Below, piece by piece: positions 1 through 64,000 of a DNA stretch of 64,000 nt. The position numbers and the translations under genes are program-made. The notes under the pieces are model-generated. The model saw only the letters and a list, made by a program, of their open reading frames with translations, was not told the origin of the DNA and searched no databases. Position 1 is the first letter of the stretch. Each line of letters opens with the position of its first letter. Source of the stretch: Limnohabitans sp. TEGF004 (GTDB lineage Bacteria > Pseudomonadota > Gammaproteobacteria > Burkholderiales > Burkholderiaceae_C); NCBI RefSeq assembly GCF_027924965.1, contig NZ_AP027056.1:558001-622000 (forward strand). Reading direction: 5' to 3'.

Positions 1-1
1 C

Positions 2-406
2 TACCAGAACCCGCTGATTTTGAAAGAGGCTTTGTTGGTGGGCTTTTTCTTGGCGGGCTTGGTGGTGTTGGGCGGCATGCAGCAGTGGTGGTTGCAACCC
101 ATTGTGTCGACCATGGACCCGCAGGTGTTGTTCTACGGAACCACGGTGCTGACCGCCTTCACCGACAACGCTGCCCTGACATATTTGGGCTCGTTGATTT
201 TGGATATCTCGGACGAAGCCAAATACAGCTTGGTGGCTGGTGCGGTGGCAGGCGGCGGCTTGACCGTGATTGCCAACGCACCCAACCCCGCAGGCGTGGC
301 GCTGCTGCGTGCGGGGTTTGCCGATGCGTCGGTGGGGGCGGGTGGTTTGCTGGTGGGGGCGTTGTTCCCTACACTGGTGGCCATGGCAGCCTTACTTTAT
401 TTATGA
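2..406 (+). CDS. Putative Na+/H+ antiporter, C-terminal part
   Basis: Only the last 134 codons are present; the gene enters from the left edge. The visible part is almost entirely hydrophobic, with about four membrane segments separated by short loops. The motifs TDNAALTYLGS and GGLTVIANAPNPAG resemble the paired helix-break motifs of ArsB/NhaD ion-transporter superfamily proteins annotated as putative Na+/H+ antiporters, so a cytoplasmic-membrane cation/proton exchanger is likely. The family call is from memory of these motifs, and the exchanged ion cannot be read from this fragment. The stop overlaps the start of the next gene (ATGA at 403-406), which suggests cotranscription and translational coupling. 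Confidence 0.65.
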   Translation, partial: YQNPLILKEALLVGFFLAGLVVLGGMQQWWLQPIVSTMDPQVLFYGTTVLTAFTDNAALTYLGSLILDISDEAKYSLVAGAVAGGGLTVIANAPNPAGVALLRAGFADASVGAGGLLVGALFPTLVAMAALLYL

Positions 407-2163
407 AACCCACCCCCCAATCGCTGTCTGGACTGATTCCATTCATTCGCCCTTACCGTGTTCAGGTGGCCCTTGCGGGTGTGTTTTTGTTGCTGGCGGC
501 TGGCACGACCTTGGCCTTTCCGTGGGCGCTGCGCACGCTGATTGACCAAGGCTTGGCCGAGCAGGCCACGCCCGAGGTGTTGGCCACTCAGTTTGTTGAG
601 CTGTTCATGGTGGCAGCGGCCTTGGCGGTGTTTTCGTCGGCACGGTTTTACATGGTGAGCTGGCTGGGCGAGAAGATCACGGTGGACTTGAAAAACAAGG
701 TCTACGCCCATGTGCTGCAGCAAAGCCCCACGTTTTTTGAAACCACGCAGTCGGGCGAGGTGCTGTCGCGTTTGACGAGCGACGCCACCTTGATTCAAAC
801 CGTGGTGGGTTCGTCGTTGTCGATGGGGCTGCGCAATGCGGTGATGGGTGTGGGCGCAATGGCCATGCTGATTTGGACCAACCCTTGGCTGATGTTGCAA
901 GTGATTGGGGTGCTGGCGCTGGTGGTGTTTCCGAGTGTGTATTTGGGGCGCCGCGTACGCCGCCTGTCGCGGGCCAGCCAAGACCGTGTGGCCGATTCGA
1001 GCGCGATGGCGTCTGAGGTGCTGAATGCCATTTCGGTGGTGCAAAGCTACACGGCCGAGCGGCGCGAGGCTTTGCGCTTCAGCGGCTCTACCGCGCAAGC
1101 CTTGGCCACCTCGCTGCGCCGTGTGCGGGCGCGTTCGGCTTTGGTGGGTTTCATCATCATGGCGTCGAGTGCGGCCTTGTTGTGGGGTTTGTACATGGGC
1201 GCGCTGTCGGTGCGTGCGGGCACGACCACCGCTGGTGAGCTGGGCCAAACCGTGGTGTATGTGGTGTTGCTGGCCAGTGCCTTTGCCGTGCTGGGCGAGG
1301 TGTATGGCGACGTGCTGCGTGCCGCAGGCGCGACCGAGCGGCTGATGGAGCTGCTGCACACCCAGTCGGATGTGCGTTCGCCCGAGCAGCCACAGCGTGC
1401 GCCTTGGCCCACACACGGTTCGAGCTTGGTGTTGCGTGAGGTGAGTTTCAACTACCCGTCGCGGCCCGCGCAGCGCGCCCTCAATGGCTTGACGGGCGAG
1501 GTCCATGCAGGGCAAACCGTGGCCATTGTTGGCCCCAGTGGTGCGGGCAAGACCACGCTGTTTTCTTTGTTGATGCGGTTTTATGCGCCGCAGCAAGGCG
1601 AGGTGCTGTTAGACGGCGTGGCGATTGAGCAAATGGATTTGCACGACTTGCGTCAGCGCATTGGCGTGGTGCCGCAAGAGCCGGTGGTGTTTTCGGGCAC
1701 GGTGATGGAGAACATCCGCTACGGCCAACCCGATGCCACCGACCAAGCCGTGCACGCTGCGGCAGAAGCGGCGTTTGCCACGGAATTTATCAACGAACTG
1801 CCCGAAGGCTTTGACACGTATTTGGGTGACCGAGGCGTGCGCTTGTCTGGGGGGCAGCGTCAGCGCATTGCGATTGCAAGGGCTATTTTGAAAAACCCGC
1901 CCATGCTGCTGTTGGACGAAGCCACCAGCGCTTTGGACGCCAACAGCGAGCGCATGGTGCAAGCCGCTTTAGAGAAAGCCATGCAAGGCCGAACGACTTT
2001 GGTGATTGCACACCGCTTGGCCACGGTGCAACGTGCCGACTGTATTTGGGTGCTAGAGCATGGCCGTTTGGTAGAGCAGGGCACACACGCCGAGCTGATG
2101 GCGCGTGCGGGCCTGTATGCCAGTTTGGCCGCCTTGCAGTTCTCCGACTCAGTGGTTTTGTGA
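403..2163 (+). CDS. ABC exporter, fused permease-ATPase (MsbA/LmrA type)
   Basis: The 586-residue protein has an N-terminal six-helix ABC transporter membrane domain (about residues 15-300) and a C-terminal nucleotide-binding domain. The Walker A motif GPSGAGKTT lies near residue 377, the signature LSGGQRQR near 481, and the Walker B/D-loop LLLDEATSALD near 503. The half-transporter length and fused layout are typical of homodimeric exporters of lipids or drugs in the inner membrane; the substrate cannot be inferred. The start is the ATG at 403, which overlaps the stop of the antiporter gene; an open frame continues upstream but would encode low-quality sequence. The 3' end overlaps the convergent ABC permease gene by 15 bp, with no terminator visible between them. 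Confidence 0.9.
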   Translation: MKPTPQSLSGLIPFIRPYRVQVALAGVFLLLAAGTTLAFPWALRTLIDQGLAEQATPEVLATQFVELFMVAAALAVFSSARFYMVSWLGEKITVDLKNKVYAHVLQQSPTFFETTQSGEVLSRLTSDATLIQTVVGSSLSMGLRNAVMGVGAMAMLIWTNPWLMLQVIGVLALVVFPSVYLGRRVRRLSRASQDRVADSSAMASEVLNAISVVQSYTAERREALRFSGSTAQALATSLRRVRARSALVGFIIMASSAALLWGLYMGALSVRAGTTTAGELGQTVVYVVLLASAFAVLGEVYGDVLRAAGATERLMELLHTQSDVRSPEQPQRAPWPTHGSSLVLREVSFNYPSRPAQRALNGLTGEVHAGQTVAIVGPSGAGKTTLFSLLMRFYAPQQGEVLLDGVAIEQMDLHDLRQRIGVVPQEPVVFSGTVMENIRYGQPDATDQAVHAAAEAAFATEFINELPEGFDTYLGDRGVRLSGGQRQRIAIARAILKNPPMLLLDEATSALDANSERMVQAALEKAMQGRTTLVIAHRLATVQRADCIWVLEHGRLVEQGTHAELMARAGLYASLAALQFSDSVVL

Positions 2164-2916
2164 ACCGCGGTGCGCCCAACCGGTGGTGTGCTTTTCGATC
2201 ATGCTGAACAGCTCGTACATGATCATGGCCATGGCGCCGACCACCACCAAGCCCGCAAACGCCAAGCCCATTTGCATGGCCGAGCCAGCGGAAATGAGCA
2301 AGTAGCCAATGCCTTCGTTGGCGGCGGTCATCTCTGACACGGTGGTGCCCACAAAAGCCAAGGTGATGGCAACTTTGAGCGAACCGTAAAAGTAAGGCAT
2401 GGAGCGGGGCAAGCCCACTTTGATCAACACGTCCCAGCGCTTGGCACCCAACACGCGCAGCACATCTTCTAGCTCAGGCTCCAAGGTGGCCAAGCCGGTG
2501 GCGATGTTCACCATGATGGGGAAGAAGCTGATCAAGAAAGCCGTGAGGATGGCAGGGCCCACGCCAATGCCAAACCACACCACCAAGATCGGCACAAACG
2601 CCGCTTTGGGCAAGGCGTTGAAGCCGGTCATGAGCGGGTACACAGCGGCATAAGCCAAACGTGAGCTGCCAATGACAAAACCCAACAGCACGCCCACGAC
2701 GATGGCAATGCCAAAGCCCACCATGGTCACCCAGAAGGTGCGCCAGGCGTGACCGGCAATGACGTCGCGGTATTCGACCATTTGCTGCCAAATGCGCAGC
2801 GGTGATGGGAAGACAAATTCAGACACGTTGAAGAGCGAGCACATGCCTTGCCAAATGACCAAGGTGGCAATCAGCAAGCCCCAAGGCGCCCAAGTTTCGA
2901 GTTGTTTTTGATTCAT
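2149..2916 (-). CDS. ABC transporter permease (NitT/TauT family)
   Basis: This 255-residue integral membrane protein has about six hydrophobic segments and the cytoplasmic coupling motif region around VLGAKRWDVLIKVGLPRSMP, typical of BPD_transp_1 permeases that pair with SsuB/TauB-like ATPases. It is the third gene of a minus-strand unit of substrate-binding protein, ATPase and permease, six bases after the ATPase stop. It should form the homodimeric membrane channel of this importer. The substrate is not evident from the sequence; the operon's NtrC and GntR sites point to a nitrogenous compound. The 3' end overlaps the opposing ABC exporter gene by 15 bp. Confidence 0.88.
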   Translation of the reverse strand: MNQKQLETWAPWGLLIATLVIWQGMCSLFNVSEFVFPSPLRIWQQMVEYRDVIAGHAWRTFWVTMVGFGIAIVVGVLLGFVIGSSRLAYAAVYPLMTGFNALPKAAFVPILVVWFGIGVGPAILTAFLISFFPIMVNIATGLATLEPELEDVLRVLGAKRWDVLIKVGLPRSMPYFYGSLKVAITLAFVGTTVSEMTAANEGIGYLLISAGSAMQMGLAFAGLVVVGAMAMIMYELFSMIEKHTTGWAHRGSQNH

Positions 2917-2922
2917 GGTGTG

Positions 2923-3750
2923 TTACTGCCCGAGGTTGGTGCCGTCTTTGCGCATGGCGCCAATGTGGCCGCGCAGCTCGTGGACGATGTTGGTGAACTC
3001 GGGGGTGTAAGTCACTTCCAAGTCGCGGGGGCGTGGCAGGTCGATGTCGCGCTTGACCACAAAGCGGCCCGGGCTCTTGCTCATCACATACACGGTGTCG
3101 GCCAAGAAAACGGACTCGCGCAAATCGTGGGTGACCAGGATGACGTTGAACTTTTGCATGGCGTGCAGGTCGCGCAGCGTGCACCACAGCTCTTCGCGGG
3201 TGAAGGCGTCGAGCGCGCCAAATGGCTCATCCAACAACAACATTTTGGGTTCATGAATCAGCGCGCGGCAAATGCTGGCGCGTTGTTGCATACCGCCTGA
3301 CAGCTCCCACGGGAACTTGCGCTCGTAGCCACCCAAACCGACGGTTTGAAGCAGTTGAATCGCGCGGGCTTCGTATTCGGCCTTTTTCTCTTTGAAGTTG
3401 GAACGGTAAGGCTCCACGATTTCCAAAGGCAGCAAGACGTTGTCCAGCGTGGTGCGCCAAGGCAGCAGCGAGGGCGATTGAAACGCCATGCCGCTGATTT
3501 TGAGCGGGCCGTTGACGGGCTGACCATCCACATAAATTTCACCACGGCTGGGTTTTTTCAAACCCGTGGTGAGCTTCATGAAGGTGGATTTGCCACAACC
3601 CGAAGGTCCAACAATCGCGATGAACTCGCCTTGTTTGACTTGCAGGTTGATGTCTTCTACGGCGAAGTGGTTTTGCGCCAACAACTCATCGTTGTAGGCG
3701 AGCCAGACGTTTTGAAAGTCGACGAAGTGTTCAGGAGAAGCGGTCATCAA
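2923..3750 (-). CDS. ABC transporter ATP-binding protein (NitT/TauT family)
   Basis: The 275-residue ATPase carries Walker A GPSGCGKST (residues 48-56), a Q-loop in GMAFQSPSLLPW, the signature ELSGGMQQR near residue 155, Walker B LLLDEPFGALD near 177 and an H-switch in LVTHDL. These match SsuB/TauB/NrtD-like ATPases of importers. It lies 10 bp after the substrate-binding gene and 6 bp before the permease gene, so the three genes form one importer operon. It energises uptake at the cytoplasmic face. The start is the ATG at 3750; a second in-frame ATG follows immediately. Confidence 0.9.
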   Translation of the reverse strand: MMTASPEHFVDFQNVWLAYNDELLAQNHFAVEDINLQVKQGEFIAIVGPSGCGKSTFMKLTTGLKKPSRGEIYVDGQPVNGPLKISGMAFQSPSLLPWRTTLDNVLLPLEIVEPYRSNFKEKKAEYEARAIQLLQTVGLGGYERKFPWELSGGMQQRASICRALIHEPKMLLLDEPFGALDAFTREELWCTLRDLHAMQKFNVILVTHDLRESVFLADTVYVMSKSPGRFVVKRDIDLPRPRDLEVTYTPEFTNIVHELRGHIGAMRKDGTNLGQ

Positions 3751-3760
3751 AAGGTGCCTA

Positions 3761-4795
3761 TTACTTCTTACCTTTTGGCAACACGTCGAGTTCTTTGGCT
3801 GTGGGCAAGAAAGAACCGTTCCAAATGTCGTCTGCTTTCACGCGTGTTTTGGTGTTGAACGCATCAGACACTTGAGACGCCATCAAAGACAAGCGTGGAC
3901 CTTTGATTTGGCCAAAGCCTTCCGCACGCGCGTCTGGGCTGTTGATGACCGTGTCGATGGCCAACTTCAAGCGGCGTGTTTCGAGTTCGCTGTTGATGAT
4001 GCCGTCGCGGGCCTTGACCGTTTCAATGGCCTTGGCTGGATCCGCGATCACGTCCTTCGCACCTTTGGCAAACGCGGCCAAAAAGGCTTTGATGGCGGCT
4101 GGGTTTTCTTTGATGAGCTTGGGCGTGGCAATGATGGCGTTGCCATACAGCTTCACGCCGAAGTCTGGGTATTGCATGACTACCACGTCGTCAGCCTTGA
4201 CGCCGCGAGCTTCGATGTTGAGCAAGGAGGTGAAGGTGAAACCAGTGATGGCGTCCACATCGCCGCGTACCAACATGGTTTCGCGCAATGGGGGATCCAT
4301 GGTGACCCAGTTCACAGTGCCTACGCTGTTGGCTTTTGCAAAGATGGGGAAGGCGCGACGGCCTGCGTCAAACACGGGCGCGCCGAGTTTTTTACCAGCC
4401 AAGTCGGCTGGGGTTTTGATGCCAGATTTTTTCAAGGCCATCACCGATGCGGGCGTGTTGTTGTAGACCATCATCACGGCCACAGGCTTGTTGGGCGCGT
4501 CAGGGTTGTTGGCGTGGAACTCCATCAAGGCCGCCAAATCGGCAAAGCCCATGTCGTAAGCGCCTGAGGCCACGCGGTTGACCGCGCCGCCAGAACCGTT
4601 GCCGGCGTCTACCGTCACATCGAGCTTGGCGTCTTTGAAATAGCCTTTGGCCACAGGTACCAAGAAGAAAGCAGAGGGGCCTTCAAAGCGCCAGTCGAGT
4701 TGGAACTTGAGGGGCGTTGTCTGTGCCGAAGCACCTGCAAAACTGGCAGCCAGTGCCAAGCCGAGGGTGGTTTTGATGAAGGTGCGTTTGATCAT
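3761..4795 (-). CDS. ABC transporter substrate-binding protein (NMT1/THI5-like)
   Basis: This 344-residue periplasmic protein has a Sec signal peptide ending near residue 24 (ASFAGASAQ) and an NMT1/THI5-like fold. Family traits include FQLDWRFEGPSAFFLVPVAKGYF, the GAPVFDAGRRAFP loop and the long C-terminal helices. Members of this family bind pyrimidine precursors, taurine, nitrate and other small nitrogen or sulfur compounds, so sequence alone does not fix the ligand. It is the first gene of the importer operon. Its upstream region carries a sigma-54 promoter, two NtrC-type sites and two TGTATACA operators shared with the purine genes. From this I infer a nitrogen-source ligand, possibly purine related. 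A Shine-Dalgarno AGAGG lies 6 bases before the ATG. Confidence 0.85.
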   Translation of the reverse strand: MIKRTFIKTTLGLALAASFAGASAQTTPLKFQLDWRFEGPSAFFLVPVAKGYFKDAKLDVTVDAGNGSGGAVNRVASGAYDMGFADLAALMEFHANNPDAPNKPVAVMMVYNNTPASVMALKKSGIKTPADLAGKKLGAPVFDAGRRAFPIFAKANSVGTVNWVTMDPPLRETMLVRGDVDAITGFTFTSLLNIEARGVKADDVVVMQYPDFGVKLYGNAIIATPKLIKENPAAIKAFLAAFAKGAKDVIADPAKAIETVKARDGIINSELETRRLKLAIDTVINSPDARAEGFGQIKGPRLSLMASQVSDAFNTKTRVKADDIWNGSFLPTAKELDVLPKGKK

Positions 4796-4830
4796 GTGGG
4801 CCTCTGAAAAATAAAATGAGTAAAGGGTGA

Positions 4831-4838
4831 TGTATACA
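4831..4838. promoter_or_regulatory. GntR-type operator TGTATACA, site 1
   Basis: This perfect 8 bp palindrome lies 36 bp upstream of the ABC substrate-binding gene. It coincides with the predicted transcription start of the sigma-54 promoter at 4841-4858. The same core occurs at 4914, 7456, 12789, 13205 (one mismatch) and 18024. A repressor bound here would block initiation. Assignment to the GntR protein at 12066-12734 is inference from site distribution. Confidence 0.6.
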
Positions 4839-4840
4839 AG

Positions 4841-4858
4841 CTTGCAATATTGGTGCCT
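4841..4858 (-). promoter_or_regulatory. Sigma-54 (RpoN) promoter
   Basis: On the minus strand the sequence reads AGGCACCAATATTGCA. It has GG and GC dinucleotides with exactly 10 bases between them and matches the -24/-12 consensus TGGCAC-N5-TTGC in all core positions except the first T. The predicted start is near 4832, giving a leader of about 37 bases to the ATG at 4795. Two NtrC-like enhancer sites lie about 105-125 bp upstream, the normal distance for activation by looping. Confidence 0.75.
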
Positions 4859-4911
4859 AGCGTGAGGTACCTGTTTGCGGGCTGCTGAGGATAAATTGTG
4901 CGCGACTTTGG

Positions 4912-4923
4912 TTTGTATACAAA
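4912..4923. promoter_or_regulatory. GntR-type operator, site 2 (12 bp palindrome)
   Basis: TTTGTATACAAA is a perfect 12 bp palindrome and the best copy of the operator motif in the window. It sits between the sigma-54 promoter and the two NtrC-type sites, so a bound repressor could interfere with looping as well as with initiation at site 1. Confidence 0.65.
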
Positions 4924-4930
4924 AAGGGTT

Positions 4931-4946
4931 TGCACCAGTCTGGTGT
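4931..4946. promoter_or_regulatory. NtrC-type enhancer site A
   Basis: TGCACCAGTCTGGTGT is an inverted repeat matching the NtrC consensus (TGCACC-N5-GGTGCA), with only the last two outer bases of the right arm weaker. It lies about 106 bp upstream of the predicted sigma-54 start and 18 bp from site B, suitable for cooperative binding of two NtrC dimers. Confidence 0.65.
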
Positions 4947-4948
4947 TT

Positions 4949-4965
4949 TGCACCAACGTGGTGCG
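4949..4965. promoter_or_regulatory. NtrC-type enhancer site B
   Basis: TGCACCAACGTGGTGCG is a near-perfect NtrC-type palindrome (TGCACCA-N3-TGGTGC). With site A it makes a tandem enhancer for the sigma-54 promoter of the ABC importer. The 18 bp centre-to-centre spacing puts both sites on nearly the same helix face. Confidence 0.7.
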
Positions 4966-4987
4966 TTACTCTTGGTTTCGATCACCC

Positions 4988-5018
4988 ACAAAAAAGCCAG
5001 CACGGTGGCTGGCTTTTG
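4988..5018 (-). terminator. Rho-independent terminator, TerC gene
   Basis: AGCCAGC (4995-5001) pairs with GCTGGCT (5008-5014) across a six-base loop. A run of five or six A on the plus strand gives the U-tract for minus-strand transcripts, just after the TerC stop at 5043. Four T on the other side could allow weak bidirectional use. Confidence 0.8.
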
Positions 5019-5042
5019 GGAAGAAGCTACAAGCGGAAAGGC

Positions 5043-5732
5043 TTATGCGGCTTCTGCTGTTTTGTGTTTACGCGACTGGTTGAATTTGCCCCATGCAAAA
5101 ACAGCGGCGGCACCTGCCGCTGCTGCGGTCAAATGGAACCAAGAGTTGGCCGCGCTGAATTCGCGCAACACGGCATCGCTGGCGATGGTCTCACCACCCA
5201 CCCAGCCGATCAAAGCGGCCCCCAAAGTGATGATGACGGGATAGCGCTCCATCAGTTTGATCATCAAGGTGCTGCCAAAGATGACCAAAGGAATGCTGAT
5301 GGCCAAGCCAATGATGAGCAAGACCTCATCACCTTTGGCGGCAGCAGCCACAGCAATCACGTTGTCCAAGCTCATGACCACGTCAGCAATCAAGATGGTA
5401 CGGATGGCAGAAAAAAGGTTACCTTGTTCGCCGCCTTCACCATCGTCTTCGTCTTCGCCAGCCAGCAATTGCGCGCCAATCCAGAGCAGCAAGATGCCAC
5501 CCACGATTTGCAGGTATTCCAACGTCATCAATTTCGCGGCCACCACGGTCAAACCGATACGCAACACCACGGCAGCACCAGAGCCAAACATGATGGCTTT
5601 TTTCTGTTGCTCAGGGGGCAAGCTGCGTGCAGCCAATGCGATCACGACGGCGTTGTCGCCTGACAAGATGATGTTGATCCAAATAATCAGCAGCAGGCCT
5701 AGCCAGAAATCGGTGCTTTGAAGTAGTTCCAT
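5043..5732 (-). CDS. TerC family integral membrane protein (YjbE type)
   Basis: The 229-residue protein has about seven membrane segments with acidic residues inside them (IILSGDNAVVIALAARSLP near residue 22, and ADVVMSLDNVIAVAAAAKG near 117). This duplicated S-x-D-N-x motif is diagnostic of the TerC family, members of which export manganese or protect against metal stress. A cytoplasmic-loop acidic stretch (GEDEDDGEGGEQ) lies between the two motifs. The gene stands alone between two terminators on the minus strand. No yybP-ykoY riboswitch is visible upstream, so regulation by Mn through RNA is not supported here. Confidence 0.85.
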   Translation of the reverse strand: MELLQSTDFWLGLLLIIWINIILSGDNAVVIALAARSLPPEQQKKAIMFGSGAAVVLRIGLTVVAAKLMTLEYLQIVGGILLLWIGAQLLAGEDEDDGEGGEQGNLFSAIRTILIADVVMSLDNVIAVAAAAKGDEVLLIIGLAISIPLVIFGSTLMIKLMERYPVIITLGAALIGWVGGETIASDAVLREFSAANSWFHLTAAAAGAAAVFAWGKFNQSRKHKTAEAA

Positions 5733-5885
5733 GTTTTGTTTGCTCCAGACAAAGGAAATGTTGTTGTTTGAGTGCCTTGAGACAAAGCAACTTTTTGATC
5801 GACGAGTGTAACGGCGCGCTATTGCTGAGCCTGTTGGTATTACTGCTTATGCGACACACCGCAGGCCGTGCAAGGTTTGTTGCCC

Positions 5886-5914
5886 AAAAAAAAGCCCGCT
5901 TGTTCGGCGGGCTA
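5886..5914 (-). terminator. Rho-independent terminator, purine permease gene
   Basis: AGCCCGC (5893-5899) pairs with GCGGGCT (5907-5913) around a seven-base loop. Eight A on the plus strand (5886-5893) form the U-tract on the minus strand, about 20 bp beyond the permease stop codon at 5935. Confidence 0.85.
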
Positions 5915-5934
5915 TGCACAAGGCGTTTGCCTTT

Positions 5935-7422
5935 TTAGTGGCTGTCGGCTTGACGTGCCGCTGCTACCGCAGCCGAGTCGTCTTTGGACGCGCCGTTGAA
6001 GAACAGGTTCAACACCACGGCAGAGATGGAGGCCAACAAGATGCCTGACTCAATCAGTGGGTGCAGGTTGTGCGGCATCCATTGCTTGAAGTTGGGGGCG
6101 ATCAGCGGAATCATGCCGATGCCGATGGAGATGGCCACGACCAAGCTGTTGAAGCGGTTGTTCTTGAAGTCCACGCCGCCCAAGATGCGAATGCCGGTGG
6201 CTGCCACCATGCCAAACATCACCAAGCCAGCACCACCCAAGACCACGGTGGGGAGCGATTCAACCAAAGCGGCCATCTTAGGAATGACACCCAAGATGAT
6301 GAGGATGATGCCGCCAGCCACGCACACAAAGCGGCTCTTCACACCCGTAACGGCGACGAGGCCCACGTTTTGCGAAAAGCTGGTGTAGGGGAAGGTGTTG
6401 AAGATGCCGCCAATCAGCGTGCCCAAACCATCGGTTCGTAAACCACGGGTAAGCGCGGCGCGGTCCACATGACGGTCGGTCATCTCGCCCAAGGCTAAGA
6501 ACATGCCGGTGGATTCGATCATCACCACGATCATCACCAAGGTCATGGTGAGGATGAGCACGGGGTCAAACACAGGCATACCAAACTGGAACGGTGTGAC
6601 GATGCCAAACCATTCGGCTTTGCCCACTTTGTCAAAGTTCATTAGCCCGAAGCTGGTGGCCACGACGCCACCAATGATGATGCCCAAGAGCACTGAGATG
6701 TTTGCGATGAAGCCTTTGGCGAACTTAGAAATCATCAAGATGGACACCAAGACCAAAGATGCAATGCCCACGCCTGTGAGGTCGGCGTATTTGGGGTTAG
6801 GCACTTTAGCCATCAAAGCCAAATCTTTGGGCACGGCAGCCAGCGTGGAGCCCGGTGCCGAAGCAGCCGCTGCAGCGTCAGCCAGCCACTTAGCGTGCTC
6901 TGGGTTGACGATGGATGGGGCTGTGGGGCCGAAGGGGTTGCCAAAAATCCAGTTGATGCCGATGCGCATCAAGCTGATACCGATGACGGCAATGATGGTG
7001 CCCGTCACGACTGGTGGGAAGAACCGCAACATGCGGCTGACCAGCGGTGCGATGAGGATAGAAATGGCACCGGCACCCATGATGGCGCCGAAGATGAGTT
7101 GAGCGCCTGCGTCGCCGGGGTTGGCGTTGGCCATGGCCACCATCGGTGCCACAGCAGCAAAGGTCACGCCCATCATGACGGGCAAGCGAATGCCAAACCA
7201 TTGGGTGGCGCCCCACGATTGAATGAGGGTGACCAAACCGCAGACAAACAAGTCGGCTGAAATCAGCATGGCCACTTGTTCAGGGCTGAGCTTCAAAGCA
7301 CGGCCAACGATGAGTGGCACAGCCACAGCGCCTGCGTACATGACGAGCACGTGTTGCAAGCCGAGAGCGGCGAGCTTGCCGGTGGGCAAGTGTTCGTCGA
7401 CGGGATGGGTGGATTGGGACAT
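5935..7422 (-). CDS. Nucleobase:cation symporter 2, xanthine/urate-type permease
   Basis: This 495-residue polytopic membrane protein of the NCS2 (UraA/XanQ) family has about 12-14 helices. Motifs include GLQHVLVMYAGAVAVPLIVG near the N-terminus, VMIESTGMFLALGEM in the substrate helix and GLRTDGLGTLIGGIFNTFPYTSFSQNVG. The ESTG motif is typical of xanthine/urate rather than uracil carriers. I chose the second ATG of an ATG-ATG pair (7422) because AAGGAG lies five bases upstream; the open frame extends further into the operator and is unlikely to be translated. A TGTATACA operator lies 33 bp upstream. It supplies substrate for the xanthine dehydrogenase/urate oxidase genes to the right. Confidence 0.9.
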   Translation of the reverse strand: MSQSTHPVDEHLPTGKLAALGLQHVLVMYAGAVAVPLIVGRALKLSPEQVAMLISADLFVCGLVTLIQSWGATQWFGIRLPVMMGVTFAAVAPMVAMANANPGDAGAQLIFGAIMGAGAISILIAPLVSRMLRFFPPVVTGTIIAVIGISLMRIGINWIFGNPFGPTAPSIVNPEHAKWLADAAAAASAPGSTLAAVPKDLALMAKVPNPKYADLTGVGIASLVLVSILMISKFAKGFIANISVLLGIIIGGVVATSFGLMNFDKVGKAEWFGIVTPFQFGMPVFDPVLILTMTLVMIVVMIESTGMFLALGEMTDRHVDRAALTRGLRTDGLGTLIGGIFNTFPYTSFSQNVGLVAVTGVKSRFVCVAGGIILIILGVIPKMAALVESLPTVVLGGAGLVMFGMVAATGIRILGGVDFKNNRFNSLVVAISIGIGMIPLIAPNFKQWMPHNLHPLIESGILLASISAVVLNLFFNGASKDDSAAVAAARQADSH

Positions 7423-7455
7423 CATTTCTCCTTGTGGATTTTTCGCATACAAAAC

Positions 7456-7463
7456 TGTATACA
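7456..7463. promoter_or_regulatory. GntR-type operator TGTATACA, site 3
   Basis: The 8 bp palindrome lies in the leader or promoter of the purine permease gene, 33 bp before its ATG. A related half-like sequence GCATACAAAA (7445-7454) sits directly beside it, which could extend the site on one side. No sigma-54 or NtrC motif is seen here. Confidence 0.6.
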
Positions 7464-7522
7464 AAATATTGTTGGAGCGACTTACGGAGAAACCCTATTT
7501 TTGTGTGGTTTTGCTGGGCTCG

Positions 7523-7598
7523 CTGTGCGCAGAGGACTTGGGCCGGTTCCTCATGCTGGGTACAGAAATCGTCACCGGCCCAAGCCCTCTACGCACAG
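7523..7598 (+). repeat. Structured hairpin element, copy 1
   Basis: A 25 bp stem (7523-7547 with 7574-7598, two mismatches) encloses a 26-base core. The core has a 5' strand TCCTCATG, a small hairpin CTG-GGTA-CAG and a 3' strand AAATCGTC. Copy 2 at 7749-7826 has the same core on the other strand but different stem bases. Conserved core with covarying stems suggests selection on a folded RNA or single-stranded DNA. I do not recognise the family. Confidence 0.75.
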
Positions 7599-7748
7599 AC
7601 TGCGGCTGGCAAATGTTTGGTTAGAACTGTTCCTTGCAGAGGTTTGTTCTTTGGCTTGCATATGTGCACCGATTCATCGCACGCTGCCAGTTCGCAAATT
7701 TGTACCGCCAACGTGAAGCGTGGGCCTAGGGTGTTTCAATTCAAAACA

Positions 7749-7826
7749 GTTGTGCGGCTTGGGTGCGGCGGCCGACGATTTCTGGTACCCCAGCATGAGG
7801 AGGCCGCCGCACCCAAGCTGCGCAAC
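7749..7826 (-). repeat. Structured hairpin element, copy 2
   Basis: A 25 bp stem (7749-7773 with 7802-7826) contains only two G-T wobble pairs and no true mismatch. It encloses a 28-base core which on the minus strand reads TCCTCATG, then CTGG-GGTA-CCAG, then AAATCGTC. Compared with copy 1 the inner hairpin has gained a compensated base pair. It lies 31 bp past the M20 hydrolase stop, so it would form in the 3' end of that mRNA, but no U-tract follows it. Confidence 0.78.
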
Positions 7827-7857
7827 CCCCTCCGGAGCGAAACTCTACGAAACAGGT

Positions 7858-9108
7858 TTAGCTCAACAAATCCAACAAGGTGCGCGCCACCACCTTGGTC
7901 GCCCGACGCACATCTTCCAACATCACACGTTCATCGTTGCGCTTGGCATGGCTCTCAAGCACAGTGCGTGGCCCTGCGCCGTAGATGACGCCGGGAATGC
8001 CTTGCGCCACATACAAGCGCACATCGGTGTACAGCGGCGTGCCCACAGCGGGGATGGGCTCGCCAAACAATTCGCCCCCGTGTTTTTGGATGGCGTCCAC
8101 CAAAGGCTTGTTGCCAGCCAGCGGCACCATGGCCTTGGCGAGCAAGAGGCGTTTGATGTCGACTTTGAGTTGCTTGCCACCACGGGGTGGGTTGAATGAA
8201 GCGGCTGCGTCTTCGATGGTTTTGCGAATGGACGCTTCCACTTCAACGGGGTTCTCTTCCGGAATCATGCGGCGGTCGAGTTTGAACACGACCTTGCCGG
8301 GCACGACGTTGGTGTTGGTGCCGCCGGTGATTTGACCCACGTTGAGGTAGGGGTGAGTGATGCCTTCGATCTTGGAGGTGGTTTGTTTGTATCCCTCATT
8401 GAGCGCGTGCAGGGCGTTCAGGATGTGCACCGCGCCTTGCAAGGCATCTGTGCCGCTGTCGGGAATGGCGGCGTGGGCCATTTCGCCTTGCACGGTGACT
8501 TCCATTTGCAAGCAGCCGTTGTGGGCGGTGACCACTTGGTAGCTAAAGCCGGCGGCAATCATCAAGTCGGGTTTGGTCAGGTCGTGAGACAGCAACCAGC
8601 CTGGGCCTTTTTCGCCGCCAAATTCTTCGTCGTAGGTGAAGTGCAGTTCAACGCCGCCTTTCAACGGCAGGCCCAAAGATTCGAGTGCGCGTGTGGCAAA
8701 GGTGAAGGTAGAAAAGTCGCTCTTGCTCACCGCTGTGGCGCGGCCGTACATGGCGCCGTTTTCAATCTCAGCGCCGTAAGGCTTGTGTGTCCAGCCTTCG
8801 CCCGGAGGGACCACATCGCCGTGTGCGTTGAGCGCAATGGTTTTGCCGCCATCGGCAAACTTGCGGCGCACGATGAGGTTGGTGATGCTTTCCAAACCGT
8901 AGGCTTTCATCTCGTCAGCAGGCACGGCGTGCTTTTCGGCTTCGTAGCCAAAGCTGTGCAGCAGCTCGGCAGTGCGCTCGGCGTGGGGTGCGTTGTTGCC
9001 GGGCGGGGTGTCGGTGGGGACTTGCACCAAGGCTTGCAAGAACTTCACTTGCTCGTCAAAGTGCGCGTCGATCCAAGCGTCGAGTTGGGCGTATTGGGTT
9101 TGGCTCAT
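7858..9108 (-). CDS. M20 family metallohydrolase (ArgE/DapE-like)
   Basis: This 416-residue cytosolic amidohydrolase has the M20 catalytic pattern: HGD (96-98) in LNAHGDVVPPGEGW and the acidic pair in YDEEFGG (160-162). A dimerisation domain follows (about 190-310) and a C-terminal His lies in the ESHAKRNDER region. Where most M20 enzymes read GRGASDMKG it reads GRATAVSKSDF (122-132), so the usual bridging Asp position is Val127. Its place between the purine permease and the allantoate hydrolase suggests it cleaves a ureido or amide intermediate, possibly ureidoglycolate, but that is inference. It is 36 bp downstream of the UraD-AllC gene, likely in one transcript. Confidence 0.8.
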   Translation of the reverse strand: MSQTQYAQLDAWIDAHFDEQVKFLQALVQVPTDTPPGNNAPHAERTAELLHSFGYEAEKHAVPADEMKAYGLESITNLIVRRKFADGGKTIALNAHGDVVPPGEGWTHKPYGAEIENGAMYGRATAVSKSDFSTFTFATRALESLGLPLKGGVELHFTYDEEFGGEKGPGWLLSHDLTKPDLMIAAGFSYQVVTAHNGCLQMEVTVQGEMAHAAIPDSGTDALQGAVHILNALHALNEGYKQTTSKIEGITHPYLNVGQITGGTNTNVVPGKVVFKLDRRMIPEENPVEVEASIRKTIEDAAASFNPPRGGKQLKVDIKRLLLAKAMVPLAGNKPLVDAIQKHGGELFGEPIPAVGTPLYTDVRLYVAQGIPGVIYGAGPRTVLESHAKRNDERVMLEDVRRATKVVARTLLDLLS

Positions 9109-9144
9109 GGTTTGTCTCTGGTTGTTATGGGTGATGCGCAGGCT

Positions 9145-10977
9145 TTAAGCGTGCGTGTTGTGCAGCAAGTGCATGAAGGCGTCGACGCACAGTTGCATGT
9201 CGTCGCTGGTGGTGCTCTCCAGCGGGTTGTGGCTGATGCCGGCGTTTTGGCCGCGCACGAACAACATGGCTTGTGGCATCACTTCATGCAGTTTCATTGC
9301 GTCGTGACCCGCACCGCTGGGAAGGTGGAACACGGGCACGCCCAAGCTTTGCACAGCGTTTTCCCACGCGGCTTGTAGCTTGGCGTCGCTTGGTGCGGCG
9401 CTGGCGCGCATGGTTTCTTCGAGGGTGTAGTGCAAGCCACGGCGCTCACAAATGGCTTTGAGTTCGGCCAGCACATCGTGCATCAGGCTGTCGCGCAATG
9501 CATCGGTGGTGGCGCGCAAATCGAGGCTGAATTGGCAGCGCCCGGGCACCACGTTGATGGAGCCATTGGGCACAGTCAGCATGCCGATCGTGCCAACGCA
9601 TGCTGAAGTTGGCGACTTCGCCGTGTCGGCAGAGACGGCGTTCAATGCTGCTGCGCGTTTTTCAACAAACAACGCCAACTCGGCCACCGAAGTGGCCGCA
9701 TCGCGGCGGCGATCCATCGGTGTCGTGCCTGCGTGGCTGGCCATGCCCACCACTTCGCCCACAAAGCGCACGCTGCCGTTGATGGAGGTGACCACGCCCA
9801 GTGGAATGTCTAGCTCGTTGAGCACAGGGCCTTGTTCGATGTGCACTTCCACAAAACCCAAATACTCAGCTGCGTTGCGGGTGAGTTTGGGGATGTCTTC
9901 AATCTTCAAGCCGGCTTGCTTCATGGCTTGGCGCATCGTGATGCCGTCCGCATCTTTTTGGTCCAGCCACTCGTTTTTGAAATCGCCCACCAAAGCACCA
10001 GAGCCAAGGAAGGTGGCTTTGTAGCGTTGGCCTTCTTCTTCGGCAAAGGCCACCACTTCGAGGTTGAAGGGCAAACGCTTGCCCGCACGGGCCAGCTCGC
10101 GCACACAGGCCATGGGCACGAAGATGCCTAGGCGGCCGTCGTACTTGCCGCCGTTGCGCACGGTGTCGTAGTGCGAACCGGTAATCAAAGTTTTAGCGTG
10201 CTGAGATGAGGCTTTGTAAACACCCACCACGTTGCCCACCGCGTCGATGTGCACCTCGTCAAAGCCGCAGGCCTTCATGCCCAGCTCAATCGTGCGGGCG
10301 CATTTCAGGTGTGCGTCGGTCAGGTAAGTGACGGTGAGTTCTTCGCGTGCGGCGTGCGGTGCGTGTTTGTTGACCACGCCTGCATCGCTGAACTGGGCCA
10401 GCCATTCGTGCCAGTCCCACACTTCGTGGCCTAGCGCGGGTTCGTAGCCCAGCTTGTCGTTGAGGCGAATCTCCACGATGCGGTGGATGTTGCGCAAGCA
10501 CTCGGCCAGTTCGTAGTCGGGGTGGTTGTGCAGGCGGCGCTCGAACGTGCTGATGATTTGTTGTTTGTTCAAGCCAGAGCCACGCGGGCCGCGCACGGCC
10601 AAGATGAATGGGAAACCAAACTTAGCGTTGTAGCTGGCGTTGAGCTGTTGGATGTGCGCAAACTCTTCGGGCGTGCAGTTGGTCAAGCCCGCTTTGGTTT
10701 GTTCGTTGGTCGATTCGGCGGTGAGGCTTTTGCTCACCATCGCTTTGCCTGCCAACTCGGGGTGGGCACGCACCAGTGCGAGCAGGGGTGCGCGGCCTGC
10801 TTTTGCCAGCACCTCCACCATCGCGTGCTTGAGCGCGGCGGCAGATGCAAAAGGGCGTGCGTCTAAGGCTTGCTCGGCAATCCAATCGGAGTGTTCGTAC
10901 AAACCGGTCAGCAATGCCGCAGCCTCAGCGCGGGGCAGGGTGTTGATTTGGTTCAGCGTGATGTGCGAGTGGCTCAT
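9145..10977 (-). CDS. Fused OHCU decarboxylase / allantoate amidohydrolase
   Basis: The 610-residue bifunctional enzyme has two domains. Residues 1-172 form a UraD (OHCU decarboxylase) domain with the active-site His in AHPELAGKA (His72) and the S-x-x-EQ-x-x-x-GL motif near 90-98. UraD converts 2-oxo-4-hydroxy-4-carboxy-5-ureidoimidazoline to S-allantoin. Residues from about 195 to the end form an AllC-type M20 hydrolase, with metal ligands in GSHYDTV (His269, Asp271) and AFAEEEGQRY and the family motif HIEQGP. AllC releases ammonia and CO2 from allantoate. The enzyme for the step between them, allantoinase PuuE, is the next upstream gene, 61 bp away, so the three steps are consecutive. No frameshift or stop breaks the fusion. 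Confidence 0.92.
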   Translation of the reverse strand: MSHSHITLNQINTLPRAEAAALLTGLYEHSDWIAEQALDARPFASAAALKHAMVEVLAKAGRAPLLALVRAHPELAGKAMVSKSLTAESTNEQTKAGLTNCTPEEFAHIQQLNASYNAKFGFPFILAVRGPRGSGLNKQQIISTFERRLHNHPDYELAECLRNIHRIVEIRLNDKLGYEPALGHEVWDWHEWLAQFSDAGVVNKHAPHAAREELTVTYLTDAHLKCARTIELGMKACGFDEVHIDAVGNVVGVYKASSQHAKTLITGSHYDTVRNGGKYDGRLGIFVPMACVRELARAGKRLPFNLEVVAFAEEEGQRYKATFLGSGALVGDFKNEWLDQKDADGITMRQAMKQAGLKIEDIPKLTRNAAEYLGFVEVHIEQGPVLNELDIPLGVVTSINGSVRFVGEVVGMASHAGTTPMDRRRDAATSVAELALFVEKRAAALNAVSADTAKSPTSACVGTIGMLTVPNGSINVVPGRCQFSLDLRATTDALRDSLMHDVLAELKAICERRGLHYTLEETMRASAAPSDAKLQAAWENAVQSLGVPVFHLPSGAGHDAMKLHEVMPQAMLFVRGQNAGISHNPLESTTSDDMQLCVDAFMHLLHNTHA

Positions 10978-11038
10978 GTCGTTGTCCTGCTTGGGGAGTG
11001 AGGCTGTTTAAGGTCGTGTTGAAGGCGTGTGCGAGTGA

Positions 11039-12010
11039 TCAGCTGCCGCTGTACGGATGCACTTGTTTCCAGTGGCGCGCGATGTCGATGCGGCGGGCCA
11101 CCCACACACGGTCGTGCTTGGCGATGTGGTCTAAGAACTTTTGCAATGCCACGATGCGCCCGGGCTTGCCCAGCAAGCGGCAGTGCATGCCAATGCTCAT
11201 CATCTTGGGTGCTTCGTCGCCCTCGGCATACAGCGCATCAAAGCTGTCACGCAAATACACAAAGAAGTCTTCTGCTTGGCTAAAGCCTTGGGGCAAGGCA
11301 AAGCGCATGTCGTTGCAGTCGAGCGTGTAGGGCACCACGAGTTGGGGCGCCACCTCGCCATTGGTTTTTTGGACCTTCATCCAAAAGGGCAGGTCTTCGC
11401 CGTAGTAGTCGCTGTCGTATTCAAAGCCACCGTGGTCGGCCACGAGGCGGCGGGTGTTGGGGCTGTCGCGGCCGGTGTACCAGCCTGCGCCATGAATGCT
11501 GTTGCCGTGCGTGGTGTGTGTGAGGCGCTCGATGATCTCGATGCCTTTGTTCATGTGCGCACGCTCGGTGGCTTCGTCAGTGGTTTGGTAGTTGATCCAG
11601 CGGTAGCCGTGGCAGGCAATTTCGTGGCCGAGTTCTACAAACGCAGCGGTGAGTTCGGGGTGACGCTCGAGCGCCATGCTCACGCCAAACACGGTGAGTG
11701 GGAGGCCGCGTTTTTCAAACTCGCGCAAGATGCGCCACACGCCCACGCGTGACCCGTATTCGTAAATGCCTTCCATACTCAGGTGGCGGTCTGGAAAGCT
11801 AGGCGGGTTGAACATCTCGCTCAAAAACATCTCGCTGCCAGCGTCTCCGTGCACGGTGGCGTTCTCGCCGCCTTCTTCGTAGTTCAGCACAAACTGCACC
11901 GCAATGCGGGCTTGGTTGGGCCATTGCGCGTGCGGCACTTGGCGACCGTAACCTACGAGGTCACGAGGGTAGGCAGCGGTGCTGTCGTAGGTGGCATTGG
12001 GGTTGGACAT
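11039..12010 (-). CDS. puuE: Allantoinase PuuE (metal-independent, polysaccharide deacetylase fold)
   Basis: This 323-residue protein of the NodB-like superfamily carries the PuuE hallmarks NYEEGGENA near the N-terminus, EIACHGYRWINYQ, HGAGWYTGRDSPNTRRL and DSDYYGEDLPFW. It hydrolyses S-allantoin to allantoate in the cytoplasm. The start is the ATG at 12010, with GGAG seven bases upstream; the open frame continues to 12112 but the extra residues are arginine-rich and unlike the family. It sits between the GntR gene and the UraD-AllC gene on the same strand, as part of a urate-degradation operon. Confidence 0.93.
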   Translation of the reverse strand: MSNPNATYDSTAAYPRDLVGYGRQVPHAQWPNQARIAVQFVLNYEEGGENATVHGDAGSEMFLSEMFNPPSFPDRHLSMEGIYEYGSRVGVWRILREFEKRGLPLTVFGVSMALERHPELTAAFVELGHEIACHGYRWINYQTTDEATERAHMNKGIEIIERLTHTTHGNSIHGAGWYTGRDSPNTRRLVADHGGFEYDSDYYGEDLPFWMKVQKTNGEVAPQLVVPYTLDCNDMRFALPQGFSQAEDFFVYLRDSFDALYAEGDEAPKMMSIGMHCRLLGKPGRIVALQKFLDHIAKHDRVWVARRIDIARHWKQVHPYSGS

Positions 12011-12065
12011 GCAATAACTCCGTATTTGAATAAGCGCAAGCGTTGAGCTGGAAAAGCGCAAGCGC

Positions 12066-12734
12066 TTAGGCCAAAGCCATCGCGATGTCGTTGCTGGGCA
12101 CTTTGCGGTCAAGCGCCAAACCTTCTTCCACGTTGCGCAGGTGTTCGTCCATCAGCTTGACGGCCAAGTCTTCGTCTTTGGCGGCGATGGCTTTCAAAAT
12201 TTCGGCGTGTTCTTCGGCCGAGTGTTCGGCGGCATTGCTGCTTTGGTACATCAAGGTGATGAGGGCGCAGCGTGAAATGAGTTCGCCCAAAATTTGCGCG
12301 AGTACATCGTTGCCCATCAGCTCGGCCATGCGCACATGGAAGTCGCCCAGCAAGTCGGTTCGGCCAGCTACATCGCCACGGCTGACGGCTGCTTTCTCTT
12401 CGGTCACGTGGTCTTTGAGGGCTTTGATTTGTGCGGAGGTGACGTTGCGCACAAAGCTGCGTGTCATCTCAGCTTCCAACATGCGGCGCACGGCAAACAC
12501 TTGGCGGGCTTCGTCGGAAGAGGGCGTGGCCACAAACGCACCGCGCGCGGGCTCCATGCGGATGAGGCGCTTTTGCACCAGTTGAAACAGCGCTTGGCGA
12601 ATGAGGGTGCGTGACACGCCGAAGTGGTCGGCGAGTTTTTGCTCGGCCAGTTTGGTGCCGGGGTGCAGACGGTGCTCCACAATGGCTTTGGTGAGGGCGT
12701 CCACAATGCTGCGAGTGGCGGTTGAGCTGTCCAT
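12066..12734 (-). CDS. GntR family regulator, FCD (FadR/VanR) subfamily
   Basis: The 222-residue protein has an N-terminal winged helix (about 8-75: GTKLAEQKLADHFGVSRTLIRQAL, the GntR recognition helix) and a C-terminal all-helical FCD ligand domain with the conserved R-x-x-LE motif (VRRMLEAEM) and metal-site histidines (FHVRMAE, EEHAEIL). It is divergent from hiuH across a 107 bp gap that contains one TGTATACA operator; five more copies lie upstream of neighbouring purine and transport genes. I infer it represses the purine-catabolic genes and itself, with a pathway intermediate as effector. A palindromic AAGCGCAAGCGCTT overlaps its stop codon. Confidence 0.9.
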   Translation of the reverse strand: MDSSTATRSIVDALTKAIVEHRLHPGTKLAEQKLADHFGVSRTLIRQALFQLVQKRLIRMEPARGAFVATPSSDEARQVFAVRRMLEAEMTRSFVRNVTSAQIKALKDHVTEEKAAVSRGDVAGRTDLLGDFHVRMAELMGNDVLAQILGELISRCALITLMYQSSNAAEHSAEEHAEILKAIAAKDEDLAVKLMDEHLRNVEEGLALDRKVPSNDIAMALA

Positions 12735-12788
12735 TTCGGGTCTCCGGCAAATTCACGTGAGTCTCATGATAGACCCAAATGCAAAAAT

Positions 12789-12796
12789 TGTATACA
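12789..12796. promoter_or_regulatory. GntR-type operator TGTATACA, site 4 (gntR/hiuH divergent promoter)
   Basis: The palindrome lies in the 107 bp gap between the divergent GntR and HIU hydrolase genes, in the context ATTGTATACACTTT. This position allows autoregulation and control of hiuH together. The right flank matches the puuD site at 18024, which also continues as CTTT. Confidence 0.65.
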
Positions 12797-12841
12797 CTTT
12801 CAGTCGACCAAGTCGGTCGCTAACCATTTTCGGAGCATTTC

Positions 12842-13198
12842 ATGGGATTGAGCACACACGTTTTAGACACCATGCACGGCGGCCCCGCAGCTGGCATGAA
12901 AGTGTCCCTGTTCACCACCACCGAGGATGGCCACGCCACCTTGGTCAAGTCGTTCCACCTCAACCACGATGGCCGCAACCCCGACGGCCTGCTGTACGAC
13001 AACGACAGCTTGAAAAAAGGCACCTACCGCTTGGTGTTTGATGTGAAGGGCTACTTTGCCTCTCGGCATGTTGAATTGCCTGAGCCTAATTTCTTGAACC
13101 AAGTCAGCCTTGACTTTGGCGTGGCCCACACTGATCAGCACTATCACGTTCCCTTGTTGGTAAGTCCTTGGAGTTACTCGACCTATCGCGGGTCTTAA
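12842..13198 (+). CDS. uraH: 5-hydroxyisourate hydrolase (transthyretin-like)
   Basis: This 118-residue protein of the transthyretin-like family begins with LSTHVLDTMHGGPAAG and ends with the signature tetrapeptide YRGS. The catalytic His, Arg and Ser/His residues are in the expected places (His6 in STHVLD; HYHVPLLVSPW before YRGS). It hydrolyses 5-hydroxyisourate to OHCU, the step between urate oxidase PuuD and the UraD domain. It acts as a cytoplasmic tetramer; no signal peptide is seen. CGGAG lies 8 bases before the ATG. It is the first gene of the plus-strand half of the purine cluster. Confidence 0.95.
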   Translation: MGLSTHVLDTMHGGPAAGMKVSLFTTTEDGHATLVKSFHLNHDGRNPDGLLYDNDSLKKGTYRLVFDVKGYFASRHVELPEPNFLNQVSLDFGVAHTDQHYHVPLLVSPWSYSTYRGS

Positions 13199-13204
13199 TT
13201 TTTT

Positions 13205-13212
13205 TGTATACG
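13205..13212. promoter_or_regulatory. GntR-type operator, site 5 (one mismatch)
   Basis: TTTGTATACGCA is present just after the hiuH stop, 80 bp before xdhA. It matches the other copies on the left half and centre but has G for A at the last core position. It could give xdhA its own regulated promoter. Confidence 0.5.
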
Positions 13213-13252
13213 CAGCGGCATACCTGCTGCCGAAATGGGGTGCTTGTCACTA

Positions 13253-13277
13253 AAATCTGGGCTCTTTCTCCAGATTT
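13253..13277 (+). promoter_or_regulatory. Leader hairpin upstream of xdhA
   Basis: AAATCTGG (13253-13260) and CCAGATTT (13270-13277) form a perfect 8 bp stem with a nine-base loop, ending 14 bases before the xdhA ATG. It would cover the region where a ribosome binding site is expected; no clear Shine-Dalgarno is visible otherwise. It could be a translational control element or chance. Confidence 0.4.
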
Positions 13278-13291
13278 CTACACCCCACACC

Positions 13292-14764
13292 ATGACCCAA
13301 GTCACCAACACCGTGCGCTTTGTGCTCGACGGCCAGATCGTTGAAGCCCAAGGTGCCCGTCGCACCACCACCGTTCTCGATTACCTGCGCGAGCAGCTCC
13401 ACCGCACTGGCACCAAAGAAGGTTGCGCCGAGGGCGACTGTGGTGCTTGCGTGGTGATGGTGGGTGAACTCAATGCCGCTGGTACGGGCGTGGACTATGT
13501 GGCCACCAACGCGTGTATCCAATTGCTGCCTTCGCTCGATGGCAAATCTATCAAGACGGTGGAGAGCTTGAAAAAGGCCGACGGTACTTTGCACCCCGTG
13601 CAAGACGAGATGGTCAAGTGCCACGGCTCGCAATGCGGCTTTTGCACACCTGGCATCGTGATGAGTTTGGTGAACTTGGTGCAAACCAACACCTCGCCCG
13701 TGCGCCAAGAAATCACCGACGCCCTGAGCGGCAACTTGTGCCGTTGCACAGGCTACGCGCCCATCATCGACGCGACCGCCAAAGCTTGCGAGAAGAAATC
13801 GGCTCTCAAAGTAGACGACAGCGCCGACTTGCCCCTGCTCAAAGAAATCAAGCGTGCCAGCACACCGACCATGAGCCTCGAGGGCGACATCATCGTGCAG
13901 CCCGTGGTGCGAACCCGCAAGGGCAACGAGTTTGTGTCACCCGCCACCTTGGCTGAAGTGGCTGACTATTTGGTCAAGCACCCCACCACCACCTTGCTAG
14001 CAGGTAGCACCGAAATCGGTTTGCAAGTGAACAAGCAGTTCGCGCGTCCTGACCACATCATGTACTTGGGCAACGTCAAAGAGCTGCGCCAAGTGGCCGA
14101 GACCGACAAGGTTTGGCGCATTGGTGCAGCGGTGTCGCTGACCAAAGTGGAAGAGCTGGTTGCTAAGGCGTACCCCGACTTTGCCGAAGTGCTGCGTCGC
14201 TTTGGTTCGCCCCCCATCCGTTCTACCGCCACCTTGGCGGGCAACATCGCCAACGGTTCGCCCATCGGTGACTCCATGCCTTGCTTGCTGGCGTTGGGTG
14301 CTAACTTGGTGTTGCGCCGTGGCGAGAAGACCCGCAACGTACTGCTGGAAAACTTCTACACCGGCATGAAGAAAAGCGTGCTCGAAGCCGGTGAGTTCAT
14401 CGAAGCGGTCGAGCTGCCCAAGCCAGTGGCCGGCCAAGTGTTCCGCGCCCACAAGGTGAGCAAGCGTTTTGAACAAGACATTTCGGCCACTTGCGCGGCC
14501 ATCAGCTACACCCTCAAAGGCGGCAAGTTGGCTGGCGTGAAACTGGCCTACAACGGCCTGAGCCCATTCCCAGCGCGTGCGCCAAAACTCGAAGCTGTGC
14601 TTGAAGGCAAATTGCCAGCAGACGTGAAAGCAGCTGATCTGGATGCAGTGATTGCTTCAAGCTTCACCGCTCGCGACGGCTTGCGTGCCACATGGGCTTA
14701 TCGCGCATTGGTGGCTCGCAACTTGGCCTTGGAATTCATCGAAGAACAGAAAGAGGTGGCTTGA
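13292..14764 (+). CDS. xdhA: Xanthine dehydrogenase small subunit (2Fe-2S and FAD)
   Basis: The 490-residue subunit has two N-terminal iron-sulfur domains, with cysteine motifs in EGCAEGDCGACVV and then GSQCGFCTPG and GNLCRCTGY. A CO-dehydrogenase-type FAD domain runs from about residue 200 (TTLLAGSTEIGLQV, RSTATLAGNIANGSPIGD) to a C-terminal CODH flavoprotein domain. It passes electrons from the molybdenum site in XdhB to FAD and NAD+. I chose the ATG at 13292; an upstream in-frame start would add a non-family leader. The stop is directly followed by the XdhB start codon. Confidence 0.95.
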   Translation: MTQVTNTVRFVLDGQIVEAQGARRTTTVLDYLREQLHRTGTKEGCAEGDCGACVVMVGELNAAGTGVDYVATNACIQLLPSLDGKSIKTVESLKKADGTLHPVQDEMVKCHGSQCGFCTPGIVMSLVNLVQTNTSPVRQEITDALSGNLCRCTGYAPIIDATAKACEKKSALKVDDSADLPLLKEIKRASTPTMSLEGDIIVQPVVRTRKGNEFVSPATLAEVADYLVKHPTTTLLAGSTEIGLQVNKQFARPDHIMYLGNVKELRQVAETDKVWRIGAAVSLTKVEELVAKAYPDFAEVLRRFGSPPIRSTATLAGNIANGSPIGDSMPCLLALGANLVLRRGEKTRNVLLENFYTGMKKSVLEAGEFIEAVELPKPVAGQVFRAHKVSKRFEQDISATCAAISYTLKGGKLAGVKLAYNGLSPFPARAPKLEAVLEGKLPADVKAADLDAVIASSFTARDGLRATWAYRALVARNLALEFIEEQKEVA

Positions 14765-17125
14765 ATGAACGCTCCTACCGCACTCAAAAACTTGCTGCCT
14801 GTGTCAGGCGTTCAGCAAGGCACAGACGTCGTTCACGAGTCTGCTCACTTGCACGTGACCGGCTCTGCCACTTACATCGACGACATCCCCGAGCACGCAG
14901 GCACTTTGTATGCCGCGCTTATCTTGTCGCCCGTGGCGCATGGTGAATTGATTGGTGACGGCATTGACCGCGAAGCCATCCTCAAAGAGCACGGCGTCGT
15001 AGCCGTCTACACCGCCAAAGACATTCCGGGCGAAAACAACTGCGGCCCCATCGTGCACGATGATCCGTTCCTCGCCGCTGGCAAGGTCGAGTTCGTTGGC
15101 CAAGCCGTTGCCGTGGTCGTAGCGCGCGACATGCTCTACGCACGCGAAGCCGCTAAAAAAGCCAAGGTGTTGGTCAAAGAACTCAAGCCCATCTTGACGG
15201 TGGAAGAGGCGATGGCAGCCAACAGCTTCATCATGCCGCCCAAGGGCATCACGCGTGGCGACGCAGCTGCGGCTATTGCCAGCGCCCCCCACAAAATCAA
15301 AGGCAGCACCAACACTGGCCAGCAAGAACAGTTTTATCTGGAATGCCAAATCACCTATGCGGTGCCTAAGGAAGACGGCCAACTCACGCTGTACGTGTCG
15401 ACCCAACATCCAGACGGCAACCAACGCGAAGCCGCACATGCATTGAACCTGCACACCAACGACGTCGAAGTGATTTGCCGCCGCATGGGTGGTGGCTTTG
15501 GTGGCAAAGAAGGCAATGCCAGCATCTTCAGCCAAAGCGCTGCCTTGGCCGCGTTCAAACTGAACAAACCCGTCAAGCTGCGCATCAACCGCGATGACGA
15601 CATGACCATCACCGGCAAGCGCCACGATTTTCGAATCGACTACGAAGTGGGTTTCGACGACAACGGCCGCGTCTTGGGCGCGGACATCACGCTCATGTCT
15701 CGCTGCGGTTACAGCACCGACTACTCCGGCCCTGTGAACGACCGCGCTTGCTTGCACATCGACAACAGCTATCACATCCCAGCTTTGAAGTTGGTAAGCC
15801 ACCGCTGCAAAACCAACACACAAAGCGCCACTGCTTTCCGTGGTTTTGGCGGCCCACAAGGCATGTTTGGCATCGAGACGGTGATGGACGAAATTGCGAT
15901 GACTTTGGGCAAAGACCCATTGGAAGTGCGCAAGCTCAACCTCTACAAAGACCCCGCCATCAGTGGCACGCCTGACACCATGACCACCCAATACAACCAG
16001 CTCATCGAAGACTGGGTGGGTGACAAGGTGATCGCGCAGGTCGAAGACGAATCCAAATACGCCGAGCGTCGCGCTGCGGTACAAGCCTTCAACGCCAAGA
16101 GCAAAACACGCAAGCGCGGTTTGGCTCTTGTGCCTTTGAAGTTCGGCATCAGCTTCACGGCCACACACTTGAACCAAGGCGGCGCGCTGCTGGTGGTTTA
16201 CATGGACGGCTCGGTGAGCTGCAACCACGGCGGCACAGAAATGGGCCAAGGCCTGAACACCAAGATGGCACAGGTGTGTGCCGATGGTTTGGGTATCAGC
16301 GTGGACCATGTGCGCATCACCGCCACCGACTCGCAAAAAGTGCCGAACGCTTCAGCCACCTCCGCTTCGAGCGGTGCTGACATCAATGGCGCAGCCATCA
16401 TGAACGCGACCATGCAAATGCGTGAGCGCTTGAAGCCTGTGGCAGCCCGCATGTTGGGTTGCGCCGAAGGCGATGTGACGTTTGCGAACAACGAAGTCTA
16501 CGGCGGTGGCAAGTCCGTTAAGTGGGCTGACGTGACCAAGCAAGCGTGGCTCGATCGCGTGGGCCTGAGCGTCACTGGCTTCTACATGACGCCCGAAATC
16601 AAATACGACTTCACCACTCTGAACGGCCGTGCTTTCTATTACTACTGCTACGGCGCTGCTGTGAGCGAAGTAGAGATCGACACCCGTACCGGCGAGTGGT
16701 GGCTCCTAGCCGTGGACATCGTGCACGACGTGGGCCGCAGTATCAACCCCGCATTGGACAAAGGCCAGATCGAAGGCGCTTTTGTGCAAGGCATGGGCTG
16801 GCTCACCATGGAAGAGTGCATTTGGGACAAGAAGGGCAAGCTGCTCACGCATGGCCCAAGCACCTACAAGATTCCAGTGGCGGGCGACATCCCAGAACAC
16901 TTCAATGTGTCTTTGTTCGACAACGCCAACTTGAAGCCCACGCCTTTCAATAGCAAGGCCACGGGCGAGCCACCTTTGATGTTGGGCCTGTCTGCCTTCT
17001 TCGCCTTGCGCGATGCGGTGGCTGCCAGTGCTGACCACAAAGCTGTGGTGCACATGGACGCACCCGCCACGCCCGAGCGCATCTTGATGGCGTGCGAAGC
17101 CGTCAAGGCCAAGGCCGCGGCTTAA
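14765..17125 (+). CDS. xdhB: Xanthine dehydrogenase large subunit (molybdopterin)
   Basis: This 786-residue catalytic subunit shows the xanthine oxidase family signatures. These include GSATYIDDIPE near the start, GQEQFYLECQ, RRMGGGFGGKE (molybdopterin binding), the substrate-loop TAFRGFGGPQG and GGTEMGQGLNTK near residue 490. The catalytic Glu is expected in the late KATGEPPLMLG segment. It hydroxylates hypoxanthine and xanthine to urate in the cytoplasm, partnered with XdhA. It starts at the base after the xdhA stop and is followed 7 bp later by the chaperone gene xdhC. The molybdate transporter genes modABC 2.2 kb downstream would supply its metal. Confidence 0.95.
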   Translation: MNAPTALKNLLPVSGVQQGTDVVHESAHLHVTGSATYIDDIPEHAGTLYAALILSPVAHGELIGDGIDREAILKEHGVVAVYTAKDIPGENNCGPIVHDDPFLAAGKVEFVGQAVAVVVARDMLYAREAAKKAKVLVKELKPILTVEEAMAANSFIMPPKGITRGDAAAAIASAPHKIKGSTNTGQQEQFYLECQITYAVPKEDGQLTLYVSTQHPDGNQREAAHALNLHTNDVEVICRRMGGGFGGKEGNASIFSQSAALAAFKLNKPVKLRINRDDDMTITGKRHDFRIDYEVGFDDNGRVLGADITLMSRCGYSTDYSGPVNDRACLHIDNSYHIPALKLVSHRCKTNTQSATAFRGFGGPQGMFGIETVMDEIAMTLGKDPLEVRKLNLYKDPAISGTPDTMTTQYNQLIEDWVGDKVIAQVEDESKYAERRAAVQAFNAKSKTRKRGLALVPLKFGISFTATHLNQGGALLVVYMDGSVSCNHGGTEMGQGLNTKMAQVCADGLGISVDHVRITATDSQKVPNASATSASSGADINGAAIMNATMQMRERLKPVAARMLGCAEGDVTFANNEVYGGGKSVKWADVTKQAWLDRVGLSVTGFYMTPEIKYDFTTLNGRAFYYYCYGAAVSEVEIDTRTGEWWLLAVDIVHDVGRSINPALDKGQIEGAFVQGMGWLTMEECIWDKKGKLLTHGPSTYKIPVAGDIPEHFNVSLFDNANLKPTPFNSKATGEPPLMLGLSAFFALRDAVAASADHKAVVHMDAPATPERILMACEAVKAKAAA

Positions 17126-17132
17126 ACCCTTC

Positions 17133-17969
17133 GTGCCACGCCACACCGCTGAGCTGTTGAACCAACTCCAACATGCCGACGGCGTGTTGGTGTCGGTCGA
17201 CAGCGTGCAGGGCTCGGGTCCACGCGAAGTGGGGGCTTGGATGGCGGTGTTCCCGCAGACCTTGGTCAACACCATCGGTGGCGGGCACTTGGAGTTTCAG
17301 GCGATCACAGAAGCGCGTGCTTTGATGGCACGTCCCGTTTCAGAAAATGCCGCAAGCACTGCGACCCATGAAGACAACGCGTTAACGACTCGCTACGCCC
17401 TAGGCCCCGCCTTGGGCCAATGCTGCGGCGGCGTGGTGCATTTGAAGTTCGAGCGCATCAGTGCCGCTGATGCCCCCGCACTCAAACAACGACTTTTGGC
17501 CAATGGCCAACCGCTCGCATTGTTTGGTGGTGGCCATGTAGGCCGCGCTTTGGTGAATGTGCTCAGCACCTTGCCCTACAACGTGCAGTGGATTGACAGT
17601 CGCGACGAAATCTTTCCCGCACAACTACCGCCCAACGTCGTGTGCGAACACTCCGACCCCGTGCACGCGGCCGTGGCTGATTTGCCCAGCGGCGCGAGCG
17701 TGCTGGTCATGAGCTTTAGCCATGCGGAAGATTTAGATGTGGTGGCCGCTTGCTTGAAGCGCCAACGCTTGCACGGCGATTTGAAATTCGTCGGCCTCAT
17801 TGGCAGCAAAACCAAGTGGGCCACGTTTCAGCACCGCCTCGAAGCCAAAGGCTTTACCGCCGAAGAGTTGGCGTTCATCACTTGCCCCATTGGTGTGAGC
17901 GGTATCACGGGCAAAGAGCCCGAAGTCATTGCGGTGTCGGTGGCGGCACAGTTGTTGCGAGTTCGATAG
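17133..17969 (+). CDS. xdhC: Xanthine dehydrogenase accessory protein XdhC
   Basis: The 278-residue protein has an N-terminal XdhC/CoxI domain (VSVDSVQGSGPREVGAWM, IGGGHLEFQA, GQCCGG) and a C-terminal Rossmann XdhC domain (LFGGGHVGRALVNVL, FVGLIGSKTKWATFQHRL). XdhC binds molybdenum cofactor, promotes its sulfuration and inserts it into XdhB. The Cys-Cys pair in LGQCCGGVV matches the Moco-binding cysteine region of the family. The start appears to be GTG at 17133, 7 bp after xdhB; no ATG fits the conserved N-terminus. It completes an xdhABC operon. Confidence 0.93.
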   Translation: MPRHTAELLNQLQHADGVLVSVDSVQGSGPREVGAWMAVFPQTLVNTIGGGHLEFQAITEARALMARPVSENAASTATHEDNALTTRYALGPALGQCCGGVVHLKFERISAADAPALKQRLLANGQPLALFGGGHVGRALVNVLSTLPYNVQWIDSRDEIFPAQLPPNVVCEHSDPVHAAVADLPSGASVLVMSFSHAEDLDVVAACLKRQRLHGDLKFVGLIGSKTKWATFQHRLEAKGFTAEELAFITCPIGVSGITGKEPEVIAVSVAAQLLRVR

Positions 17970-18023
17970 CGTTTGACGCTAGGGTTTGCACCGAAACATT
18001 CAGCTTTGTTTGGCGACAGATTT

Positions 18024-18031
18024 TGTATACA
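18024..18031. promoter_or_regulatory. GntR-type operator TGTATACA, site 6 (puuD)
   Basis: The palindrome is in the 183 bp gap before the urate oxidase gene, in the context TTTTGTATACACTTT, and shares its right flank with site 4. It suggests puuD has its own regulated promoter rather than relying only on read-through from xdhABC. Confidence 0.6.
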
Positions 18032-18090
18032 CTTTGCATCACTTGTCGCAGCGGAGCAGGGCAGCTATCAGCCCTTGTTCGCGACCCTCG

Positions 18091-18123
18091 TGTCATTCAC
18101 AGCGCCCGCAGTGGTGAATGGCA
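18091..18123 (+). promoter_or_regulatory. Leader hairpin upstream of puuD
   Basis: TGTCATTCAC (18091-18100) pairs with GTGAATGGCA (18114-18123) through one wobble pair, with a 13-base loop, 29 bp before the puuD ATG. It lies downstream of the operator and so would be in the transcript leader. Function unknown; there is no U-tract. Confidence 0.4.
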
Positions 18124-18152
18124 ACTTTGACTGAAAAGACTGAGGTCTCGAC

Positions 18153-19364
18153 ATGGACGCATATTTCTTAGACTGGGCCAACCTGCTGTTGCGTTGGGTG
18201 CACGTCATCACCGCCATCGCGTGGATTGGCTCCTCGTTCTACTTTGTCTTCTTAGACAACAACCTCATCAAACCCAACTCACCCGACCTGCTGGAAAAAG
18301 GTGTGGACGGTGCGATGTGGGCCGTGCACGGCGGCGGTTTTTACAACCCGCAAAAGTACATGGTGGCGCCTAAGAAGATTCACACCAAGCTGCACTGGTT
18401 CTATTGGGAAAGCTATTCCACCTGGCTGACAGGTTTTGGTTTGTTCACCGTGCTGTACCTGTGGAATGCGGGCACGTTCTTGATCGACAAGTCGCTGATG
18501 GACTGGTCGCCCGCTGCGGCCATCACTGCCGCTTTGAGTTTCTTGGTGGCGTTTTGGTTCATCTACGACGCGGTGTGCCGCGTGTTTGGCTTCCGTGAAA
18601 ACGGCGAACGCACGGTGGCCCTCACCATGATTGTGGTGGTGGCGTTTGCGTCGTGGTTGTCGTGCCAGTTGTTTGCAGGTCGCGCCGCGTTCTTGCTGGT
18701 GGGCGCGATGATTGCCACCTCCATGAGCGCCAACGTGTTCTTCTGGATCATCCCAGGCCAACGCAAGGTCGTGGCTGCCATGACATCGGGCGTGGCGATG
18801 GACCCCAAAGAGTTGGCCACGCACGGCAAGCGCGGCAAGCAGCGCAGCGTGCACAACACCTACTTCACGCTGCCCGTCATCTTTGCGATGCTGAGCAACC
18901 ACTACAGCTTCCTCTACACCTATGAAAACAACTGGGTCATCTTGGTGATGATGATGTTGGCTGGTGCTTTGATTCGCCAGTTCTTCGTGCAACGCCACGG
19001 TTACCACTTGGGCCGTGCCAAGAACCCACTGCCGTTTGCCATTGCTGGTGTGGTGTTGTTGCTGAGTGTCATTGTGTGGATGCGCCCTGCGCCATCCGCA
19101 GCAGTGGCTGTGAGTGATGCGCCTGTGACATTTGCAGAAGTCAATGCCATCTTCGTGCAACGCTGCCAAAGCTGCCACGGCGAGCAAGTGCAAATGAAGA
19201 ACGTGCGCTTTGACACAGCCGAAGGCATCAAGCAACACGCCTTGGGCATTTACCAACAAGCGGTGGTCACACGCCAAATGCCAATGAACAATGCCACGGG
19301 CATCACCGAGGCCGAGCGCATGACCATCAAACGTTGGTACGAAGCAGGAGCCGCGCTGAGATAA
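18153..19364 (+). CDS. puuD: Membrane urate oxidase PuuD with C-terminal cytochrome c domain
   Basis: The 403-residue protein has an N-terminal membrane domain of about eight helices (LLLRWVHVITAIAWIGSSFYF at the start), the PuuD/DUF989 urate hydroxylase module. A C-terminal cytochrome c domain carries one heme motif CQSCH (338-342) and likely axial methionines in RQMPMNN near 375. PuuD-type enzymes oxidise urate to 5-hydroxyisourate and pass electrons to the respiratory chain instead of making peroxide. The heme domain is expected in the periplasm. It is placed after xdhABC and a TGTATACA operator, with GAGG eight bases before the ATG. No cofactor-free uricase of the UOX family is present in the window, so this is the urate-oxidising step. 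Confidence 0.92.
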   Translation: MDAYFLDWANLLLRWVHVITAIAWIGSSFYFVFLDNNLIKPNSPDLLEKGVDGAMWAVHGGGFYNPQKYMVAPKKIHTKLHWFYWESYSTWLTGFGLFTVLYLWNAGTFLIDKSLMDWSPAAAITAALSFLVAFWFIYDAVCRVFGFRENGERTVALTMIVVVAFASWLSCQLFAGRAAFLLVGAMIATSMSANVFFWIIPGQRKVVAAMTSGVAMDPKELATHGKRGKQRSVHNTYFTLPVIFAMLSNHYSFLYTYENNWVILVMMMLAGALIRQFFVQRHGYHLGRAKNPLPFAIAGVVLLLSVIVWMRPAPSAAVAVSDAPVTFAEVNAIFVQRCQSCHGEQVQMKNVRFDTAEGIKQHALGIYQQAVVTRQMPMNNATGITEAERMTIKRWYEAGAALR

Positions 19365-20120
<756 letters not shown>

Positions 20121-20129
20121 AGTGTGGGC

Positions 20130-20822
20130 ATGAATTTAAGCGCTGAAGATTTCCAAGCCATTGCGTTGACGCTGCAACTCGCCAGCGTCACCACGGTGTT
20201 GCTGCTGTTGCTGGCCACGCCAGTGGCGTGGTGGCTAGCGCACACGCGGTCGGCTTGGCGTGCGCCTGTTGCCTCGCTCGTCGCTCTGCCTTTGGTGTTG
20301 CCGCCCACGGTATTGGGTTTTTATTTGTTGGTGGCGCTTGGCCCCAATGGCCCGATTGGCCAGTTCACGCAATGGGCGGGTTGGGGCACATTGGCGTTTA
20401 GTTTTTGGGGCTTGGTGTTGGGCTCAATCGTGTACTCGCTGCCGTTTGCCGTGCAGCCGCTGGTCAACGCGTTTGAGGCCATGGGCCCACGCCCGATGGA
20501 GGTGGCTGCCACTTTGCGAGCCAGCAAGTGGGATGCCTTCTTCACTGTGGCCGTGCCTTTGGCCAAGCCCGGTTTTGTGATGGCCGCCATGCTGAGCTTT
20601 GCGCACACCGTGGGCGAGTTTGGTGTGGTGCTGATGATTGGCGGCAACATCCCCGACAAAACGCGCGTGGTGTCCACCCAAATTTATGGCCATGTGGAAG
20701 CGATTGAGTATTCACAAGCGCATGGCTTGGCCGGTGTGATGTTGGTGTTCTCGTTTGTGGTGTTGTTGGGTTTGTCTTGGTTTAACCGTCGGACCACTTG
20801 TCATCAAAAGGTGGGTGCATGA
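20130..20822 (+). CDS. modB: Molybdate ABC transporter permease
   Basis: This 230-residue inner-membrane permease has about five helices and the ModB/BPD coupling segment [25 protein letters not shown]. Family features [21 protein letters not shown] and [22 protein letters not shown] are clear. The start is taken as the ATG at 20130; a GTG two codons upstream is also in frame. The stop overlaps the modC start (ATGA at 20819-20822). It forms the molybdate channel with ModA and ModC. Confidence 0.92.
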
Positions 20823-21907
20823 ATATCCACTTGCAGCTCGATATTGCGCGTGCCGACTTTGATGTGTCGGTCGATGTGCAGTTGCCCGCACATGGCATCA
20901 CCGTCATCTTTGGCCCATCGGGCTGCGGCAAAACCACTTTGTTGCGTTGCGTCGCGGGACTAGAGCCCTCAGCGCGTGGCGTGGTGCAACTGGGTCACGA
21001 AGTTTGGCAAGACGACGAGCAAGGCGTGCGCCTGCCCACCCACCAACGCGCCTTGGGCTATGTGTTTCAAGAGGCGTCGTTGTTTGACCACTTGGATGTG
21101 GCGGGCAACTTGGCCTATGGCCACCAACGTGCCGAAAAAAACAACCGCAACGCGATGAGCCAAGCCGTGGTGCAACAAACCATCGAGCTGCTGGGCATTG
21201 GCCATTTGCTCAAGCGCCGCAGCTATGAGCTGTCGGGCGGCGAGCGCCAACGCGTGGCCATTGCCCGCGCCTTGGTCACACAGCCACGTTTGCTGTTGCT
21301 GGACGAACCCTTGGCCGCACTTGACCACGCACGCCGACAAGAAGTGCTGCCGTGGTTAGAAAAACTGCGCGACGACTTGAACATCCCCATGCTCTACGTC
21401 ACCCACGCGGTGGATGAAGTGACCCGCTTGGCCGACACACTGGTGGTGATGAATGAAGGCCGCGTGCAAGCCAACGGCCCCGTAGCCGAAGTGCTGACCC
21501 AAGCCAACTTATCCGTGGTGGTGGGTGAGGACGCGGGGGCGTTGCTGACAGGCATCGTGTTGAACATCGACACTCAATGGCATTTGGCCCAAGTGGGCTT
21601 TGCCGGTGGTGCGCTGTGGGTGCGCGACAGCGGCTTGACCGTAGGTCAAACCGTTCGCCTGCGCGTGCTGGCCCGCGACGTGAGCGTGACCTTGCACGAA
21701 GCCACGCACACCAGCATTCAAAACCACGTGCCATGCGTGGTGGACGCCATCACGCCTGAGGCTCACCCTTCACAAGCCTTGCTGCGCTTGCGCTGTGGCG
21801 ACACGGTGCTGCTCGCGCGCGTCACTGCGCGTGGCGTGCATGAGTTGGGGCTGCAGGTGGGCATGCCTGCGTGGGCGCAGGTGAAGTCGGTGGCGCTGGT
21901 TAAGTAA
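20819..21907 (+). CDS. modC: Molybdate ABC transporter ATP-binding protein
   Basis: The 362-residue ATPase has Walker [10 protein letters not shown] (about 34-42), signature [15 protein letters not shown], Walker [16 protein letters not shown] and a C-terminal MOBE/TOBE-like molybdate-sensing domain (about 290-360). Length and domain order fit ModC. The start is the ATG at 20819, translationally coupled to modB; an earlier in-frame start lies inside modB. It ends three bases before the stop of the convergent lrgB gene, without a visible terminator. Confidence 0.92.
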
Positions 21908-21910
21908 GCC

Positions 21911-22651
21911 TTAAAACCACCAAGCCACCGCATAAGGAATCACCACCGCACCCACAATGCCGTGCAGGCCCATGCCTAAGCTGGCATAGGCGCCTGCTTC
22001 GGGGTGCACGCTGAAGGCGCGCGAAGTGCCTATGCCGTGTGCGGCCACGCCTAAGGCAAAGCCGCGTTGCCACCACTGTGTGACGCGCAGGGCATCCAGC
22101 ACGTAGCGGCCAAGGATGGCTCCCAAGATGCCAGTGCTCACCGCAAAGATGGCGGTCAAAGTGGGCGAGGCTTGCACGCGTTCGGCAATGCCCATCGCAA
22201 TCGGCGCGGTGACCGACTTGGCCACCAAGCCGCGCACCAGCGATTCGTCCACACCCAACCAACGCGCCATGCCCACTGCAGTGAACACTGATGTGATGCC
22301 ACCCGCCACCAGTGACAGCAGCAACACGCCCATGCGGCCCTTGAGCGACGCAAAACCTTTGTAGATCGGAATGGCCAGCGACACCGTGGCCGTGCCCAGC
22401 AAGAAATGCACAAACTGCGCGCCCTCGAAATACTTGGCATACGGCATGTCGAGCACGCTGATGCTGAAGCAAACCACCACCACCGCAATCAACACAGGGT
22501 TGGCCAGCGGGTTGCGCTGGCTGCGTTCGTACAGCGTGAGCCCCAACAAATACGCGCTCAGCGTCAGCACCAAGGCCAGCAGGGGGCTGCCCGAGAGGTA
22601 CACCCAAATGTCAGAGATGGGTGGCAACTGCGTTTGAAATTCCTTATTCAT
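21911..22651 (-). CDS. lrgB: LrgB/CidB family membrane protein
   Basis: This 246-residue polytopic protein of the LrgB family has GLVAKSVTAPIAMGIAERVQASPTL and AHGIGTSRAF as typical motifs. LrgB partners with the holin-like LrgA; bacterial pairs are linked to cell lysis control and to export of small organic acids, and plant relatives move glycolate. It is 3 bp downstream of the lrgA gene on the same strand, so the two form one unit. The start is the ATG at 22651. Confidence 0.9.
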   Translation of the reverse strand: MNKEFQTQLPPISDIWVYLSGSPLLALVLTLSAYLLGLTLYERSQRNPLANPVLIAVVVVCFSISVLDMPYAKYFEGAQFVHFLLGTATVSLAIPIYKGFASLKGRMGVLLLSLVAGGITSVFTAVGMARWLGVDESLVRGLVAKSVTAPIAMGIAERVQASPTLTAIFAVSTGILGAILGRYVLDALRVTQWWQRGFALGVAAHGIGTSRAFSVHPEAGAYASLGMGLHGIVGAVVIPYAVAWWF

Positions 22652-22654
22652 ACG

Positions 22655-23005
22655 TTATGCATCGGTCGGCGCCTTCTTGGCCAACACTTTCAGCAAGCCC
22701 GCCGTCACCGCCACCGTGGCCACCACGCTCACCACCAGCGCCGCGCTGATGGCCCACGCGTTGGCCTGCAACACGGGCAAGTAAAGCACGACGCCCACCG
22801 ATGCGGGGATGAACAGCAACCCCAAGTGCTGCAAGATGCTGCCACCAACAAGGTCTATTGACGTAGGCACGTGGCCGCGAACGCTGAGATACACCAGCAA
22901 CAACACCAAGCCCAACACAGGGCCAGGGATGAAGGGCAGGGCGAACTTAGAGACGAGTTCGCCGAGGGCTTGGAAGATGAAGAGTTGGACGAGGCCTTGG
23001 ATCAT
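22655..23005 (-). CDS. lrgA: LrgA/CidA family holin-like protein
   Basis: This 116-residue protein has four predicted membrane helices and the CidA/LrgA pattern: a conserved LPFIPGPVLGLVLLL segment after the first helix and GLLFIPASVGVVLY in the third. The C-terminus is short and basic (LAKKAPTDA). It is expected to act in the inner membrane with LrgB. No regulator gene is adjacent; a 62 bp gap separates it from the glutamate dehydrogenase gene upstream, so read-through from the 5-oxoproline locus is possible. Confidence 0.88.
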   Translation of the reverse strand: MIQGLVQLFIFQALGELVSKFALPFIPGPVLGLVLLLVYLSVRGHVPTSIDLVGGSILQHLGLLFIPASVGVVLYLPVLQANAWAISAALVVSVVATVAVTAGLLKVLAKKAPTDA

Positions 23006-23067
23006 GGCTGGAGTTTAGACAACAGTGACGGTGTGGGTGCCCGATGAGCTTGGCGTTTGAACGCATT

Positions 23068-24354
23068 TCAGGGATACAAACCGCGGAGTTCGCGAGCTTG
23101 CAACATGCGTGTGCATGCGATGATGAATGTGGCCGTGCGCAGGCTGACTTTGTGTGTGTCCGCCGTTTGCCAGATCGCTGCAAAAGCTTCACGCATGATG
23201 CGCACGAGCCTTGCATTGATTTCGTTTTCGTCCCAGAAGAAGCTGGAAAAATCCTGCACCCATTCGAAGTAGCTGACGGTCACACCGCCAGCATTGGCAA
23301 TCACGTCTGGCACGACCAATACGCCACGTTCTGCGAGGATGTCGTCGGCTTCGGGTGTGGTTGGACCGTTGGCCCCTTCAATGACAAGTTTTGCTTGGAC
23401 ATGGTGAGCATTGGCGGCGGTGATTTGTTGCTCTAACGCCGCTGGCACGAGGATGTCACATGGCACTTGCCAGAATTGATCAGTCTCTAAAGACGCGGCG
23501 GGTGCAAAGCCTTTCACGGACCCATGTTGTGCCACATGGGCCAACAGCTGCGTGACATTGAAACCTGCTTCGCAATAGAGGGTGCTGACATGGTCTTGCA
23601 CCGCAACTATGCGGCAACCAGCTTCTGCAAACAGCTGAGCGGCGACACCGCCCACATTACCCAAGCCCTGCACGGCCACGCGGGCCCCTTGCAAGTTCAA
23701 CCCAATCCGGCGCGCGGCTTCTTCGCCAACGGTAAAGACACCTCGACCAGTGGCTTCTTTGCGCCCAAGCGATCCACCGAGGGCGATGGGTTTGCCCGTG
23801 ACCACGCCCGTGGCGGTGGCGCCTTCGTTCATGGAGTAGGTATCCATCATCCAGGCCATGATCTGTTCGTTCGTGTTCACGTCAGGGGCGGGGATATCGC
23901 GTGTAGGACCAATGATGATGCCGATCTCACTGGTGTAGCGACGTGTGACGCGTTCGAGTTCACCGCGAGATAGCGTTTGAGGGTTGACCCGCACCCCCCC
24001 CTTGGCACCGCCAAAAGGTAGGTTGACGGCAGCGTTTTTGACAGACATCCACGCCGAAAGCGCCATGACTTCGGACAGGGTCACGTCTTGGTGAAAGCGA
24101 ACCCCGCCTTTGCCAGGGCCACGACTTGTGTTGTGTTGTACGCGGTAGCCCTCGAAGTGCGCCACTGTCCCGTTGTCCAGTTCGATGGGGACATCGACGA
24201 TCAGCATGCGCTTGGGTCGTTTGAGCGTTTCCACCCAGCGCGATAGCGAACCTAGATATGGGGTGACCCGATCGATTTGCTCCAAATAAATGCCCCAAGG
24301 GCCTAAGTGCTGGGGATCAAGGTAAGACGGTAAGGTGTGAATTTGCGTGGTCAT
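23068..24354 (-). CDS. gdhA: Glutamate dehydrogenase (Glu/Leu/Phe/Val family)
   Basis: This 428-residue enzyme has the dimerisation domain motif [19 protein letters not shown] and the catalytic lysine region [14 protein letters not shown]. The substrate-binding segment [15 protein letters not shown] and a Rossmann domain [15 protein letters not shown] follow. The length and lack of an N-terminal extension fit the NAD(H)-type hexameric enzyme. It converts glutamate to 2-oxoglutarate and ammonia. It overlaps the pxpA stop by 4 bp, so it is the last step of a 5-oxoproline route: 5-oxoproline to glutamate by PxpABC, then deamination here. Confidence 0.93.
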
Positions 24355-25139
24355 TGATCGTCTCCTAACTGGGTAAGTGCCGTCAATGTGTAGCCTGCCG
24401 CTTCAAGCGCGAGTCGTATCGCTTGCGCGGTTGCCACCGCCTCAGGTCCGTCGCCGTGGACACAGATGCTATCGATTCGACAGGGCAGATGAAGGCCATT
24501 GGCTGTCACGATGGCTTTGGCGCTGAGCATTCGCAGCACATGCGAGACGCACGCTTGGCTGTCGTGAATCACCGCGCCTTCGCGCGAGCGTGGTGTGAGT
24601 TGTCCATCATCTAAGTAGGTGCGATCAGCGAATACCTCGTACCGAACGGGTTGTCCTGCATCTTCCGCTGCTTTAGCGAGCGTTGAGTAGGGGGGCGCAA
24701 GAAGAATCAGAGAGGAGTCTAGCTTGCGCAAACCTTTGACCACGGTGGTGGCTACCTCAGCGTCCGCGCACGCGACATTGTGCAAAGCCCCATGTGGTTT
24801 TACATGAGTGACGCGTCCGCCTTCTGCGGCCGCGATAGCTTGCAATGCCCCGATTTGATAAATCAGGTTGGCCTCTAAATCTTTGGCCGACATCTGCATC
24901 ACGCGCCGTCCAAAACCTTGAAGGTCTGGGTAAGAGGGGTGTGCGCCAATGCTCACGCCCTGGGCAATCGCCTGGCGGACGGTGGTTTGCATCACGGTGG
25001 GATCGCCTGCGTGAAAGCCACAAGCGACGTTGGCGCTTTTGACGATTTGTAGCAAGGCTGAATCGTCACCCATGGTCCAGGCGCCGAAGCTTTCACCTAA
25101 GTCAGCATTGAGGTTGATTTGATGGGGTGTCATCGTCAT
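24351..25139 (-). CDS. pxpA: 5-oxoprolinase subunit A (LamB/YcsF)
   Basis: The 262-residue LamB/YcsF protein begins with the signature [12 protein letters not shown], followed by [11 protein letters not shown] and [11 protein letters not shown]. PxpA, with PxpB and PxpC, performs ATP-dependent opening of 5-oxoproline to glutamate in the cytoplasm. The start is placed at the ATG at 25139; a GTG at 25151 overlapping the pxpC stop is an alternative. Gene order on the minus strand is pxpB, pxpC, pxpA, gdhA, all overlapping or nearly so, which supports one operon. Confidence 0.93.
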
Positions 25140-25147
25140 GGTTCCAA

Positions 25148-26197
25148 TCACAGTTCTGCGCGCAACATGCCGCTCACAAGGTTGCAGTTGTAGAGGGCTT
25201 GTTCATCAATAAATCCAGGAGGTAAAAACGATTCACGCGCGGTCATCCATTGCATCCATGCAGCGCGCTGTGCTTGTAGGGCTTGCCTCGCTTGAGCGTT
25301 GGTCACACTTTGAAACCGTATCCGAGATCCCGGTTTCAAATGCGCAAGCTTTGGTAAATCCGCTTGAATCACGGTGGCAATTTTGGGATACCCCCCCACG
25401 GTTTGGCTGTCTGCCAGCAGCACAATCGGTTGCCCATTGGCGGGCACTTGGATGGCTCCCGGTGTCACAGCATCCGAGACGATATCGGCCGCAGTTGCGT
25501 GGGTGTGCATCAAGGCCTTACCGCGCAGCCTCAGGCCCATGCGATCTTGTTCAACGGTCGCTTCCCATTCCTCATGTTGAAACGAGGCGATTGACTCTGG
25601 CAAGAAGTGATGGTGTTGAGGCCCCAAAATGACACGCACAGGTCCTGCTTCGTGCGTCCATGGTTCACGGCTTCGCCATTCGCGAAAGTCAGAGGTGGTC
25701 CAGGTGCTACAGGGCAGCACATCACCTGGACGGAATGCGCGACCCATCAGCCCTTCCAGTCCAGCGCGCCAATAGCTAGATCGGCTACCAAGTTGTGCAG
25801 GCAGTTGTAGGCCACTGGTGACGGCCAGATAAGCGCAACCTGTTTCGGCAATGCCCAATGTCAATCGATCACCTGTTTGTAGCGTAGCGCTTTGCCAAGC
25901 AGGCAAGGCCGTGATGGTGCCCTCTTGGGTTAACCACTTCGCGCCAATGATCCCCGTTAATGCGATGCGTACAGGCCCCGACTTGATGCGCAGTTCGGTG
26001 CCCATGCCGCGCAACTCCAAGACGGCTTCTCCACCCGCATTTCCTACCAAAGCATTGGCGGCCTCTGCCAACGGTGCGTCCAGCCAACCAGACAAAGGAA
26101 TGCCTTCATGGCGGTGTCCTGCGCGTCCTCGATCCTGGACGGTGGTGCCAATACCCGGCTGCAGAATTTCGATCAGGCCGTGAGACGTCCGACTCAT
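25148..26197 (-). CDS. pxpC: 5-oxoprolinase subunit C (KipA/biotin-dependent carboxyltransferase family)
   Basis: This 349-residue AHS2-domain protein begins with IEILQPGIGTTVQDRGRAGHR. It carries the family motifs LSGWLDAPLAEAANALVGN and VQADLPKLAHLKPG. It partners with PxpB and PxpA in ATP-driven 5-oxoproline hydrolysis. The start at 26197 overlaps the pxpB stop (ATGA), and the family N-terminus begins there; an upstream extension of the frame lies inside pxpB. The alternative name, allophanate hydrolase subunit 2, is less apt because the operon also encodes PxpA and glutamate dehydrogenase. Confidence 0.92.
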   Translation of the reverse strand: MSRTSHGLIEILQPGIGTTVQDRGRAGHRHEGIPLSGWLDAPLAEAANALVGNAGGEAVLELRGMGTELRIKSGPVRIALTGIIGAKWLTQEGTITALPAWQSATLQTGDRLTLGIAETGCAYLAVTSGLQLPAQLGSRSSYWRAGLEGLMGRAFRPGDVLPCSTWTTSDFREWRSREPWTHEAGPVRVILGPQHHHFLPESIASFQHEEWEATVEQDRMGLRLRGKALMHTHATAADIVSDAVTPGAIQVPANGQPIVLLADSQTVGGYPKIATVIQADLPKLAHLKPGSRIRFQSVTNAQARQALQAQRAAWMQWMTARESFLPPGFIDEQALYNCNLVSGMLRAEL

Positions 26198-26943
26198 GAC
26201 ACATCTCCCGAAGAAAGAAATGCGTCGCGCGTTAATTTCCCGTTGCTGCATTGGGAGAGCAGGTGTTCGTATTCACTTTTGTCAATGGCATACCACCTGA
26301 CGATGTCGCCCGCTGCCAGCATGGCAGGTTGTTCGATGTGGTGCGGATCGAACAACTGAACGGGGGTTTTCCCAATTAAGTTCCATCCCCCGGGGCTTTC
26401 CCAAGGATAGACCGCGCACATTTCTCCTGCGATGGCGATCGAGTTGGCTGGCACGCGCTGGCGCGGGCTGGTCAATCGAGGCATGGCCAATTCTGGCGGT
26501 AAGCCGCCCATATAAGGAAAGCCAGGCAAAAAACCAATCATGTAAACGCGAAATGAAGTGGCCAACATACGTTCAATGAGGGCGTCTTCACCGATCTGTT
26601 TCGCCTCTGCCCAAGCCGACAAATCAGGTGCAAAACTTGGGTCGAAGCACGCGGGTAAGCGCCATTGTTTACCCTGGATCGTTTGCTGTTCGCTGTCTTG
26701 TGCCAACGCCAACAACTGCGTGGCCAGTGCATCCGCATCGGTGTTTTGTACAGAAAAATGCACGGTGAGCGAGCGAAATGTGGGGACGACGTCTGTGATG
26801 GTTGCAAACCGGGGGTCATCTAGGCGTGCTTGCGCGATGCGATTTGCGAAGGCCATGACTTGTGCATTCAGTTCGGGGCTAATGTCCGTGCCAAACTCCA
26901 CCGTCCATGCGCTGTCGCCAAGGGCCAAGAGTCGTGTTGTCAT
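26194..26943 (-). CDS. pxpB: 5-oxoprolinase subunit B (KipI family)
   Basis: This 249-residue AHS1-domain protein begins with MTTRLLALGDSAWTVEFG. Typical motifs are IGFLPGFPYMGGLPPELAMPR, PRQRVPANSIAIAGEM and PWESPGGWNLIGKTPVQLFD. It forms the PxpBC complex that phosphorylates 5-oxoproline. It is the first pxp gene, 18 bp downstream of the stop of the MarR-type regulator on the same strand, which suggests the regulator and the catabolic genes share a transcript. Confidence 0.93.
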   Translation of the reverse strand: MTTRLLALGDSAWTVEFGTDISPELNAQVMAFANRIAQARLDDPRFATITDVVPTFRSLTVHFSVQNTDADALATQLLALAQDSEQQTIQGKQWRLPACFDPSFAPDLSAWAEAKQIGEDALIERMLATSFRVYMIGFLPGFPYMGGLPPELAMPRLTSPRQRVPANSIAIAGEMCAVYPWESPGGWNLIGKTPVQLFDPHHIEQPAMLAAGDIVRWYAIDKSEYEHLLSQCSNGKLTRDAFLSSGDVS

Positions 26944-26961
26944 ATGCGGGATTCGTCGCGC

Positions 26962-27495
26962 TCACAGCGATGCGGCTGACCGAGCGGCTTGGTCGTAGAC
27001 GCCTGACAAGACGCGCAGCAGTCTGGCCAGTTCGCCAATGTCACGGTTGAGGGCCTCATCAGCTTTCAAGGCATTGATGAGACAGCTCTCGCGAATCTCG
27101 CGGTAGCGTTGCACATATTCGTTACCTGTCGCCGTCGAAGAGTAGGTCACTTCTTTACCGCTCTTGCGCGACGCCACCACACCCAGCCCTTGCAGCTTTT
27201 TGAGGGAGTAGTTGATAAGGTGCGTGTCCTCCACGTTCATGATGAAGCAGATGTCGGACAGACGTTTGTCTCGTGCTCGGTGAGACACATGGTGGAGCAC
27301 CAGTACATCGAGCGGGGTGAGGTCTTTCAGTCCTGCTGCAGACATGCAATGGATGATCCACCGATGAAATGCATTTCCTGCCACGATCAGACCAAATTCG
27401 AATTCACTCATTTCGGCGCTTCGAGGTGAGACCAGGTGTGACGATGAGACGATCGGCACACTGGTATGTTGTTCGGTGTTGGGTTTCTTTGCCAT
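26962..27495 (-). CDS. MarR-like winged-helix regulator of the 5-oxoproline locus
   Basis: This 177-residue protein has a MarR-type winged helix (about 60-135: LTPLDVLVLHHVSHRARDKR, then NVEDTHLINYSLKKLQGLGVVASRKSGKEVTYSSTATG) and a C-terminal dimerisation helix. The first 30 residues are unlike the family and may be disordered; an ATG near residue 29 (MSEFEF) is another possible start. It is divergent from the TRAP genes, and the 162 bp gap contains three TCAACGATT-type half-sites. Inference: it senses 5-oxoproline or glutamate and controls both directions. Confidence 0.8.
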   Translation of the reverse strand: MAKKPNTEQHTSVPIVSSSHLVSPRSAEMSEFEFGLIVAGNAFHRWIIHCMSAAGLKDLTPLDVLVLHHVSHRARDKRLSDICFIMNVEDTHLINYSLKKLQGLGVVASRKSGKEVTYSSTATGNEYVQRYREIRESCLINALKADEALNRDIGELARLLRVLSGVYDQAARSAASL

Positions 27496-27552
27496 ACGTG
27501 TTCTCTCAAAGGTGGCTTGGCGGGTGGTGCTTATGTCGCCATCATAAAATCA

Positions 27553-27606
27553 AATCGTCAACAAAATGTCAACGATTAGGGAATATACCTATGATGAATC
27601 GTTGAT
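27553..27606. promoter_or_regulatory. Three half-sites of AATCGTTGA type in the MarR/TRAP divergent promoter
   Basis: AATCGTCAAC (27553-27562), GTCAACGATT (27568-27577) and AATCGTTGAT (27597-27606) are copies of one 9-10 base half-site. The second and third form a perfect inverted TCAACGATT/AATCGTTGA pair, and the first and second an imperfect one. They lie in the gap between the MarR-like gene and dctP. This arrangement is typical of a dimeric winged-helix operator and is not found elsewhere in the window. Confidence 0.65.
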
Positions 27607-27657
27607 AAAAAGGTAAATTCATTCTGTCGTAACTTAACTACTGATTGGAGATGTTTC

Positions 27658-28635
27658 ATGAAACGCAAGTATCTTTCTCTCGCCGCTTTGGGTCTAGCAA
27701 GCTGTCTGACTGCTGGCCTTGTTCAGGCCCAGACCAAATGGGATTTGGCTTCAGCCTATCCAGCTAGTAACTTTCATTCTGAGAACTTGATGCAGTTCGC
27801 CAGCGATGTGGAAAAAGCAACAGCAGGCAAGCTCAAGATCACCGTCCATTCGAACGCTTCGCTGTTCAAGGCAACAGAAATCAAGCGTGCAGTCCAAGGT
27901 GGACAGGCGCAAGCCGGTGAGGTGATTCAAGCCAGTTTGCAAAACGAATGGCAAATCTACGGTGCAGATGGTTTACCGTTCTTGGCAGACAGCTATGACG
28001 AATCGGTCAAGTTGCAAGCTGCACAGCGTCCTATGGTTGAGAAAAAGTTGGCTGATCAGGGTTTGGTTTATCTCTATGCCGTGGCTTGGCCCCCACAAGG
28101 AATCTTCACCAAAAAGCCGATTGCCTCAGCCGCTGATCTCAAGAGCGTCAAATGGCGTGCGTACAGCCCAGCCACGGCTCGTATCGCTGATTTAGTGAAG
28201 GCGCAACCTGTGACCGTGCAAGCTGCAGAACTCTCTCAAGCGTTAGCAACTGGCGTGGTCGAGGCGACCATGACCTCAGGCGCCACAGGTGTTGACAGCA
28301 AGTTGTACGAGCACCTCAAGTATTACTACGACGTTCAAGCTTGGTTGCCTAAGAACATGGTGATTGTCAATCGCAAAGCATTTGACGCTTTGGACAAAGC
28401 AACGCAAACGGCGGTCATGAACGCAGCTGCCGCTGCGGAAACGCGTGGACTGGCGGCCAGCAAGCGTGTGGATGCCGAATCTAAGCTCAAACTCAAAGCC
28501 AACGGCATGCAAGTGCTGGAGCCATCTGCTCAGCTCAAAGCCGACATGAAGAAAGTCGGTGACACGATGCTTACCGAGTGGCTGGAGAAGTCTGGCGCTG
28601 ACGGCCAAGCCTTGCTGGCTGACTACAAACGTTGA
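27658..28635 (+). CDS. dctP: TRAP transporter substrate-binding protein DctP (probable 5-oxoproline)
   Basis: The 325-residue periplasmic protein has a signal peptide ending at VQAQ (about residue 24). DctP-family features include WDLASAYPASNFHSENL, the long helix DVEKATAGKLKITVHSNASLFK, and the carboxylate-binding arginine region around VKWRAYSPATARI. TRAP binding proteins usually clamp an organic acid with that arginine. The neighbours (PxpABC, glutamate dehydrogenase) make 5-oxoproline the likely ligand, and pyroglutamate-binding DctP proteins are known from Bordetella. It is the first gene of a dctPQM operon divergent from the regulator. Confidence 0.88.
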   Translation: MKRKYLSLAALGLASCLTAGLVQAQTKWDLASAYPASNFHSENLMQFASDVEKATAGKLKITVHSNASLFKATEIKRAVQGGQAQAGEVIQASLQNEWQIYGADGLPFLADSYDESVKLQAAQRPMVEKKLADQGLVYLYAVAWPPQGIFTKKPIASAADLKSVKWRAYSPATARIADLVKAQPVTVQAAELSQALATGVVEATMTSGATGVDSKLYEHLKYYYDVQAWLPKNMVIVNRKAFDALDKATQTAVMNAAAAAETRGLAASKRVDAESKLKLKANGMQVLEPSAQLKADMKKVGDTMLTEWLEKSGADGQALLADYKR

Positions 28636-28637
28636 TC

Positions 28638-29204
28638 ATGAACACTGCAAACGTTACGCAACCATCGAGGCTGCGACGCAGCCTCGATGGACTATATGCA
28701 CTGGGAGGAGTGATCTCCTCTTTGTGTGTTCTGATCATTTTGTTGCTTATGGTCGGTGCGTCCTTGGGGCGTAGCCTGGACTGGCGAGTCTCTTGGATCA
28801 ACGACGTGGTGTCATGGTTGTGTGCGGCCGCCGCCTTTTTTGGCATGGCCTATAGCTTTAGAAATGGTGACTTTGTACGGGTGACTTTGTTGCTTGAAAA
28901 AGTGTCCCCACGCACGCGACATTGGCTTGAAGTTATTTCTTTGGCAACCGCGAGCGTTGCCATTTGCTACCTGAGTTTTTGGGCCGCACGTTTCACCTAT
29001 CAAAGCTGGGAGTTCAACGACATTGCAGGCAATATGGTGGCGATTCCACTGTGGATTCCACAACTGAGTTTTGTGATTGGCGCTGCCATTTTGTTTGTGG
29101 CGGTTGTGGACGAGTGTGTCTGCGTTTTGCGTGGCGGCAAGCCTAGCTACGTGGTCCGTGTGGAAGAACGCCACGCACGTGGCGATTTTTCCGAGGAGTT
29201 GTGA
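28638..29204 (+). CDS. dctQ: TRAP transporter small permease DctQ
   Basis: This 188-residue membrane protein has four predicted helices; LCAAAAFFGMAYSFRNGDFVRVTLL is the typical DctQ segment between helices two and three. It forms the small membrane subunit with DctM for Na+-coupled uptake. The start is the ATG at 28638, two bases after the dctP stop. Codons 9-18 lie in a 29-base perfect palindrome (28662-28690) that would fold into a strong mRNA hairpin. The stop overlaps the dctM start. Confidence 0.88.
   Translation: MNTANVTQPSRLRRSLDGLYALGGVISSLCVLIILLLMVGASLGRSLDWRVSWINDVVSWLCAAAAFFGMAYSFRNGDFVRVTLLLEKVSPRTRHWLEVISLATASVAICYLSFWAARFTYQSWEFNDIAGNMVAIPLWIPQLSFVIGAAILFVAVVDECVCVLRGGKPSYVVRVEERHARGDFSEEL
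28662..28690 (+). promoter_or_regulatory. Perfect 14 bp inverted repeat inside the dctQ start region
   Basis: CCATCGAGGCTGCG is followed, after one base, by its exact reverse complement. The structure begins 27 bases after the dctP stop and occupies codons 9-18 of dctQ (PSRLRRSLDG). It could stabilise the dctP message and slow translation of dctQ, giving excess binding protein over membrane subunits. The codons are still translated, so this is a coding hairpin rather than a terminator. Confidence 0.6.
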
Positions 29205-30514
29205 TGAGCTTGCTTGAAATTGGCGGATTTTTGCTGCTGTTGATGCTGTTGATGTTGAGCGGTGGTGTTTGGATCGCGATGACGCTGGCCATAGTGGGCT
29301 GGGTCGGTCAGGCTTTCTTTACCAGCACCGAGCCGGGCATGAACCTGTTCACTGCTTTTTGGGAAACCACGGCGAGTTGGGAACTTGCAGCTTTGCCGCT
29401 GTTCATCTGGATGGGTGAAATTTTGTATCGCACCCGTTTGTCTGAGCAAATGTTTGATGGCTTGGCACCTTGGTTGAATCGCATACCGGGTCGCCTGATG
29501 CACACCACCATTTTGGGGTGCGGCATTTTCGGTTCGGTCTCGGGTTCCTCTGCCGCAACCTGCGCCACGATTGCCAAAGTCGCATTGCCCGAATTGGAGC
29601 GACGCGGCTATGACAAAGGACTGGCACTGGGGTCACTCTCAGCCGCAGGCGGTCTTGGCATTTTGATTCCGCCATCGATCACGATGGTTGTTTATGCGGT
29701 GGCTGCGGATGCCAGCGTGATCAGACTGTTCTTGGCAGGTTTTTTACCTGGTTTTTTGTTGATGGGCTTGTTCTCTGGCTACATCGCTTGGTGGAGCATT
29801 CGACACCCCGACCGTGTTCCTCCGCCTGAAGCTCCGACCACATTGACCGAAAAACTTCGCCGATCTGGCAGTCTCATTCCCTGTGGCTTGCTGATTGTGT
29901 TCATCGTTTGGGTGCTGGTCAGCGGCTTAGCAACGGCCACCGAATGTGCCGCTTGGGGAGTCGTTGGATCACTGGCCATTGCCGCTGCTGGACGCAGTTT
30001 GACTTGGGAAAATTTTTGGGCAGGCCTTGCAGGTGCCACACGCATCAGCTGCATGATCATGTTCATCTTGGCAGGCGCGGCGTTTCTCACAAAGACCATG
30101 GCCTTCACAGGCATTCCGCGTGAATTGGCAGAGTTTGTGCAGAGCCTGAATCTTTCCCCCTTCGGTTTGATTGCCGTGTTGGTGGTGATTTATCTCGTGC
30201 TCGGCACAGCGTTGGATGGCATCTCCATGATTGTGCTGACCAGCGCAGTGGTGTTGCCCATGATTCAAAAAGCGGGCTTCGATTTGGTGTGGTTTGGCAT
30301 CTTCATCATCATGCTGATTGAAATTGCAGAGATCACGCCACCGGTGGGTTTTAACCTGTTCGTGTTGCAAAACATGACAGGGATCGACAGCAATCGAATC
30401 GCGCGTATGACGCTGCCATTTTTTGCTTGCATGATCTTGGCCATTGTGCTCATCACGATTTTTCCGGAGATCGTCACCAGTGTGCCTAACTGGGTCATGG
30501 GCCAAGAGGTCTAA
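29204..30514 (+). CDS. dctM: TRAP transporter large permease DctM
   Basis: The 436-residue protein has about 12 membrane segments of the DctM/ion-transporter fold. Conserved features are IFGSVSGSSAATCATIAKVALPELERRGYDKGLALGS, GILIPPSITMVVYAV and EITPPVGFNLFVLQ. It forms the transport channel with DctQ. The start is the ATG at 29204, overlapping the dctQ stop, with GAGG in the preceding codons. A stem-loop follows the stop. Confidence 0.9.
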   Translation: MSLLEIGGFLLLLMLLMLSGGVWIAMTLAIVGWVGQAFFTSTEPGMNLFTAFWETTASWELAALPLFIWMGEILYRTRLSEQMFDGLAPWLNRIPGRLMHTTILGCGIFGSVSGSSAATCATIAKVALPELERRGYDKGLALGSLSAAGGLGILIPPSITMVVYAVAADASVIRLFLAGFLPGFLLMGLFSGYIAWWSIRHPDRVPPPEAPTTLTEKLRRSGSLIPCGLLIVFIVWVLVSGLATATECAAWGVVGSLAIAAAGRSLTWENFWAGLAGATRISCMIMFILAGAAFLTKTMAFTGIPRELAEFVQSLNLSPFGLIAVLVVIYLVLGTALDGISMIVLTSAVVLPMIQKAGFDLVWFGIFIIMLIEIAEITPPVGFNLFVLQNMTGIDSNRIARMTLPFFACMILAIVLITIFPEIVTSVPNWVMGQEV

Positions 30515-30526
30515 GTGAGCCCGATG

Positions 30527-30562
30527 CGCGCCAAGATTTAACTTGAAATCTTGGCGTGTTTC
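30527..30562 (+). terminator. Stem-loop after dctM
   Basis: CGCCAAGATTT (30529-30539) and AAATCTTGGCG (30546-30556) form a perfect 11 bp stem with a six-base loop, followed by TGTTTCTC. The T-tract is short but the position, between convergent operons, fits a terminator for dctPQM. Confidence 0.65.
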
Positions 30563-31987
30563 TCATCTTCCTGCCAACTGCATCGCCAGCTGGTTATGCC
30601 GCTCAATCAACGGCCCCATGTCCACCGTTGCAATCTCACCTTTACGCACGACTACGCGTCCATTCACGATGGTGTAGTCGGCGTTGTCGCTGGCGCATAG
30701 GAGCAGCGCACCCACGGGGTCGTGCACTGCGGCGCCGGCCATGCTGAGTGTGTTTGTGCGGAACATCGCAATGTCGGCGCAATAGCCCTCTTTGATTTGC
30801 CCCAGCTCGTGGGCGCGGCCCAGCACTTCTGCGCCACCGCGTGTGGCTAGGCGCAGGGCGTCGCGCGGTGTCATCTCGGATGGGCCGCGGTCACAGCCGA
30901 ATACGGTATGCCCGTCTTCGACGCGTGGGTCATCTAGCGCTCGGCCCACGCGTGCAAGCAGCATGGCTTGGCGGGCTTCGTTCAGCAGGTGGGCGGCGTC
31001 GTTGCTGGCGCTGCCGTCTACGCCCAAACCAATGGGCACACCGGCGTCTAGCATTTTGCGCAGGGGCAAGATGCCGCTGGCCAATCGCATATTGCTGCAG
31101 GGGCAGTGGGCAATGCCGGTGCGCGTGCGTGCAAACAAATACGTGCCTTCGTCGTCCAGCTTCACGCAGTGAGCGTGCCACACGTCGTTGCCAACCCAGC
31201 CTAGGTCTTCGGCGTATTGCGCGGGCGTGCAGTTGAATTTCTCTTTGGTGTACGCAATGTCGTGGTCGTTCTCGGCCAAGTGCGTGTGCAGGCGCACCTT
31301 GTGCGCGCGGGCCAGTTTGGCTGCTTCGCGCATGAGGTCTTGGCTCACGCTGAAGGGCGAGCAGGGGGCCACGGCCACGTGCGTCATCGCGCCATAGCTG
31401 GCGTCGTGGTAGGTCTCAATCAGGCGTTGGGTTTCTTTCAGTATGAAGGCTTCTTTTTCCACCACGCGGTCGGGCGGCAGGCCGCCTTGGCTTTCGCCCA
31501 CGCTCATGCTGCCGCGTGTGGCCGTGAAGCGCATGCCAATGGTGTGCGCGGCTTCAATGCTGTCGTCCAGTCGCACGCCGTTGGGGTAGATGTACAGGTG
31601 GTCGCTGCTGGTGGTGCAGCCGCTCAGCAGCAGCTCGGCCATCGCCACTTGGTTAGACACCAGCACCATCTCGGGCGTGAGGCCTGCCCAAATGGGGTAC
31701 AGCCCTTTGAGCCAGCTGAACAGCTCGGCGTTTTGCACTTGCGGTACGGCACGCGTGAGGCTTTGCACCATGTGGTGATGCGTGTTGATCAGGCCAGGCA
31801 CCACCACGTGGCGGCGGGCGTCAATCACCTCATCCACTTGCTTCAGCAGCTCATCGATGTTTTCGTCGGCGGGAATGATGCGTTCAATGCGTCCATCGCG
31901 CAGCAGCAGAGAGGCGTCATTCAGTTCGGTGTTGGCATCGTCTTGCGTGGCGATGCAGCGGGCGCGGTGGATGAGCAAGGTGGTCAT
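30563..31987 (-). CDS. 8-oxoguanine deaminase-type amidohydrolase (TRZ/ATZ family)
   Basis: This 474-residue cytosolic metal-dependent deaminase of the cytosine/guanine deaminase-like amidohydrolases has the metal motif H-x-H in NTHHHMVQSL, a metal His in RLHTHLAEND and the late Asp in GLGVDGSASND. Motifs such as PGLINTHHHM, APCSPFSVS and WHAHCVKLD resemble 8-oxoguanine deaminases (PA0142-like), which convert 8-oxoguanine to urate and may also act on isocytosine. S-triazine hydrolases are the alternative. With urate catabolism genes nearby, deamination of an oxidised or native guanine base is the most likely role. It lies downstream of, and on the same strand as, a transketolase gene, 113 bp apart. 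Confidence 0.8.
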   Translation of the reverse strand: MTTLLIHRARCIATQDDANTELNDASLLLRDGRIERIIPADENIDELLKQVDEVIDARRHVVVPGLINTHHHMVQSLTRAVPQVQNAELFSWLKGLYPIWAGLTPEMVLVSNQVAMAELLLSGCTTSSDHLYIYPNGVRLDDSIEAAHTIGMRFTATRGSMSVGESQGGLPPDRVVEKEAFILKETQRLIETYHDASYGAMTHVAVAPCSPFSVSQDLMREAAKLARAHKVRLHTHLAENDHDIAYTKEKFNCTPAQYAEDLGWVGNDVWHAHCVKLDDEGTYLFARTRTGIAHCPCSNMRLASGILPLRKMLDAGVPIGLGVDGSASNDAAHLLNEARQAMLLARVGRALDDPRVEDGHTVFGCDRGPSEMTPRDALRLATRGGAEVLGRAHELGQIKEGYCADIAMFRTNTLSMAGAAVHDPVGALLLCASDNADYTIVNGRVVVRKGEIATVDMGPLIERHNQLAMQLAGR

Positions 31988-32100
31988 GGACTTGTCCTAA
32001 AGAAACAATCAAACAAGTCGTGGCCGAGTCCTGGCTTTGTACCGTTCACAAAACTTGGGCGAGCACCACGTTGCCGCGCATCCCGGGCTTTTGCAGTGGT

Positions 32101-34089
32101 TTAGATTTTAAGCAGGCGCTTGGCCTCGGCCACCATCGCTTCGGTCGTGATGTTGAACAGTTTGTACAACTCATCCGCTGGGCCGCTGGCGCCAAAACCT
32201 GTCATGCCCACAAAGCCGCCGTCGATGCCAAGGTAAGCATCCCAGCCTTGACGCACCGCAGCCTCGATGCCCACGCGAATGCCGGTGCCCAACACACTTT
32301 GGCGATAAGCCGCGTCTTGCACGTTGAACAATTCCCAGCACGGCATCGACACCACCGCCGTGCCCACGCCTGCGGCTTCGAGCTGTTCGCGTGCTTGCAC
32401 GGCCAGCAATACTTCAGAGCCGGTGGCCAGCAAGGTTACTTGGCGCGGCCCGCAAGTGGCTTCGTGCAACACATACGCACCACGGCGTGTGAGGTTGTCG
32501 GTGGTGTGCGCGTGACGCACCAAAGGCAATGACTGACGTGCAAACACCAGGCTGACAGGACCGGCTTGGTTTTGTAAAGCCAGCTCCCAACACTCAGCAG
32601 CTTCCACCGCATCGGCCGGGCGCATGACCCACATATTGGGCATGGCGCGTAGCGAGGCGAGGATCTCGACCGGTTGGTGCGTGGGGCCGTTTCGACCAAT
32701 GCCAATCGAATCATGGCTGAACACAAACTTCACAGGCAATCCCATGAGCGCGGCCATGCGCATGGCGGGGCGTTCGTAGTCGGCAAATGCTAGGTAGGTG
32801 ACCGAGAGTGGAATCACACCGCCGTGCGCCGCCATGCCGTTGGCCATCGAGCCCATCACATGCTCGCGCACGCCGCAGTGCACGTACGAGCCTGAACGGT
32901 CTTGCGTGTTGAAAGCGGTCAGGCCACGTTTGTGGCTGGTGGGCGCCTCCAGGTCAGCGCAGCCCACCATGCGCTCGGGCAACACCGGTGTGAGCAAGTC
33001 GTTGATTTCAGCGGAGATGAAGATGCCGCTGGGCGCGGGTGGTGCTTGCAAAGCTTTGTGTTTGTAGTCCAACAGCACGTGTTGCCAGTGCGCGGGCAAC
33101 TCGCCGCGCATGACACGTTCAAACTCTGCGCGCTCGGAAGCGGGCAATGCAGCCACGCGGGCTTGCCAAGCTTGGTGTTCGGCGGTGCTGCGCTGACCGG
33201 CTGTGCGCCAGGCTTGTTGCACGTCCGCAGGGATTTCAAACGGGCCATGCGTCCAGCCCAGCATGTCGCGTGCGGCTTGTGCGTCTTCTTCAAACAAGCG
33301 ACCGCTGTGACCGCCGCGCTGGCCTTGCAAGCGTGCAATGCCTTTGGCAATCACGGTGCGACAGGCCAGCATGGAGGGGCGTGGGTCAAGCCGTGCAGCA
33401 TCGAGGGCGGCAGACACGGCTTCGATGTCGTGGCCGTCCAGCTCCACCACATGCCAGCCCGCCACACGGAAGCGCTCGGCCACGTTTTCGCTGATGGACA
33501 AGTCGGTGCTGCCGTCGTCGGTGATTTGGTTGTCGTCCCAGAGCAGCACCAGCTTGCCCAATTGCAAATGGCCGGCCAATGAAATCATCTCCTGGCCCAC
33601 GCCTTCTTGCAGGCAACCGTCGCCCACAAACGCGTAGGTGAAGTGGTTGACCAAGTCCTTGCCAAAGCGGGCATTCAGATACGCCTCGGCCACCGCCATG
33701 CCAAAGGCGTTGGCAATGCCTTGGCCCAGTGGGCCGGTGGTCACTTCAATGCCGTTGGGCTCGTCGTGCGGACGCTCGGGGTGGCCTTCGCAGACGGAGC
33801 CCAGCACGCGAAAGCGCTGCACTTCTTCAATCGGAAACGCCGGATAGCCCGTCAGGTGCAGCAGCGAATACAAGAGCATGGAGCCATGCCCGTTGGACAG
33901 CACCACGCGGTCGCGGTCAAACCAGCCCGCGTCTTGTGGGTTGAACTTGAGATGGCGCGTATACAGCGCGGTGGCGATTTCGGCCATGCCCAGCGGTACA
34001 CCTTGGTGGCCTTCTTGGGCTTTGACGATGGCGTCAATCGAGAGAAAACGGATGGCGTGCGCCAGATTTTGTTGAGGGTGTGCGTTCAT
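32101..34089 (-). CDS. tkt: Transketolase, divergent full-length form
   Basis: The 662-residue thiamine diphosphate enzyme has the domains in usual order: ThDP domain with SNGHGSMLLYSLLHLTGY, EVTTGPLGQGIANA and VGDGCLQEG; pyrimidine domain with GVREHVMGSMANG and SHDSIGIGRNGPTHQP; and a C-terminal domain. The catalytic His and Glu are present. In place of the usual ASRKAS phosphate-binding stretch it reads PSGIFISA (about 353-360), so the arginine that holds the substrate phosphate is missing. The SADL(A/T)PSN motif is also altered to CADLEAPTS. It may therefore prefer a different acceptor or donor. The start is the ATG at 34089; upstream in-frame residues do not match the family. Confidence 0.85.
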   Translation of the reverse strand: MNAHPQQNLAHAIRFLSIDAIVKAQEGHQGVPLGMAEIATALYTRHLKFNPQDAGWFDRDRVVLSNGHGSMLLYSLLHLTGYPAFPIEEVQRFRVLGSVCEGHPERPHDEPNGIEVTTGPLGQGIANAFGMAVAEAYLNARFGKDLVNHFTYAFVGDGCLQEGVGQEMISLAGHLQLGKLVLLWDDNQITDDGSTDLSISENVAERFRVAGWHVVELDGHDIEAVSAALDAARLDPRPSMLACRTVIAKGIARLQGQRGGHSGRLFEEDAQAARDMLGWTHGPFEIPADVQQAWRTAGQRSTAEHQAWQARVAALPASERAEFERVMRGELPAHWQHVLLDYKHKALQAPPAPSGIFISAEINDLLTPVLPERMVGCADLEAPTSHKRGLTAFNTQDRSGSYVHCGVREHVMGSMANGMAAHGGVIPLSVTYLAFADYERPAMRMAALMGLPVKFVFSHDSIGIGRNGPTHQPVEILASLRAMPNMWVMRPADAVEAAECWELALQNQAGPVSLVFARQSLPLVRHAHTTDNLTRRGAYVLHEATCGPRQVTLLATGSEVLLAVQAREQLEAAGVGTAVVSMPCWELFNVQDAAYRQSVLGTGIRVGIEAAVRQGWDAYLGIDGGFVGMTGFGASGPADELYKLFNITTEAMVAEAKRLLKI

Positions 34090-34174
34090 GAGGCGGATTT
34101 TTGCCAACCCCATACATGAGCGCAAGCGATGAATATTCAGGCTCAGATGAACCTAATTCAACCTTTTGGGTGGC

Positions 34175-35050
34175 TTAAGGTGCCGCCTCTTCCCGCAACC
34201 ACTCCACAAAGCTTTTCACTTCAGGCCGTGACGCATGTCGAGCTGGGTACACCATGAAGTGTGCTTGCACTTCGATGCTCATGTGCTCAGCAAACACGGG
34301 TTGCAACTTGCCGCTGTCAATGAGGGACTGACCCACGCTTGAGCTCTCCAGTGCCACGCCGAGTTTTTGCACGGCTGCGTCCAAGCTCATCATGGCGCGG
34401 TCAAAGCGCAGGCCCATGCGCTCAGGGCGCAACTCGCCCCCAAAGCGGGTGAACCAATCGGGCCATTGCACCACGCTCACACTGGACTGAATCAGTGGCA
34501 CGCGCATCAAGTCTGCGGGTTCGTGCAGCGCGTGGGTGCGGATGAATTCCGGGCTGGCCAGCGGCATGATGCGCTCGGTGAAGATGGCCTCGACTTCGAG
34601 GTTGGGCCAGTTGGGCATGCCATAGCGGATGTCGATGTCCATTTGCCCGAGCTGAAAGTCTGAATGCACATGCGAGGCCGACAACATGAGCGAAATGTTG
34701 GGATGTCGCTCGGCAAAACGGGCAATGCGCGGCATCAGCCACAGGCTGGCAAAGCTGGGGCTGCTGTGCACATACAAGGTGTCTTGCACGCCGTGGCGTA
34801 AGTCTTCGGTGGCGGCGTTGATGGCGCCCAAGGCGCTGGCCACGCGCTGCAAATATTGCTGGCCTGCGGGCGTCATTTCCACCCCACGGGCCGAGCGCTC
34901 AAACAAGCGCACATGCAGCAGGCCTTCTAGCTTGGCGACTTGGTGGCTGACGGCTGAAGGCGTCAGGTGTAGCTCTTCGGCAGCCAGCGCAAAGCTCTTG
35001 CGGCGGGCGATGGTTTCAAAGGCTTGCAGGGCGGCGAGTGGGGGGATCAT
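34175..35050 (-). CDS. LysR family regulator (GcvA-like)
   Basis: The 291-residue protein has an N-terminal winged HTH (residues 3-60: PLAALQAFETIARRKSFALAAEELHLTPSAVSHQVAKLEGLL). A type-2 periplasmic-binding-like effector domain has GcvA-type features (PSFASLWLMPRIARFAERHP). It is divergent from the SDR gene across 112 bp that holds an ATGA-N7-TCAT palindrome with the T-N11-A LysR pattern. Inference: it regulates the SDR-TRAP-transketolase genes and itself, and perhaps the transketolase gene 85 bp downstream of its stop. The start is the ATG at 35050. Confidence 0.9.
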   Translation of the reverse strand: MIPPLAALQAFETIARRKSFALAAEELHLTPSAVSHQVAKLEGLLHVRLFERSARGVEMTPAGQQYLQRVASALGAINAATEDLRHGVQDTLYVHSSPSFASLWLMPRIARFAERHPNISLMLSASHVHSDFQLGQMDIDIRYGMPNWPNLEVEAIFTERIMPLASPEFIRTHALHEPADLMRVPLIQSSVSVVQWPDWFTRFGGELRPERMGLRFDRAMMSLDAAVQKLGVALESSSVGQSLIDSGKLQPVFAEHMSIEVQAHFMVYPARHASRPEVKSFVEWLREEAAP

Positions 35051-35056
35051 GGTTGA

Positions 35057-35071
35057 ATGAAATTAAATCAT
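35057..35071. promoter_or_regulatory. LysR-type operator candidate
   Basis: ATGAAATTAAATCAT is an interrupted palindrome (ATGA-N7-TCAT) containing T-N11-A, just 7 bp from the LysR start codon and 92 bp from the SDR start. Position and symmetry fit a LysR recognition site. A short A/T-rich palindrome can also arise by chance. Confidence 0.4.
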
Positions 35072-35162
35072 GAGTGAGTTTATATCGTTTGCGCTCAAGT
35101 GCTTGCCTGTCAAACAATCGCGCCACTCGATCAACGCAATGCAATCAAACAAGGAGACAAGC

Positions 35163-35912
35163 ATGCTACTCAAGGACAAAGTTGCCGTCGTCACAGGCGG
35201 CGCAGGTTTAAACGGTTTGGGCTTTGCCACCGCACGCATGATGGCGGAGCAGGGCGCCAAAGTGGTCATCCTCGATTTGGAAGTGGCCAACCCACAAGCC
35301 GCAGCTGCCCAACTGGGTGCCGAGCATTTGGGTTTGGTGGGCAACGTGACCGACAAGGCTTCATGTGAAGCGGCTGTGGCGCAAATCAAAGCCAAGTACG
35401 GTCGCATCGACATTTTGGTGAACAACGCTGGCATCACACAACCTGTGAAGTTCTTGGACATCACTGGCGCTGACTACGACCGCATCTTGGACGTGAGCCT
35501 GCGCGGCACGCTCTACGCTTCGCAAGCGGTGTTGCCATTGATGATTGCGCAAAACAGCGGTTCTATCGTGTGTATTTCTTCCGTGTCTGCCCAACGTGGC
35601 GGAGGCATTTTGGGTGGCCCTCATTACTCAGCAGCCAAGGCAGGTGTGTTGGGCTTGGCCCGTGCCATGGCTCGCGAATACGGCGGCAACAACATCCGCG
35701 TCAACTGCGTGACACCTGGCCTCATCGCCACCGACATCAACAAAGGCAAGATCCCTGAAGACAAACGCCAAGCCATTTTGGATGGCATTCCACTCGGCCA
35801 CATTGGCGAGCCAAACGATGTCGCAGGTTGCGTGGTGTTCCTTGCCAGCAGCTTGTCGAAGTACTGCACCGGTGTCACGTTAGACGTGAACGGTGGCATG
35901 TTGATTCACTAA
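35163..35912 (+). CDS. Short-chain dehydrogenase/reductase
   Basis: This 249-residue classical SDR has the nucleotide motif TGGAGLNGLGFATA (residues 11-24), NNAGI, the catalytic Ser in CISSVSAQRGG and YSAAK. The acidic residue after beta-2 (ILDLEV) suggests NAD+. The C-terminus DVNGGMLIH is typical. It should oxidise a hydroxyl on the compound imported by the following TRAP system, but the substrate is unknown. AAGGAG lies nine bases before the ATG at 35163; longer frames upstream are not supported. Confidence 0.9.
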   Translation: MLLKDKVAVVTGGAGLNGLGFATARMMAEQGAKVVILDLEVANPQAAAAQLGAEHLGLVGNVTDKASCEAAVAQIKAKYGRIDILVNNAGITQPVKFLDITGADYDRILDVSLRGTLYASQAVLPLMIAQNSGSIVCISSVSAQRGGGILGGPHYSAAKAGVLGLARAMAREYGGNNIRVNCVTPGLIATDINKGKIPEDKRQAILDGIPLGHIGEPNDVAGCVVFLASSLSKYCTGVTLDVNGGMLIH

Positions 35913-35960
35913 ATCCCCCCTCGTTAGTCGTTCACTTAAACAATATCAGGAGACAAAACC

Positions 35961-36944
35961 ATGAAACACATTTCTTTCATTCGCCGCACTTTGCTGGCCA
36001 CTGCAGTTTTGGCTGCGACAACCTTGTCACATGCCCAAGCCGTCAAGTTGACCTTGGGTCACGGCGCTGCCCCCGGCAATCCGCGCCATGAGGCCGCAGT
36101 GAAGATGGCCGAGGTTGCGAAGGCCAAATCAGGTGGCCGTATCGAAATCCAAGTGGCCCCATCAGCCCAATTGGGTGACGACGCAGCCATGGTTACGGCG
36201 CTGCGCACAGGTGCTTTGGATATCAGTGCCAACTCGCAAGGCGCTGTGGCCACCACCGTGCCGGAGTACGCTGCTTTTGGCATGCCTTTCTTGTTCAGCG
36301 ATTTGCCACAAGTTTGGAAAATGCTGGATGGTCCCCTGGGCAAAGAACTGGCCGACAAGTCTGCAGAAAAAGGCTTGGTGGTTTTGGGTTACTGGGACAA
36401 CGGCATTCGTCACATGAGCAACAGCAAGCGTGCGTTGGCCAAGCCTGAAGACCTCAAAGGTCTCAAGATGCGTACGCCCCCTGATGCCGTGACGGTCGAC
36501 ATCATGCAAGCGTTGGGTGCTGAGGCTCAACAGATCAAGTTTGCTGAGTTGTATGTGGCTTTGCAGCAGGGTGTGGTGGATGGTCAGGAAAACCCGCTCA
36601 TGAACATCCACGCTAGCAAACTCTATGAAGTGAACAAGTTCATTTCGATGACAGGCCACAAATACGAAATGACACCCTTGCTGATGAGCAAGCGCAGCTG
36701 GGACCGTTTGAACGATGCAGACAAGAAAGTGTTGCAAGAAGCTGCCGCTGAGGCCACAGAGTTGCAGCGCAAGTTGTCTAAGGAGAGCGACGAAAAGTTG
36801 ATCAGCGAACTCAAAGCCAAGGGCGCTCAGATCAACACCGTAGACAAAGCAGCTTTTGCCAAGGCGACTGGCAACGTGGATGACAAATGGTTGGCTTCTC
36901 CCATCGGTCCTTTCCTGAAAAAAGTGATCGCAGCTGCGCGCTGA
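35961..36944 (+). CDS. dctP: TRAP transporter substrate-binding protein DctP (second system)
   Basis: The 327-residue binding protein has a signal peptide ending near SHAQA (residue 25). Features include LTLGHGAAPGNPRHEAAVKMAEVAKAKSGG, LGDDAAMVTALRTGALDIS and GLKMRTPPDAVTVDIMQALGAEA with the ligand-clamping Arg, typical of DctP/SiaP families. Its GHGAAPGNPRH start is the class that binds sugar acids such as gluconate-like ligands, but that is only suggestive. It is 48 bp after the SDR gene, with AGGAGA upstream, and starts a dctPQM set. Confidence 0.88.
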   Translation: MKHISFIRRTLLATAVLAATTLSHAQAVKLTLGHGAAPGNPRHEAAVKMAEVAKAKSGGRIEIQVAPSAQLGDDAAMVTALRTGALDISANSQGAVATTVPEYAAFGMPFLFSDLPQVWKMLDGPLGKELADKSAEKGLVVLGYWDNGIRHMSNSKRALAKPEDLKGLKMRTPPDAVTVDIMQALGAEAQQIKFAELYVALQQGVVDGQENPLMNIHASKLYEVNKFISMTGHKYEMTPLLMSKRSWDRLNDADKKVLQEAAAEATELQRKLSKESDEKLISELKAKGAQINTVDKAAFAKATGNVDDKWLASPIGPFLKKVIAAAR

Positions 36945-36977
36945 TCTTCAAGGGCTTGCAAGCCTCTTTGTCCTACC

Positions 36978-36999
36978 CCCGCACGCTAGCGCGTGCGGG
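36978..36999 (+). promoter_or_regulatory. Intergenic hairpin between dctP and dctQ (second TRAP system)
   Basis: CCCGCACGC (36978-36986) and GCGTGCGGG (36991-36999) form a perfect 9 bp GC-rich stem with a four-base loop. It is 34 bases after the dctP stop and 12 before the dctQ start. No T-tract follows, so it is more likely a mRNA stability or attenuation element than a full terminator. The first TRAP operon has a comparable hairpin at the same junction. Confidence 0.6.
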
Positions 37000-37011
37000 T
37001 TGGAGAACCTC

Positions 37012-37518
37012 ATGAATTTGATTGAACGGACCATCTCGGTCTTGTGTCAGGTGTTGCTGTGGATAAGCACCGTGGTGATTTTTGCCATCTTGGTTGGCAA
37101 CACCATCTTGCGTTACGCCACGGGTGCCAGTTTGCAATGGGCCAACGAAGTGCCTGAATTGCTGTTCCCTTGGCTCGTCATGTCCGGTGTGGTGTTGGCT
37201 GCACAGCATGGCGCGCACATCACCACGAGCTTTTTGATGGACAAGATGTCGGGCGCTGCACGTCGGCTCTGGGGCGTCTTGGGCTGGGCTGTGGTTTGCG
37301 TGCTTTACGGCACTTTGACACTGGCGACTTGGCGCATGCTGGATATCGTGCACGACGAGAAGTCCCCTATTTTGCAAATACCAGGTTCGATCACCTACGC
37401 CTGCGTGATGGTGGGGATGGCGCTGCTCGCTGTGTTGGCTGTGATGTCGGCTTGGCGCGCTTGGATCGCCGATCCGAATGCCCCTGTGTCTACTGAACCT
37501 GCACCGGTTCATTGGTGA
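37012..37518 (+). CDS. dctQ: TRAP transporter small permease DctQ (second system)
   Basis: This 168-residue four-helix membrane protein has NTILRYATGASLQWANEVPELLFPWLVMSGVVLAAQHGAHITTSFL, the DctQ core pattern. The start is the ATG at 37012, with GGAG eight bases upstream; an in-frame start four codons earlier overlaps the hairpin. It works with DctM (13 bp downstream). Confidence 0.88.
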   Translation: MNLIERTISVLCQVLLWISTVVIFAILVGNTILRYATGASLQWANEVPELLFPWLVMSGVVLAAQHGAHITTSFLMDKMSGAARRLWGVLGWAVVCVLYGTLTLATWRMLDIVHDEKSPILQIPGSITYACVMVGMALLAVLAVMSAWRAWIADPNAPVSTEPAPVHW

Positions 37519-37531
37519 GAAAGATAGAACC

Positions 37532-38791
37532 ATGACCGCATTGATCTTGCTTGTTTTTTTGGGCGCTGCCGTGATCGCTATTCCGATCGCTCATGCCTTG
37601 TTGGTGGCCGCTATGGCTGCCGCCGCAACCTCAGACCGCGTGCCATTGGATTTGCTGGTGCAGCAAATGGTGGCGCAGGTGCAAAGTTTTCCTTTGATCG
37701 CCATTCCGTTTTTCATGCTCACTGGATCGCTCATGATGGGCGGCAAACTGGGTGAAGCGCTGATTGGCGTGTTGTCCACCTTGATCGGCCGCTTTCATGG
37801 TGGCCCGGGTCAGGTGGGGGTGTTGTCGTCCACCATTTTTGGGGGTGTCTCGGGCTCGGCTGTGGCTGATGCTTCGGCCATCGGGTCGTTGTTGATCCCG
37901 TGGCAAAAGCGTTTGGGTTACCCGCCCGCTTTTTCTGCTGCCACCTTGGCCGCAGCCGCCACGATCGACATCTTGATTCCACCTTCGATCCCGATGATTT
38001 TGTTTGCCCTGTCGAGCAACACGTCGGTTGCCGCGCTGTTTGTGGCAGGCATCATGCCGGGCTTACTGATGTGCGGTGGCTTCATGGCTGTGTGCTGGTG
38101 GGTGGGGCGTCGACGCAACTTCCCACGGGAGACACGCAAGCTCAATTGGGGCATCTTCGGGCAGCAGCTGTTGTATGCAGCGCCTGCTTTGGTCTTGCCG
38201 GTTTTGATTGTGATCTTCTTGCGCTTTGGCATTGCCACGCCCACCGAGGTGAGCGTGTTGTCTACGCTGTATGCGGGTGTGGTTTCTGTCGTGGTTTACC
38301 GTGATTTGGGTTGGAAGCGCTTGCACAAAGCTGTGATGGAAGCAGGTTTGTCAACAGGTGTGGTCTTGCTCGTCATCATGGCCTCGGCAGCCATTGGTTG
38401 GTTGCTCACGTTTGACCGTATGCCCGATGGCGTGGTGGGTTGGGCGCAGGCCAATTTGTCTAGTGCTTGGACTGTGATCTTGCTCATGAACGTCCTGATG
38501 TTGGTCTGCGGCATGTTCATCGACTTACCCGCTGCCGTGTTGTTGTTGACCCCTGTGTTTGTGCCGCTTGCTAACTCGATTGGCATGGATCTCACACAGC
38601 TGGGCATCATGATGACCGTGAACTTGGCCATTGGTCTTTACACCCCGCCCGTGGGGACTACGTTGTTTATCACCAGCTCCTTGGCCAAGGTCAAAGTGGG
38701 TGAAACCGTGCGCGAACTCGGACCGTTTTACTTGGTTGCCTTTGGCGTGTTGTTGTTGGTGTCTTATGTGCCTGAGGCCATTTTCAAGTGA
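37532..38791 (+). CDS. dctM: TRAP transporter large permease DctM (second system)
   Basis: This 419-residue polytopic protein shows DctM motifs FPLIAIPFFMLTGSLM, STIFGGVSGSAVADASAIGSLLIP, DILIPPSIPMILFAL and GLYTPPVGTTLFI. It forms the channel of the second TRAP importer. I chose the ATG at 37532; the longer frame runs through the dctQ gene. The transketolase subunit gene follows 37 bp later, so the transporter and enzymes are likely cotranscribed. Confidence 0.9.
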   Translation: MTALILLVFLGAAVIAIPIAHALLVAAMAAAATSDRVPLDLLVQQMVAQVQSFPLIAIPFFMLTGSLMMGGKLGEALIGVLSTLIGRFHGGPGQVGVLSSTIFGGVSGSAVADASAIGSLLIPWQKRLGYPPAFSAATLAAAATIDILIPPSIPMILFALSSNTSVAALFVAGIMPGLLMCGGFMAVCWWVGRRRNFPRETRKLNWGIFGQQLLYAAPALVLPVLIVIFLRFGIATPTEVSVLSTLYAGVVSVVVYRDLGWKRLHKAVMEAGLSTGVVLLVIMASAAIGWLLTFDRMPDGVVGWAQANLSSAWTVILLMNVLMLVCGMFIDLPAAVLLLTPVFVPLANSIGMDLTQLGIMMTVNLAIGLYTPPVGTTLFITSSLAKVKVGETVRELGPFYLVAFGVLLLVSYVPEAIFK

Positions 38792-38828
38792 CCGAATATT
38801 GATTGCAAATAGTTGATTGGAGAAATGA

Positions 38829-39668
38829 ATGAATTCAACTCAGGACAACTTGTCCTCCATTGCTCAGTGCGCTTATCGCATTCGTCGTTATGCCTTGCGC
38901 ATGGGCGAAGTGCAAGGCCAAGGTTATGTGGGCCAAGCTTTGGGCTATGCCGACGTGCTGGCGGTGGCCTATGGCCACGCGATGAACTTCCGTCCCAACG
39001 AACCCGAGTGGGAAGGGCGTGACCGCTTTTTGCTCTCGCACGGTCACTACGCCATTGCCGCGTATGCCGCCATGATTGAGGCGGGCATCATCCCCGAGTC
39101 CGAACTCGAAACCTACGGCAGCGACGACAGCCGCTTGCCTATGTCGGGCATGGCCACGTACACACCCGGCATGGAAATGTCGGGCGGTTCGCTCGGTCAA
39201 GGTTTGCCCATTGCGGTGGGCATGGCCTTAGGGCTGCGCCACCAAGGCAGCTCAGCGTTTGTTTACAACTCCATGTCCGACGGTGAGCTCGACGAAGGCT
39301 CCACATGGGAAGCCGCCATGTCTGCCGCGCACCATGGTTTAGGCAACTTGATTTGCATGGTGGACATCAACAACCAACAAGCCGATGGCCCTTCTACCAA
39401 GGTGATGGGTTTCGAGCCTTTGGCCGACAAATGGGCGTCGTTTGGTTGGCATGTGCAACGTGTCGATGGCAACCATTTGCCCGCCGTGCTGCGTGCCTTC
39501 GACACCGCACGCGCCTTGCCCGATGCCAAACCCCGTGTGATTTTGTGCGACACCTTGATGGGCAAAGGCGTGCCTTTCTTAGAGACACGTGAGAAAAACC
39601 ACTTCATCCGCGTGGACCCACCTGAGTGGCAACAAGCGTTGGAAGTGCTGGACGCCAACCGTCCTTAA
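38829..39668 (+). CDS. Transketolase-like protein, N-terminal subunit
   Basis: The 279-residue ThDP-binding half of a split transketolase has LSHGHYAIAAYAAMIEAG, PGMEMSGGSLGQGLPIAVG and the ThDP/Mg motif SDGELDEGSTWEAAMSAAHHGLGNLICMVDINNQQADG. GDGE of standard enzymes is SDGE here; the metal-ligand Asp and Asn remain. Split transketolases act as heterotetramers with a C-terminal subunit, encoded next. GGAGA lies upstream of the ATG at 38829. Together with the SDR and TRAP genes it suggests a catabolic transketolase for an imported sugar or sugar acid rather than the housekeeping pentose-phosphate enzyme. Confidence 0.87.
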   Translation: MNSTQDNLSSIAQCAYRIRRYALRMGEVQGQGYVGQALGYADVLAVAYGHAMNFRPNEPEWEGRDRFLLSHGHYAIAAYAAMIEAGIIPESELETYGSDDSRLPMSGMATYTPGMEMSGGSLGQGLPIAVGMALGLRHQGSSAFVYNSMSDGELDEGSTWEAAMSAAHHGLGNLICMVDINNQQADGPSTKVMGFEPLADKWASFGWHVQRVDGNHLPAVLRAFDTARALPDAKPRVILCDTLMGKGVPFLETREKNHFIRVDPPEWQQALEVLDANRP

Positions 39669-39715
39669 CAAATTCTTGGGGACAGATCTTTAGCTCTGTT
39701 CCCTTTGGAGAAGAT

Positions 39716-40720
39716 ATGAATGCTGTAACTGAAAAAAAACCTCGGCTGACCACCTCGGCCATGATCGCCTCCATCGCAAGTGAAGGCCAACGTGTGCAAG
39801 CCGCACCGTTCGGCAAAGCCTTGGTGGAATATGCCGCCAGCCACCCCGAAGTGGTGGGCATGACCGCCGACCTCGCCAAGTACACTGACTTGCACTTGTT
39901 TGCGCAGGCGCACCCCGAGCGCTTTTTCCAAATGGGCATGGCCGAGCAGTTGCTCATGGGTGCTGCAGGCGGCATGGCCAAAACAGGCTTGGTGCCATTT
40001 GCCACAACCTACGCCGTGTTCGGCACACGCCGTGCGTATGACTTCATCCATCAAGTGATCGCTGAAGAAAACTTGAACGTGAAAATTTGCTGCGCCTTGC
40101 CCGGCCTCACCACCGGCTACGGCCCCAGCCATCAGGCCACCGAAGATTTGGCCATGATGCGCGCCATTCCTGGCCTGACCGTGGTGGATCCTTGCGACGC
40201 GCTCGACATCGAGCAAGCCGTGCCACAAATCGCGGCCCACCAAGGCCCTGTGTACATGCGCTTGTTGCGTGGAAATGTTCCGTTGGTGCTTGATGAGTAC
40301 AACTACAAGTTCGAGTTGGGCAAAGCCAAGATGCTGCGCGAAGGCAATGATGTGCTGGTGATTTCCAGCGGCTTCATGACCATGCGCACACTCGAAGTGG
40401 CCAAGCAGCTTGAAGCCGACAAGATCAATGTGGCGGTGTTGCATTGCCCCACCATCAAGCCGCTCGACGAAGCCACCATCTTGGCCGAAGTGCGCAAGCC
40501 TGGTCGTTTGGTTGTGGTGGCTGAGAACCACTCAGTGATTGGCGGCTTGGGCGAAGCAGTGGCTGGCTTGTTGTTGCGCGAAGGTGCAGCACCTGCCAAG
40601 TTCCGCATGTTGGGTCTGCCTGATGCATTCCTCGACGCGGGTGCATTGCCCACCTTGCATGACCGTTACGGCATCTCGGCTGAGAAAGTGGCGGCTTCGC
40701 TCAAGGCTTGGCTGGCTTGA
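39716..40720 (+). CDS. Transketolase-like protein, C-terminal subunit
   Basis: The 334-residue pyrimidine-binding plus C-terminal domain half of the split transketolase has GMTADLAKYTDLHLFAQAHPERFFQMGMAEQLLMGAAGGMA with the Glu that activates ThDP. TTYAVFGTRRAYDFIHQVIA and GLTTGYGPSHQATEDLAMMRAIPGL follow, and a Rossmann-like C-terminal domain ends it. The start is the ATG at 39716, preceded by TTTGGAGAAG; the longer frame upstream is not family-like. It is 47 bp after its partner gene. Confidence 0.88.
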   Translation: MNAVTEKKPRLTTSAMIASIASEGQRVQAAPFGKALVEYAASHPEVVGMTADLAKYTDLHLFAQAHPERFFQMGMAEQLLMGAAGGMAKTGLVPFATTYAVFGTRRAYDFIHQVIAEENLNVKICCALPGLTTGYGPSHQATEDLAMMRAIPGLTVVDPCDALDIEQAVPQIAAHQGPVYMRLLRGNVPLVLDEYNYKFELGKAKMLREGNDVLVISSGFMTMRTLEVAKQLEADKINVAVLHCPTIKPLDEATILAEVRKPGRLVVVAENHSVIGGLGEAVAGLLLREGAAPAKFRMLGLPDAFLDAGALPTLHDRYGISAEKVAASLKAWLA

Positions 40721-40748
40721 TGTTTCGCGCTGGCGCTAGGATACGCAG

Positions 40749-42131
40749 ATGATTGATCCACGCATTGACCCCGAAGCTTTCCTACGCCAGCTCTACGATG
40801 CAGCGGTGCACCGCGCACTGCCTCTCCACAACACGGCAGCCCATTTGCCAGCACCGCCCAAAGGCCGCACGGTGGTGTTGGGCGCAGGCAAAGCAGGTGG
40901 CGCCATGGCGCAAGCTGTGGAAGCTCTGTGGCCAGCAGACAAACCTTTGTCCGGCCTCGTGGTCACGCGCTACGGCCACACGCCATCGCGCCCTCCGGGT
41001 GTGCCCCAGCGCATTGAGGTGGTCGAGGCATCGCACCCTGTGCCCGATGCGGCGGGCCTTGCGGCTGCTGAGCGCATCTTGCAACTGACCCAAGGGCTGA
41101 CCGAAGACGACTTGGTGTTGTTTTTAATTTCCGGTGGTGGATCTGCGCTGCTCACGCTGCCAGCCGATGGCTTGACGCTAGAAGACAAGCAACGCATCAA
41201 CCGCGATTTGCTCAACAGCGGTGCCGGCATTGGCGAGATGAACTGTTTGCGCAAGCACCTCTCCCGCATCAAAGGCGGCCGCTTGGCCGCCGCGTGTGCC
41301 CCCGCACAAGTGGTGACGCTCACCATCAGCGATGTGCCGGGCGACGACCCTTCGGTCATCGCCAGCGGCCCCACCGTGCCCGACGTGACGACCTGTGCCG
41401 ACGCATGGGCCATCCTGCAACGCTACAACATCGAAGTGCCCGCCGCCATCGAAGCCGCGCTGAAAGCAGGCGCACTAGAAACACCCAAGCCCAGCCCCGC
41501 GTGGGACAAGCAGCCCGTGCGTCTGATTGCTACGCCTCAACAGTCGTTGGAAGCCGCAGCCGAAGTGGCGCGTGCCGCAGGCCTGAACGCCTATGTGTTG
41601 AGCGATGAACTGGAAGGCGAATCTCGCGAAGTGGGCAAAGTCCACGCCGCGTTAGCGCGTGCAGCGGCCAAAGGCCAAGGTCCTTTCAAAAAGCCCTGTG
41701 TGATTTTGAGTGGCGGCGAAACTACTGTGACCATCCGAAAGGCCGAGCGTGTGGCAGGGCGATCTGCGCAGGTCAAGGAGGAGACCGCGCAGCGGGCGGG
41801 GGACACGGAGCAGAGCGCTCTGCCGCACGCTCGGCCTGGCCGTGGCGGTAGAGCAGGGGAGTTCTGCCTAGGCCTAGCCGTGGCCTTGCAAGCGCAACCC
41901 AACGTCTGGGCCATTGCGGCTGACACCGATGGCATTGACGGCATTGAAGACAACGCAGGTGCCTTGGTCGCGCCCGACACCTTGGCCCGCGCTGTGGCTC
42001 AAGGCGTGAAAGCCACCGACTGCCTAGACCGTAACGATGCCTACAGTTTCTTTCAAACCGTGGGCGACTTGGTGGTGACCGGCCCCACGCACACCAATGT
42101 GAACGATTTCCGCGCCATCTTGGTGTTGTAA
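40749..42131 (+). CDS. Glycerate 2-kinase (MOFRL family) with in-frame palindromic insert
   Basis: This 460-residue kinase of the GckA/TtuD type has an N-terminal DUF4147 domain (about 1-235: VVLGAGKAGGAMAQAVEALW, SGGGSALLTLPADGL, LLNSGAGIGEMNCLRKHLSRIKGGRLA) and a C-terminal MOFRL domain (about 310-455: VILSGGETTVTI, later ADTDGIDGIEDNAGA). It phosphorylates D-glycerate to 2-phosphoglycerate. Residues about 331-363 are an extra segment rich in charged residues between TVTIR and GRGGR, encoded by a 98 bp palindromic element. Family members I know go almost directly from one motif to the other, so activity could be affected. It is 28 bp after the split transketolase genes and 9 bp before the nucleoside ABC genes. 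Confidence 0.88.
   Translation: MIDPRIDPEAFLRQLYDAAVHRALPLHNTAAHLPAPPKGRTVVLGAGKAGGAMAQAVEALWPADKPLSGLVVTRYGHTPSRPPGVPQRIEVVEASHPVPDAAGLAAAERILQLTQGLTEDDLVLFLISGGGSALLTLPADGLTLEDKQRINRDLLNSGAGIGEMNCLRKHLSRIKGGRLAAACAPAQVVTLTISDVPGDDPSVIASGPTVPDVTTCADAWAILQRYNIEVPAAIEAALKAGALETPKPSPAWDKQPVRLIATPQQSLEAAAEVARAAGLNAYVLSDELEGESREVGKVHAALARAAAKGQGPFKKPCVILSGGETTVTIRKAERVAGRSAQVKEETAQRAGDTEQSALPHARPGRGGRAGEFCLGLAVALQAQPNVWAIAADTDGIDGIEDNAGALVAPDTLARAVAQGVKATDCLDRNDAYSFFQTVGDLVVTGPTHTNVNDFRAILVL
41740..41837 (+). repeat. 98 bp palindromic element inside the glycerate kinase gene
   Basis: Outer arms AGGCCGAGCGTGTGGCAG (41740-41757) and CTGCCGCACGCTCGGCCT (41820-41837) pair over 18 bp with one wobble. 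Inside, TGCGC-A-GGTC and GACC-GCGCA form a second stem, and GCAGAGCGCTCTGC (41810-41823) is an alternative 14 bp palindrome. The element keeps the reading frame open and adds about 32 residues between two conserved motifs. Confidence 0.7.
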
Positions 42132-42140
42132 CCTACGGGG

Positions 42141-43688
42141 ATGAGCCAGCCCCGCCTATTACTCTCCCACATCACCAAGCGTTACCCCGCTGTGGTGGCC
42201 AACGATGGCGTGAGCCTGACGGTGCAGCCCGGCGAAATTCACGCCGTGTTGGGCGAAAACGGCGCTGGCAAATCCACGCTGATGAAGATCATTTATGGCG
42301 CGGTCAAGCCCGATGCGGGCGAGATTCGTTTCAACGGCGAGGTGGTGAACATCCGCAACCCGCAAGAGGCGCGTCGTCTGGGCATCAGCATGGTGTTTCA
42401 GCACTTCAGCTTGTTTGACACCCTCAGCGTGGCTGAGAACGTTTGGCTCGGCCTCGACAAGTCGCTCAGCCTCGCCGAAGTGACGCAACGCATCACCGAC
42501 ACCGCCGCGCAATACGGCCTCGACATTGACCCCGCCCGCCCCGTGCACACGCTGGGCGTGGGCGAGATGCAGCGCGTGGAAATCATCCGCGCTTTGCTGA
42601 CCAACCCGCAGCTGCTGATCTTGGACGAGCCCACCTCGGTACTCACACCGCAAGCGGTGGAGAAGCTATTTGTGGTGCTGCGTCAGCTCGCCAGTGAGGG
42701 CCGCAGCATTTTGTACATCAGCCACAAGCTGCACGAAATTCGCGCCTTGTGCACCGCTTGCACCGTCATGCGTGCCGGCCGTGTGACCGGCGTTTGCGAC
42801 CCGCGCCAAGAAACCAATGCCTCGCTGAGCCAACTCATGATTGGTAGCTTGCCCCCCGAGCTGCACGTGCGCGAGCACAAGCCTGGCGCTGCCGTGCTCA
42901 GTGTGAATGACTTGGCGCTAAAAGCCGACGACCCGTTTGGCGTGGATCTGAATGGCGTGAACCTGCAAGTGCGCGCAGGCGAGGTAGTGGGCATTGCAGG
43001 CGTCTCGGGCAACGGCCAGCGCGAGCTGCTGTTTGCTTTGTCGGGCGAAGACATGCGTGCGGCGGCTGACAGCATTCATCTCAGTGGCCAAGCCATGGGC
43101 CAGCTCAACCCAGACCAACGCCGCAACCTCGGCCTGCACTTTGTGCCTGAAGAGCGTCTAGGCCGTGGCGCAGTGCCTAGCCTGAGCCTTGCGCAAAACC
43201 TGTTGCTCACCCGCCATGACGCGGTGGCTTCCAGCGGTGCAGCCGGTGCTTTGGGTTGGCTCAACCTAAATACGCTGCACACCCAAGCGGCCAACATCAT
43301 TGCCAAATACCAAGTGAAGGCAGGCGGCCCCGATGCGGCTGCGCGTTCGTTGTCGGGTGGCAATTTGCAAAAGTTTTTGGTGGGCCGCGAGATTGAAGCG
43401 GCGCCTAAGTTGCTCATCGTGTCGCAGCCCACATGGGGTGTGGACGTGGGCGCTGCCGCGCAAATACGCGCCGCACTGCTGGCCTTGCGCGATGCAGGCT
43501 GCGCGGTGTTGGTGGTGAGTGAGGAGTTGGACGAATTGTTAGAGCTGTCAGACCGTTTGCATGTGATGGCCGAGGGCCGCTTGTCGCCCGCGCTGACACG
43601 CGAAGAGGCCAATGTGTCGCGCATCGGTGCGTGGATGAGTGGTCTTTGGGACAACGCCGCGCAGGAGGTGAACCATGCTGCGTCTTGA
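42141..43688 (+). CDS. ABC transporter ATPase, nucleoside type (two nucleotide-binding domains)
   Basis: The 515-residue tandem ATPase has domain 1 with Walker A GENGAGKST (about 37-45), FQHFSLFDTLSVAENVWLG, signature-like LGVGEMQRVEI and Walker B LLILDEPTSVLT. Domain 2 has the degenerate loop GVSGNGQRELL, LSGGNLQKFLVGRE and SQPTWGVDVGA. This is the YufO/RbsA-like class that works with BMP lipoproteins and two non-identical permeases to import purine nucleosides. It overlaps the first permease gene by 14 bp. The operon continues to the binding protein at 45723. Confidence 0.92.
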   Translation: MSQPRLLLSHITKRYPAVVANDGVSLTVQPGEIHAVLGENGAGKSTLMKIIYGAVKPDAGEIRFNGEVVNIRNPQEARRLGISMVFQHFSLFDTLSVAENVWLGLDKSLSLAEVTQRITDTAAQYGLDIDPARPVHTLGVGEMQRVEIIRALLTNPQLLILDEPTSVLTPQAVEKLFVVLRQLASEGRSILYISHKLHEIRALCTACTVMRAGRVTGVCDPRQETNASLSQLMIGSLPPELHVREHKPGAAVLSVNDLALKADDPFGVDLNGVNLQVRAGEVVGIAGVSGNGQRELLFALSGEDMRAAADSIHLSGQAMGQLNPDQRRNLGLHFVPEERLGRGAVPSLSLAQNLLLTRHDAVASSGAAGALGWLNLNTLHTQAANIIAKYQVKAGGPDAAARSLSGGNLQKFLVGREIEAAPKLLIVSQPTWGVDVGAAAQIRAALLALRDAGCAVLVVSEELDELLELSDRLHVMAEGRLSPALTREEANVSRIGAWMSGLWDNAAQEVNHAAS

Positions 43689-44763
43689 GCCGCGTGCCCA
43701 GCCATCGAACCTGTGGCGCTATGCCTCGCCCTTGCTGGCGCTCGCCATCACGGTGGTGTTGGGTGTGATTCTGTTTGTCGCGCTGGGCAAAGACCCTGTG
43801 CGTGGTTTGCAGGTGTTCTTTTGGGAACCCATCAAGAGCGTGTATGCCTTGTCCGAGTTGATGGTCAAGGCCACGCCGCTGTTGCTGATTGCCTTGGGGC
43901 TGGCCGTGTGCTTTCGCTCCAACGTGTGGAACATCGGCGCTGAAGGCCAGTTTGTCATGGGCGCGGTGTTTGCCTCGGGCGCGGCACTGACGGCAGATGC
44001 CAACACAGGCGCAGGCTTTTGGGTGCTGATCTTGCTGGCGGGTATTGCGGGCGGCATGGTGTGGGCGGGCATCACCGCGTTTTTGCGAGACCGCTTTCAT
44101 GCGAGCGAAATTTTGGTCAGCCTCATGCTGGTCTACGTGGCCATCATGACGCTGAACTTTTTGGTCTACGGCCCTTGGAAAGACCCACTGGGCTACAACT
44201 TTCCGCAAACCAAAACCTTTGATGCCATCACGCAAATTCCCAAGCTCATCACTGGCACACGCGTGAACATTGGCGTGCTGCTGGCGCTGGCGGGTGTGGG
44301 TGCACTGTGGGTGTTTTTGTTTCGCACGCACGCAGGCTTTGCGCAGCAAGTGGGCGGCTTGGCCCCCGATGCAGCGCGTTATGCGGGCTTCTCGTCACGC
44401 AAGGCGTTGTGGCTGGCGCTTCTCACCTCGGGTGCAGCCGCTGGTTTGGCGGGCGCTTTAGAAGTGGCAGGGCCGCTGCGTCAGCTCACGCCGTTTGTGC
44501 CGGTGGGCTATGGTTTCGCGGCCATCATCGTGGCCTTTGTGGGGCGCTTGCACCCCGTGGGCATGGTGCTGTCGGCCATATTGATGAGCATGTTTTACAT
44601 CGGCGGTGAGCTGGCGCAATCGCGCCTTGGCTTGCCCCGTTCACTGACGGGCGTGTTCCAAGGTTTGTTGTTGTTCACGCTGTTGGCGTGTGACACCTTG
44701 ATGCAATACCGCGTGCGTTGGGTATCCCGCGCAGCACATCCAAATTCTGCGGAGGCACTGTGA
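43675..44763 (+). CDS. ABC transporter permease 1, nucleoside type
   Basis: This 362-residue BPD_transp_2 permease has about ten helices, with VCFRSNVWNIGAEGQFVMGAVFASG, FRTHAGFAQQVGGLAPDAARYAGFSSRKAL and VPVGYGFAAIIVAFVGRLHPVGM, the YufP-like pattern. It pairs with the second permease, with which it overlaps by a single shared base (stop TGA 44761-44763, start ATG at 44763). Confidence 0.9.
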   Translation: MLRLEPRAQPSNLWRYASPLLALAITVVLGVILFVALGKDPVRGLQVFFWEPIKSVYALSELMVKATPLLLIALGLAVCFRSNVWNIGAEGQFVMGAVFASGAALTADANTGAGFWVLILLAGIAGGMVWAGITAFLRDRFHASEILVSLMLVYVAIMTLNFLVYGPWKDPLGYNFPQTKTFDAITQIPKLITGTRVNIGVLLALAGVGALWVFLFRTHAGFAQQVGGLAPDAARYAGFSSRKALWLALLTSGAAAGLAGALEVAGPLRQLTPFVPVGYGFAAIIVAFVGRLHPVGMVLSAILMSMFYIGGELAQSRLGLPRSLTGVFQGLLLFTLLACDTLMQYRVRWVSRAAHPNSAEAL

Positions 44764-45680
44764 TGGAAACCTACGCACTCTTGTGGGCCTCCACCATGAA
44801 CGCAGGCACTGTTTTGGCGCTGGCGTCGCTGGGCCTGTTGATCAACGAAAAAGCGGGCATCGTCAACTTAGGCGCAGAAGGCATGATGCTGTGCGCTGCC
44901 ATTGCAGGCTTTGCCACTGTGGCCACTACAGGCAGCGACACGCTGGGCTTTTTGGCGGGCATGGGCGCAGGTGCTTTGATGGCTGCGCTGTTCGGCGTGT
45001 TGGTGATTTGGATGAACACCAACCAATACGCCACGGGCTTGGCGCTCAGCCTTTTTGGCGGCGGCTTCTCGGCCTTTGTGGGTACGAGTTATGTGCAGGC
45101 CAAGCTGCCTGAGCGCATTCAGTATGACGTGCCATTTTTGGCAGACATTCCTTGGTTTGGGTCTGCTTTGTTCAAGCACCATCCACTCGTCTACGGGGCC
45201 ATTGCGCTCACTTTAGGTTTGATTTATTTCCTCTACCGAACACGTTCGGGTTTGGTTTTGCGTGCCGTGGGTGAGTCGCCCGAATCCGCCCATGCTTTGG
45301 GCTATCCCGTGCGTCGTATCCGCTTGTTGGCGGTGGTGGTCGGCGGTGCGCTGTGTGGTCTGGCGGGTGCCTACATCTCCATCATCTATACGCCGCTGTG
45401 GGTGGAGGGCATGATTGCAGGCAAAGGCTGGATCGCCTTGGCGCTCACCACCTTCGCCACATGGCGTCCGGCACGCGTGTTGCTTGGTGCTTATCTGTTT
45501 GGTGGTGTGACCATGCTTCAGTTTCATTTGCAGGCCTCGGGTGTGGACGTGCCCAGTCAGTTCTTGAGCATGCTGCCTTACTTGGCCACCATCGTGGTGC
45601 TGGCGCTGATCTCTAAAAATCCGCGTTGGCTCAGGGTAAATATGCCCGCTTCGATTGGCAAACCGTTTTTCCCTGGTTGA
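44763..45680 (+). CDS. ABC transporter permease 2, nucleoside type
   Basis: This 305-residue permease of the YufQ class has GLLINEKAGIVNLGAEGMMLCAAIAG, the conserved NLGAEG motif, and TRSGLVLRAVGESPESAHALGYPVRRIRLLAVVVGGALCGLAGA. The start is the ATG at 44763 coupled to permease 1. With permease 1 and the ATPase it forms the membrane core. The binding-protein gene follows after 42 bp. Confidence 0.9.
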   Translation: METYALLWASTMNAGTVLALASLGLLINEKAGIVNLGAEGMMLCAAIAGFATVATTGSDTLGFLAGMGAGALMAALFGVLVIWMNTNQYATGLALSLFGGGFSAFVGTSYVQAKLPERIQYDVPFLADIPWFGSALFKHHPLVYGAIALTLGLIYFLYRTRSGLVLRAVGESPESAHALGYPVRRIRLLAVVVGGALCGLAGAYISIIYTPLWVEGMIAGKGWIALALTTFATWRPARVLLGAYLFGGVTMLQFHLQASGVDVPSQFLSMLPYLATIVVLALISKNPRWLRVNMPASIGKPFFPG

Positions 45681-45722
45681 TAATTTCTCCACTTTTTCTA
45701 GTTCTCTTGTAAAGGGTTTTTC

Positions 45723-46865
45723 ATGACTAATTTGTTCAAACGTCGCTGGTTGCAAGCCGCAGCCTTGACCGCAGTCTCTGCCGCAGTGTTGGTGGGCTGT
45801 GGCAAAAAAGAAGAAGCCAAGCCCGCTGAAGCGCCTGCCGCTGCAGCCAAGGCTGAGCCCTTGAAAATTGCATTTGCCTACGTCGGCCCTGTGGGCGACG
45901 GCGGCTGGACCTTTGCGCACGACAACGCACGTAAAGCCCTCGAAAAAGAATTCGGTGACAAGATTTCTACATCGTTCGTTGAAAACGTGCCCGAGTCTGC
46001 TGATGCAGAGCGCGTGATCCGCGACATGGTCGGTCAAGGCAACAAGCTGGTGTTTGGCACCACCTTCGGCTACATGGAGCCCATGCTCAAAGTGGCCGCT
46101 GACACACCTGATGTGAAGTTCGAGCACGCCACTGGCTACAAACAAGCCGCCAACATGCGTACCTACGACAGCCGCACCTACGAAGGCGCGTACATGGCTG
46201 GCGTGATCGCGGGCAAGATGACCAAGAGCAACACCTTGGGCGTTGTGGCGTCTATCCCAATTCCTGAAGTCATTCGCAACATCAACAGTTTCACTTTGGG
46301 CGCGCAATCGAGCAACCCCAAAGTCAAGACCAAAGTGGTGTGGGTCAACGAGTGGTTCAACCCACCGAAAGAAACCGAAGCTGCCACATCGCTCATCAAC
46401 GGCGGTGCTGACATTTTGTTCCAAAACACCGATTCACCTGCTGTGTTGAAAACAGCCCAAGACAAAGGCAAGCGCGCTTTTGGTTGGGACTCTGACATGA
46501 CCGCCTACGGCCCCAAAGCTCACTTGGCTTCTGCCGTGATCAACTGGACGCCTTACTACATCAACGCCACCCGCCAAGCCTTGGAAGGCAAGTGGACAGG
46601 CGGCGGCCACACCTGGTCTGGTGTGAAAGACGGTGCGATTGACATCGTGTCCATCGCCGAAGATGTGCCAGCAGACACCAAAGCCAAAGTGGAAGAGGTC
46701 AAGAAAGGTTTGAAAGACGGCAGCTTCGCCATCTGGAAAGGCCCCTTGGTCGACAACACGGGCAAAGAAGTGTTGAAGAAAGACGAAGTCGCTGACGACA
46801 AGTTCTTGAGCGGCGTCAACTTCTACGTCAAGGGCGTCGAAGGCAAAGTGCCAGGCGCGAAGTAA
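45723..46865 (+). CDS. BMP family nucleoside-binding lipoprotein
   Basis: The 380-residue lipoprotein has a lipobox LVGC (Cys about residue 22) followed by a charged linker KKEEAKPAEAPAAAAKAEP. The BMP/PnrA-like domain includes IAFAYVGPVGDGGWTFAHDNARKALEKEFG, EHATGYKQAANMRTYDSRTYEGAYMAGVIAGKM, NTDSPAV and FGWDSDMTAYGP. PnrA proteins bind purine nucleosides, with an Asp contacting the ribose; this fits the purine genes on both sides. It is the last gene of the importer operon and is followed by a strong terminator. Confidence 0.9.
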   Translation: MTNLFKRRWLQAAALTAVSAAVLVGCGKKEEAKPAEAPAAAAKAEPLKIAFAYVGPVGDGGWTFAHDNARKALEKEFGDKISTSFVENVPESADAERVIRDMVGQGNKLVFGTTFGYMEPMLKVAADTPDVKFEHATGYKQAANMRTYDSRTYEGAYMAGVIAGKMTKSNTLGVVASIPIPEVIRNINSFTLGAQSSNPKVKTKVVWVNEWFNPPKETEAATSLINGGADILFQNTDSPAVLKTAQDKGKRAFGWDSDMTAYGPKAHLASAVINWTPYYINATRQALEGKWTGGGHTWSGVKDGAIDIVSIAEDVPADTKAKVEEVKKGLKDGSFAIWKGPLVDNTGKEVLKKDEVADDKFLSGVNFYVKGVEGKVPGAK

Positions 46866-46882
46866 TTCACGCTTGTGATCCA

Positions 46883-46914
46883 CAAAAAAGACCACCCTCG
46901 GGTGGTCTTTTTTT
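46883..46914. terminator. Bidirectional terminator between BMP and cupin genes
   Basis: GACCACCC (46890-46897) and GGGTGGTC (46900-46907) form a perfect 8 bp stem with a two-base spacer (a four-base loop in practice), flanked by six A on the left and seven T on the right. It serves the plus-strand BMP operon and the opposing cupin gene. Confidence 0.88.
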
Positions 46915-46937
46915 ATGTCTGAACGATGGTTGAAAAA

Positions 46938-47387
46938 TTACTTCACCCAAGGTGTTATCTGCGGCACTGCACACGGCCCATCGACAGGGATGGATTCAAA
47001 GTCAGCAGGTCCCACAATTTCTAAGTACTCCATGTCAGGCGAGTAGTCGAAGAGGTAGTGAATGATGCCGGGCTTTTGATGCACGCAGTCGCCCGCAGAC
47101 ACCAGCGTGGGTGTTTCGCCGTACATGAAACGCGCCCAGCCTTTGAGCATGATGACGATTTGAAATTCAGCCACGTGGTAGTGCCAGCCTGTGCCGTTGT
47201 CGGGTGGCATGTTGGCTTTGGCGATGTGCGCAATGACCTTGCCGCGTGTTGCAGCGGCGACGCCGAGGTCGCGGTACACAAAGAAGTCGCGCAAGCCACC
47301 GGGTAAGAACTGGGTGTCTTCGGGCTTGACGTGAGAGAAGTCGGTGTGGCTCTCGTAGGCAATGGTTTTAGAAACAGCGGTACTCAT
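46938..47387 (-). CDS. Cupin-domain protein
   Basis: This 149-residue single-domain cupin has motif 1 in GTGWHYHVAEFQIVIMLKGWARF (two His and a Glu as metal ligands) and motif 2 around AGDCVHQKPGIIHYLFDYSPD with a third His. The N-terminal 40 residues (SHVKPEDTQFLPGGLRDFFVYRDLGVA) are characteristic of a group of small proteobacterial cupins of unknown function. It is 2 bp upstream of a convergent-free neighbour, the GST gene, whose start lies to its right on the same strand. Function is not known; enzymes, sensors and sugar-binding proteins all use this fold. Confidence 0.78.
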   Translation of the reverse strand: MSTAVSKTIAYESHTDFSHVKPEDTQFLPGGLRDFFVYRDLGVAAATRGKVIAHIAKANMPPDNGTGWHYHVAEFQIVIMLKGWARFMYGETPTLVSAGDCVHQKPGIIHYLFDYSPDMEYLEIVGPADFESIPVDGPCAVPQITPWVK

Positions 47388-47389
47388 GG

Positions 47390-48046
47390 TTAAAACTCCA
47401 CTTCAAGTTCTTCAATGTCATCAGGCTCTGCAGTTGCGGCTGCCATCCACTCCTTCATCTCGGGCATCGCCAAAATAGTTTGGCAATACGCTTCGCACAC
47501 GGGGTCCAGTGCAATGCCATAGGTGACAAAACGTGTGACCACTGGGGCAAACATGCAGTCGGCCAGCGTGGGCTTCTTACCAAATAAATAGGGACCTTTG
47601 TAGGTACTCAGGCAATCGCGCCAGATGAAGAGCACGCGGTCAATGTCGAGCTGTGCTTTGGACCACACTTTGAATTTGCTGAACTTGGCTTTGATATTCA
47701 TGGGCAGCGAGGCACGCAACGCTGAAAAGCCCGAATGCATCTCGCCGCAAATGGACCGGCAATGTGCACGATGCACCGCGTTGGTGGGCAACAGGTGTGC
47801 TTTTGGTGCGATTTCATTCAGGTACTCGCCAATGGCCAGCGTGTCCCACACGCGTGCGTTGCCGTGGTTGAGGCAGGGTACGAGGATAGAAGGTGAGAGC
47901 AAAAGCAATTCTGCGCGGGCGTCTACGTTGTCCGTGGCCACAGGTGTTTCCTCAAAGGGAAGGCCTGCCAGCTTGACCATCAGCCAGCCTCGCAGAGACC
48001 AAGATGAGTAGTTCTTGCTGCTGAGTGTGAGCGTGGTTTTGGCCAT
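47390..48046 (-). CDS. Glutathione S-transferase family protein
   Basis: This 218-residue cytosolic protein has an N-terminal thioredoxin-like GST domain (TLTLSSKNYSSWSLRGWLMVKLAGLPFEE, then PSILVPCLNHGNARVWDTLAIGEYL with the cis-Pro and the S/D-L-A glutathione-binding motif) and an all-helical C-terminal domain (PYLFGKKPTLADCMFAPVVTRF). The N-terminal Ser in NYSSWS is the likely catalytic residue. I place the start at 48046; the longer frame reaches into the opposing phaZ leader. It is followed 2 bp later by the cupin gene. Confidence 0.88.
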   Translation of the reverse strand: MAKTTLTLSSKNYSSWSLRGWLMVKLAGLPFEETPVATDNVDARAELLLLSPSILVPCLNHGNARVWDTLAIGEYLNEIAPKAHLLPTNAVHRAHCRSICGEMHSGFSALRASLPMNIKAKFSKFKVWSKAQLDIDRVLFIWRDCLSTYKGPYLFGKKPTLADCMFAPVVTRFVTYGIALDPVCEAYCQTILAMPEMKEWMAAATAEPDDIEELEVEF

Positions 48047-48178
48047 GGTTGCTTTCCGGTGCATGAGGGGGTCACGTGTGTGCTGTTCACACATTGCAAG
48101 AGGTATGCCATGCCAGTGGCACGCGTCTTGCACCTGTCAACGCATGAAGACAACGTTCAACGGCGTGGAGACAACCCC

Positions 48179-49396
48179 ATGATTTATCACAACTACCAAT
48201 TGGTGGCCGATGTTTCAGACCCCATTCGAAAATTTGCAGAGCATGCGCGAGACATCAGCCTGAACTGGTTCGATGACAAACGCATCACGCCTTTGCAACG
48301 CATGGCGGCTTACTACGAGCAAGTCGCGTTGTTGGGTTTCACGCACACACGCCCCTCGTTCAACATTGCGAGCGTGATGAACGCACAAGGCAAACGTGTG
48401 CCCATTATTGAGACCACGTCATTCCGAACACCGTTTTGCGACCTGGTTCGTTTTTGTCGAGACGACTCGAAAGACTTGCCCAAGCTCTTGCTCGTGGCTC
48501 CCATGTCGGGTCACTTCGCCACCTTGCTGCGCGGTACTGTGCAAACGCTGGTGCAAGACCACGAGGTGTATGTGACCGATTGGCGAAACATCCGCGACAT
48601 TCCTATGAGCGAGGGTGAGTTTGGTTTGGATGAATACATCGAACACATCATCTGGTTCATGCAGCACTTGGGGCCTAACGCGCATTTGATGGGCGTGTGC
48701 CAACCCACGGTGGCGTGCTTAGCCGCCACAGCCGTATTGGCTGAAGACCGCAGCGACTGCCAGCCTGCTTCTCTGACCTTGATGGCGGGCCCCATCGACA
48801 CACGTGTCAACCCCACGGGTGTGAACGAGTTGGCCATGAGCAAACCGATTGAGTGGTTTGAAGCCAACTTGATTGGCATGGTGCCCTTGCAGTTCAAAGG
48901 TGTGGGCCGACGGGTGTATCCAGGCTTCATGCAGTTGATGGCGTTCTTGAACATGAACATTGAACGTCACCAACAGTCGTTCAAGAATCTCTACGAACAC
49001 CGCGTGAATGGCGAAGATGAAAAGGCCGATGTGATTCGTGACTTCTACCAAGAGTATTTCGCCATCATGGATTTGTCGGGACCGTTCTATTTAGAAACGG
49101 TCAAAAAGGTATTCCAAGACCACGCCTTGCCCACGGGCCAGATGACTTACCGTGGCCGCCCCTTGAACCTGCAAGCCATTCGCAAAACCTTTGTGCTGAC
49201 GGTGGAGGGCGAACGCGACGACATTTGCGGCATGGGCCAAACCCTGGCTGCGCAAGACTTGTGCAGCATGTTGCCCGCGTATAGAAAAACGCACCATTTG
49301 CAATCAGGCGTGGGCCACTATGGTGTGTTCAATGGCAGGCGTTGGGAGTCGCAAATTTATCCGGTGGTGCGCAACTTGATTCGATCGGCACACTGA
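48179..49396 (+). CDS. phaZ: Intracellular polyhydroxyalkanoate depolymerase
   Basis: This 405-residue alpha/beta-hydrolase of the PHB depolymerase PhaZ1 type begins with IYHNYQLVADVSDPIRKFAEHA, the intracellular family start. The lipase-box-like stretch reads GVCQPTVACLAA, with Cys as nucleophile in place of Ser, as in Ralstonia-type intracellular enzymes. The Asp and His of the triad lie in VEGERDDICG and GVGHYGVFNGRRW. It mobilises stored PHB in the cytoplasm. The start is the ATG at 48179, with GGAG nine bases upstream; the longer frame adds unlike residues. Confidence 0.93.
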   Translation: MIYHNYQLVADVSDPIRKFAEHARDISLNWFDDKRITPLQRMAAYYEQVALLGFTHTRPSFNIASVMNAQGKRVPIIETTSFRTPFCDLVRFCRDDSKDLPKLLLVAPMSGHFATLLRGTVQTLVQDHEVYVTDWRNIRDIPMSEGEFGLDEYIEHIIWFMQHLGPNAHLMGVCQPTVACLAATAVLAEDRSDCQPASLTLMAGPIDTRVNPTGVNELAMSKPIEWFEANLIGMVPLQFKGVGRRVYPGFMQLMAFLNMNIERHQQSFKNLYEHRVNGEDEKADVIRDFYQEYFAIMDLSGPFYLETVKKVFQDHALPTGQMTYRGRPLNLQAIRKTFVLTVEGERDDICGMGQTLAAQDLCSMLPAYRKTHHLQSGVGHYGVFNGRRWESQIYPVVRNLIRSAH

Positions 49397-49424
49397 AAAC
49401 TTGGGTAGCATGAAGTCTTGTTAG

Positions 49425-50486
<1,062 letters not shown>

Positions 50487-50504
50487 CCCCTCTAAAATGA
50501 CACC

Positions 50505-51080
50505 ATGAGTATCAAATCAGACAAATGGATCCGCCGCATGGCCCAAGAGCACGGCATGATCGAGCCCTTCGAGCCAGGCCAAATCCGCCAAAACGCAGCA
50601 GGCGAAAAAATCGTCAGCTACGGCACCAGCAGCTACGGCTATGACATCCGTTGCGCACCCGAGTTCAAGGTGTTCACCAACATCTACAGCACCGTGGTGG
50701 ACCCCAAGAACTTTGATCCCAAAAGCTTTGTGGACATCGAGTCTGACGTCTGCATCATCCCGCCCAACAGCTTCGCGCTGGCCCGCACCATGGAGTACTT
50801 CCGCATTCCGCGCAATGTGCTGACCGTGTGTTTGGGTAAGAGCACTTACGCTCGTTGCGGCATCATCGTCAACGTCACCCCATTCGAGCCCGAGTGGGAA
50901 GGCTATGTGACCTTGGAGTTCTCCAACACCACGCCACTGCCCGCCAAGATTTACGCAGGCGAGGGCTGTGCCCAAGTGTTGTTCTTCGAGAGCGACAAAG
51001 ACGACGTGTGCGAAACCAGCTACAAAGACCGTGGCGGTAAGTACCAAGGCCAAGTGGGCGTCACACTGCCCAAGACCTAA
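50505..51080 (+). CDS. dcd: dCTP deaminase
   Basis: The 191-residue trimeric Dcd has the family motifs [89 protein letters not shown] (with the catalytic Glu) and [12 protein letters not shown] near the end. It deaminates dCTP to dUTP for dTMP synthesis. Gene length and ends match the proteobacterial family exactly. Confidence 0.97.
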
Positions 51081-51914
51081 TTGACCTCTTTCAACGTCAT
51101 CGGTTGCGGCCGCGTGGGTCAAACCCTCGCGGCCTTGTTACATCAGCACACCCAAGTGCAGGTGCAAGACCTGTATTCGCGCAGCTTCAGCAGCGCCGAG
51201 CAAGCGGCACAGTTTGTGGGTGCAGGCAAGCCCGTGGCCGAGCTGGCCCACATGCGCGCCGCCGACGTGTGGCTGCTCAGCGTGCCGGATGCCCAAGTAG
51301 GCGCAGCCGCGCAGGCCTTGGCCGACGCGCAGGGCGCTCAGCTGGCTGGCGCACTCGTGTTTCACAACAGCGGCTTTTTAAGCGCCGCCGAGCTGCAGCC
51401 CGTGCAAGCCTTGGGCTGCCATGTGGCCAGCGCACATCCGGTGTTGAACTTTGCTTCTCCTGAAACAGGCGTGCGCCAATTTGCAGGCACACCTTGCGGC
51501 TTAGAGGGCGATGCCCCAGCGTTGGCTTGGCTGCACACCGCGCTTAGCGCCATTGGTGGGCGTTGCTTTGAGATTGCCAGTGCAGACAAACCGCTGTATC
51601 ACGCAGCCGCGGTGTTTAGCAGCAACTTCACCGTGGTGTTGCAAGGCATCGCCCAAGACGCTTGGCAAAGTGCAGGCGTGCCGCCCGAGCTGATGCGCCC
51701 ACTGACCGAGGCGCTACTCAAAAGCACGGTGGACAACGTGCTGGCCATGGGCCCCGCGCAGGCCCTAACTGGCCCAGCCGCCCGTGGCGACACCGCTGTG
51801 GTGCAGGCTCAGGGCGAAGTGGTGAAGCGCTGGAACGCGCCAGCGGGTGACGTGTACAAAACCCTCAGCGAGCTGGCAGCCCAGCTCAAAAAACACGGCA
51901 AAACCCGCATTTAA
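51081..51914 (+). CDS. Rossmann-like and DUF2520 domain protein
   Basis: The 277-residue protein has an N-terminal Rossmann domain (FNVIGCGRVGQTLAALL) and a C-terminal helical DUF2520 domain (LYHAAAVFSSNFTVVLQGIAQ, then LTGPAARGDTAVVQAQ). The fold resembles ketopantoate reductase and pyrroline-5-carboxylate reductase; the substrate is unknown. The only plausible start is TTG at 51081, immediately after the dcd stop, which predicts weak coupled translation. Confidence 0.8.
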   Translation: MTSFNVIGCGRVGQTLAALLHQHTQVQVQDLYSRSFSSAEQAAQFVGAGKPVAELAHMRAADVWLLSVPDAQVGAAAQALADAQGAQLAGALVFHNSGFLSAAELQPVQALGCHVASAHPVLNFASPETGVRQFAGTPCGLEGDAPALAWLHTALSAIGGRCFEIASADKPLYHAAAVFSSNFTVVLQGIAQDAWQSAGVPPELMRPLTEALLKSTVDNVLAMGPAQALTGPAARGDTAVVQAQGEVVKRWNAPAGDVYKTLSELAAQLKKHGKTRI

Positions 51915-51951
51915 GGCGCACCCGCCCACAATGCGACAATATGCCCCAGAC

Positions 51952-53427
51952 ATGACGACCTCTTTTTCTAATTTGCAGCTGGCCCCCGCGCTGGCACGTG
52001 CCGTAGCCGAAATGGGCTACGAATCCATGACCCCCATCCAAGCCCAGGCCATTCCCGTGGTTCTGACCGGCCAAGACGTGATGGGCGCCGCGCAAACCGG
52101 CACCGGCAAAACCGCAGCGTTCTCGCTGCCACTGCTGCAACGTTTGCTCAAACACGAAAACAGCTCCACCTCGCCCGCACGTCACCCCGTGCGCGCTTTG
52201 GTGCTGTTGCCCACCCGCGAGCTGGCCGACCAAGTGGCCCAGCAAATCAAACAATACGCCGTGCACACCAACCTGCGCAGCATGGTGGTGTTTGGCGGCA
52301 TGGACATGAAGCCCCAAACCATCGAGCTGAAAAAGGGCGTCGAAGTTTTGGTGGCCACGCCCGGCCGTTTGCTAGACCACATCGAAGCCAAGAACGTGGT
52401 GCTCAACCAAGTGGAATACGTGGTGCTCGACGAAGCCGACCGCATGTTGGACATCGGCTTCTTGCCAGACCTGCAACGCATCCTGAGCCACTTGCCCAAG
52501 ACGCGCACCACGCTGTTGTTCTCGGCCACGTTCTCCACCGAGATCAAACGCTTGGCTGGCAGCTATTTGCAAAACCCCGTCACCATTGAAGTGGCGCGTC
52601 CCAATGAGACCGCCGCCACCATCACGCAGCAGTTTTACAGCGTGAGCGTGGACGACAAGTACAACGCCTTGCGCCACCTCATCAAAGCCAACGACATGAA
52701 GCAAGCCTTTGTGTTTTGCAACAGCAAACTTGGCTGCGCCCGGTTGGCCCGCTCTCTAGAGCGTGACGGTTTTCGCACCAGCGCCTTGCACGGCGACAAG
52801 AGCCAAGACGAACGCCTGAAAGCCCTCGAAGGCTTCAAAAAAGGCGAAGTCGATTTGCTCGTCTGTACCGATGTGGCCGCACGTGGCTTGGACATCAAAG
52901 ACGTGCCAGCGGTGTTCAACTTTGACATCCCCTTCAACGCCGAAGACTATGTGCACCGCATTGGCCGCACAGGCCGCGCCGGTGCTTTGGGCAAAGCCAT
53001 CAGCTTTGTGTCGGGCAGCGACCAACGCTTGGTGGGCGACATTGAGAAATTGCTCAAGACCAAGATAACGTTAGAAACCGTGAGCGTGGAGCAAGACCGC
53101 TTGCGTGAGCGTCGTGAGCCACGCAATGATTCACGCGAATCTCGCGGTGATGCACCTCGCGGCGAGCGTTCAGAGTCTTCCAGTCGTCCTCGCGAAGGCT
53201 ATGCCCCGCGCGATGCACGCCCCCGCGAGCAAGACAGCCGCCGCAGCCGCGAAGTGGGCTACGTGCCCGCACCGCGTATCAAGAACGACCCGTTCTTTGA
53301 CAAGCCCTACGAAGCACCTGTGCGCAGCGCAGAGGCCGCAGCACCTGCCGCACCCGACCCACTGCGCAAGTCGGCCAACATCAAGCCCAAGCGGGTGATG
53401 GCGGCTTTGTTCAAGTCCACCACTTAA
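51952..53427 (+). CDS. rhlE: DEAD-box RNA helicase (RhlE type)
   Basis: This 491-residue SF2 helicase has the Q motif (FSNLQLAPALARAVAEMGYESMTPIQAQAIP), Walker A AQTGTGKTAAF, PTRELADQV, DEAD in VLDEADRMLD, SAT in LFSATFS, and the C-terminal HRIGRTGRAG. A C-terminal tail of about 90 residues is rich in Arg, Ser and acidic residues (RERREPRNDSRESRGDAPR) and likely binds RNA without a fixed fold. The end KPKRVMAALF is typical of RhlE proteins of Burkholderiales. The start is the ATG at 51952; an ATG at 51931 is also possible. A terminator follows. Confidence 0.92.
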   Translation: MTTSFSNLQLAPALARAVAEMGYESMTPIQAQAIPVVLTGQDVMGAAQTGTGKTAAFSLPLLQRLLKHENSSTSPARHPVRALVLLPTRELADQVAQQIKQYAVHTNLRSMVVFGGMDMKPQTIELKKGVEVLVATPGRLLDHIEAKNVVLNQVEYVVLDEADRMLDIGFLPDLQRILSHLPKTRTTLLFSATFSTEIKRLAGSYLQNPVTIEVARPNETAATITQQFYSVSVDDKYNALRHLIKANDMKQAFVFCNSKLGCARLARSLERDGFRTSALHGDKSQDERLKALEGFKKGEVDLLVCTDVAARGLDIKDVPAVFNFDIPFNAEDYVHRIGRTGRAGALGKAISFVSGSDQRLVGDIEKLLKTKITLETVSVEQDRLRERREPRNDSRESRGDAPRGERSESSSRPREGYAPRDARPREQDSRRSREVGYVPAPRIKNDPFFDKPYEAPVRSAEAAAPAAPDPLRKSANIKPKRVMAALFKSTT

Positions 53428-53430
53428 AAA

Positions 53431-53458
53431 GAAAACGCGCTGATGGCGCGTTTTTTTT
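53431..53458 (+). terminator. Rho-independent terminator after rhlE
   Basis: ACGCGC (53435-53440) and GCGCGT (53446-53451) form the stem with a five-base loop, followed by eight T. It lies 8 bp after the helicase stop and before the antitoxin remnant. Confidence 0.88.
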
Positions 53459-53475
53459 GGTGCGAGGTGGGCAAA

Positions 53476-53688
53476 ATGAAAAGCATGAAAAAACTTAAAG
53501 CCGAACTACTGGCCAACCCTGCCGTTCGCCAAGCCTACGACGCACAAGCGCCTGAGTTTGAGCTGGCCCGTGAACTGATTGCAGCACGCACACAAGTGGG
53601 CCTCACACAAGGCGATGTGGCCGCACTCATGGGCACGACCCAAACCGACACATTCACGGCTAAGACATCAGTCCCAATTTGGGACTAA
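53476..53688 (+). pseudogene. Truncated XRE-family antitoxin (HTH cut mid-domain)
   Basis: The 70-residue frame starts like small XRE antitoxins (MKKLKAELLANPAVRQAYDAQAPEFELARELIAARTQVGLTQGDVAALMGTTQT). The sequence then departs at the recognition helix (DTFTAKTSVPIWD) and stops. Family members continue with a second half of the HTH and about 30 more residues. The loss seems to be a deletion or replacement fused to the promoter of the following higBA pair; the stop codon overlaps its operator. No toxin gene remains upstream, since the terminator of rhlE is 18 bp away. Confidence 0.6.
53670..53686. promoter_or_regulatory. higBA operator palindrome
   Basis: AGTCCCAATTTGGGACT is a perfect inverted repeat (8 bp arms around one base), 11 bp before the higB start. 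This is the normal place for HigA autorepression. The sequence before it (TTCACGG) and the TAAAAT after it could be -35 and -10 elements. Confidence 0.7.
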
Positions 53689-53697
53689 AATACCGTC

Positions 53698-54006
53698 ATG
53701 CGTGTCATTGCCGTATCCACTCTCAAGACATTTTGGGAAAAACCTGGGCGTACAGATTCAGAAGAGCCTTTGAAAACTTGGTACGGTGAGGCATGTCGCG
53801 CCGAATGGAAGTCCCCAGGCGATGTAAAAGCTCAATACGGAAACGCCAGCATTGTTGGCAACAACCGGATCGTGTTCAACATTGCAGGTAACAAATATCG
53901 GCTCATCGTCGCCTTTGCCTATCGCATGCAAATTGCCTACATCAAGTTTGTAGGCACCCATGCCGAGTACGACAAAGTCGATGCGGCCACAGTGGATCAG
54001 TCGTGA
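53698..54006 (+). CDS. higB: HigB-type mRNA interferase toxin
   Basis: This 102-residue RelE/HigB-superfamily toxin has the HigB pattern: MRVIAVSTLKTFWEKPGRTDSEEPLKTWYGEACRAEW at the start, GNNRIVFNIAGNKYRLIVAFAYRMQIAYIKFVGTHAEYDKV at the end. The catalytic basic/His residues are expected in KYRL and GTHAEYDK. It cleaves mRNA at the ribosome. The toxin precedes the antitoxin and overlaps it, the unusual order that defines higBA. Confidence 0.92.
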   Translation: MRVIAVSTLKTFWEKPGRTDSEEPLKTWYGEACRAEWKSPGDVKAQYGNASIVGNNRIVFNIAGNKYRLIVAFAYRMQIAYIKFVGTHAEYDKVDAATVDQS

Positions 54007-54023
54007 GCGTCAAGGAAAACATC

Positions 54024-54413
54024 ATGGAAATCACACCCATCCGTACAGAGAAAGACTACCGTGCAGCACTGCGCGTGGTGTCAACACTGGTGGATCAAGA
54101 TCCATCGCCTGACACGCCCGAAGGCGAACGCTTGGATGTGCTCTCTACCTTGATTGAGGCCTATGAGCGCAAGCACCACCCGATTGATTTGCCCGATCCG
54201 GTGGAAGCCATCAAGTTCCGTATGGACCAAGCAGGGCTGTCGGTGAAAGATCTGGAGCCCATGATTGGCCAGCCCAACCGTGTCTATGAAGTGCTCAACC
54301 ACAAACGTCCCCTTACGCTGCGCATGATCCGAAACTTGAACAAAGGCTTGGGTATCTCTGCCCAGGTTCTGATTGCGGAAAACGCCAACACGCCCCGATC
54401 AGCAGCGGCGTGA
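54024..54413 (+). CDS. higA: HigA-type antitoxin
   Basis: The 129-residue antitoxin has an N-terminal region EITPIRTEKDYRAALRVVSTLVDQDPSPDTPEGERLDVLSTLIEAYERKHHPI, the standard start of this HigA class, then an XRE HTH (IKFRMDQAGLSVKDLEPMIGQPNRVYEVLNHKRPLTLRMIRNL). I prefer the ATG at 54024, which has AAGGA about nine bases upstream; a GTG at 54003 overlapping the higB stop is the alternative. It neutralises HigB and represses the operon through the palindrome at 53670. Confidence 0.92.
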   Translation: MEITPIRTEKDYRAALRVVSTLVDQDPSPDTPEGERLDVLSTLIEAYERKHHPIDLPDPVEAIKFRMDQAGLSVKDLEPMIGQPNRVYEVLNHKRPLTLRMIRNLNKGLGISAQVLIAENANTPRSAAA

Positions 54414-54444
54414 TTGAACCGTATCGCTCCCTTTCCCATTCCCT

Positions 54445-56529
54445 TTGGCTGACCAAGACCCGATCCTCACCGCACCTTGCGCTGTTCAACACGATGTTCA
54501 ACGTGATGTTCAACATGAGTTACGCCATGTGCGTGCACTCATGCAGCTGGAGCAAAAGGAAGACCAGGCGCAGTTCAAGCTCAAAAATGCCAGTGCCAGC
54601 ATCAAAGAGCGGCGTCGGCGTGGCCTGACCTGGTACCCCGTGACCATCACCCAAGAAGACATTGGTTTTGGTGGCAAGGTGGTGTTGGAGCTAGAGCGCC
54701 CTGCACATCGGCAAGACCTGCATTTGTTTCAGGTGGGCAAGAATGCTTCGCTGTTCAGCAATACAGCAGGCCCATCGTCAGGCCATAAGGAATCTGACAG
54801 GCTCACGCTGAGCGGCGTTGTCACCAGCGTGCGGCGCAACAAGCTTGTGCTGACCACCACCAAAGAAGAACTGCCCGAGTGGGTGATGAACGGCAGCACG
54901 CTCAACGGCAGCACGCTGGGAATTGACCTCACCTTTGACGAGGTGAGCTACCGCGAGATGAACCAAGCCCTGAGCTCGGTCATGGCCGCACACGGCAACC
55001 GCTTGGCCGAACTGCGCGACGTTCTGCTGGGCGTCAGGCAAGCCAGCTTTCGCGAGCCCCAAGCCGACGACTTGTTTTACCCCAGTGCGCTCAACGACTC
55101 GCAGCTAGTGGCTGTGCGCCATGTGATCTCGGCGCAAGACGTGGCCATCATCCATGGCCCGCCCGGCACGGGCAAAACCACCACGCTGGTGCAAGCCATT
55201 TTGGAAACCATCCGGCGTGAGCGGCGCGTGCTGGTGTGTGCCCCCTCCAACACCGCCGTAGACCTGCTGACCGAAAAGCTGGCCGAGCGCGGTGTGAATG
55301 TGATCCGCATGGGCAACCCCAGCCGCGTGTCGGACCTGCTGCTTCAGCACACGCTCGATGCCGGTGTGATGGCCCACCCCAGCTACGCCAAGATGCACGC
55401 GATGCGCCAAACCGCTGAGCAGCACCGAGACACTGCCAGCGAGCATGTGCGCCACTTTGGTTTTGAAGAGCGACAGCACCGCCAATGGCTGCGCGAAGAG
55501 GCGCGCACGCTGCGCCAAGCCGCCGACGACTTAGAGCGCTTCATGACCGAGGACGTGCTCGAATCGGTGCAGGTCATCACCTGCACGCTGGTGGGTGCCA
55601 GCCACCGCCACATGCGCCACCTGAGCTTTGAGACCGTCTTCATTGACGAAGCCGCTCAGGCCTTGGAGCCGGGTTGCTGGATTCCCATTGCCAAGGGCCA
55701 GCGCATTGTGTTGGCGGGCGATCACCACCAACTGCCGCCCACTGTGAAAAGCGAACAAGCCGCCCGCGAAGGCCTGCGCGAAACCCTGTTTGAAAAGTGC
55801 ATTCAGCGCCAACCCAACACGGCCCGCATGCTGACTACGCAATACCGCATGCACGAGCAGATCATGGGCTTCAGCTCCGAGAAGTTTTATGGCGGCCAAC
55901 TGGTGCCGCACGCCAGCGTGCGCCACGCTGGCCTAGAGGCGTATGACCTGCGTTTTGCGCCCGACCTGCCGGTGGAGTTCATCGACACGGCGGGTTGCGG
56001 TTATCAAGAAGTGGCCATTCCTGAGAGCCGTTCAACCGCCAACCCCGAAGAAGCCCACTTGCTGCTGGAGCGGCTGGCGCAGCTGCTGGCGCCTTACGAC
56101 GCCGCCGAACACGACGAACACCAACACACCCCGCTGAGCATCGGCGTCATCGCACCGTACCGAGCCCAAATCAACTATTTGAAAGACGCCATCGAAGACA
56201 GCGAAGTGCTGAATGGTTTGCTGCAGCAACGCAGGCTCAGCGTGGGCACCGTCGATTCGTTTCAGGGCCAAGAGCGCGACATCATTGCCATCACCTTGAC
56301 GCGCAGCAACCCCCAAGGCGAGATCGGCTTTCTGTCTGACATCCGCCGCATGAACGTGGGCATGACCCGCGCACGGCGCAAGCTGTTGCTGGTGGGCGAT
56401 TCGACCACGCTTTGCAGGCATCCGTTTTTTGTGGAGTTGTTGGCTTATGTGAAGGGAGTGGGTGGCTATCGCACGGCGCATGAGATGGCCGAACTGGCAT
56501 TCCACCAAAGCGTTAAAGACGCCTCATAA
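54445..56529 (+). CDS. UPF1-like superfamily 1 DNA/RNA helicase (IGHMBP2 type)
   Basis: The helicase (up to 694 residues) has an N-terminal oligonucleotide-binding-like region (RRRRGLTWYPVTITQEDIGFGGKVVLELER), Walker A GPPGTGKTTTL, motif Ia CAPSNTAVDLL and DEAA in FIDEAAQALEPG. Motif III is LAGDHHQLPPTV, motif IV region TQYRMHEQIMGF, motif V GTVDSFQGQERDIIAITL and motif VI NVGMTRARRKLLLVG. A helical insert (about 320-370) follows motif Ia. The exact start is uncertain: the open frame begins with TTG at 54445, whereas the first in-frame ATG is 54541, inside what looks like conserved sequence. Three tandem 12-base repeats lie between. Bacterial members have unknown roles. Confidence 0.87.
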   Translation: MADQDPILTAPCAVQHDVQRDVQHELRHVRALMQLEQKEDQAQFKLKNASASIKERRRRGLTWYPVTITQEDIGFGGKVVLELERPAHRQDLHLFQVGKNASLFSNTAGPSSGHKESDRLTLSGVVTSVRRNKLVLTTTKEELPEWVMNGSTLNGSTLGIDLTFDEVSYREMNQALSSVMAAHGNRLAELRDVLLGVRQASFREPQADDLFYPSALNDSQLVAVRHVISAQDVAIIHGPPGTGKTTTLVQAILETIRRERRVLVCAPSNTAVDLLTEKLAERGVNVIRMGNPSRVSDLLLQHTLDAGVMAHPSYAKMHAMRQTAEQHRDTASEHVRHFGFEERQHRQWLREEARTLRQAADDLERFMTEDVLESVQVITCTLVGASHRHMRHLSFETVFIDEAAQALEPGCWIPIAKGQRIVLAGDHHQLPPTVKSEQAAREGLRETLFEKCIQRQPNTARMLTTQYRMHEQIMGFSSEKFYGGQLVPHASVRHAGLEAYDLRFAPDLPVEFIDTAGCGYQEVAIPESRSTANPEEAHLLLERLAQLLAPYDAAEHDEHQHTPLSIGVIAPYRAQINYLKDAIEDSEVLNGLLQQRRLSVGTVDSFQGQERDIIAITLTRSNPQGEIGFLSDIRRMNVGMTRARRKLLLVGDSTTLCRHPFFVELLAYVKGVGGYRTAHEMAELAFHQSVKDAS
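54483..54518 (+). repeat. Three tandem 12-base repeats at the 5' end of the helicase gene
   Basis: GTTCAACACGAT, GTTCAACGTGAT and GTTCAACATGAG follow one another and encode VQHD-VQRD-VQHE if translation starts at the TTG at 54445. They lie before the first in-frame ATG at 54541, so they may be leader rather than coding sequence. Confidence 0.5.
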
Positions 56530-56601
56530 CGCAGTGGACTTTCAACGGTGAAATTGACAGCGCAGGCCTGTGCTTGGGGCTATGGCCGCCAGGCTGTGTG
56601 G

Positions 56602-57459
56602 CTACGCCAACGGGTCCATGGTTTGTGGGCACTTCACGCTGACCCGCTGCCACGCAGGTGCATCGTTCACATTCACAAGCGTGTCTTTGGCTTCAAGCTT
56701 CGCCGCACTCAAGCACCCACCCCACACGCACCCATCGTCTAAGCACACCACATCTGCGCGGTCTTCAATGTGCACGGTAGACCAATGGCCAAAGGCCACG
56801 CGCACATGGGCCGTCAGTCGGCCCGGCACATCAAACCACGGCATCAAGTGCGCGGGGGCTTTGTCTGCGCTTTCTTTCACGCTGAAGTCCATCGCGCCCT
56901 GTGCATCGCAAAAGCGCAAGCGGGTGAGGGCGTTGACGATCACGCGCAAACGGTCTGCGCCCTCTAGGTCATCACGCCACACATTGGGCATGCCGCCATA
57001 CATCTGCGGCATGAAGTGCACCCAGTCGTCGCTGCGCAGCACGGCTTCTACTTCGCCAGCCAGCGCCATGGTTTGCTGTGCGGTCCACTGTGGCAGCACG
57101 CCTGCGTGCACCATCAGCAGGTTGTTCACACACAAGGCCATGTGTTGGTGGCGCAGCCAGTGCAGCAGCTCGGTGCTGTCGGAGGCGGTCAAGATGTCTT
57201 GGATGGTGTCTTGTTTGTTGGGCTTGCGCACGCCCTGCGACACAGCGAGTAAATGCAAATCGTGGTTGCCCAGCAAGCATTGCGCACTTGCCCCGAGGGC
57301 CATCAAGCGGCGCAGCACGCCCGCGTTATCAGGGCCACGGTTAACCAAGTCGCCCAGCAAATACAGCGTGTCGCGGCTGGGGGAGAACGCGATGTGCGTC
57401 AACAAACGTTCTAAGGCTTCGTCGCAGCCTTGTACGTCGCCAATCAAGTAAAGTGCCAT
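56602..57459 (-). CDS. apaH: Symmetrical bis(5'-nucleosyl)-tetraphosphatase ApaH
   Basis: This 285-residue metallophosphatase has the ApaH motifs YLIGDVQGCDEALERLL at the start, LGDLVNRGPDN, LGNHDLHLLAV and VHAGVLPQW. It hydrolyses Ap4A to two ADP and also decaps Np4-RNA. The start is the ATG at 57459; the open frame extends about 80 codons upstream into the divergent gene but lacks any family similarity. It is convergent with the helicase gene and divergent from the CorC-like gene, whose start is only 28 bp away. Confidence 0.95.
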   Translation of the reverse strand: MALYLIGDVQGCDEALERLLTHIAFSPSRDTLYLLGDLVNRGPDNAGVLRRLMALGASAQCLLGNHDLHLLAVSQGVRKPNKQDTIQDILTASDSTELLHWLRHQHMALCVNNLLMVHAGVLPQWTAQQTMALAGEVEAVLRSDDWVHFMPQMYGGMPNVWRDDLEGADRLRVIVNALTRLRFCDAQGAMDFSVKESADKAPAHLMPWFDVPGRLTAHVRVAFGHWSTVHIEDRADVVCLDDGCVWGGCLSAAKLEAKDTLVNVNDAPAWQRVSVKCPQTMDPLA

Positions 57460-57487
57460 GTGTTGATTGTCACTAATTAAATTCTCA

Positions 57488-58789
57488 ATGGATGTTCTGC
57501 TGATCGTTTTTCTCACGCTGCTCAACGGCGTGTTTGCCATGTCTGAGATGGCGCTGTCATCCAGCCGCAAAGCGCGTTTGGCAGCATTGGCCGAGAGTGG
57601 CGATACCGGTGCGCACGCCGCCCTGCGGCTGATGGAGCAGCCCACGCAGTTTTTGTCCACCGTGCAAATTGGCATCACGTCCATCGGTGTTCTCAACGGC
57701 ATCGTGGGTGAGGCGGCGTTCAGTGACGACTTTTCTTATTGGTTGCTGGTGCAAGGCGTGCCCGAGAGCTGGGCCGCTGGTTTGGCCACGGCCTTTGTGG
57801 TGACCATCATCACCTTCAGCACCATCTTGTTTGGCGAGCTGGTGCCCAAGCGCATTGGCCAGTTGTTTCCAGAGTCCGTGGCGTGTGTGGCGGCGCCCGT
57901 GATGTTGGCTTTGGCTACGTTGGCCAAGCCTTTTGTGTATTTGTTGTCGGCCAGCACCAGCGGCATGTTGAAGTTGTTGCGCGTGGATGTGCACGGCGCA
58001 CGCACGGTGACGGAAGAAGAAATTTCAGCCAGCTTGGTCGAAGGTGTGGATGCGGGCTTGATCGAGCAGCACGAACACCAAATGGTGCAAAACGTGTTCA
58101 ACCTGGATGAGCGTCCGCTCACCTCCATCATGGTGCATCGCTCGGACATCGAGTGGCTCGACGCCAAGCTGCTCGTGCCCCAAGCCTTGGCGCAAGTGGG
58201 CGCAAGCGGTGCGCACTCGTGGTACCCCGTGTGTCGTGGTGACCTCGACAACGTGGTGGGCGCGGTGAGTGTGTCTCAGCTCTTGCGCTTGCCACCTGGC
58301 ACCGACATGACGGTGGAGGCTTTGGCCAAGCCCGTGGCCTTTATTCCAGAAACTTTGAGTGGGTTGGATTTGCTAGAGCAGTTTCGCAAACCCGCCGAGC
58401 GCGCCACCGCGCACGGACGCATGGTGTTGGTGGTGGACGAATACGGCGTGGTGCACGGCTTGCTCACACCGCGCGATTTGTTGGAGGCCATCACGGGTGA
58501 GTTGCTTCAAGCCACGCCCACCGATGAGGCATGGGCCACACAGCGCGAAGACGGTTCTTGGCTGGTCGATGGTTTGATGCCCGTCACTGAATTCAAAGCG
58601 CGCCTGGGCATCAAAGAATTGCCAGACGAGGACCGTGGCATTTACAACACGGTGGCGGGCTTGGTGATGGCAATCTCTGGCGAGTTGCCCGCTGTTGGCG
58701 ATGTAGTGACTTTTGGCGAGTGGCGCTTTGAAGTGGTCGACCTCGATGGCCGACGCATTGACAAGCTGTTGGTGAGCCGTCTGACTTAA
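57488..58789 (+). CDS. CNNM/CorC-like membrane protein with DUF21, CBS pair and transporter-associated domain
   Basis: This 433-residue protein has an N-terminal DUF21 membrane domain (about 1-190: LLIVFLTLLNGVFAMSEMALSSSRKARLAALAESGD, TVQIGITSIGVLNGIVGEA, FGELVPKRIGQLFPE), a CBS pair (about 205-335) and a C-terminal CorC_HlyC domain (YNTVAGLVMAISGELPAVGDVVTFGEWRFEVVDLDGRRIDKLLV). Such proteins move or regulate Mg2+/Co2+; older annotation calls them hemolysins. The ATG at 57488 begins the first helix. Its stop is directly beside the stop of the convergent methyltransferase gene. Confidence 0.92.
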   Translation: MDVLLIVFLTLLNGVFAMSEMALSSSRKARLAALAESGDTGAHAALRLMEQPTQFLSTVQIGITSIGVLNGIVGEAAFSDDFSYWLLVQGVPESWAAGLATAFVVTIITFSTILFGELVPKRIGQLFPESVACVAAPVMLALATLAKPFVYLLSASTSGMLKLLRVDVHGARTVTEEEISASLVEGVDAGLIEQHEHQMVQNVFNLDERPLTSIMVHRSDIEWLDAKLLVPQALAQVGASGAHSWYPVCRGDLDNVVGAVSVSQLLRLPPGTDMTVEALAKPVAFIPETLSGLDLLEQFRKPAERATAHGRMVLVVDEYGVVHGLLTPRDLLEAITGELLQATPTDEAWATQREDGSWLVDGLMPVTEFKARLGIKELPDEDRGIYNTVAGLVMAISGELPAVGDVVTFGEWRFEVVDLDGRRIDKLLVSRLT

Positions 58790-59542
58790 TTAGCGACGCG
58801 CATCGCTGCGTCGGTTAAACGGCACTTGATACATCCACACTGGGCGGCCATCGCGGCAGGTGAGGATGGCGCTGGGAATCAGCTCTTGTGCTTCAAACTC
58901 TAAGCTCACCAGCCAAGCACCGCGGCGCAGTTCAGCCTCTGCTTTTTCCACAGCGCGGGGCATGCTTTCGGGGCGTTGAAACATGTAAACCATGTCAAAG
59001 CTGCGCCAGTCCACCAGCCAAATGTCGCCTTGGCGAATGCGCGCAAACGAGCAGCGCATGGCGCTGAGCACGCGCAATGGCCAGCTCATTTCGACGCCGT
59101 GCAGCTCGGCACGTGGAAACGCATCACGCAAAGCTAACAAACCGTCACCCATGCCACTGCCTGCATCTAAGATGCGCGCGCCTGCCGGCAGCACGATGTG
59201 TTGCTGCATTTCACGCAGCGCTTTTTTAGGGGTGGGGAACAGCGGTGCATCGCGCCATGCTTTGCGTGGGTAAACCAAAACGATCAAGCCCAACAAGAAT
59301 AGCCAGCCAATAGGCGGCACGTTCAGGGTCGATGAAGACGCCGCCATCGAGAGTGGAAAACCCAACACGATCAAGGCCTTACGCATGGGCGTGTGCGCCA
59401 AGGCGCTTAAAAAACCACCCAAACACGTGGCCGCAACGAAGGCAATGGCTTCACTCAGGCCCACCGCTTGCAAACCTTTGAAGATGAGCCAAGACGAACC
59501 CCAAGCGAGCAGGGCGGGAACGGGCCAAGTCATGAATTTCAT
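58790..59542 (-). CDS. Class I SAM-dependent methyltransferase with N-terminal membrane segments
   Basis: The 250-residue protein has three or four hydrophobic segments in the first 95 residues (VPALLAWGSSWLIFKGLQAVGL, SEAIAFVAATCLGGFLSAL, MRKALIVLGFPLSM, VPPIGWLFLLGLIVLVY). A methyltransferase domain follows with motif I ARILDAGSGMGDGLLALRDAFPRAELHGVEMS. A membrane-anchored methylase acting on an unknown target is likely. It abuts the CorC-like stop with no gap. Confidence 0.75.
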   Translation of the reverse strand: MKFMTWPVPALLAWGSSWLIFKGLQAVGLSEAIAFVAATCLGGFLSALAHTPMRKALIVLGFPLSMAASSSTLNVPPIGWLFLLGLIVLVYPRKAWRDAPLFPTPKKALREMQQHIVLPAGARILDAGSGMGDGLLALRDAFPRAELHGVEMSWPLRVLSAMRCSFARIRQGDIWLVDWRSFDMVYMFQRPESMPRAVEKAEAELRRGAWLVSLEFEAQELIPSAILTCRDGRPVWMYQVPFNRRSDARR

Positions 59543-59596
59543 GGGAGAGAATGATAGCCAACTTAAAATCTAGCCCTCATATTTGGAGACTTGTTC

Positions 59597-60781
59597 ATGC
59601 ACGCTTTTCGCCGTTCTTTGATTGCCCTGAGTTTGGGCTTGGCTTGCGCATCTGGTTTTGCGCAAAACGACGCACCTGTGAAGGTCGGTTTGCTCAGCAC
59701 CTTGTCAGGCCCCGGCGCGGGTTTGGGCGTTGACATCCGTGACGGCTTTCAGCTCGCGGTCAAACTGTCGGGTGGCAAGTTCAGCGGTAAGGCCGTGGAT
59801 GTCATCGTGGCCGACGACCAAGCCAGCCCCGATGTGGGCCGCCAAACTGCAGACCGTTTGGTCAAGCGCGACAAGGTCGACTTCATGACGGGCATCGTGT
59901 TCTCCAACGTCATGTTGGCTGTGGGCGCGCCCACCTTCCAATCTAAAACCTTCTACATCAGCGCCAACGCTGGCCCATCGCAGTTTGCGGGCGAGCAGTG
60001 CAACCCTTACTTCTTCAGCGCGTCTTACCAAAACGACAACATGCACGAAGCCGTGGGCAAAGTGGTGACAGACAAAGGCTTTAAGAAAGTCGCTTTGATC
60101 GCGCCTAACTACCCAGCAGGCAAAGATGCGATTGCTGGCTTCAAGCGTTTCTTCAAAGGCGAAGTGGCATCAGAGACCTACACCGCTTTGAACCAACTCG
60201 ACTACGGCACAGAGCTGTCTAAGCTGCGTGCGACCAAGCCTGACGCTGTGTACATCTTCTTGCCCGGCGGCATGGGCATCAACTTCATCAAGCAGTTTGT
60301 GGGCGCGGGTTTGTCTAAGGACATCACTTTGTTTGGCCCTGGCTTCTCAGGCGATGAAGACGTGATCAAAGCCGTGGGTGAGCCCATGCTGGGCATGTTC
60401 AACACCTCGCAATGGGGCCACGACATGGACAATGCGGCTAACAAAAAGTTTGTGGCCGAGTTCGAGAAAGCCTATGGCCGTTTGCCTACGTTGTACGCAG
60501 CGCAAGGTTTTGACGCAGCGCGTTTGATCGAAGCTGCTGTGCGTGACAGCAAAGGCAAGCTCGACGACAAAGCCGCTGTGCGCAAAGCTTTGGAAGCGGC
60601 CAAGTTTGATTCGGTGCGTGGTGCGTTCAAGTTCAACAGCAACCACTTCCCCATTCAAGACTACTACTTGCGCGTCATCACCAAAGACGCCAAAGGCCGC
60701 GTGACCAACCGCACTTTGAGCCCCGTGTTCAAAAACCATGCGGACGCTTACGTAGCCAGCTGCAAGATGCCTAGCCTGTAA
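59597..60781 (+). CDS. ABC transporter substrate-binding protein (branched-chain amino acid type)
   Basis: This 394-residue periplasmic type-I binding protein has a signal peptide ending near GFAQ (residue 23). VGLLSTLSGPGAGLGVDIRDGFQLAV is the Leu/Ile/Val-binding-protein signature, followed by VADDQASPDVGRQTADRLV. Such proteins bind amino acids, urea, amides or aromatic acids. It starts a livJHMGF-like operon; the next gene begins two bases after its stop. GGAGA precedes the ATG. Confidence 0.9.
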   Translation: MHAFRRSLIALSLGLACASGFAQNDAPVKVGLLSTLSGPGAGLGVDIRDGFQLAVKLSGGKFSGKAVDVIVADDQASPDVGRQTADRLVKRDKVDFMTGIVFSNVMLAVGAPTFQSKTFYISANAGPSQFAGEQCNPYFFSASYQNDNMHEAVGKVVTDKGFKKVALIAPNYPAGKDAIAGFKRFFKGEVASETYTALNQLDYGTELSKLRATKPDAVYIFLPGGMGINFIKQFVGAGLSKDITLFGPGFSGDEDVIKAVGEPMLGMFNTSQWGHDMDNAANKKFVAEFEKAYGRLPTLYAAQGFDAARLIEAAVRDSKGKLDDKAAVRKALEAAKFDSVRGAFKFNSNHFPIQDYYLRVITKDAKGRVTNRTLSPVFKNHADAYVASCKMPSL

Positions 60782-60783
60782 AC

Positions 60784-61704
60784 ATGGATGGCATTTTGCT
60801 GTTTGAGCAATCGCTCAACGGCTTGCAGTTTGGGTTGATGTTGTTCTTGCTGGCCGCGGGCTTGACGCTCGTGTTTGGCATCATGGACATAATCAACCTC
60901 GCGCATGGCTCGCTCTACATGGTGGGCGCTTACCTGATTGCCACGGTGGCTGCGGCCACCGATTCTTTTTGGCTGGGGCTGGCTGCGGGAGTGGCGGGCG
61001 CTGCGCTGTTTGGCGTGTTGCTAGAAGTGTCTATCCTGCGCCGCCTGTATGAGCGCGACCACCTCTCGCAAGTGTTGGGCACGTTTGCCATTCTCTTGAT
61101 GTGCAATGAAACCGTGCGTTTGATTTGGGGCGCACAGCCCATCACGCTCAACCCTCCGGCTGCACTGAGCGGCCCTGTGGAATTGGTGAGTGGCTTTTTC
61201 TATCCTGCTTATCGTTTGTTCATCATTGGTGTGGGCTTGGCCGTGGCTTTGTTTTTGTATGTGCTCATCACGCGCACACGCGTGGGCATGCAAGTGCGTG
61301 CGGGTGCTGCTAACCGCGAAATGGCTTTGGCCATGGGCAGCAACGTGACGCGTTTGTTCACCGCTGTGTTTGGTGTGGGCGCTGCACTGTGCGCGATTGC
61401 GGGCGGCATGCTGGGCCCGCTGCTGGCCGTGCAAGTGGGCATGGGCGAGAGCATTTTGATTTTGGCGTTTGTGGTCATCGTCATCGGTGGCATTGGCTCG
61501 ATACGCGGCGCGTTCTTGGGCGCGATGTTGGTGGGCGTGGTCGACACAGCAGGGCGCACCTTGGTGCCCATGGTGTTTGACTCGCTGCTCAGTGCAGAGG
61601 CGGCATCGAGCGCAGGCCCTGCTGTGGCGTCGATCTTGATTTACATGCTCATGGCTACTGTTTTGTTCTTTAAGCCACGCGGTTTGTTTCCTACGCACGG
61701 GTAA
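60784..61704 (+). CDS. livH: Branched-chain amino acid-type ABC permease LivH
   Basis: This 306-residue permease of the LivH class has GLTLVFGIMDIINLAHGSLYMVGAYL and MQVRAGAANREMALAMGSNVTRLFTAVFGVGAALCAIAGGMLGP, plus GIGSIRGAFLGAMLVGVVDT near the end. About eight membrane segments. It pairs with LivM, 26 bp downstream. Confidence 0.92.
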   Translation: MDGILLFEQSLNGLQFGLMLFLLAAGLTLVFGIMDIINLAHGSLYMVGAYLIATVAAATDSFWLGLAAGVAGAALFGVLLEVSILRRLYERDHLSQVLGTFAILLMCNETVRLIWGAQPITLNPPAALSGPVELVSGFFYPAYRLFIIGVGLAVALFLYVLITRTRVGMQVRAGAANREMALAMGSNVTRLFTAVFGVGAALCAIAGGMLGPLLAVQVGMGESILILAFVVIVIGGIGSIRGAFLGAMLVGVVDTAGRTLVPMVFDSLLSAEAASSAGPAVASILIYMLMATVLFFKPRGLFPTHG

Positions 61705-61730
61705 GCAACACACAGTACAGCAAATTTCGT

Positions 61731-62705
61731 ATGGCCCATTCACCTCGCTCCACATCTTTAGACCACTCTTTGCAGTGGCGCTGGAGCGTGCCTGCGTTGT
61801 TGCTGTTGGTCGCGTTGCCATTCATCGCCAACGCGGTGGGCGAAGGTTTTTACATTGCCTTGGCCAGTCGCATTTTGATTTTTGCTCTGGCTGCCACGAG
61901 CCTTAATTTCATTTTGGGTTTTGGTGGCATGGTCAGCTTTGGCCATGCGGCATTTGTGGGCGTGGGCGCTTACAGCGTGGCCATCCTCACGCAAATCGGC
62001 ATCACGGACGCATGGGTGTTGTGGCCTGCGGCGATGGTGGTGAGTGCCTTGTTTGCTTTGCTGATTGGCGCAATCAGCCTACGCACGCAAGGCGTGTACT
62101 TCATCATGATCACGCTGGCCTTTGCCCAGATGATTTACTACCTCACCATTTCCATCAAAGCCTATGGCGGTGACGATGGGTTGTCGTTGGCCACTCGTTC
62201 GCAAATTCCGTTGGTAGACATCCATGACGAGACCTCGTTTTATTACGTGGTGCTCGCTGTGTGCGTGGCGGCCATCTATTCTGTGGCCCGTGTGCTGAAT
62301 GCGCGCTTTGGCCATGTGCTGCAAGCCATTCGCGAGAACGAAGTGCGCATGCAAGCGCTGGGCTACGCGGTGTATCGCTACAAGCTGGCTGCGTTTGTGA
62401 TGTCCGGTGCGTTGGCGGGTTTGGCCGGTGCATTGCTCGCCAACCAAGGTGGCTTTGTCAGCCCCGCGCTCATGCAGTGGAGCCAATCGGGCCTGTTGAT
62501 GATGATGGTCATCTTGGGCGGTGTGGGCCACTTGTATGGCGGCGTGTGGGGCGCAGTGGTGTTCTTGCTGCTGGAAGAAACACTGAGCCACTTCACCATC
62601 CATTGGCAGCTGGGCCTGGGCGCTTTGTTGCTACTGGTTGTGCTGCTGGCTCCCAATGGCCTGACCAGCGTGTTGCAACGCTTGCAGAGAAAGGACCGGC
62701 CATGA
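61731..62705 (+). CDS. livM: Branched-chain amino acid-type ABC permease LivM
   Basis: The 324-residue permease has ATSLNFILGFGGMVSFGHAAFVGVGAY, the LivM hallmark, and VLQAIRENEVRMQALGYAVYRYKLAAFVMSGALAGLAGALLANQGGFVSP. The stop overlaps the livG start codon (ATGA at 62702-62705), so translation is coupled. Confidence 0.92.
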   Translation: MAHSPRSTSLDHSLQWRWSVPALLLLVALPFIANAVGEGFYIALASRILIFALAATSLNFILGFGGMVSFGHAAFVGVGAYSVAILTQIGITDAWVLWPAAMVVSALFALLIGAISLRTQGVYFIMITLAFAQMIYYLTISIKAYGGDDGLSLATRSQIPLVDIHDETSFYYVVLAVCVAAIYSVARVLNARFGHVLQAIRENEVRMQALGYAVYRYKLAAFVMSGALAGLAGALLANQGGFVSPALMQWSQSGLLMMMVILGGVGHLYGGVWGAVVFLLLEETLSHFTIHWQLGLGALLLLVVLLAPNGLTSVLQRLQRKDRP

Positions 62706-63460
62706 GCGCGCCTTTGCTGCACGTGGACAACTTGGTTAAACGCTTTGGGGGTTTGGCAGCGACTGATCACGCCACGCTGCAAGTGCAGCGCGGTGAAATT
62801 CATGCACTCATTGGCCCCAACGGCGCAGGCAAGACCACACTCATTCACCAAATCTCAGGTGCGTTAGCGCCCGACGAAGGCCGCATTGTGTTTGATGGCA
62901 CAGACCTCACGCACACGGCGATGCACCAGCGTGCACGTTTGGGATTGGTGCGTTCGTATCAAATCACCAGCGTGTTCACACGCCTCACGGTGCAAGACAA
63001 CTTGGCGTTGGCTATCCAAGCTGGCAATTCCGAAGCTGTGGAAACTAGCTTCAAGTTTTGGCGTGCCGCACGCAGCGAACACGCGCGTTATGCACGCGCC
63101 GCCGAGGTGGCCGAGCGCGTGGGCTTGCAAGCACAACTCATGCAGCCCGCTGGTGCGCTGTCGCACGGCGAGCAACGCCAGCTCGAAGTGGGCTTGGCTT
63201 TGGCCACTTCGCCGAAGTTGATGTTGCTCGACGAGCCCATGGCCGGCATGGGCCCTGATGAATCTGAGCGCATGGTGCAACTGTTGCAAAGCTTGCGTAG
63301 TGACACCACGCTGCTGCTGGTCGAGCACGACATGGATGCGGTGTTTCGTTTGGCCGACACCATCTCGGTGTTGGTGTCGGGCCAAGTCATCGCGTGTGGC
63401 ACGGCAGAGCACATCAAAAACGATGCGGCTGTGAAGCGCGCTTACCTAGGCGACGAATAA
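62702..63460 (+). CDS. livG: Branched-chain amino acid-type ABC ATPase LivG
   Basis: The 252-residue ATPase has Walker A GPNGAGKTT (about 40-48), FTRLTVQDNLALAIQ, the signature LSHGEQRQLEVGLAL, Walker B LMLLDEPMAGMGPDES and VEHDMDAVF. The signature has His for Gly at the third place (LSHGE), which is usual in LivG. The start is the ATG at 62702; the frame is open far upstream inside livM, which is not coding. Confidence 0.92.
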   Translation: MSAPLLHVDNLVKRFGGLAATDHATLQVQRGEIHALIGPNGAGKTTLIHQISGALAPDEGRIVFDGTDLTHTAMHQRARLGLVRSYQITSVFTRLTVQDNLALAIQAGNSEAVETSFKFWRAARSEHARYARAAEVAERVGLQAQLMQPAGALSHGEQRQLEVGLALATSPKLMLLDEPMAGMGPDESERMVQLLQSLRSDTTLLLVEHDMDAVFRLADTISVLVSGQVIACGTAEHIKNDAAVKRAYLGDE

Positions 63461-63463
63461 ACC

Positions 63464-64000
63464 ATGAGCGCCTTGTTAGAAGTTCACGACTTGCACAGCG
63501 GCTATGGCAGCAGCCAAGTGTTGTTTGGCATCAGCCTGTCGATTGAGGCGGGCGGTGTGTCTACTTTGCTGGGCCGCAACGGTATGGGCAAGACCACCAC
63601 CGTGCGTTCCATCTTGGGCCTCACGCCTGCGTTGTCTGGCACCGTTCGTTTTTGTGGCGAGCGTGTCGAGGGCTATAGCCCCGACCGTATTGCACGCATG
63701 GGCTTGGCTGTTGTGCCCGAAGGTCGGCAAATTTTCCCAACACTCTCTGTGCAAGAAAACCTGCTGGCCTTTGCAGCCAACCGCAACAGCAGCACCAACC
63801 CGTGGACGCTAGAGCGCGTGTATGCCTTGTTCCCGCGCTTGGCTGAGCGCCACCGTCACATGGGCAACCAGCTCTCGGGTGGCGAACAACAAATGTTAGC
63901 CATTGGCCGCGCCCTCATGACCAACCCGCATTTGCTGGTGCTAGACGAGGCCACCGAAGGCTTGGCCCCTCTCGTGCGTGAAGACATTTGGCGCTGCCTG
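63464..64000 (+). CDS. livF: Branched-chain amino acid-type ABC ATPase LivF, 3' end missing
   Basis: The first 179 codons of LivF are present; the gene runs off the right edge. Walker A GRNGMGKTT (about 37-45), VVPEGRQIFPTLSVQENL (the LivF-specific Q-loop region), the signature LSGGEQQMLAIGRAL and Walker B LLVLDEATEGLAPLV are all visible. It starts three bases after the livG stop. Confidence 0.92.
   Translation, partial: MSALLEVHDLHSGYGSSQVLFGISLSIEAGGVSTLLGRNGMGKTTTVRSILGLTPALSGTVRFCGERVEGYSPDRIARMGLAVVPEGRQIFPTLSVQENLLAFAANRNSSTNPWTLERVYALFPRLAERHRHMGNQLSGGEQQMLAIGRALMTNPHLLVLDEATEGLAPLVREDIWRCL

Follow-up and report, generated by a model that had tools for sequence, protein, structure and literature searches.

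A probable REP-like family of long-stemmed, paired palindromic hairpins in Comamonadaceae

Described palindromic repeats and the hairpin pair of the window

Among the palindromic repeats described in bacteria, the closest to the elements reported here are the RAYT-linked GTAG REPs, with their BIME and REPIN arrangements. Excerpts of the sources portray them as dispersed palindromes that form inverted dimers, lie mostly between genes near 3' ends, are recognised folded on one strand, and occasionally sit in frame within genes, including uvrA (PMC3733652, PMC8266576, PMC2817692, PMC3116915). The excerpts further state that TnpA-REP binds folded single-stranded REPs, of one strand only (PMC8266576), that REPINs, which are inverted doublets, are thought to owe their movement to RAYTs acting in trans (PMC3116915), and that REP insertions in uvrA of other bacteria have already been published (PMC3733652). 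The present elements are likewise dispersed palindromes that form inverted dimers, lie mostly between genes near 3' ends and have some in-frame copies, uvrA being one of the hosts; wobble pairs suggest indirectly that one folded strand may be used in their case too. Unlike the GTAG REPs, whose stems have 5–13 bp, they have one of about 25 bp, their apex and not their stem is conserved, the foot of the hairpin is not enriched in GTAG, and RAYT-like loci are not flanked by the element. The CGTC REPs, as far as an excerpt of PMC3733652 goes, likewise form dimers, have intragenic copies and come without a linked transposase; however, their stem is 8–9 bp with CGTC (or TGTC, CCTC) at its foot, whereas in the present elements GACG, the reverse complement of CGTC, lies within the apical core. 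Rickettsia palindromic elements (RPE) are in-frame palindromes within protein genes too, but they belong to other bacteria, and the same excerpt assigns RPE-4 and RPE-6 to the CGTC REPs (PMC3733652); the likeness is by description only. MITEs are comparable as short non-autonomous units, here of about 230–330 bp and present or absent as a whole, but the units described here show no evident terminal inverted repeats of a known transposase and no proven target duplication.

The window analysed is the whole stretch of 64,000 nucleotides of Limnohabitans sp. TEGF004, and it contains two such hairpins with the following parts.

7523..7598, minus strand: hairpin 1, type A, with a 25 bp stem and a 26 nt core (model match G000:C1:565523-565598)
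7523-7547 and 7574-7598: arms of hairpin 1
7548..7573, minus strand: core of hairpin 1, consisting of GACGATTT, a 3 bp cap hairpin CTG-TACC-CAG, and CATGAGGA
7749..7826, plus strand: hairpin 2, type B, with a 25 bp stem and a 28 nt core (model match G000:C1:565749-565826)
7749-7773 and 7802-7826: arms of hairpin 2
7774..7801, plus strand: core of hairpin 2, consisting of GACGATTT, a 4 bp cap hairpin CTGG-TACC-CCAG, and CATGAGGA
7599..7748, no strand: spacer between the hairpins, 150 bp; at the same locus 113 bp in G140 and 30 bp in G033
7509..7522, minus strand: outer flank of type A, CGAGCCCAGCAAAA; alike, by eye, in other type A copies
7599..7606, minus strand: inner flank of type A, GCCGCAGT; alike, by eye, in other type A copies
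7827..7849, plus strand: outer flank of type B, CCCCTCCGGAGCGAAACTCTACG; a similar sequence, by eye, follows other type B copies
7485..7497, plus strand: stretch left of the pair, CGGAGAAACCCTA; similar to that at 7833-7847
7833..7847, plus strand: stretch right of the pair, CGGAGCGAAACTCTA; resembles 7485-7497

The coordinates, the 25 bp arms, the core and the inverted orientation are all as an earlier note, made from the sequence of the window, had given them. The fold goes beyond chance, since each of the four hairpin strands folds better than all 200 of its own shuffles (z of -7.5 to -10.4 as RNA and -7.2 to -8.6 as DNA). The GACGATTT strands of the two hairpins point in opposite directions, away from each other. 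On the plus strand hairpin 1 has two mismatches, C.A and A.C, which on the minus strand are G.U wobbles, and throughout the pair imperfect positions are G-U on the GACGATTT strand and A-C on the other. Because the mismatches are G.U there, full pairing is confined to the strand with the order GACGATTT, cap, CATGAGGA (minus in copy 1, plus in copy 2). The functional strand would be minus for hairpin 1 and plus for hairpin 2.

The pair is flanked by a xanthine permease gene (pbuX-like, ORF 5935-7464, minus strand) and by an ArgE/DapE-like hydrolase gene (7858-9108, minus strand) whose match is slightly under the curated cut-off. The surrounding region, 5935-13198, is a purine breakdown cluster with the xanthine permease, the ArgE/DapE-like hydrolase, the allantoinase PuuE, a hydroxyisourate hydrolase, a fusion of OHCU decarboxylase with an allantoate amidohydrolase-like part (610 aa), and a regulator that is of GntR type as read from its sequence.

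Copies, sites and paired units

Further copies in related genomes, which the earlier note had proposed to look for, do exist and are dispersed across Comamonadaceae. A covariance model built from 34 copies gives 12 matches in the own genome, arranged as four pairs and four singles (a narrower core pattern gave 8), and only two of these 12, the two hairpins, lie within the window. In the large scans, for which strict filters were applied, matches occur in 70 of 399 genomes and 40 of 141 genera of the Comamonadaceae sample, in 3 of 200 genomes of the order sample, two of them Comamonadaceae, and in 4 of 398 genomes of the phylum sample, all Comamonadaceae; the third order-level match (G058) is weak and was rejected, its core being absent on inspection. 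Within the own genus 12 of 41 genomes have a match and 29 have none. Carriers hold from 1 to 62 matches, and ten genomes that were re-searched hold 11–62 each. They include Limnohabitans sp. Bal53 (17 matches), Limnohabitans sp. WS1 (14), Malikia spinosa (16), two Rhodoferax MAGs (4 and 6), a Limnohabitans MAG (10) and Burkholderiales bacterium 39-55-53 (19). A Bacteroidia MAG has a hairpin with exact core flanks and a stem of 24–25 bp (L127, 387-467); a search of that genome gave no match at E 0.01.

An origin from phages or plasmids was rejected: the (narrow) core pattern occurs in 103 viral stretches, none of which passed the stem filter, and the window pair had no blastn match among phages and plasmids. 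The earlier note had also raised identity with an Rfam family, and none was found: there is no match above the curated threshold in the window and six element loci, and those below the Rfam threshold are mostly to microRNA hairpins. No published description of this family was found in the literature searched, a weak sign of novelty with most subscription journals outside its scope. The taxon names sought were absent from PMC12306157 and PMC6006769, and PMC2267715 yielded Bordetella only.

At 46 hand-picked loci with simple ORF calls there are 52 intergenic units, 3 units at edges being set aside: 29 lie between genes of the same direction, 18 between convergent and 5 between divergent genes, at a median of 43 nt from 3' ends versus 84 nt from 5' ends. 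Other copies are situated inside genes, with 44 of 190 aligned rows falling within ORFs of at least 250 aa; the host ORFs number 28, seven of them unconfirmed as real genes. Some hairpins lie in frame within their host genes, mostly uvrA. A double-length UvrA is the host at 18 loci (17 with 66–93% identity to the Limnohabitans WS1 protein, and that protein itself), a strict count from which two of 20 UvrA-clustered loci are excluded as unconfirmed. The hairpins occupy three sites of this protein, near residues 508-589, 1106-1170 and 1737-1798 in WS1, and the 11 UvrA-hosted dimers listed all run minus then plus along the gene. With copies at three linker sites, double-length UvrA provides a clear example of a repair protein shaped by palindromes. 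HrpA (own genome, C1:1494954) and LeuS are further hosts, as is an incomplete formate-dehydrogenase-like ORF whose match is below its cut-off. Double-length UvrA fusions of about 1950–2330 aa, in which as many as three linker sites carry hairpins, are seen in several genera at loci L016, L053, L297 and L298.

Most copies come as inverted pairs, and adjacent copies follow one arrangement. They run minus then plus in 56 of 57 distinct pairs, of which 19 come from G124, with gaps of 30–222 bp (59 of 60 pairs before merging). The 62 matches of G124 comprise 29 pairs (58 matches, starts 151–156 bp apart) and 4 lone matches, 3 of which are at contig ends; its unit is about 230 bp long, and the spacer bears an additional inverted repeat. 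The G124 spacers (e.g., L397-L399) hold the palindrome GGTAGCGCGCTACC...ACTACCGGTAGCGCGC, which contains GTAG. Judged by eye, a type A and a type B hairpin, each with its own flanking motifs, are joined in 6 of 8 dimers, while the spacers look unrelated between loci; three of these eight do not come from independent positions, the window and L338 being the same locus. At L237 (272-1110, G008:C3) there is an array of several like-oriented hairpins, three of which are spaced by 174 bp, and it ends in a hairpin of opposite orientation.

The pair with its spacer is gained or lost together, as in BIMEs and REPINs, and two orthologous loci have empty sites. At the window locus, G000, G033 and G140 are filled, with 279–397 nt between the genes, and G028, G003 and G023 are empty, with 54–137 nt; two more permease-like loci (G002, G038) have a different arrangement or were left out. 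At the second locus, beside a gene that reads as panC, 18 of 30 loci show both flanking genes (the other 12 are without one of them), and the pair is present in 3 of these 18 genomes and absent from 15, whose gaps are 2–96 nt. The empty sites of G028 and G003 have a single stretch like CGGAGAAACCCTA and CGGAGCGAAACTCTA, and the 13–15 bp repeat, found at the window locus only, is a possible target duplication; 7485-7497 and 7833-7847 are unproven as such because the right copy may belong to the type B flank. Absence in relatives could also partly reflect loss, and movement is something we infer, not something directly observed. In G007 the gap beside panC holds GATTGCTTCGCTGCGCTCGCAATGACGG where other genomes hold the new element (L436), and this sequence resembles a CGTC-type REP.

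Two other origins were discarded. Insertion of the core into pre-existing palindromes was rejected because core and stem spread together; related stems are seen repeatedly in the G124 copies and in the type B copies of the own genus. An autonomous element, its gene enclosed by distant hairpins, was likewise rejected: spacings of about 1.6–2 kb in L297, L298 and L299 are insertion sites within one uvrA-type gene, and the 0.8 kb interval of L308 holds what reads as a superoxide dismutase gene.

Covariation and the strand that carries the signal

The earlier note had read covariation from the two copies of the window. Two copies alone are insufficient for that, whereas the family supports the covariation and with it a selected fold. 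In alignment A2, which comprises 34 distinct of 42 copies (omitted are the chance-like L109, L127 and six near-duplicates), 93.9% of cells are paired versus 60.1% when shuffled, both partners vary in 26 of 29 pairs, and the covariation score is 0.833 versus 0.203 for shuffled and 0.109–0.152 for slid alignments; none of 500 shuffles attains any of five covariation measures. A2 is biased at the core flanks, which the first search pattern demanded, and the covariance model also recovered core-flank variants such as CCGATTT and TATGAGG. A larger alignment, A4, holds the best 150 of 207 matches. Stem length has a median of 25 bp and a 5–95% range of 19–30 (161 of 174 hairpins, those with a readable core). 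The stem sequence is largely free, with a 5' arm that is G-rich near the core and an outer stem without invariant column. The conserved part is the apex, formed by an 8+8 internal loop and the cap hairpin, and the cap itself is variable with its pairing mostly kept (CTGG-CCAG, CTG-CAG, CTGC-GCAG, TGGC-GCCG, GTGC-GCAC).

Mutation without selection should give equal numbers of GU and AC. On the GACGATTT strand of 174 distinct hairpins there are 267 GU and 65 AC, about 4:1, and a model-free count over 42 copies gave 77 and 16; the covariance model behind the former and the pairing filter of the latter may slightly favour GU copies. The ratio is 21:2 in the own genome and 67:19 in G124, and the two members of the dimer, although on opposite strands, give 87:14 and 88:24. 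In hairpins sense to confirmed genes GU:AC is 38:13, and in those antisense to confirmed genes it is 25:7 (17 hairpins, p 0.002; 10 hairpins versus 1), in a small sample and with p-values that are too small throughout, because many hairpins share ancestry. A looser in-gene set gives 33:9 antisense and 38:14 sense. Selection on the mRNA would predict a reversed ratio in the antisense hairpins, and since 25:7 is seen, the signal is tied to the DNA strand of the hairpin itself. The asymmetry speaks for a single strand of DNA that folds, more than for an RNA.

It is probable that the pair in the window is one dimer of a REP/BIME-like, non-autonomous palindromic family of Comamonadaceae which acts as a single-stranded DNA hairpin. 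Of the three options of the earlier note (REP/MITE-like mobile hairpin, recombination site, new ncRNA class), the first is the best supported, by inverted pairs, empty sites, and dispersed and in-frame copies; a linked transposase, sought as Y1/RAYT, was not found beside it. The ncRNA class is not favoured, because the asymmetry of wobbles and mismatches tracks the strand of the hairpin and not the direction of transcription, and because 30 bp gaps leave little room for promoters. That the hairpins act as RNA, be it as an element that stabilises or processes mRNA, as a terminator or as a divergent pair of small RNAs, is nevertheless the strongest of the rivals, though an unlikely one. Covariation is strong, G-U is tolerated, the hairpins sit close after stop codons, and an excerpt of PMC3733652 takes up the roles of REPs at the RNA level; yet the strand signal is present also in hairpins antisense to the host gene and in both members of the dimer despite their opposite strands, and gaps down to 30 bp are scant space for two promoters. 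No promoter-like site was found in 7400-7900, and the single terminator-like site (7876-7897) lies outside the pair, so that a promoter or terminator pair was rejected for the window. On the GACGATTT strand no hairpin of 170 is followed by a T-rich stretch, as a terminator should be, and on the opposite strand 5 of 170 are (flank counts, here and for the feet below, use 170 of the 174 hairpins).

BIMEs have reportedly been proposed to bind gyrase or IHF. An architectural site of the chromosome, with a host protein bound to hairpins or cruciforms and the copies maintained for this role and not as mobile DNA, would agree with their retention at orthologous sites in three relatives and with the fixed dimer geometry of G124. 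We hold it to be improbable, as 29 of 41 genomes of the own genus do without a match, carriers range from 1 to 62, and the in-gene copies are hard to account for. Somewhat more doubtful still is that mutation alone, through template switching between the arms, keeps the palindromes perfect around a conserved core with no selection on the fold. In its favour, a minimum spanning tree of 33 stems in G124 has 126 stem differences, of which 72 are two-sided Watson-Crick changes, and 34 of those 72 are of transversion type and cannot pass through G-U; the tree also bridges two stem families, which inflates the count of two-sided changes. Template copying, however, should not favour G-T over A-C on one strand, as the 267:65 ratio has it. 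Recombination sites of the integron attC kind also fold strand-specifically with a largely free stem and would be read as a folded single strand, but conserved boxes at the stem ends are absent here, the outer stem has no invariant column and the apex is the conserved part. We consider this reading very improbable, though the counter-evidence is weak.

Relation to the REP families and mode of spread

We return to the REP/BIME-like single-stranded DNA hairpin. Identity with a known REP family, another outcome that the earlier note had allowed for, did not hold, as the defining features of both the GTAG and the CGTC families are absent. The median stem of 25 bp is outside the 5–13 bp of GTAG REPs and the 8–9 bp of CGTC REPs. 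In 14-nt windows unpaired GTAG occurs at 7 (5') and 6 (3') feet of 170 hairpins versus 27 and 4 in control windows, and CGTC at 5 and 7 of 170 versus 4 and 8 in controls; neither is enriched. CCTC is found at 4 of 170 5' feet (control 3) and at 23 of 170 3' feet (control 4), and this 3' excess is perhaps part of the type B flank. The best reading is a new REP-like family with unusual anatomy, which by the tests made stands outside both tagged REP families.

A linked transposase, which the earlier note had suggested checking for, was sought among Y1 and RAYT genes only and none lies beside the element. There is no copy around the RAYT-like loci of 22 carriers (about 3 kb on each side for 19 and about 1.5 kb for 3, with G430 cut by a contig end), nor at 13 Y1 loci in 13 genomes; in the survey of those 13 loci, 3 of 7 carrier loci are RAYT-like (G000, G227, G439), and the other four are the best Y1 match of another type. 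The nearest listed distance from a RAYT or Y1 gene to a copy is about 4 kb, in G140. Of 36 genomes tested, some with the element and some lacking it, 35 have genes of these types.

The working form of the element would be the folded single DNA strand of GACGATTT, cap and CATGAGGA, exposed for example at the replication fork, and a protein may read core and stem as a shape. An HUH-type enzyme, Y1- or RAYT-like, could have copied or moved the dimer in trans. Selection for the hairpin, perhaps together with template-directed correction between the arms, would keep the complementarity while the sequence drifts, and effects on nearby genes would be a by-product. More tentatively, the family could represent a third super-family of bacterial palindromic repeats that is read by shape, in which a putative enzyme or binding protein recognises the 8+8 loop and the cap at the tip of a stem of nearly fixed length and free sequence, on one DNA strand; if so, the wobble pairs in the stems record single-strand selection. 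Because a conserved stem or tag is the usual means of recognising REP-like repeats, families with a free stem are easily missed, and it was the covariance model that found this one. The comparison of G-T with A-C in sense and antisense in-gene hairpins offers a simple test between selection on RNA and on single-stranded DNA.

Among the genomes of the family, G075 has twenty Y1 transposase matches, several of equal score and some split across two frames.
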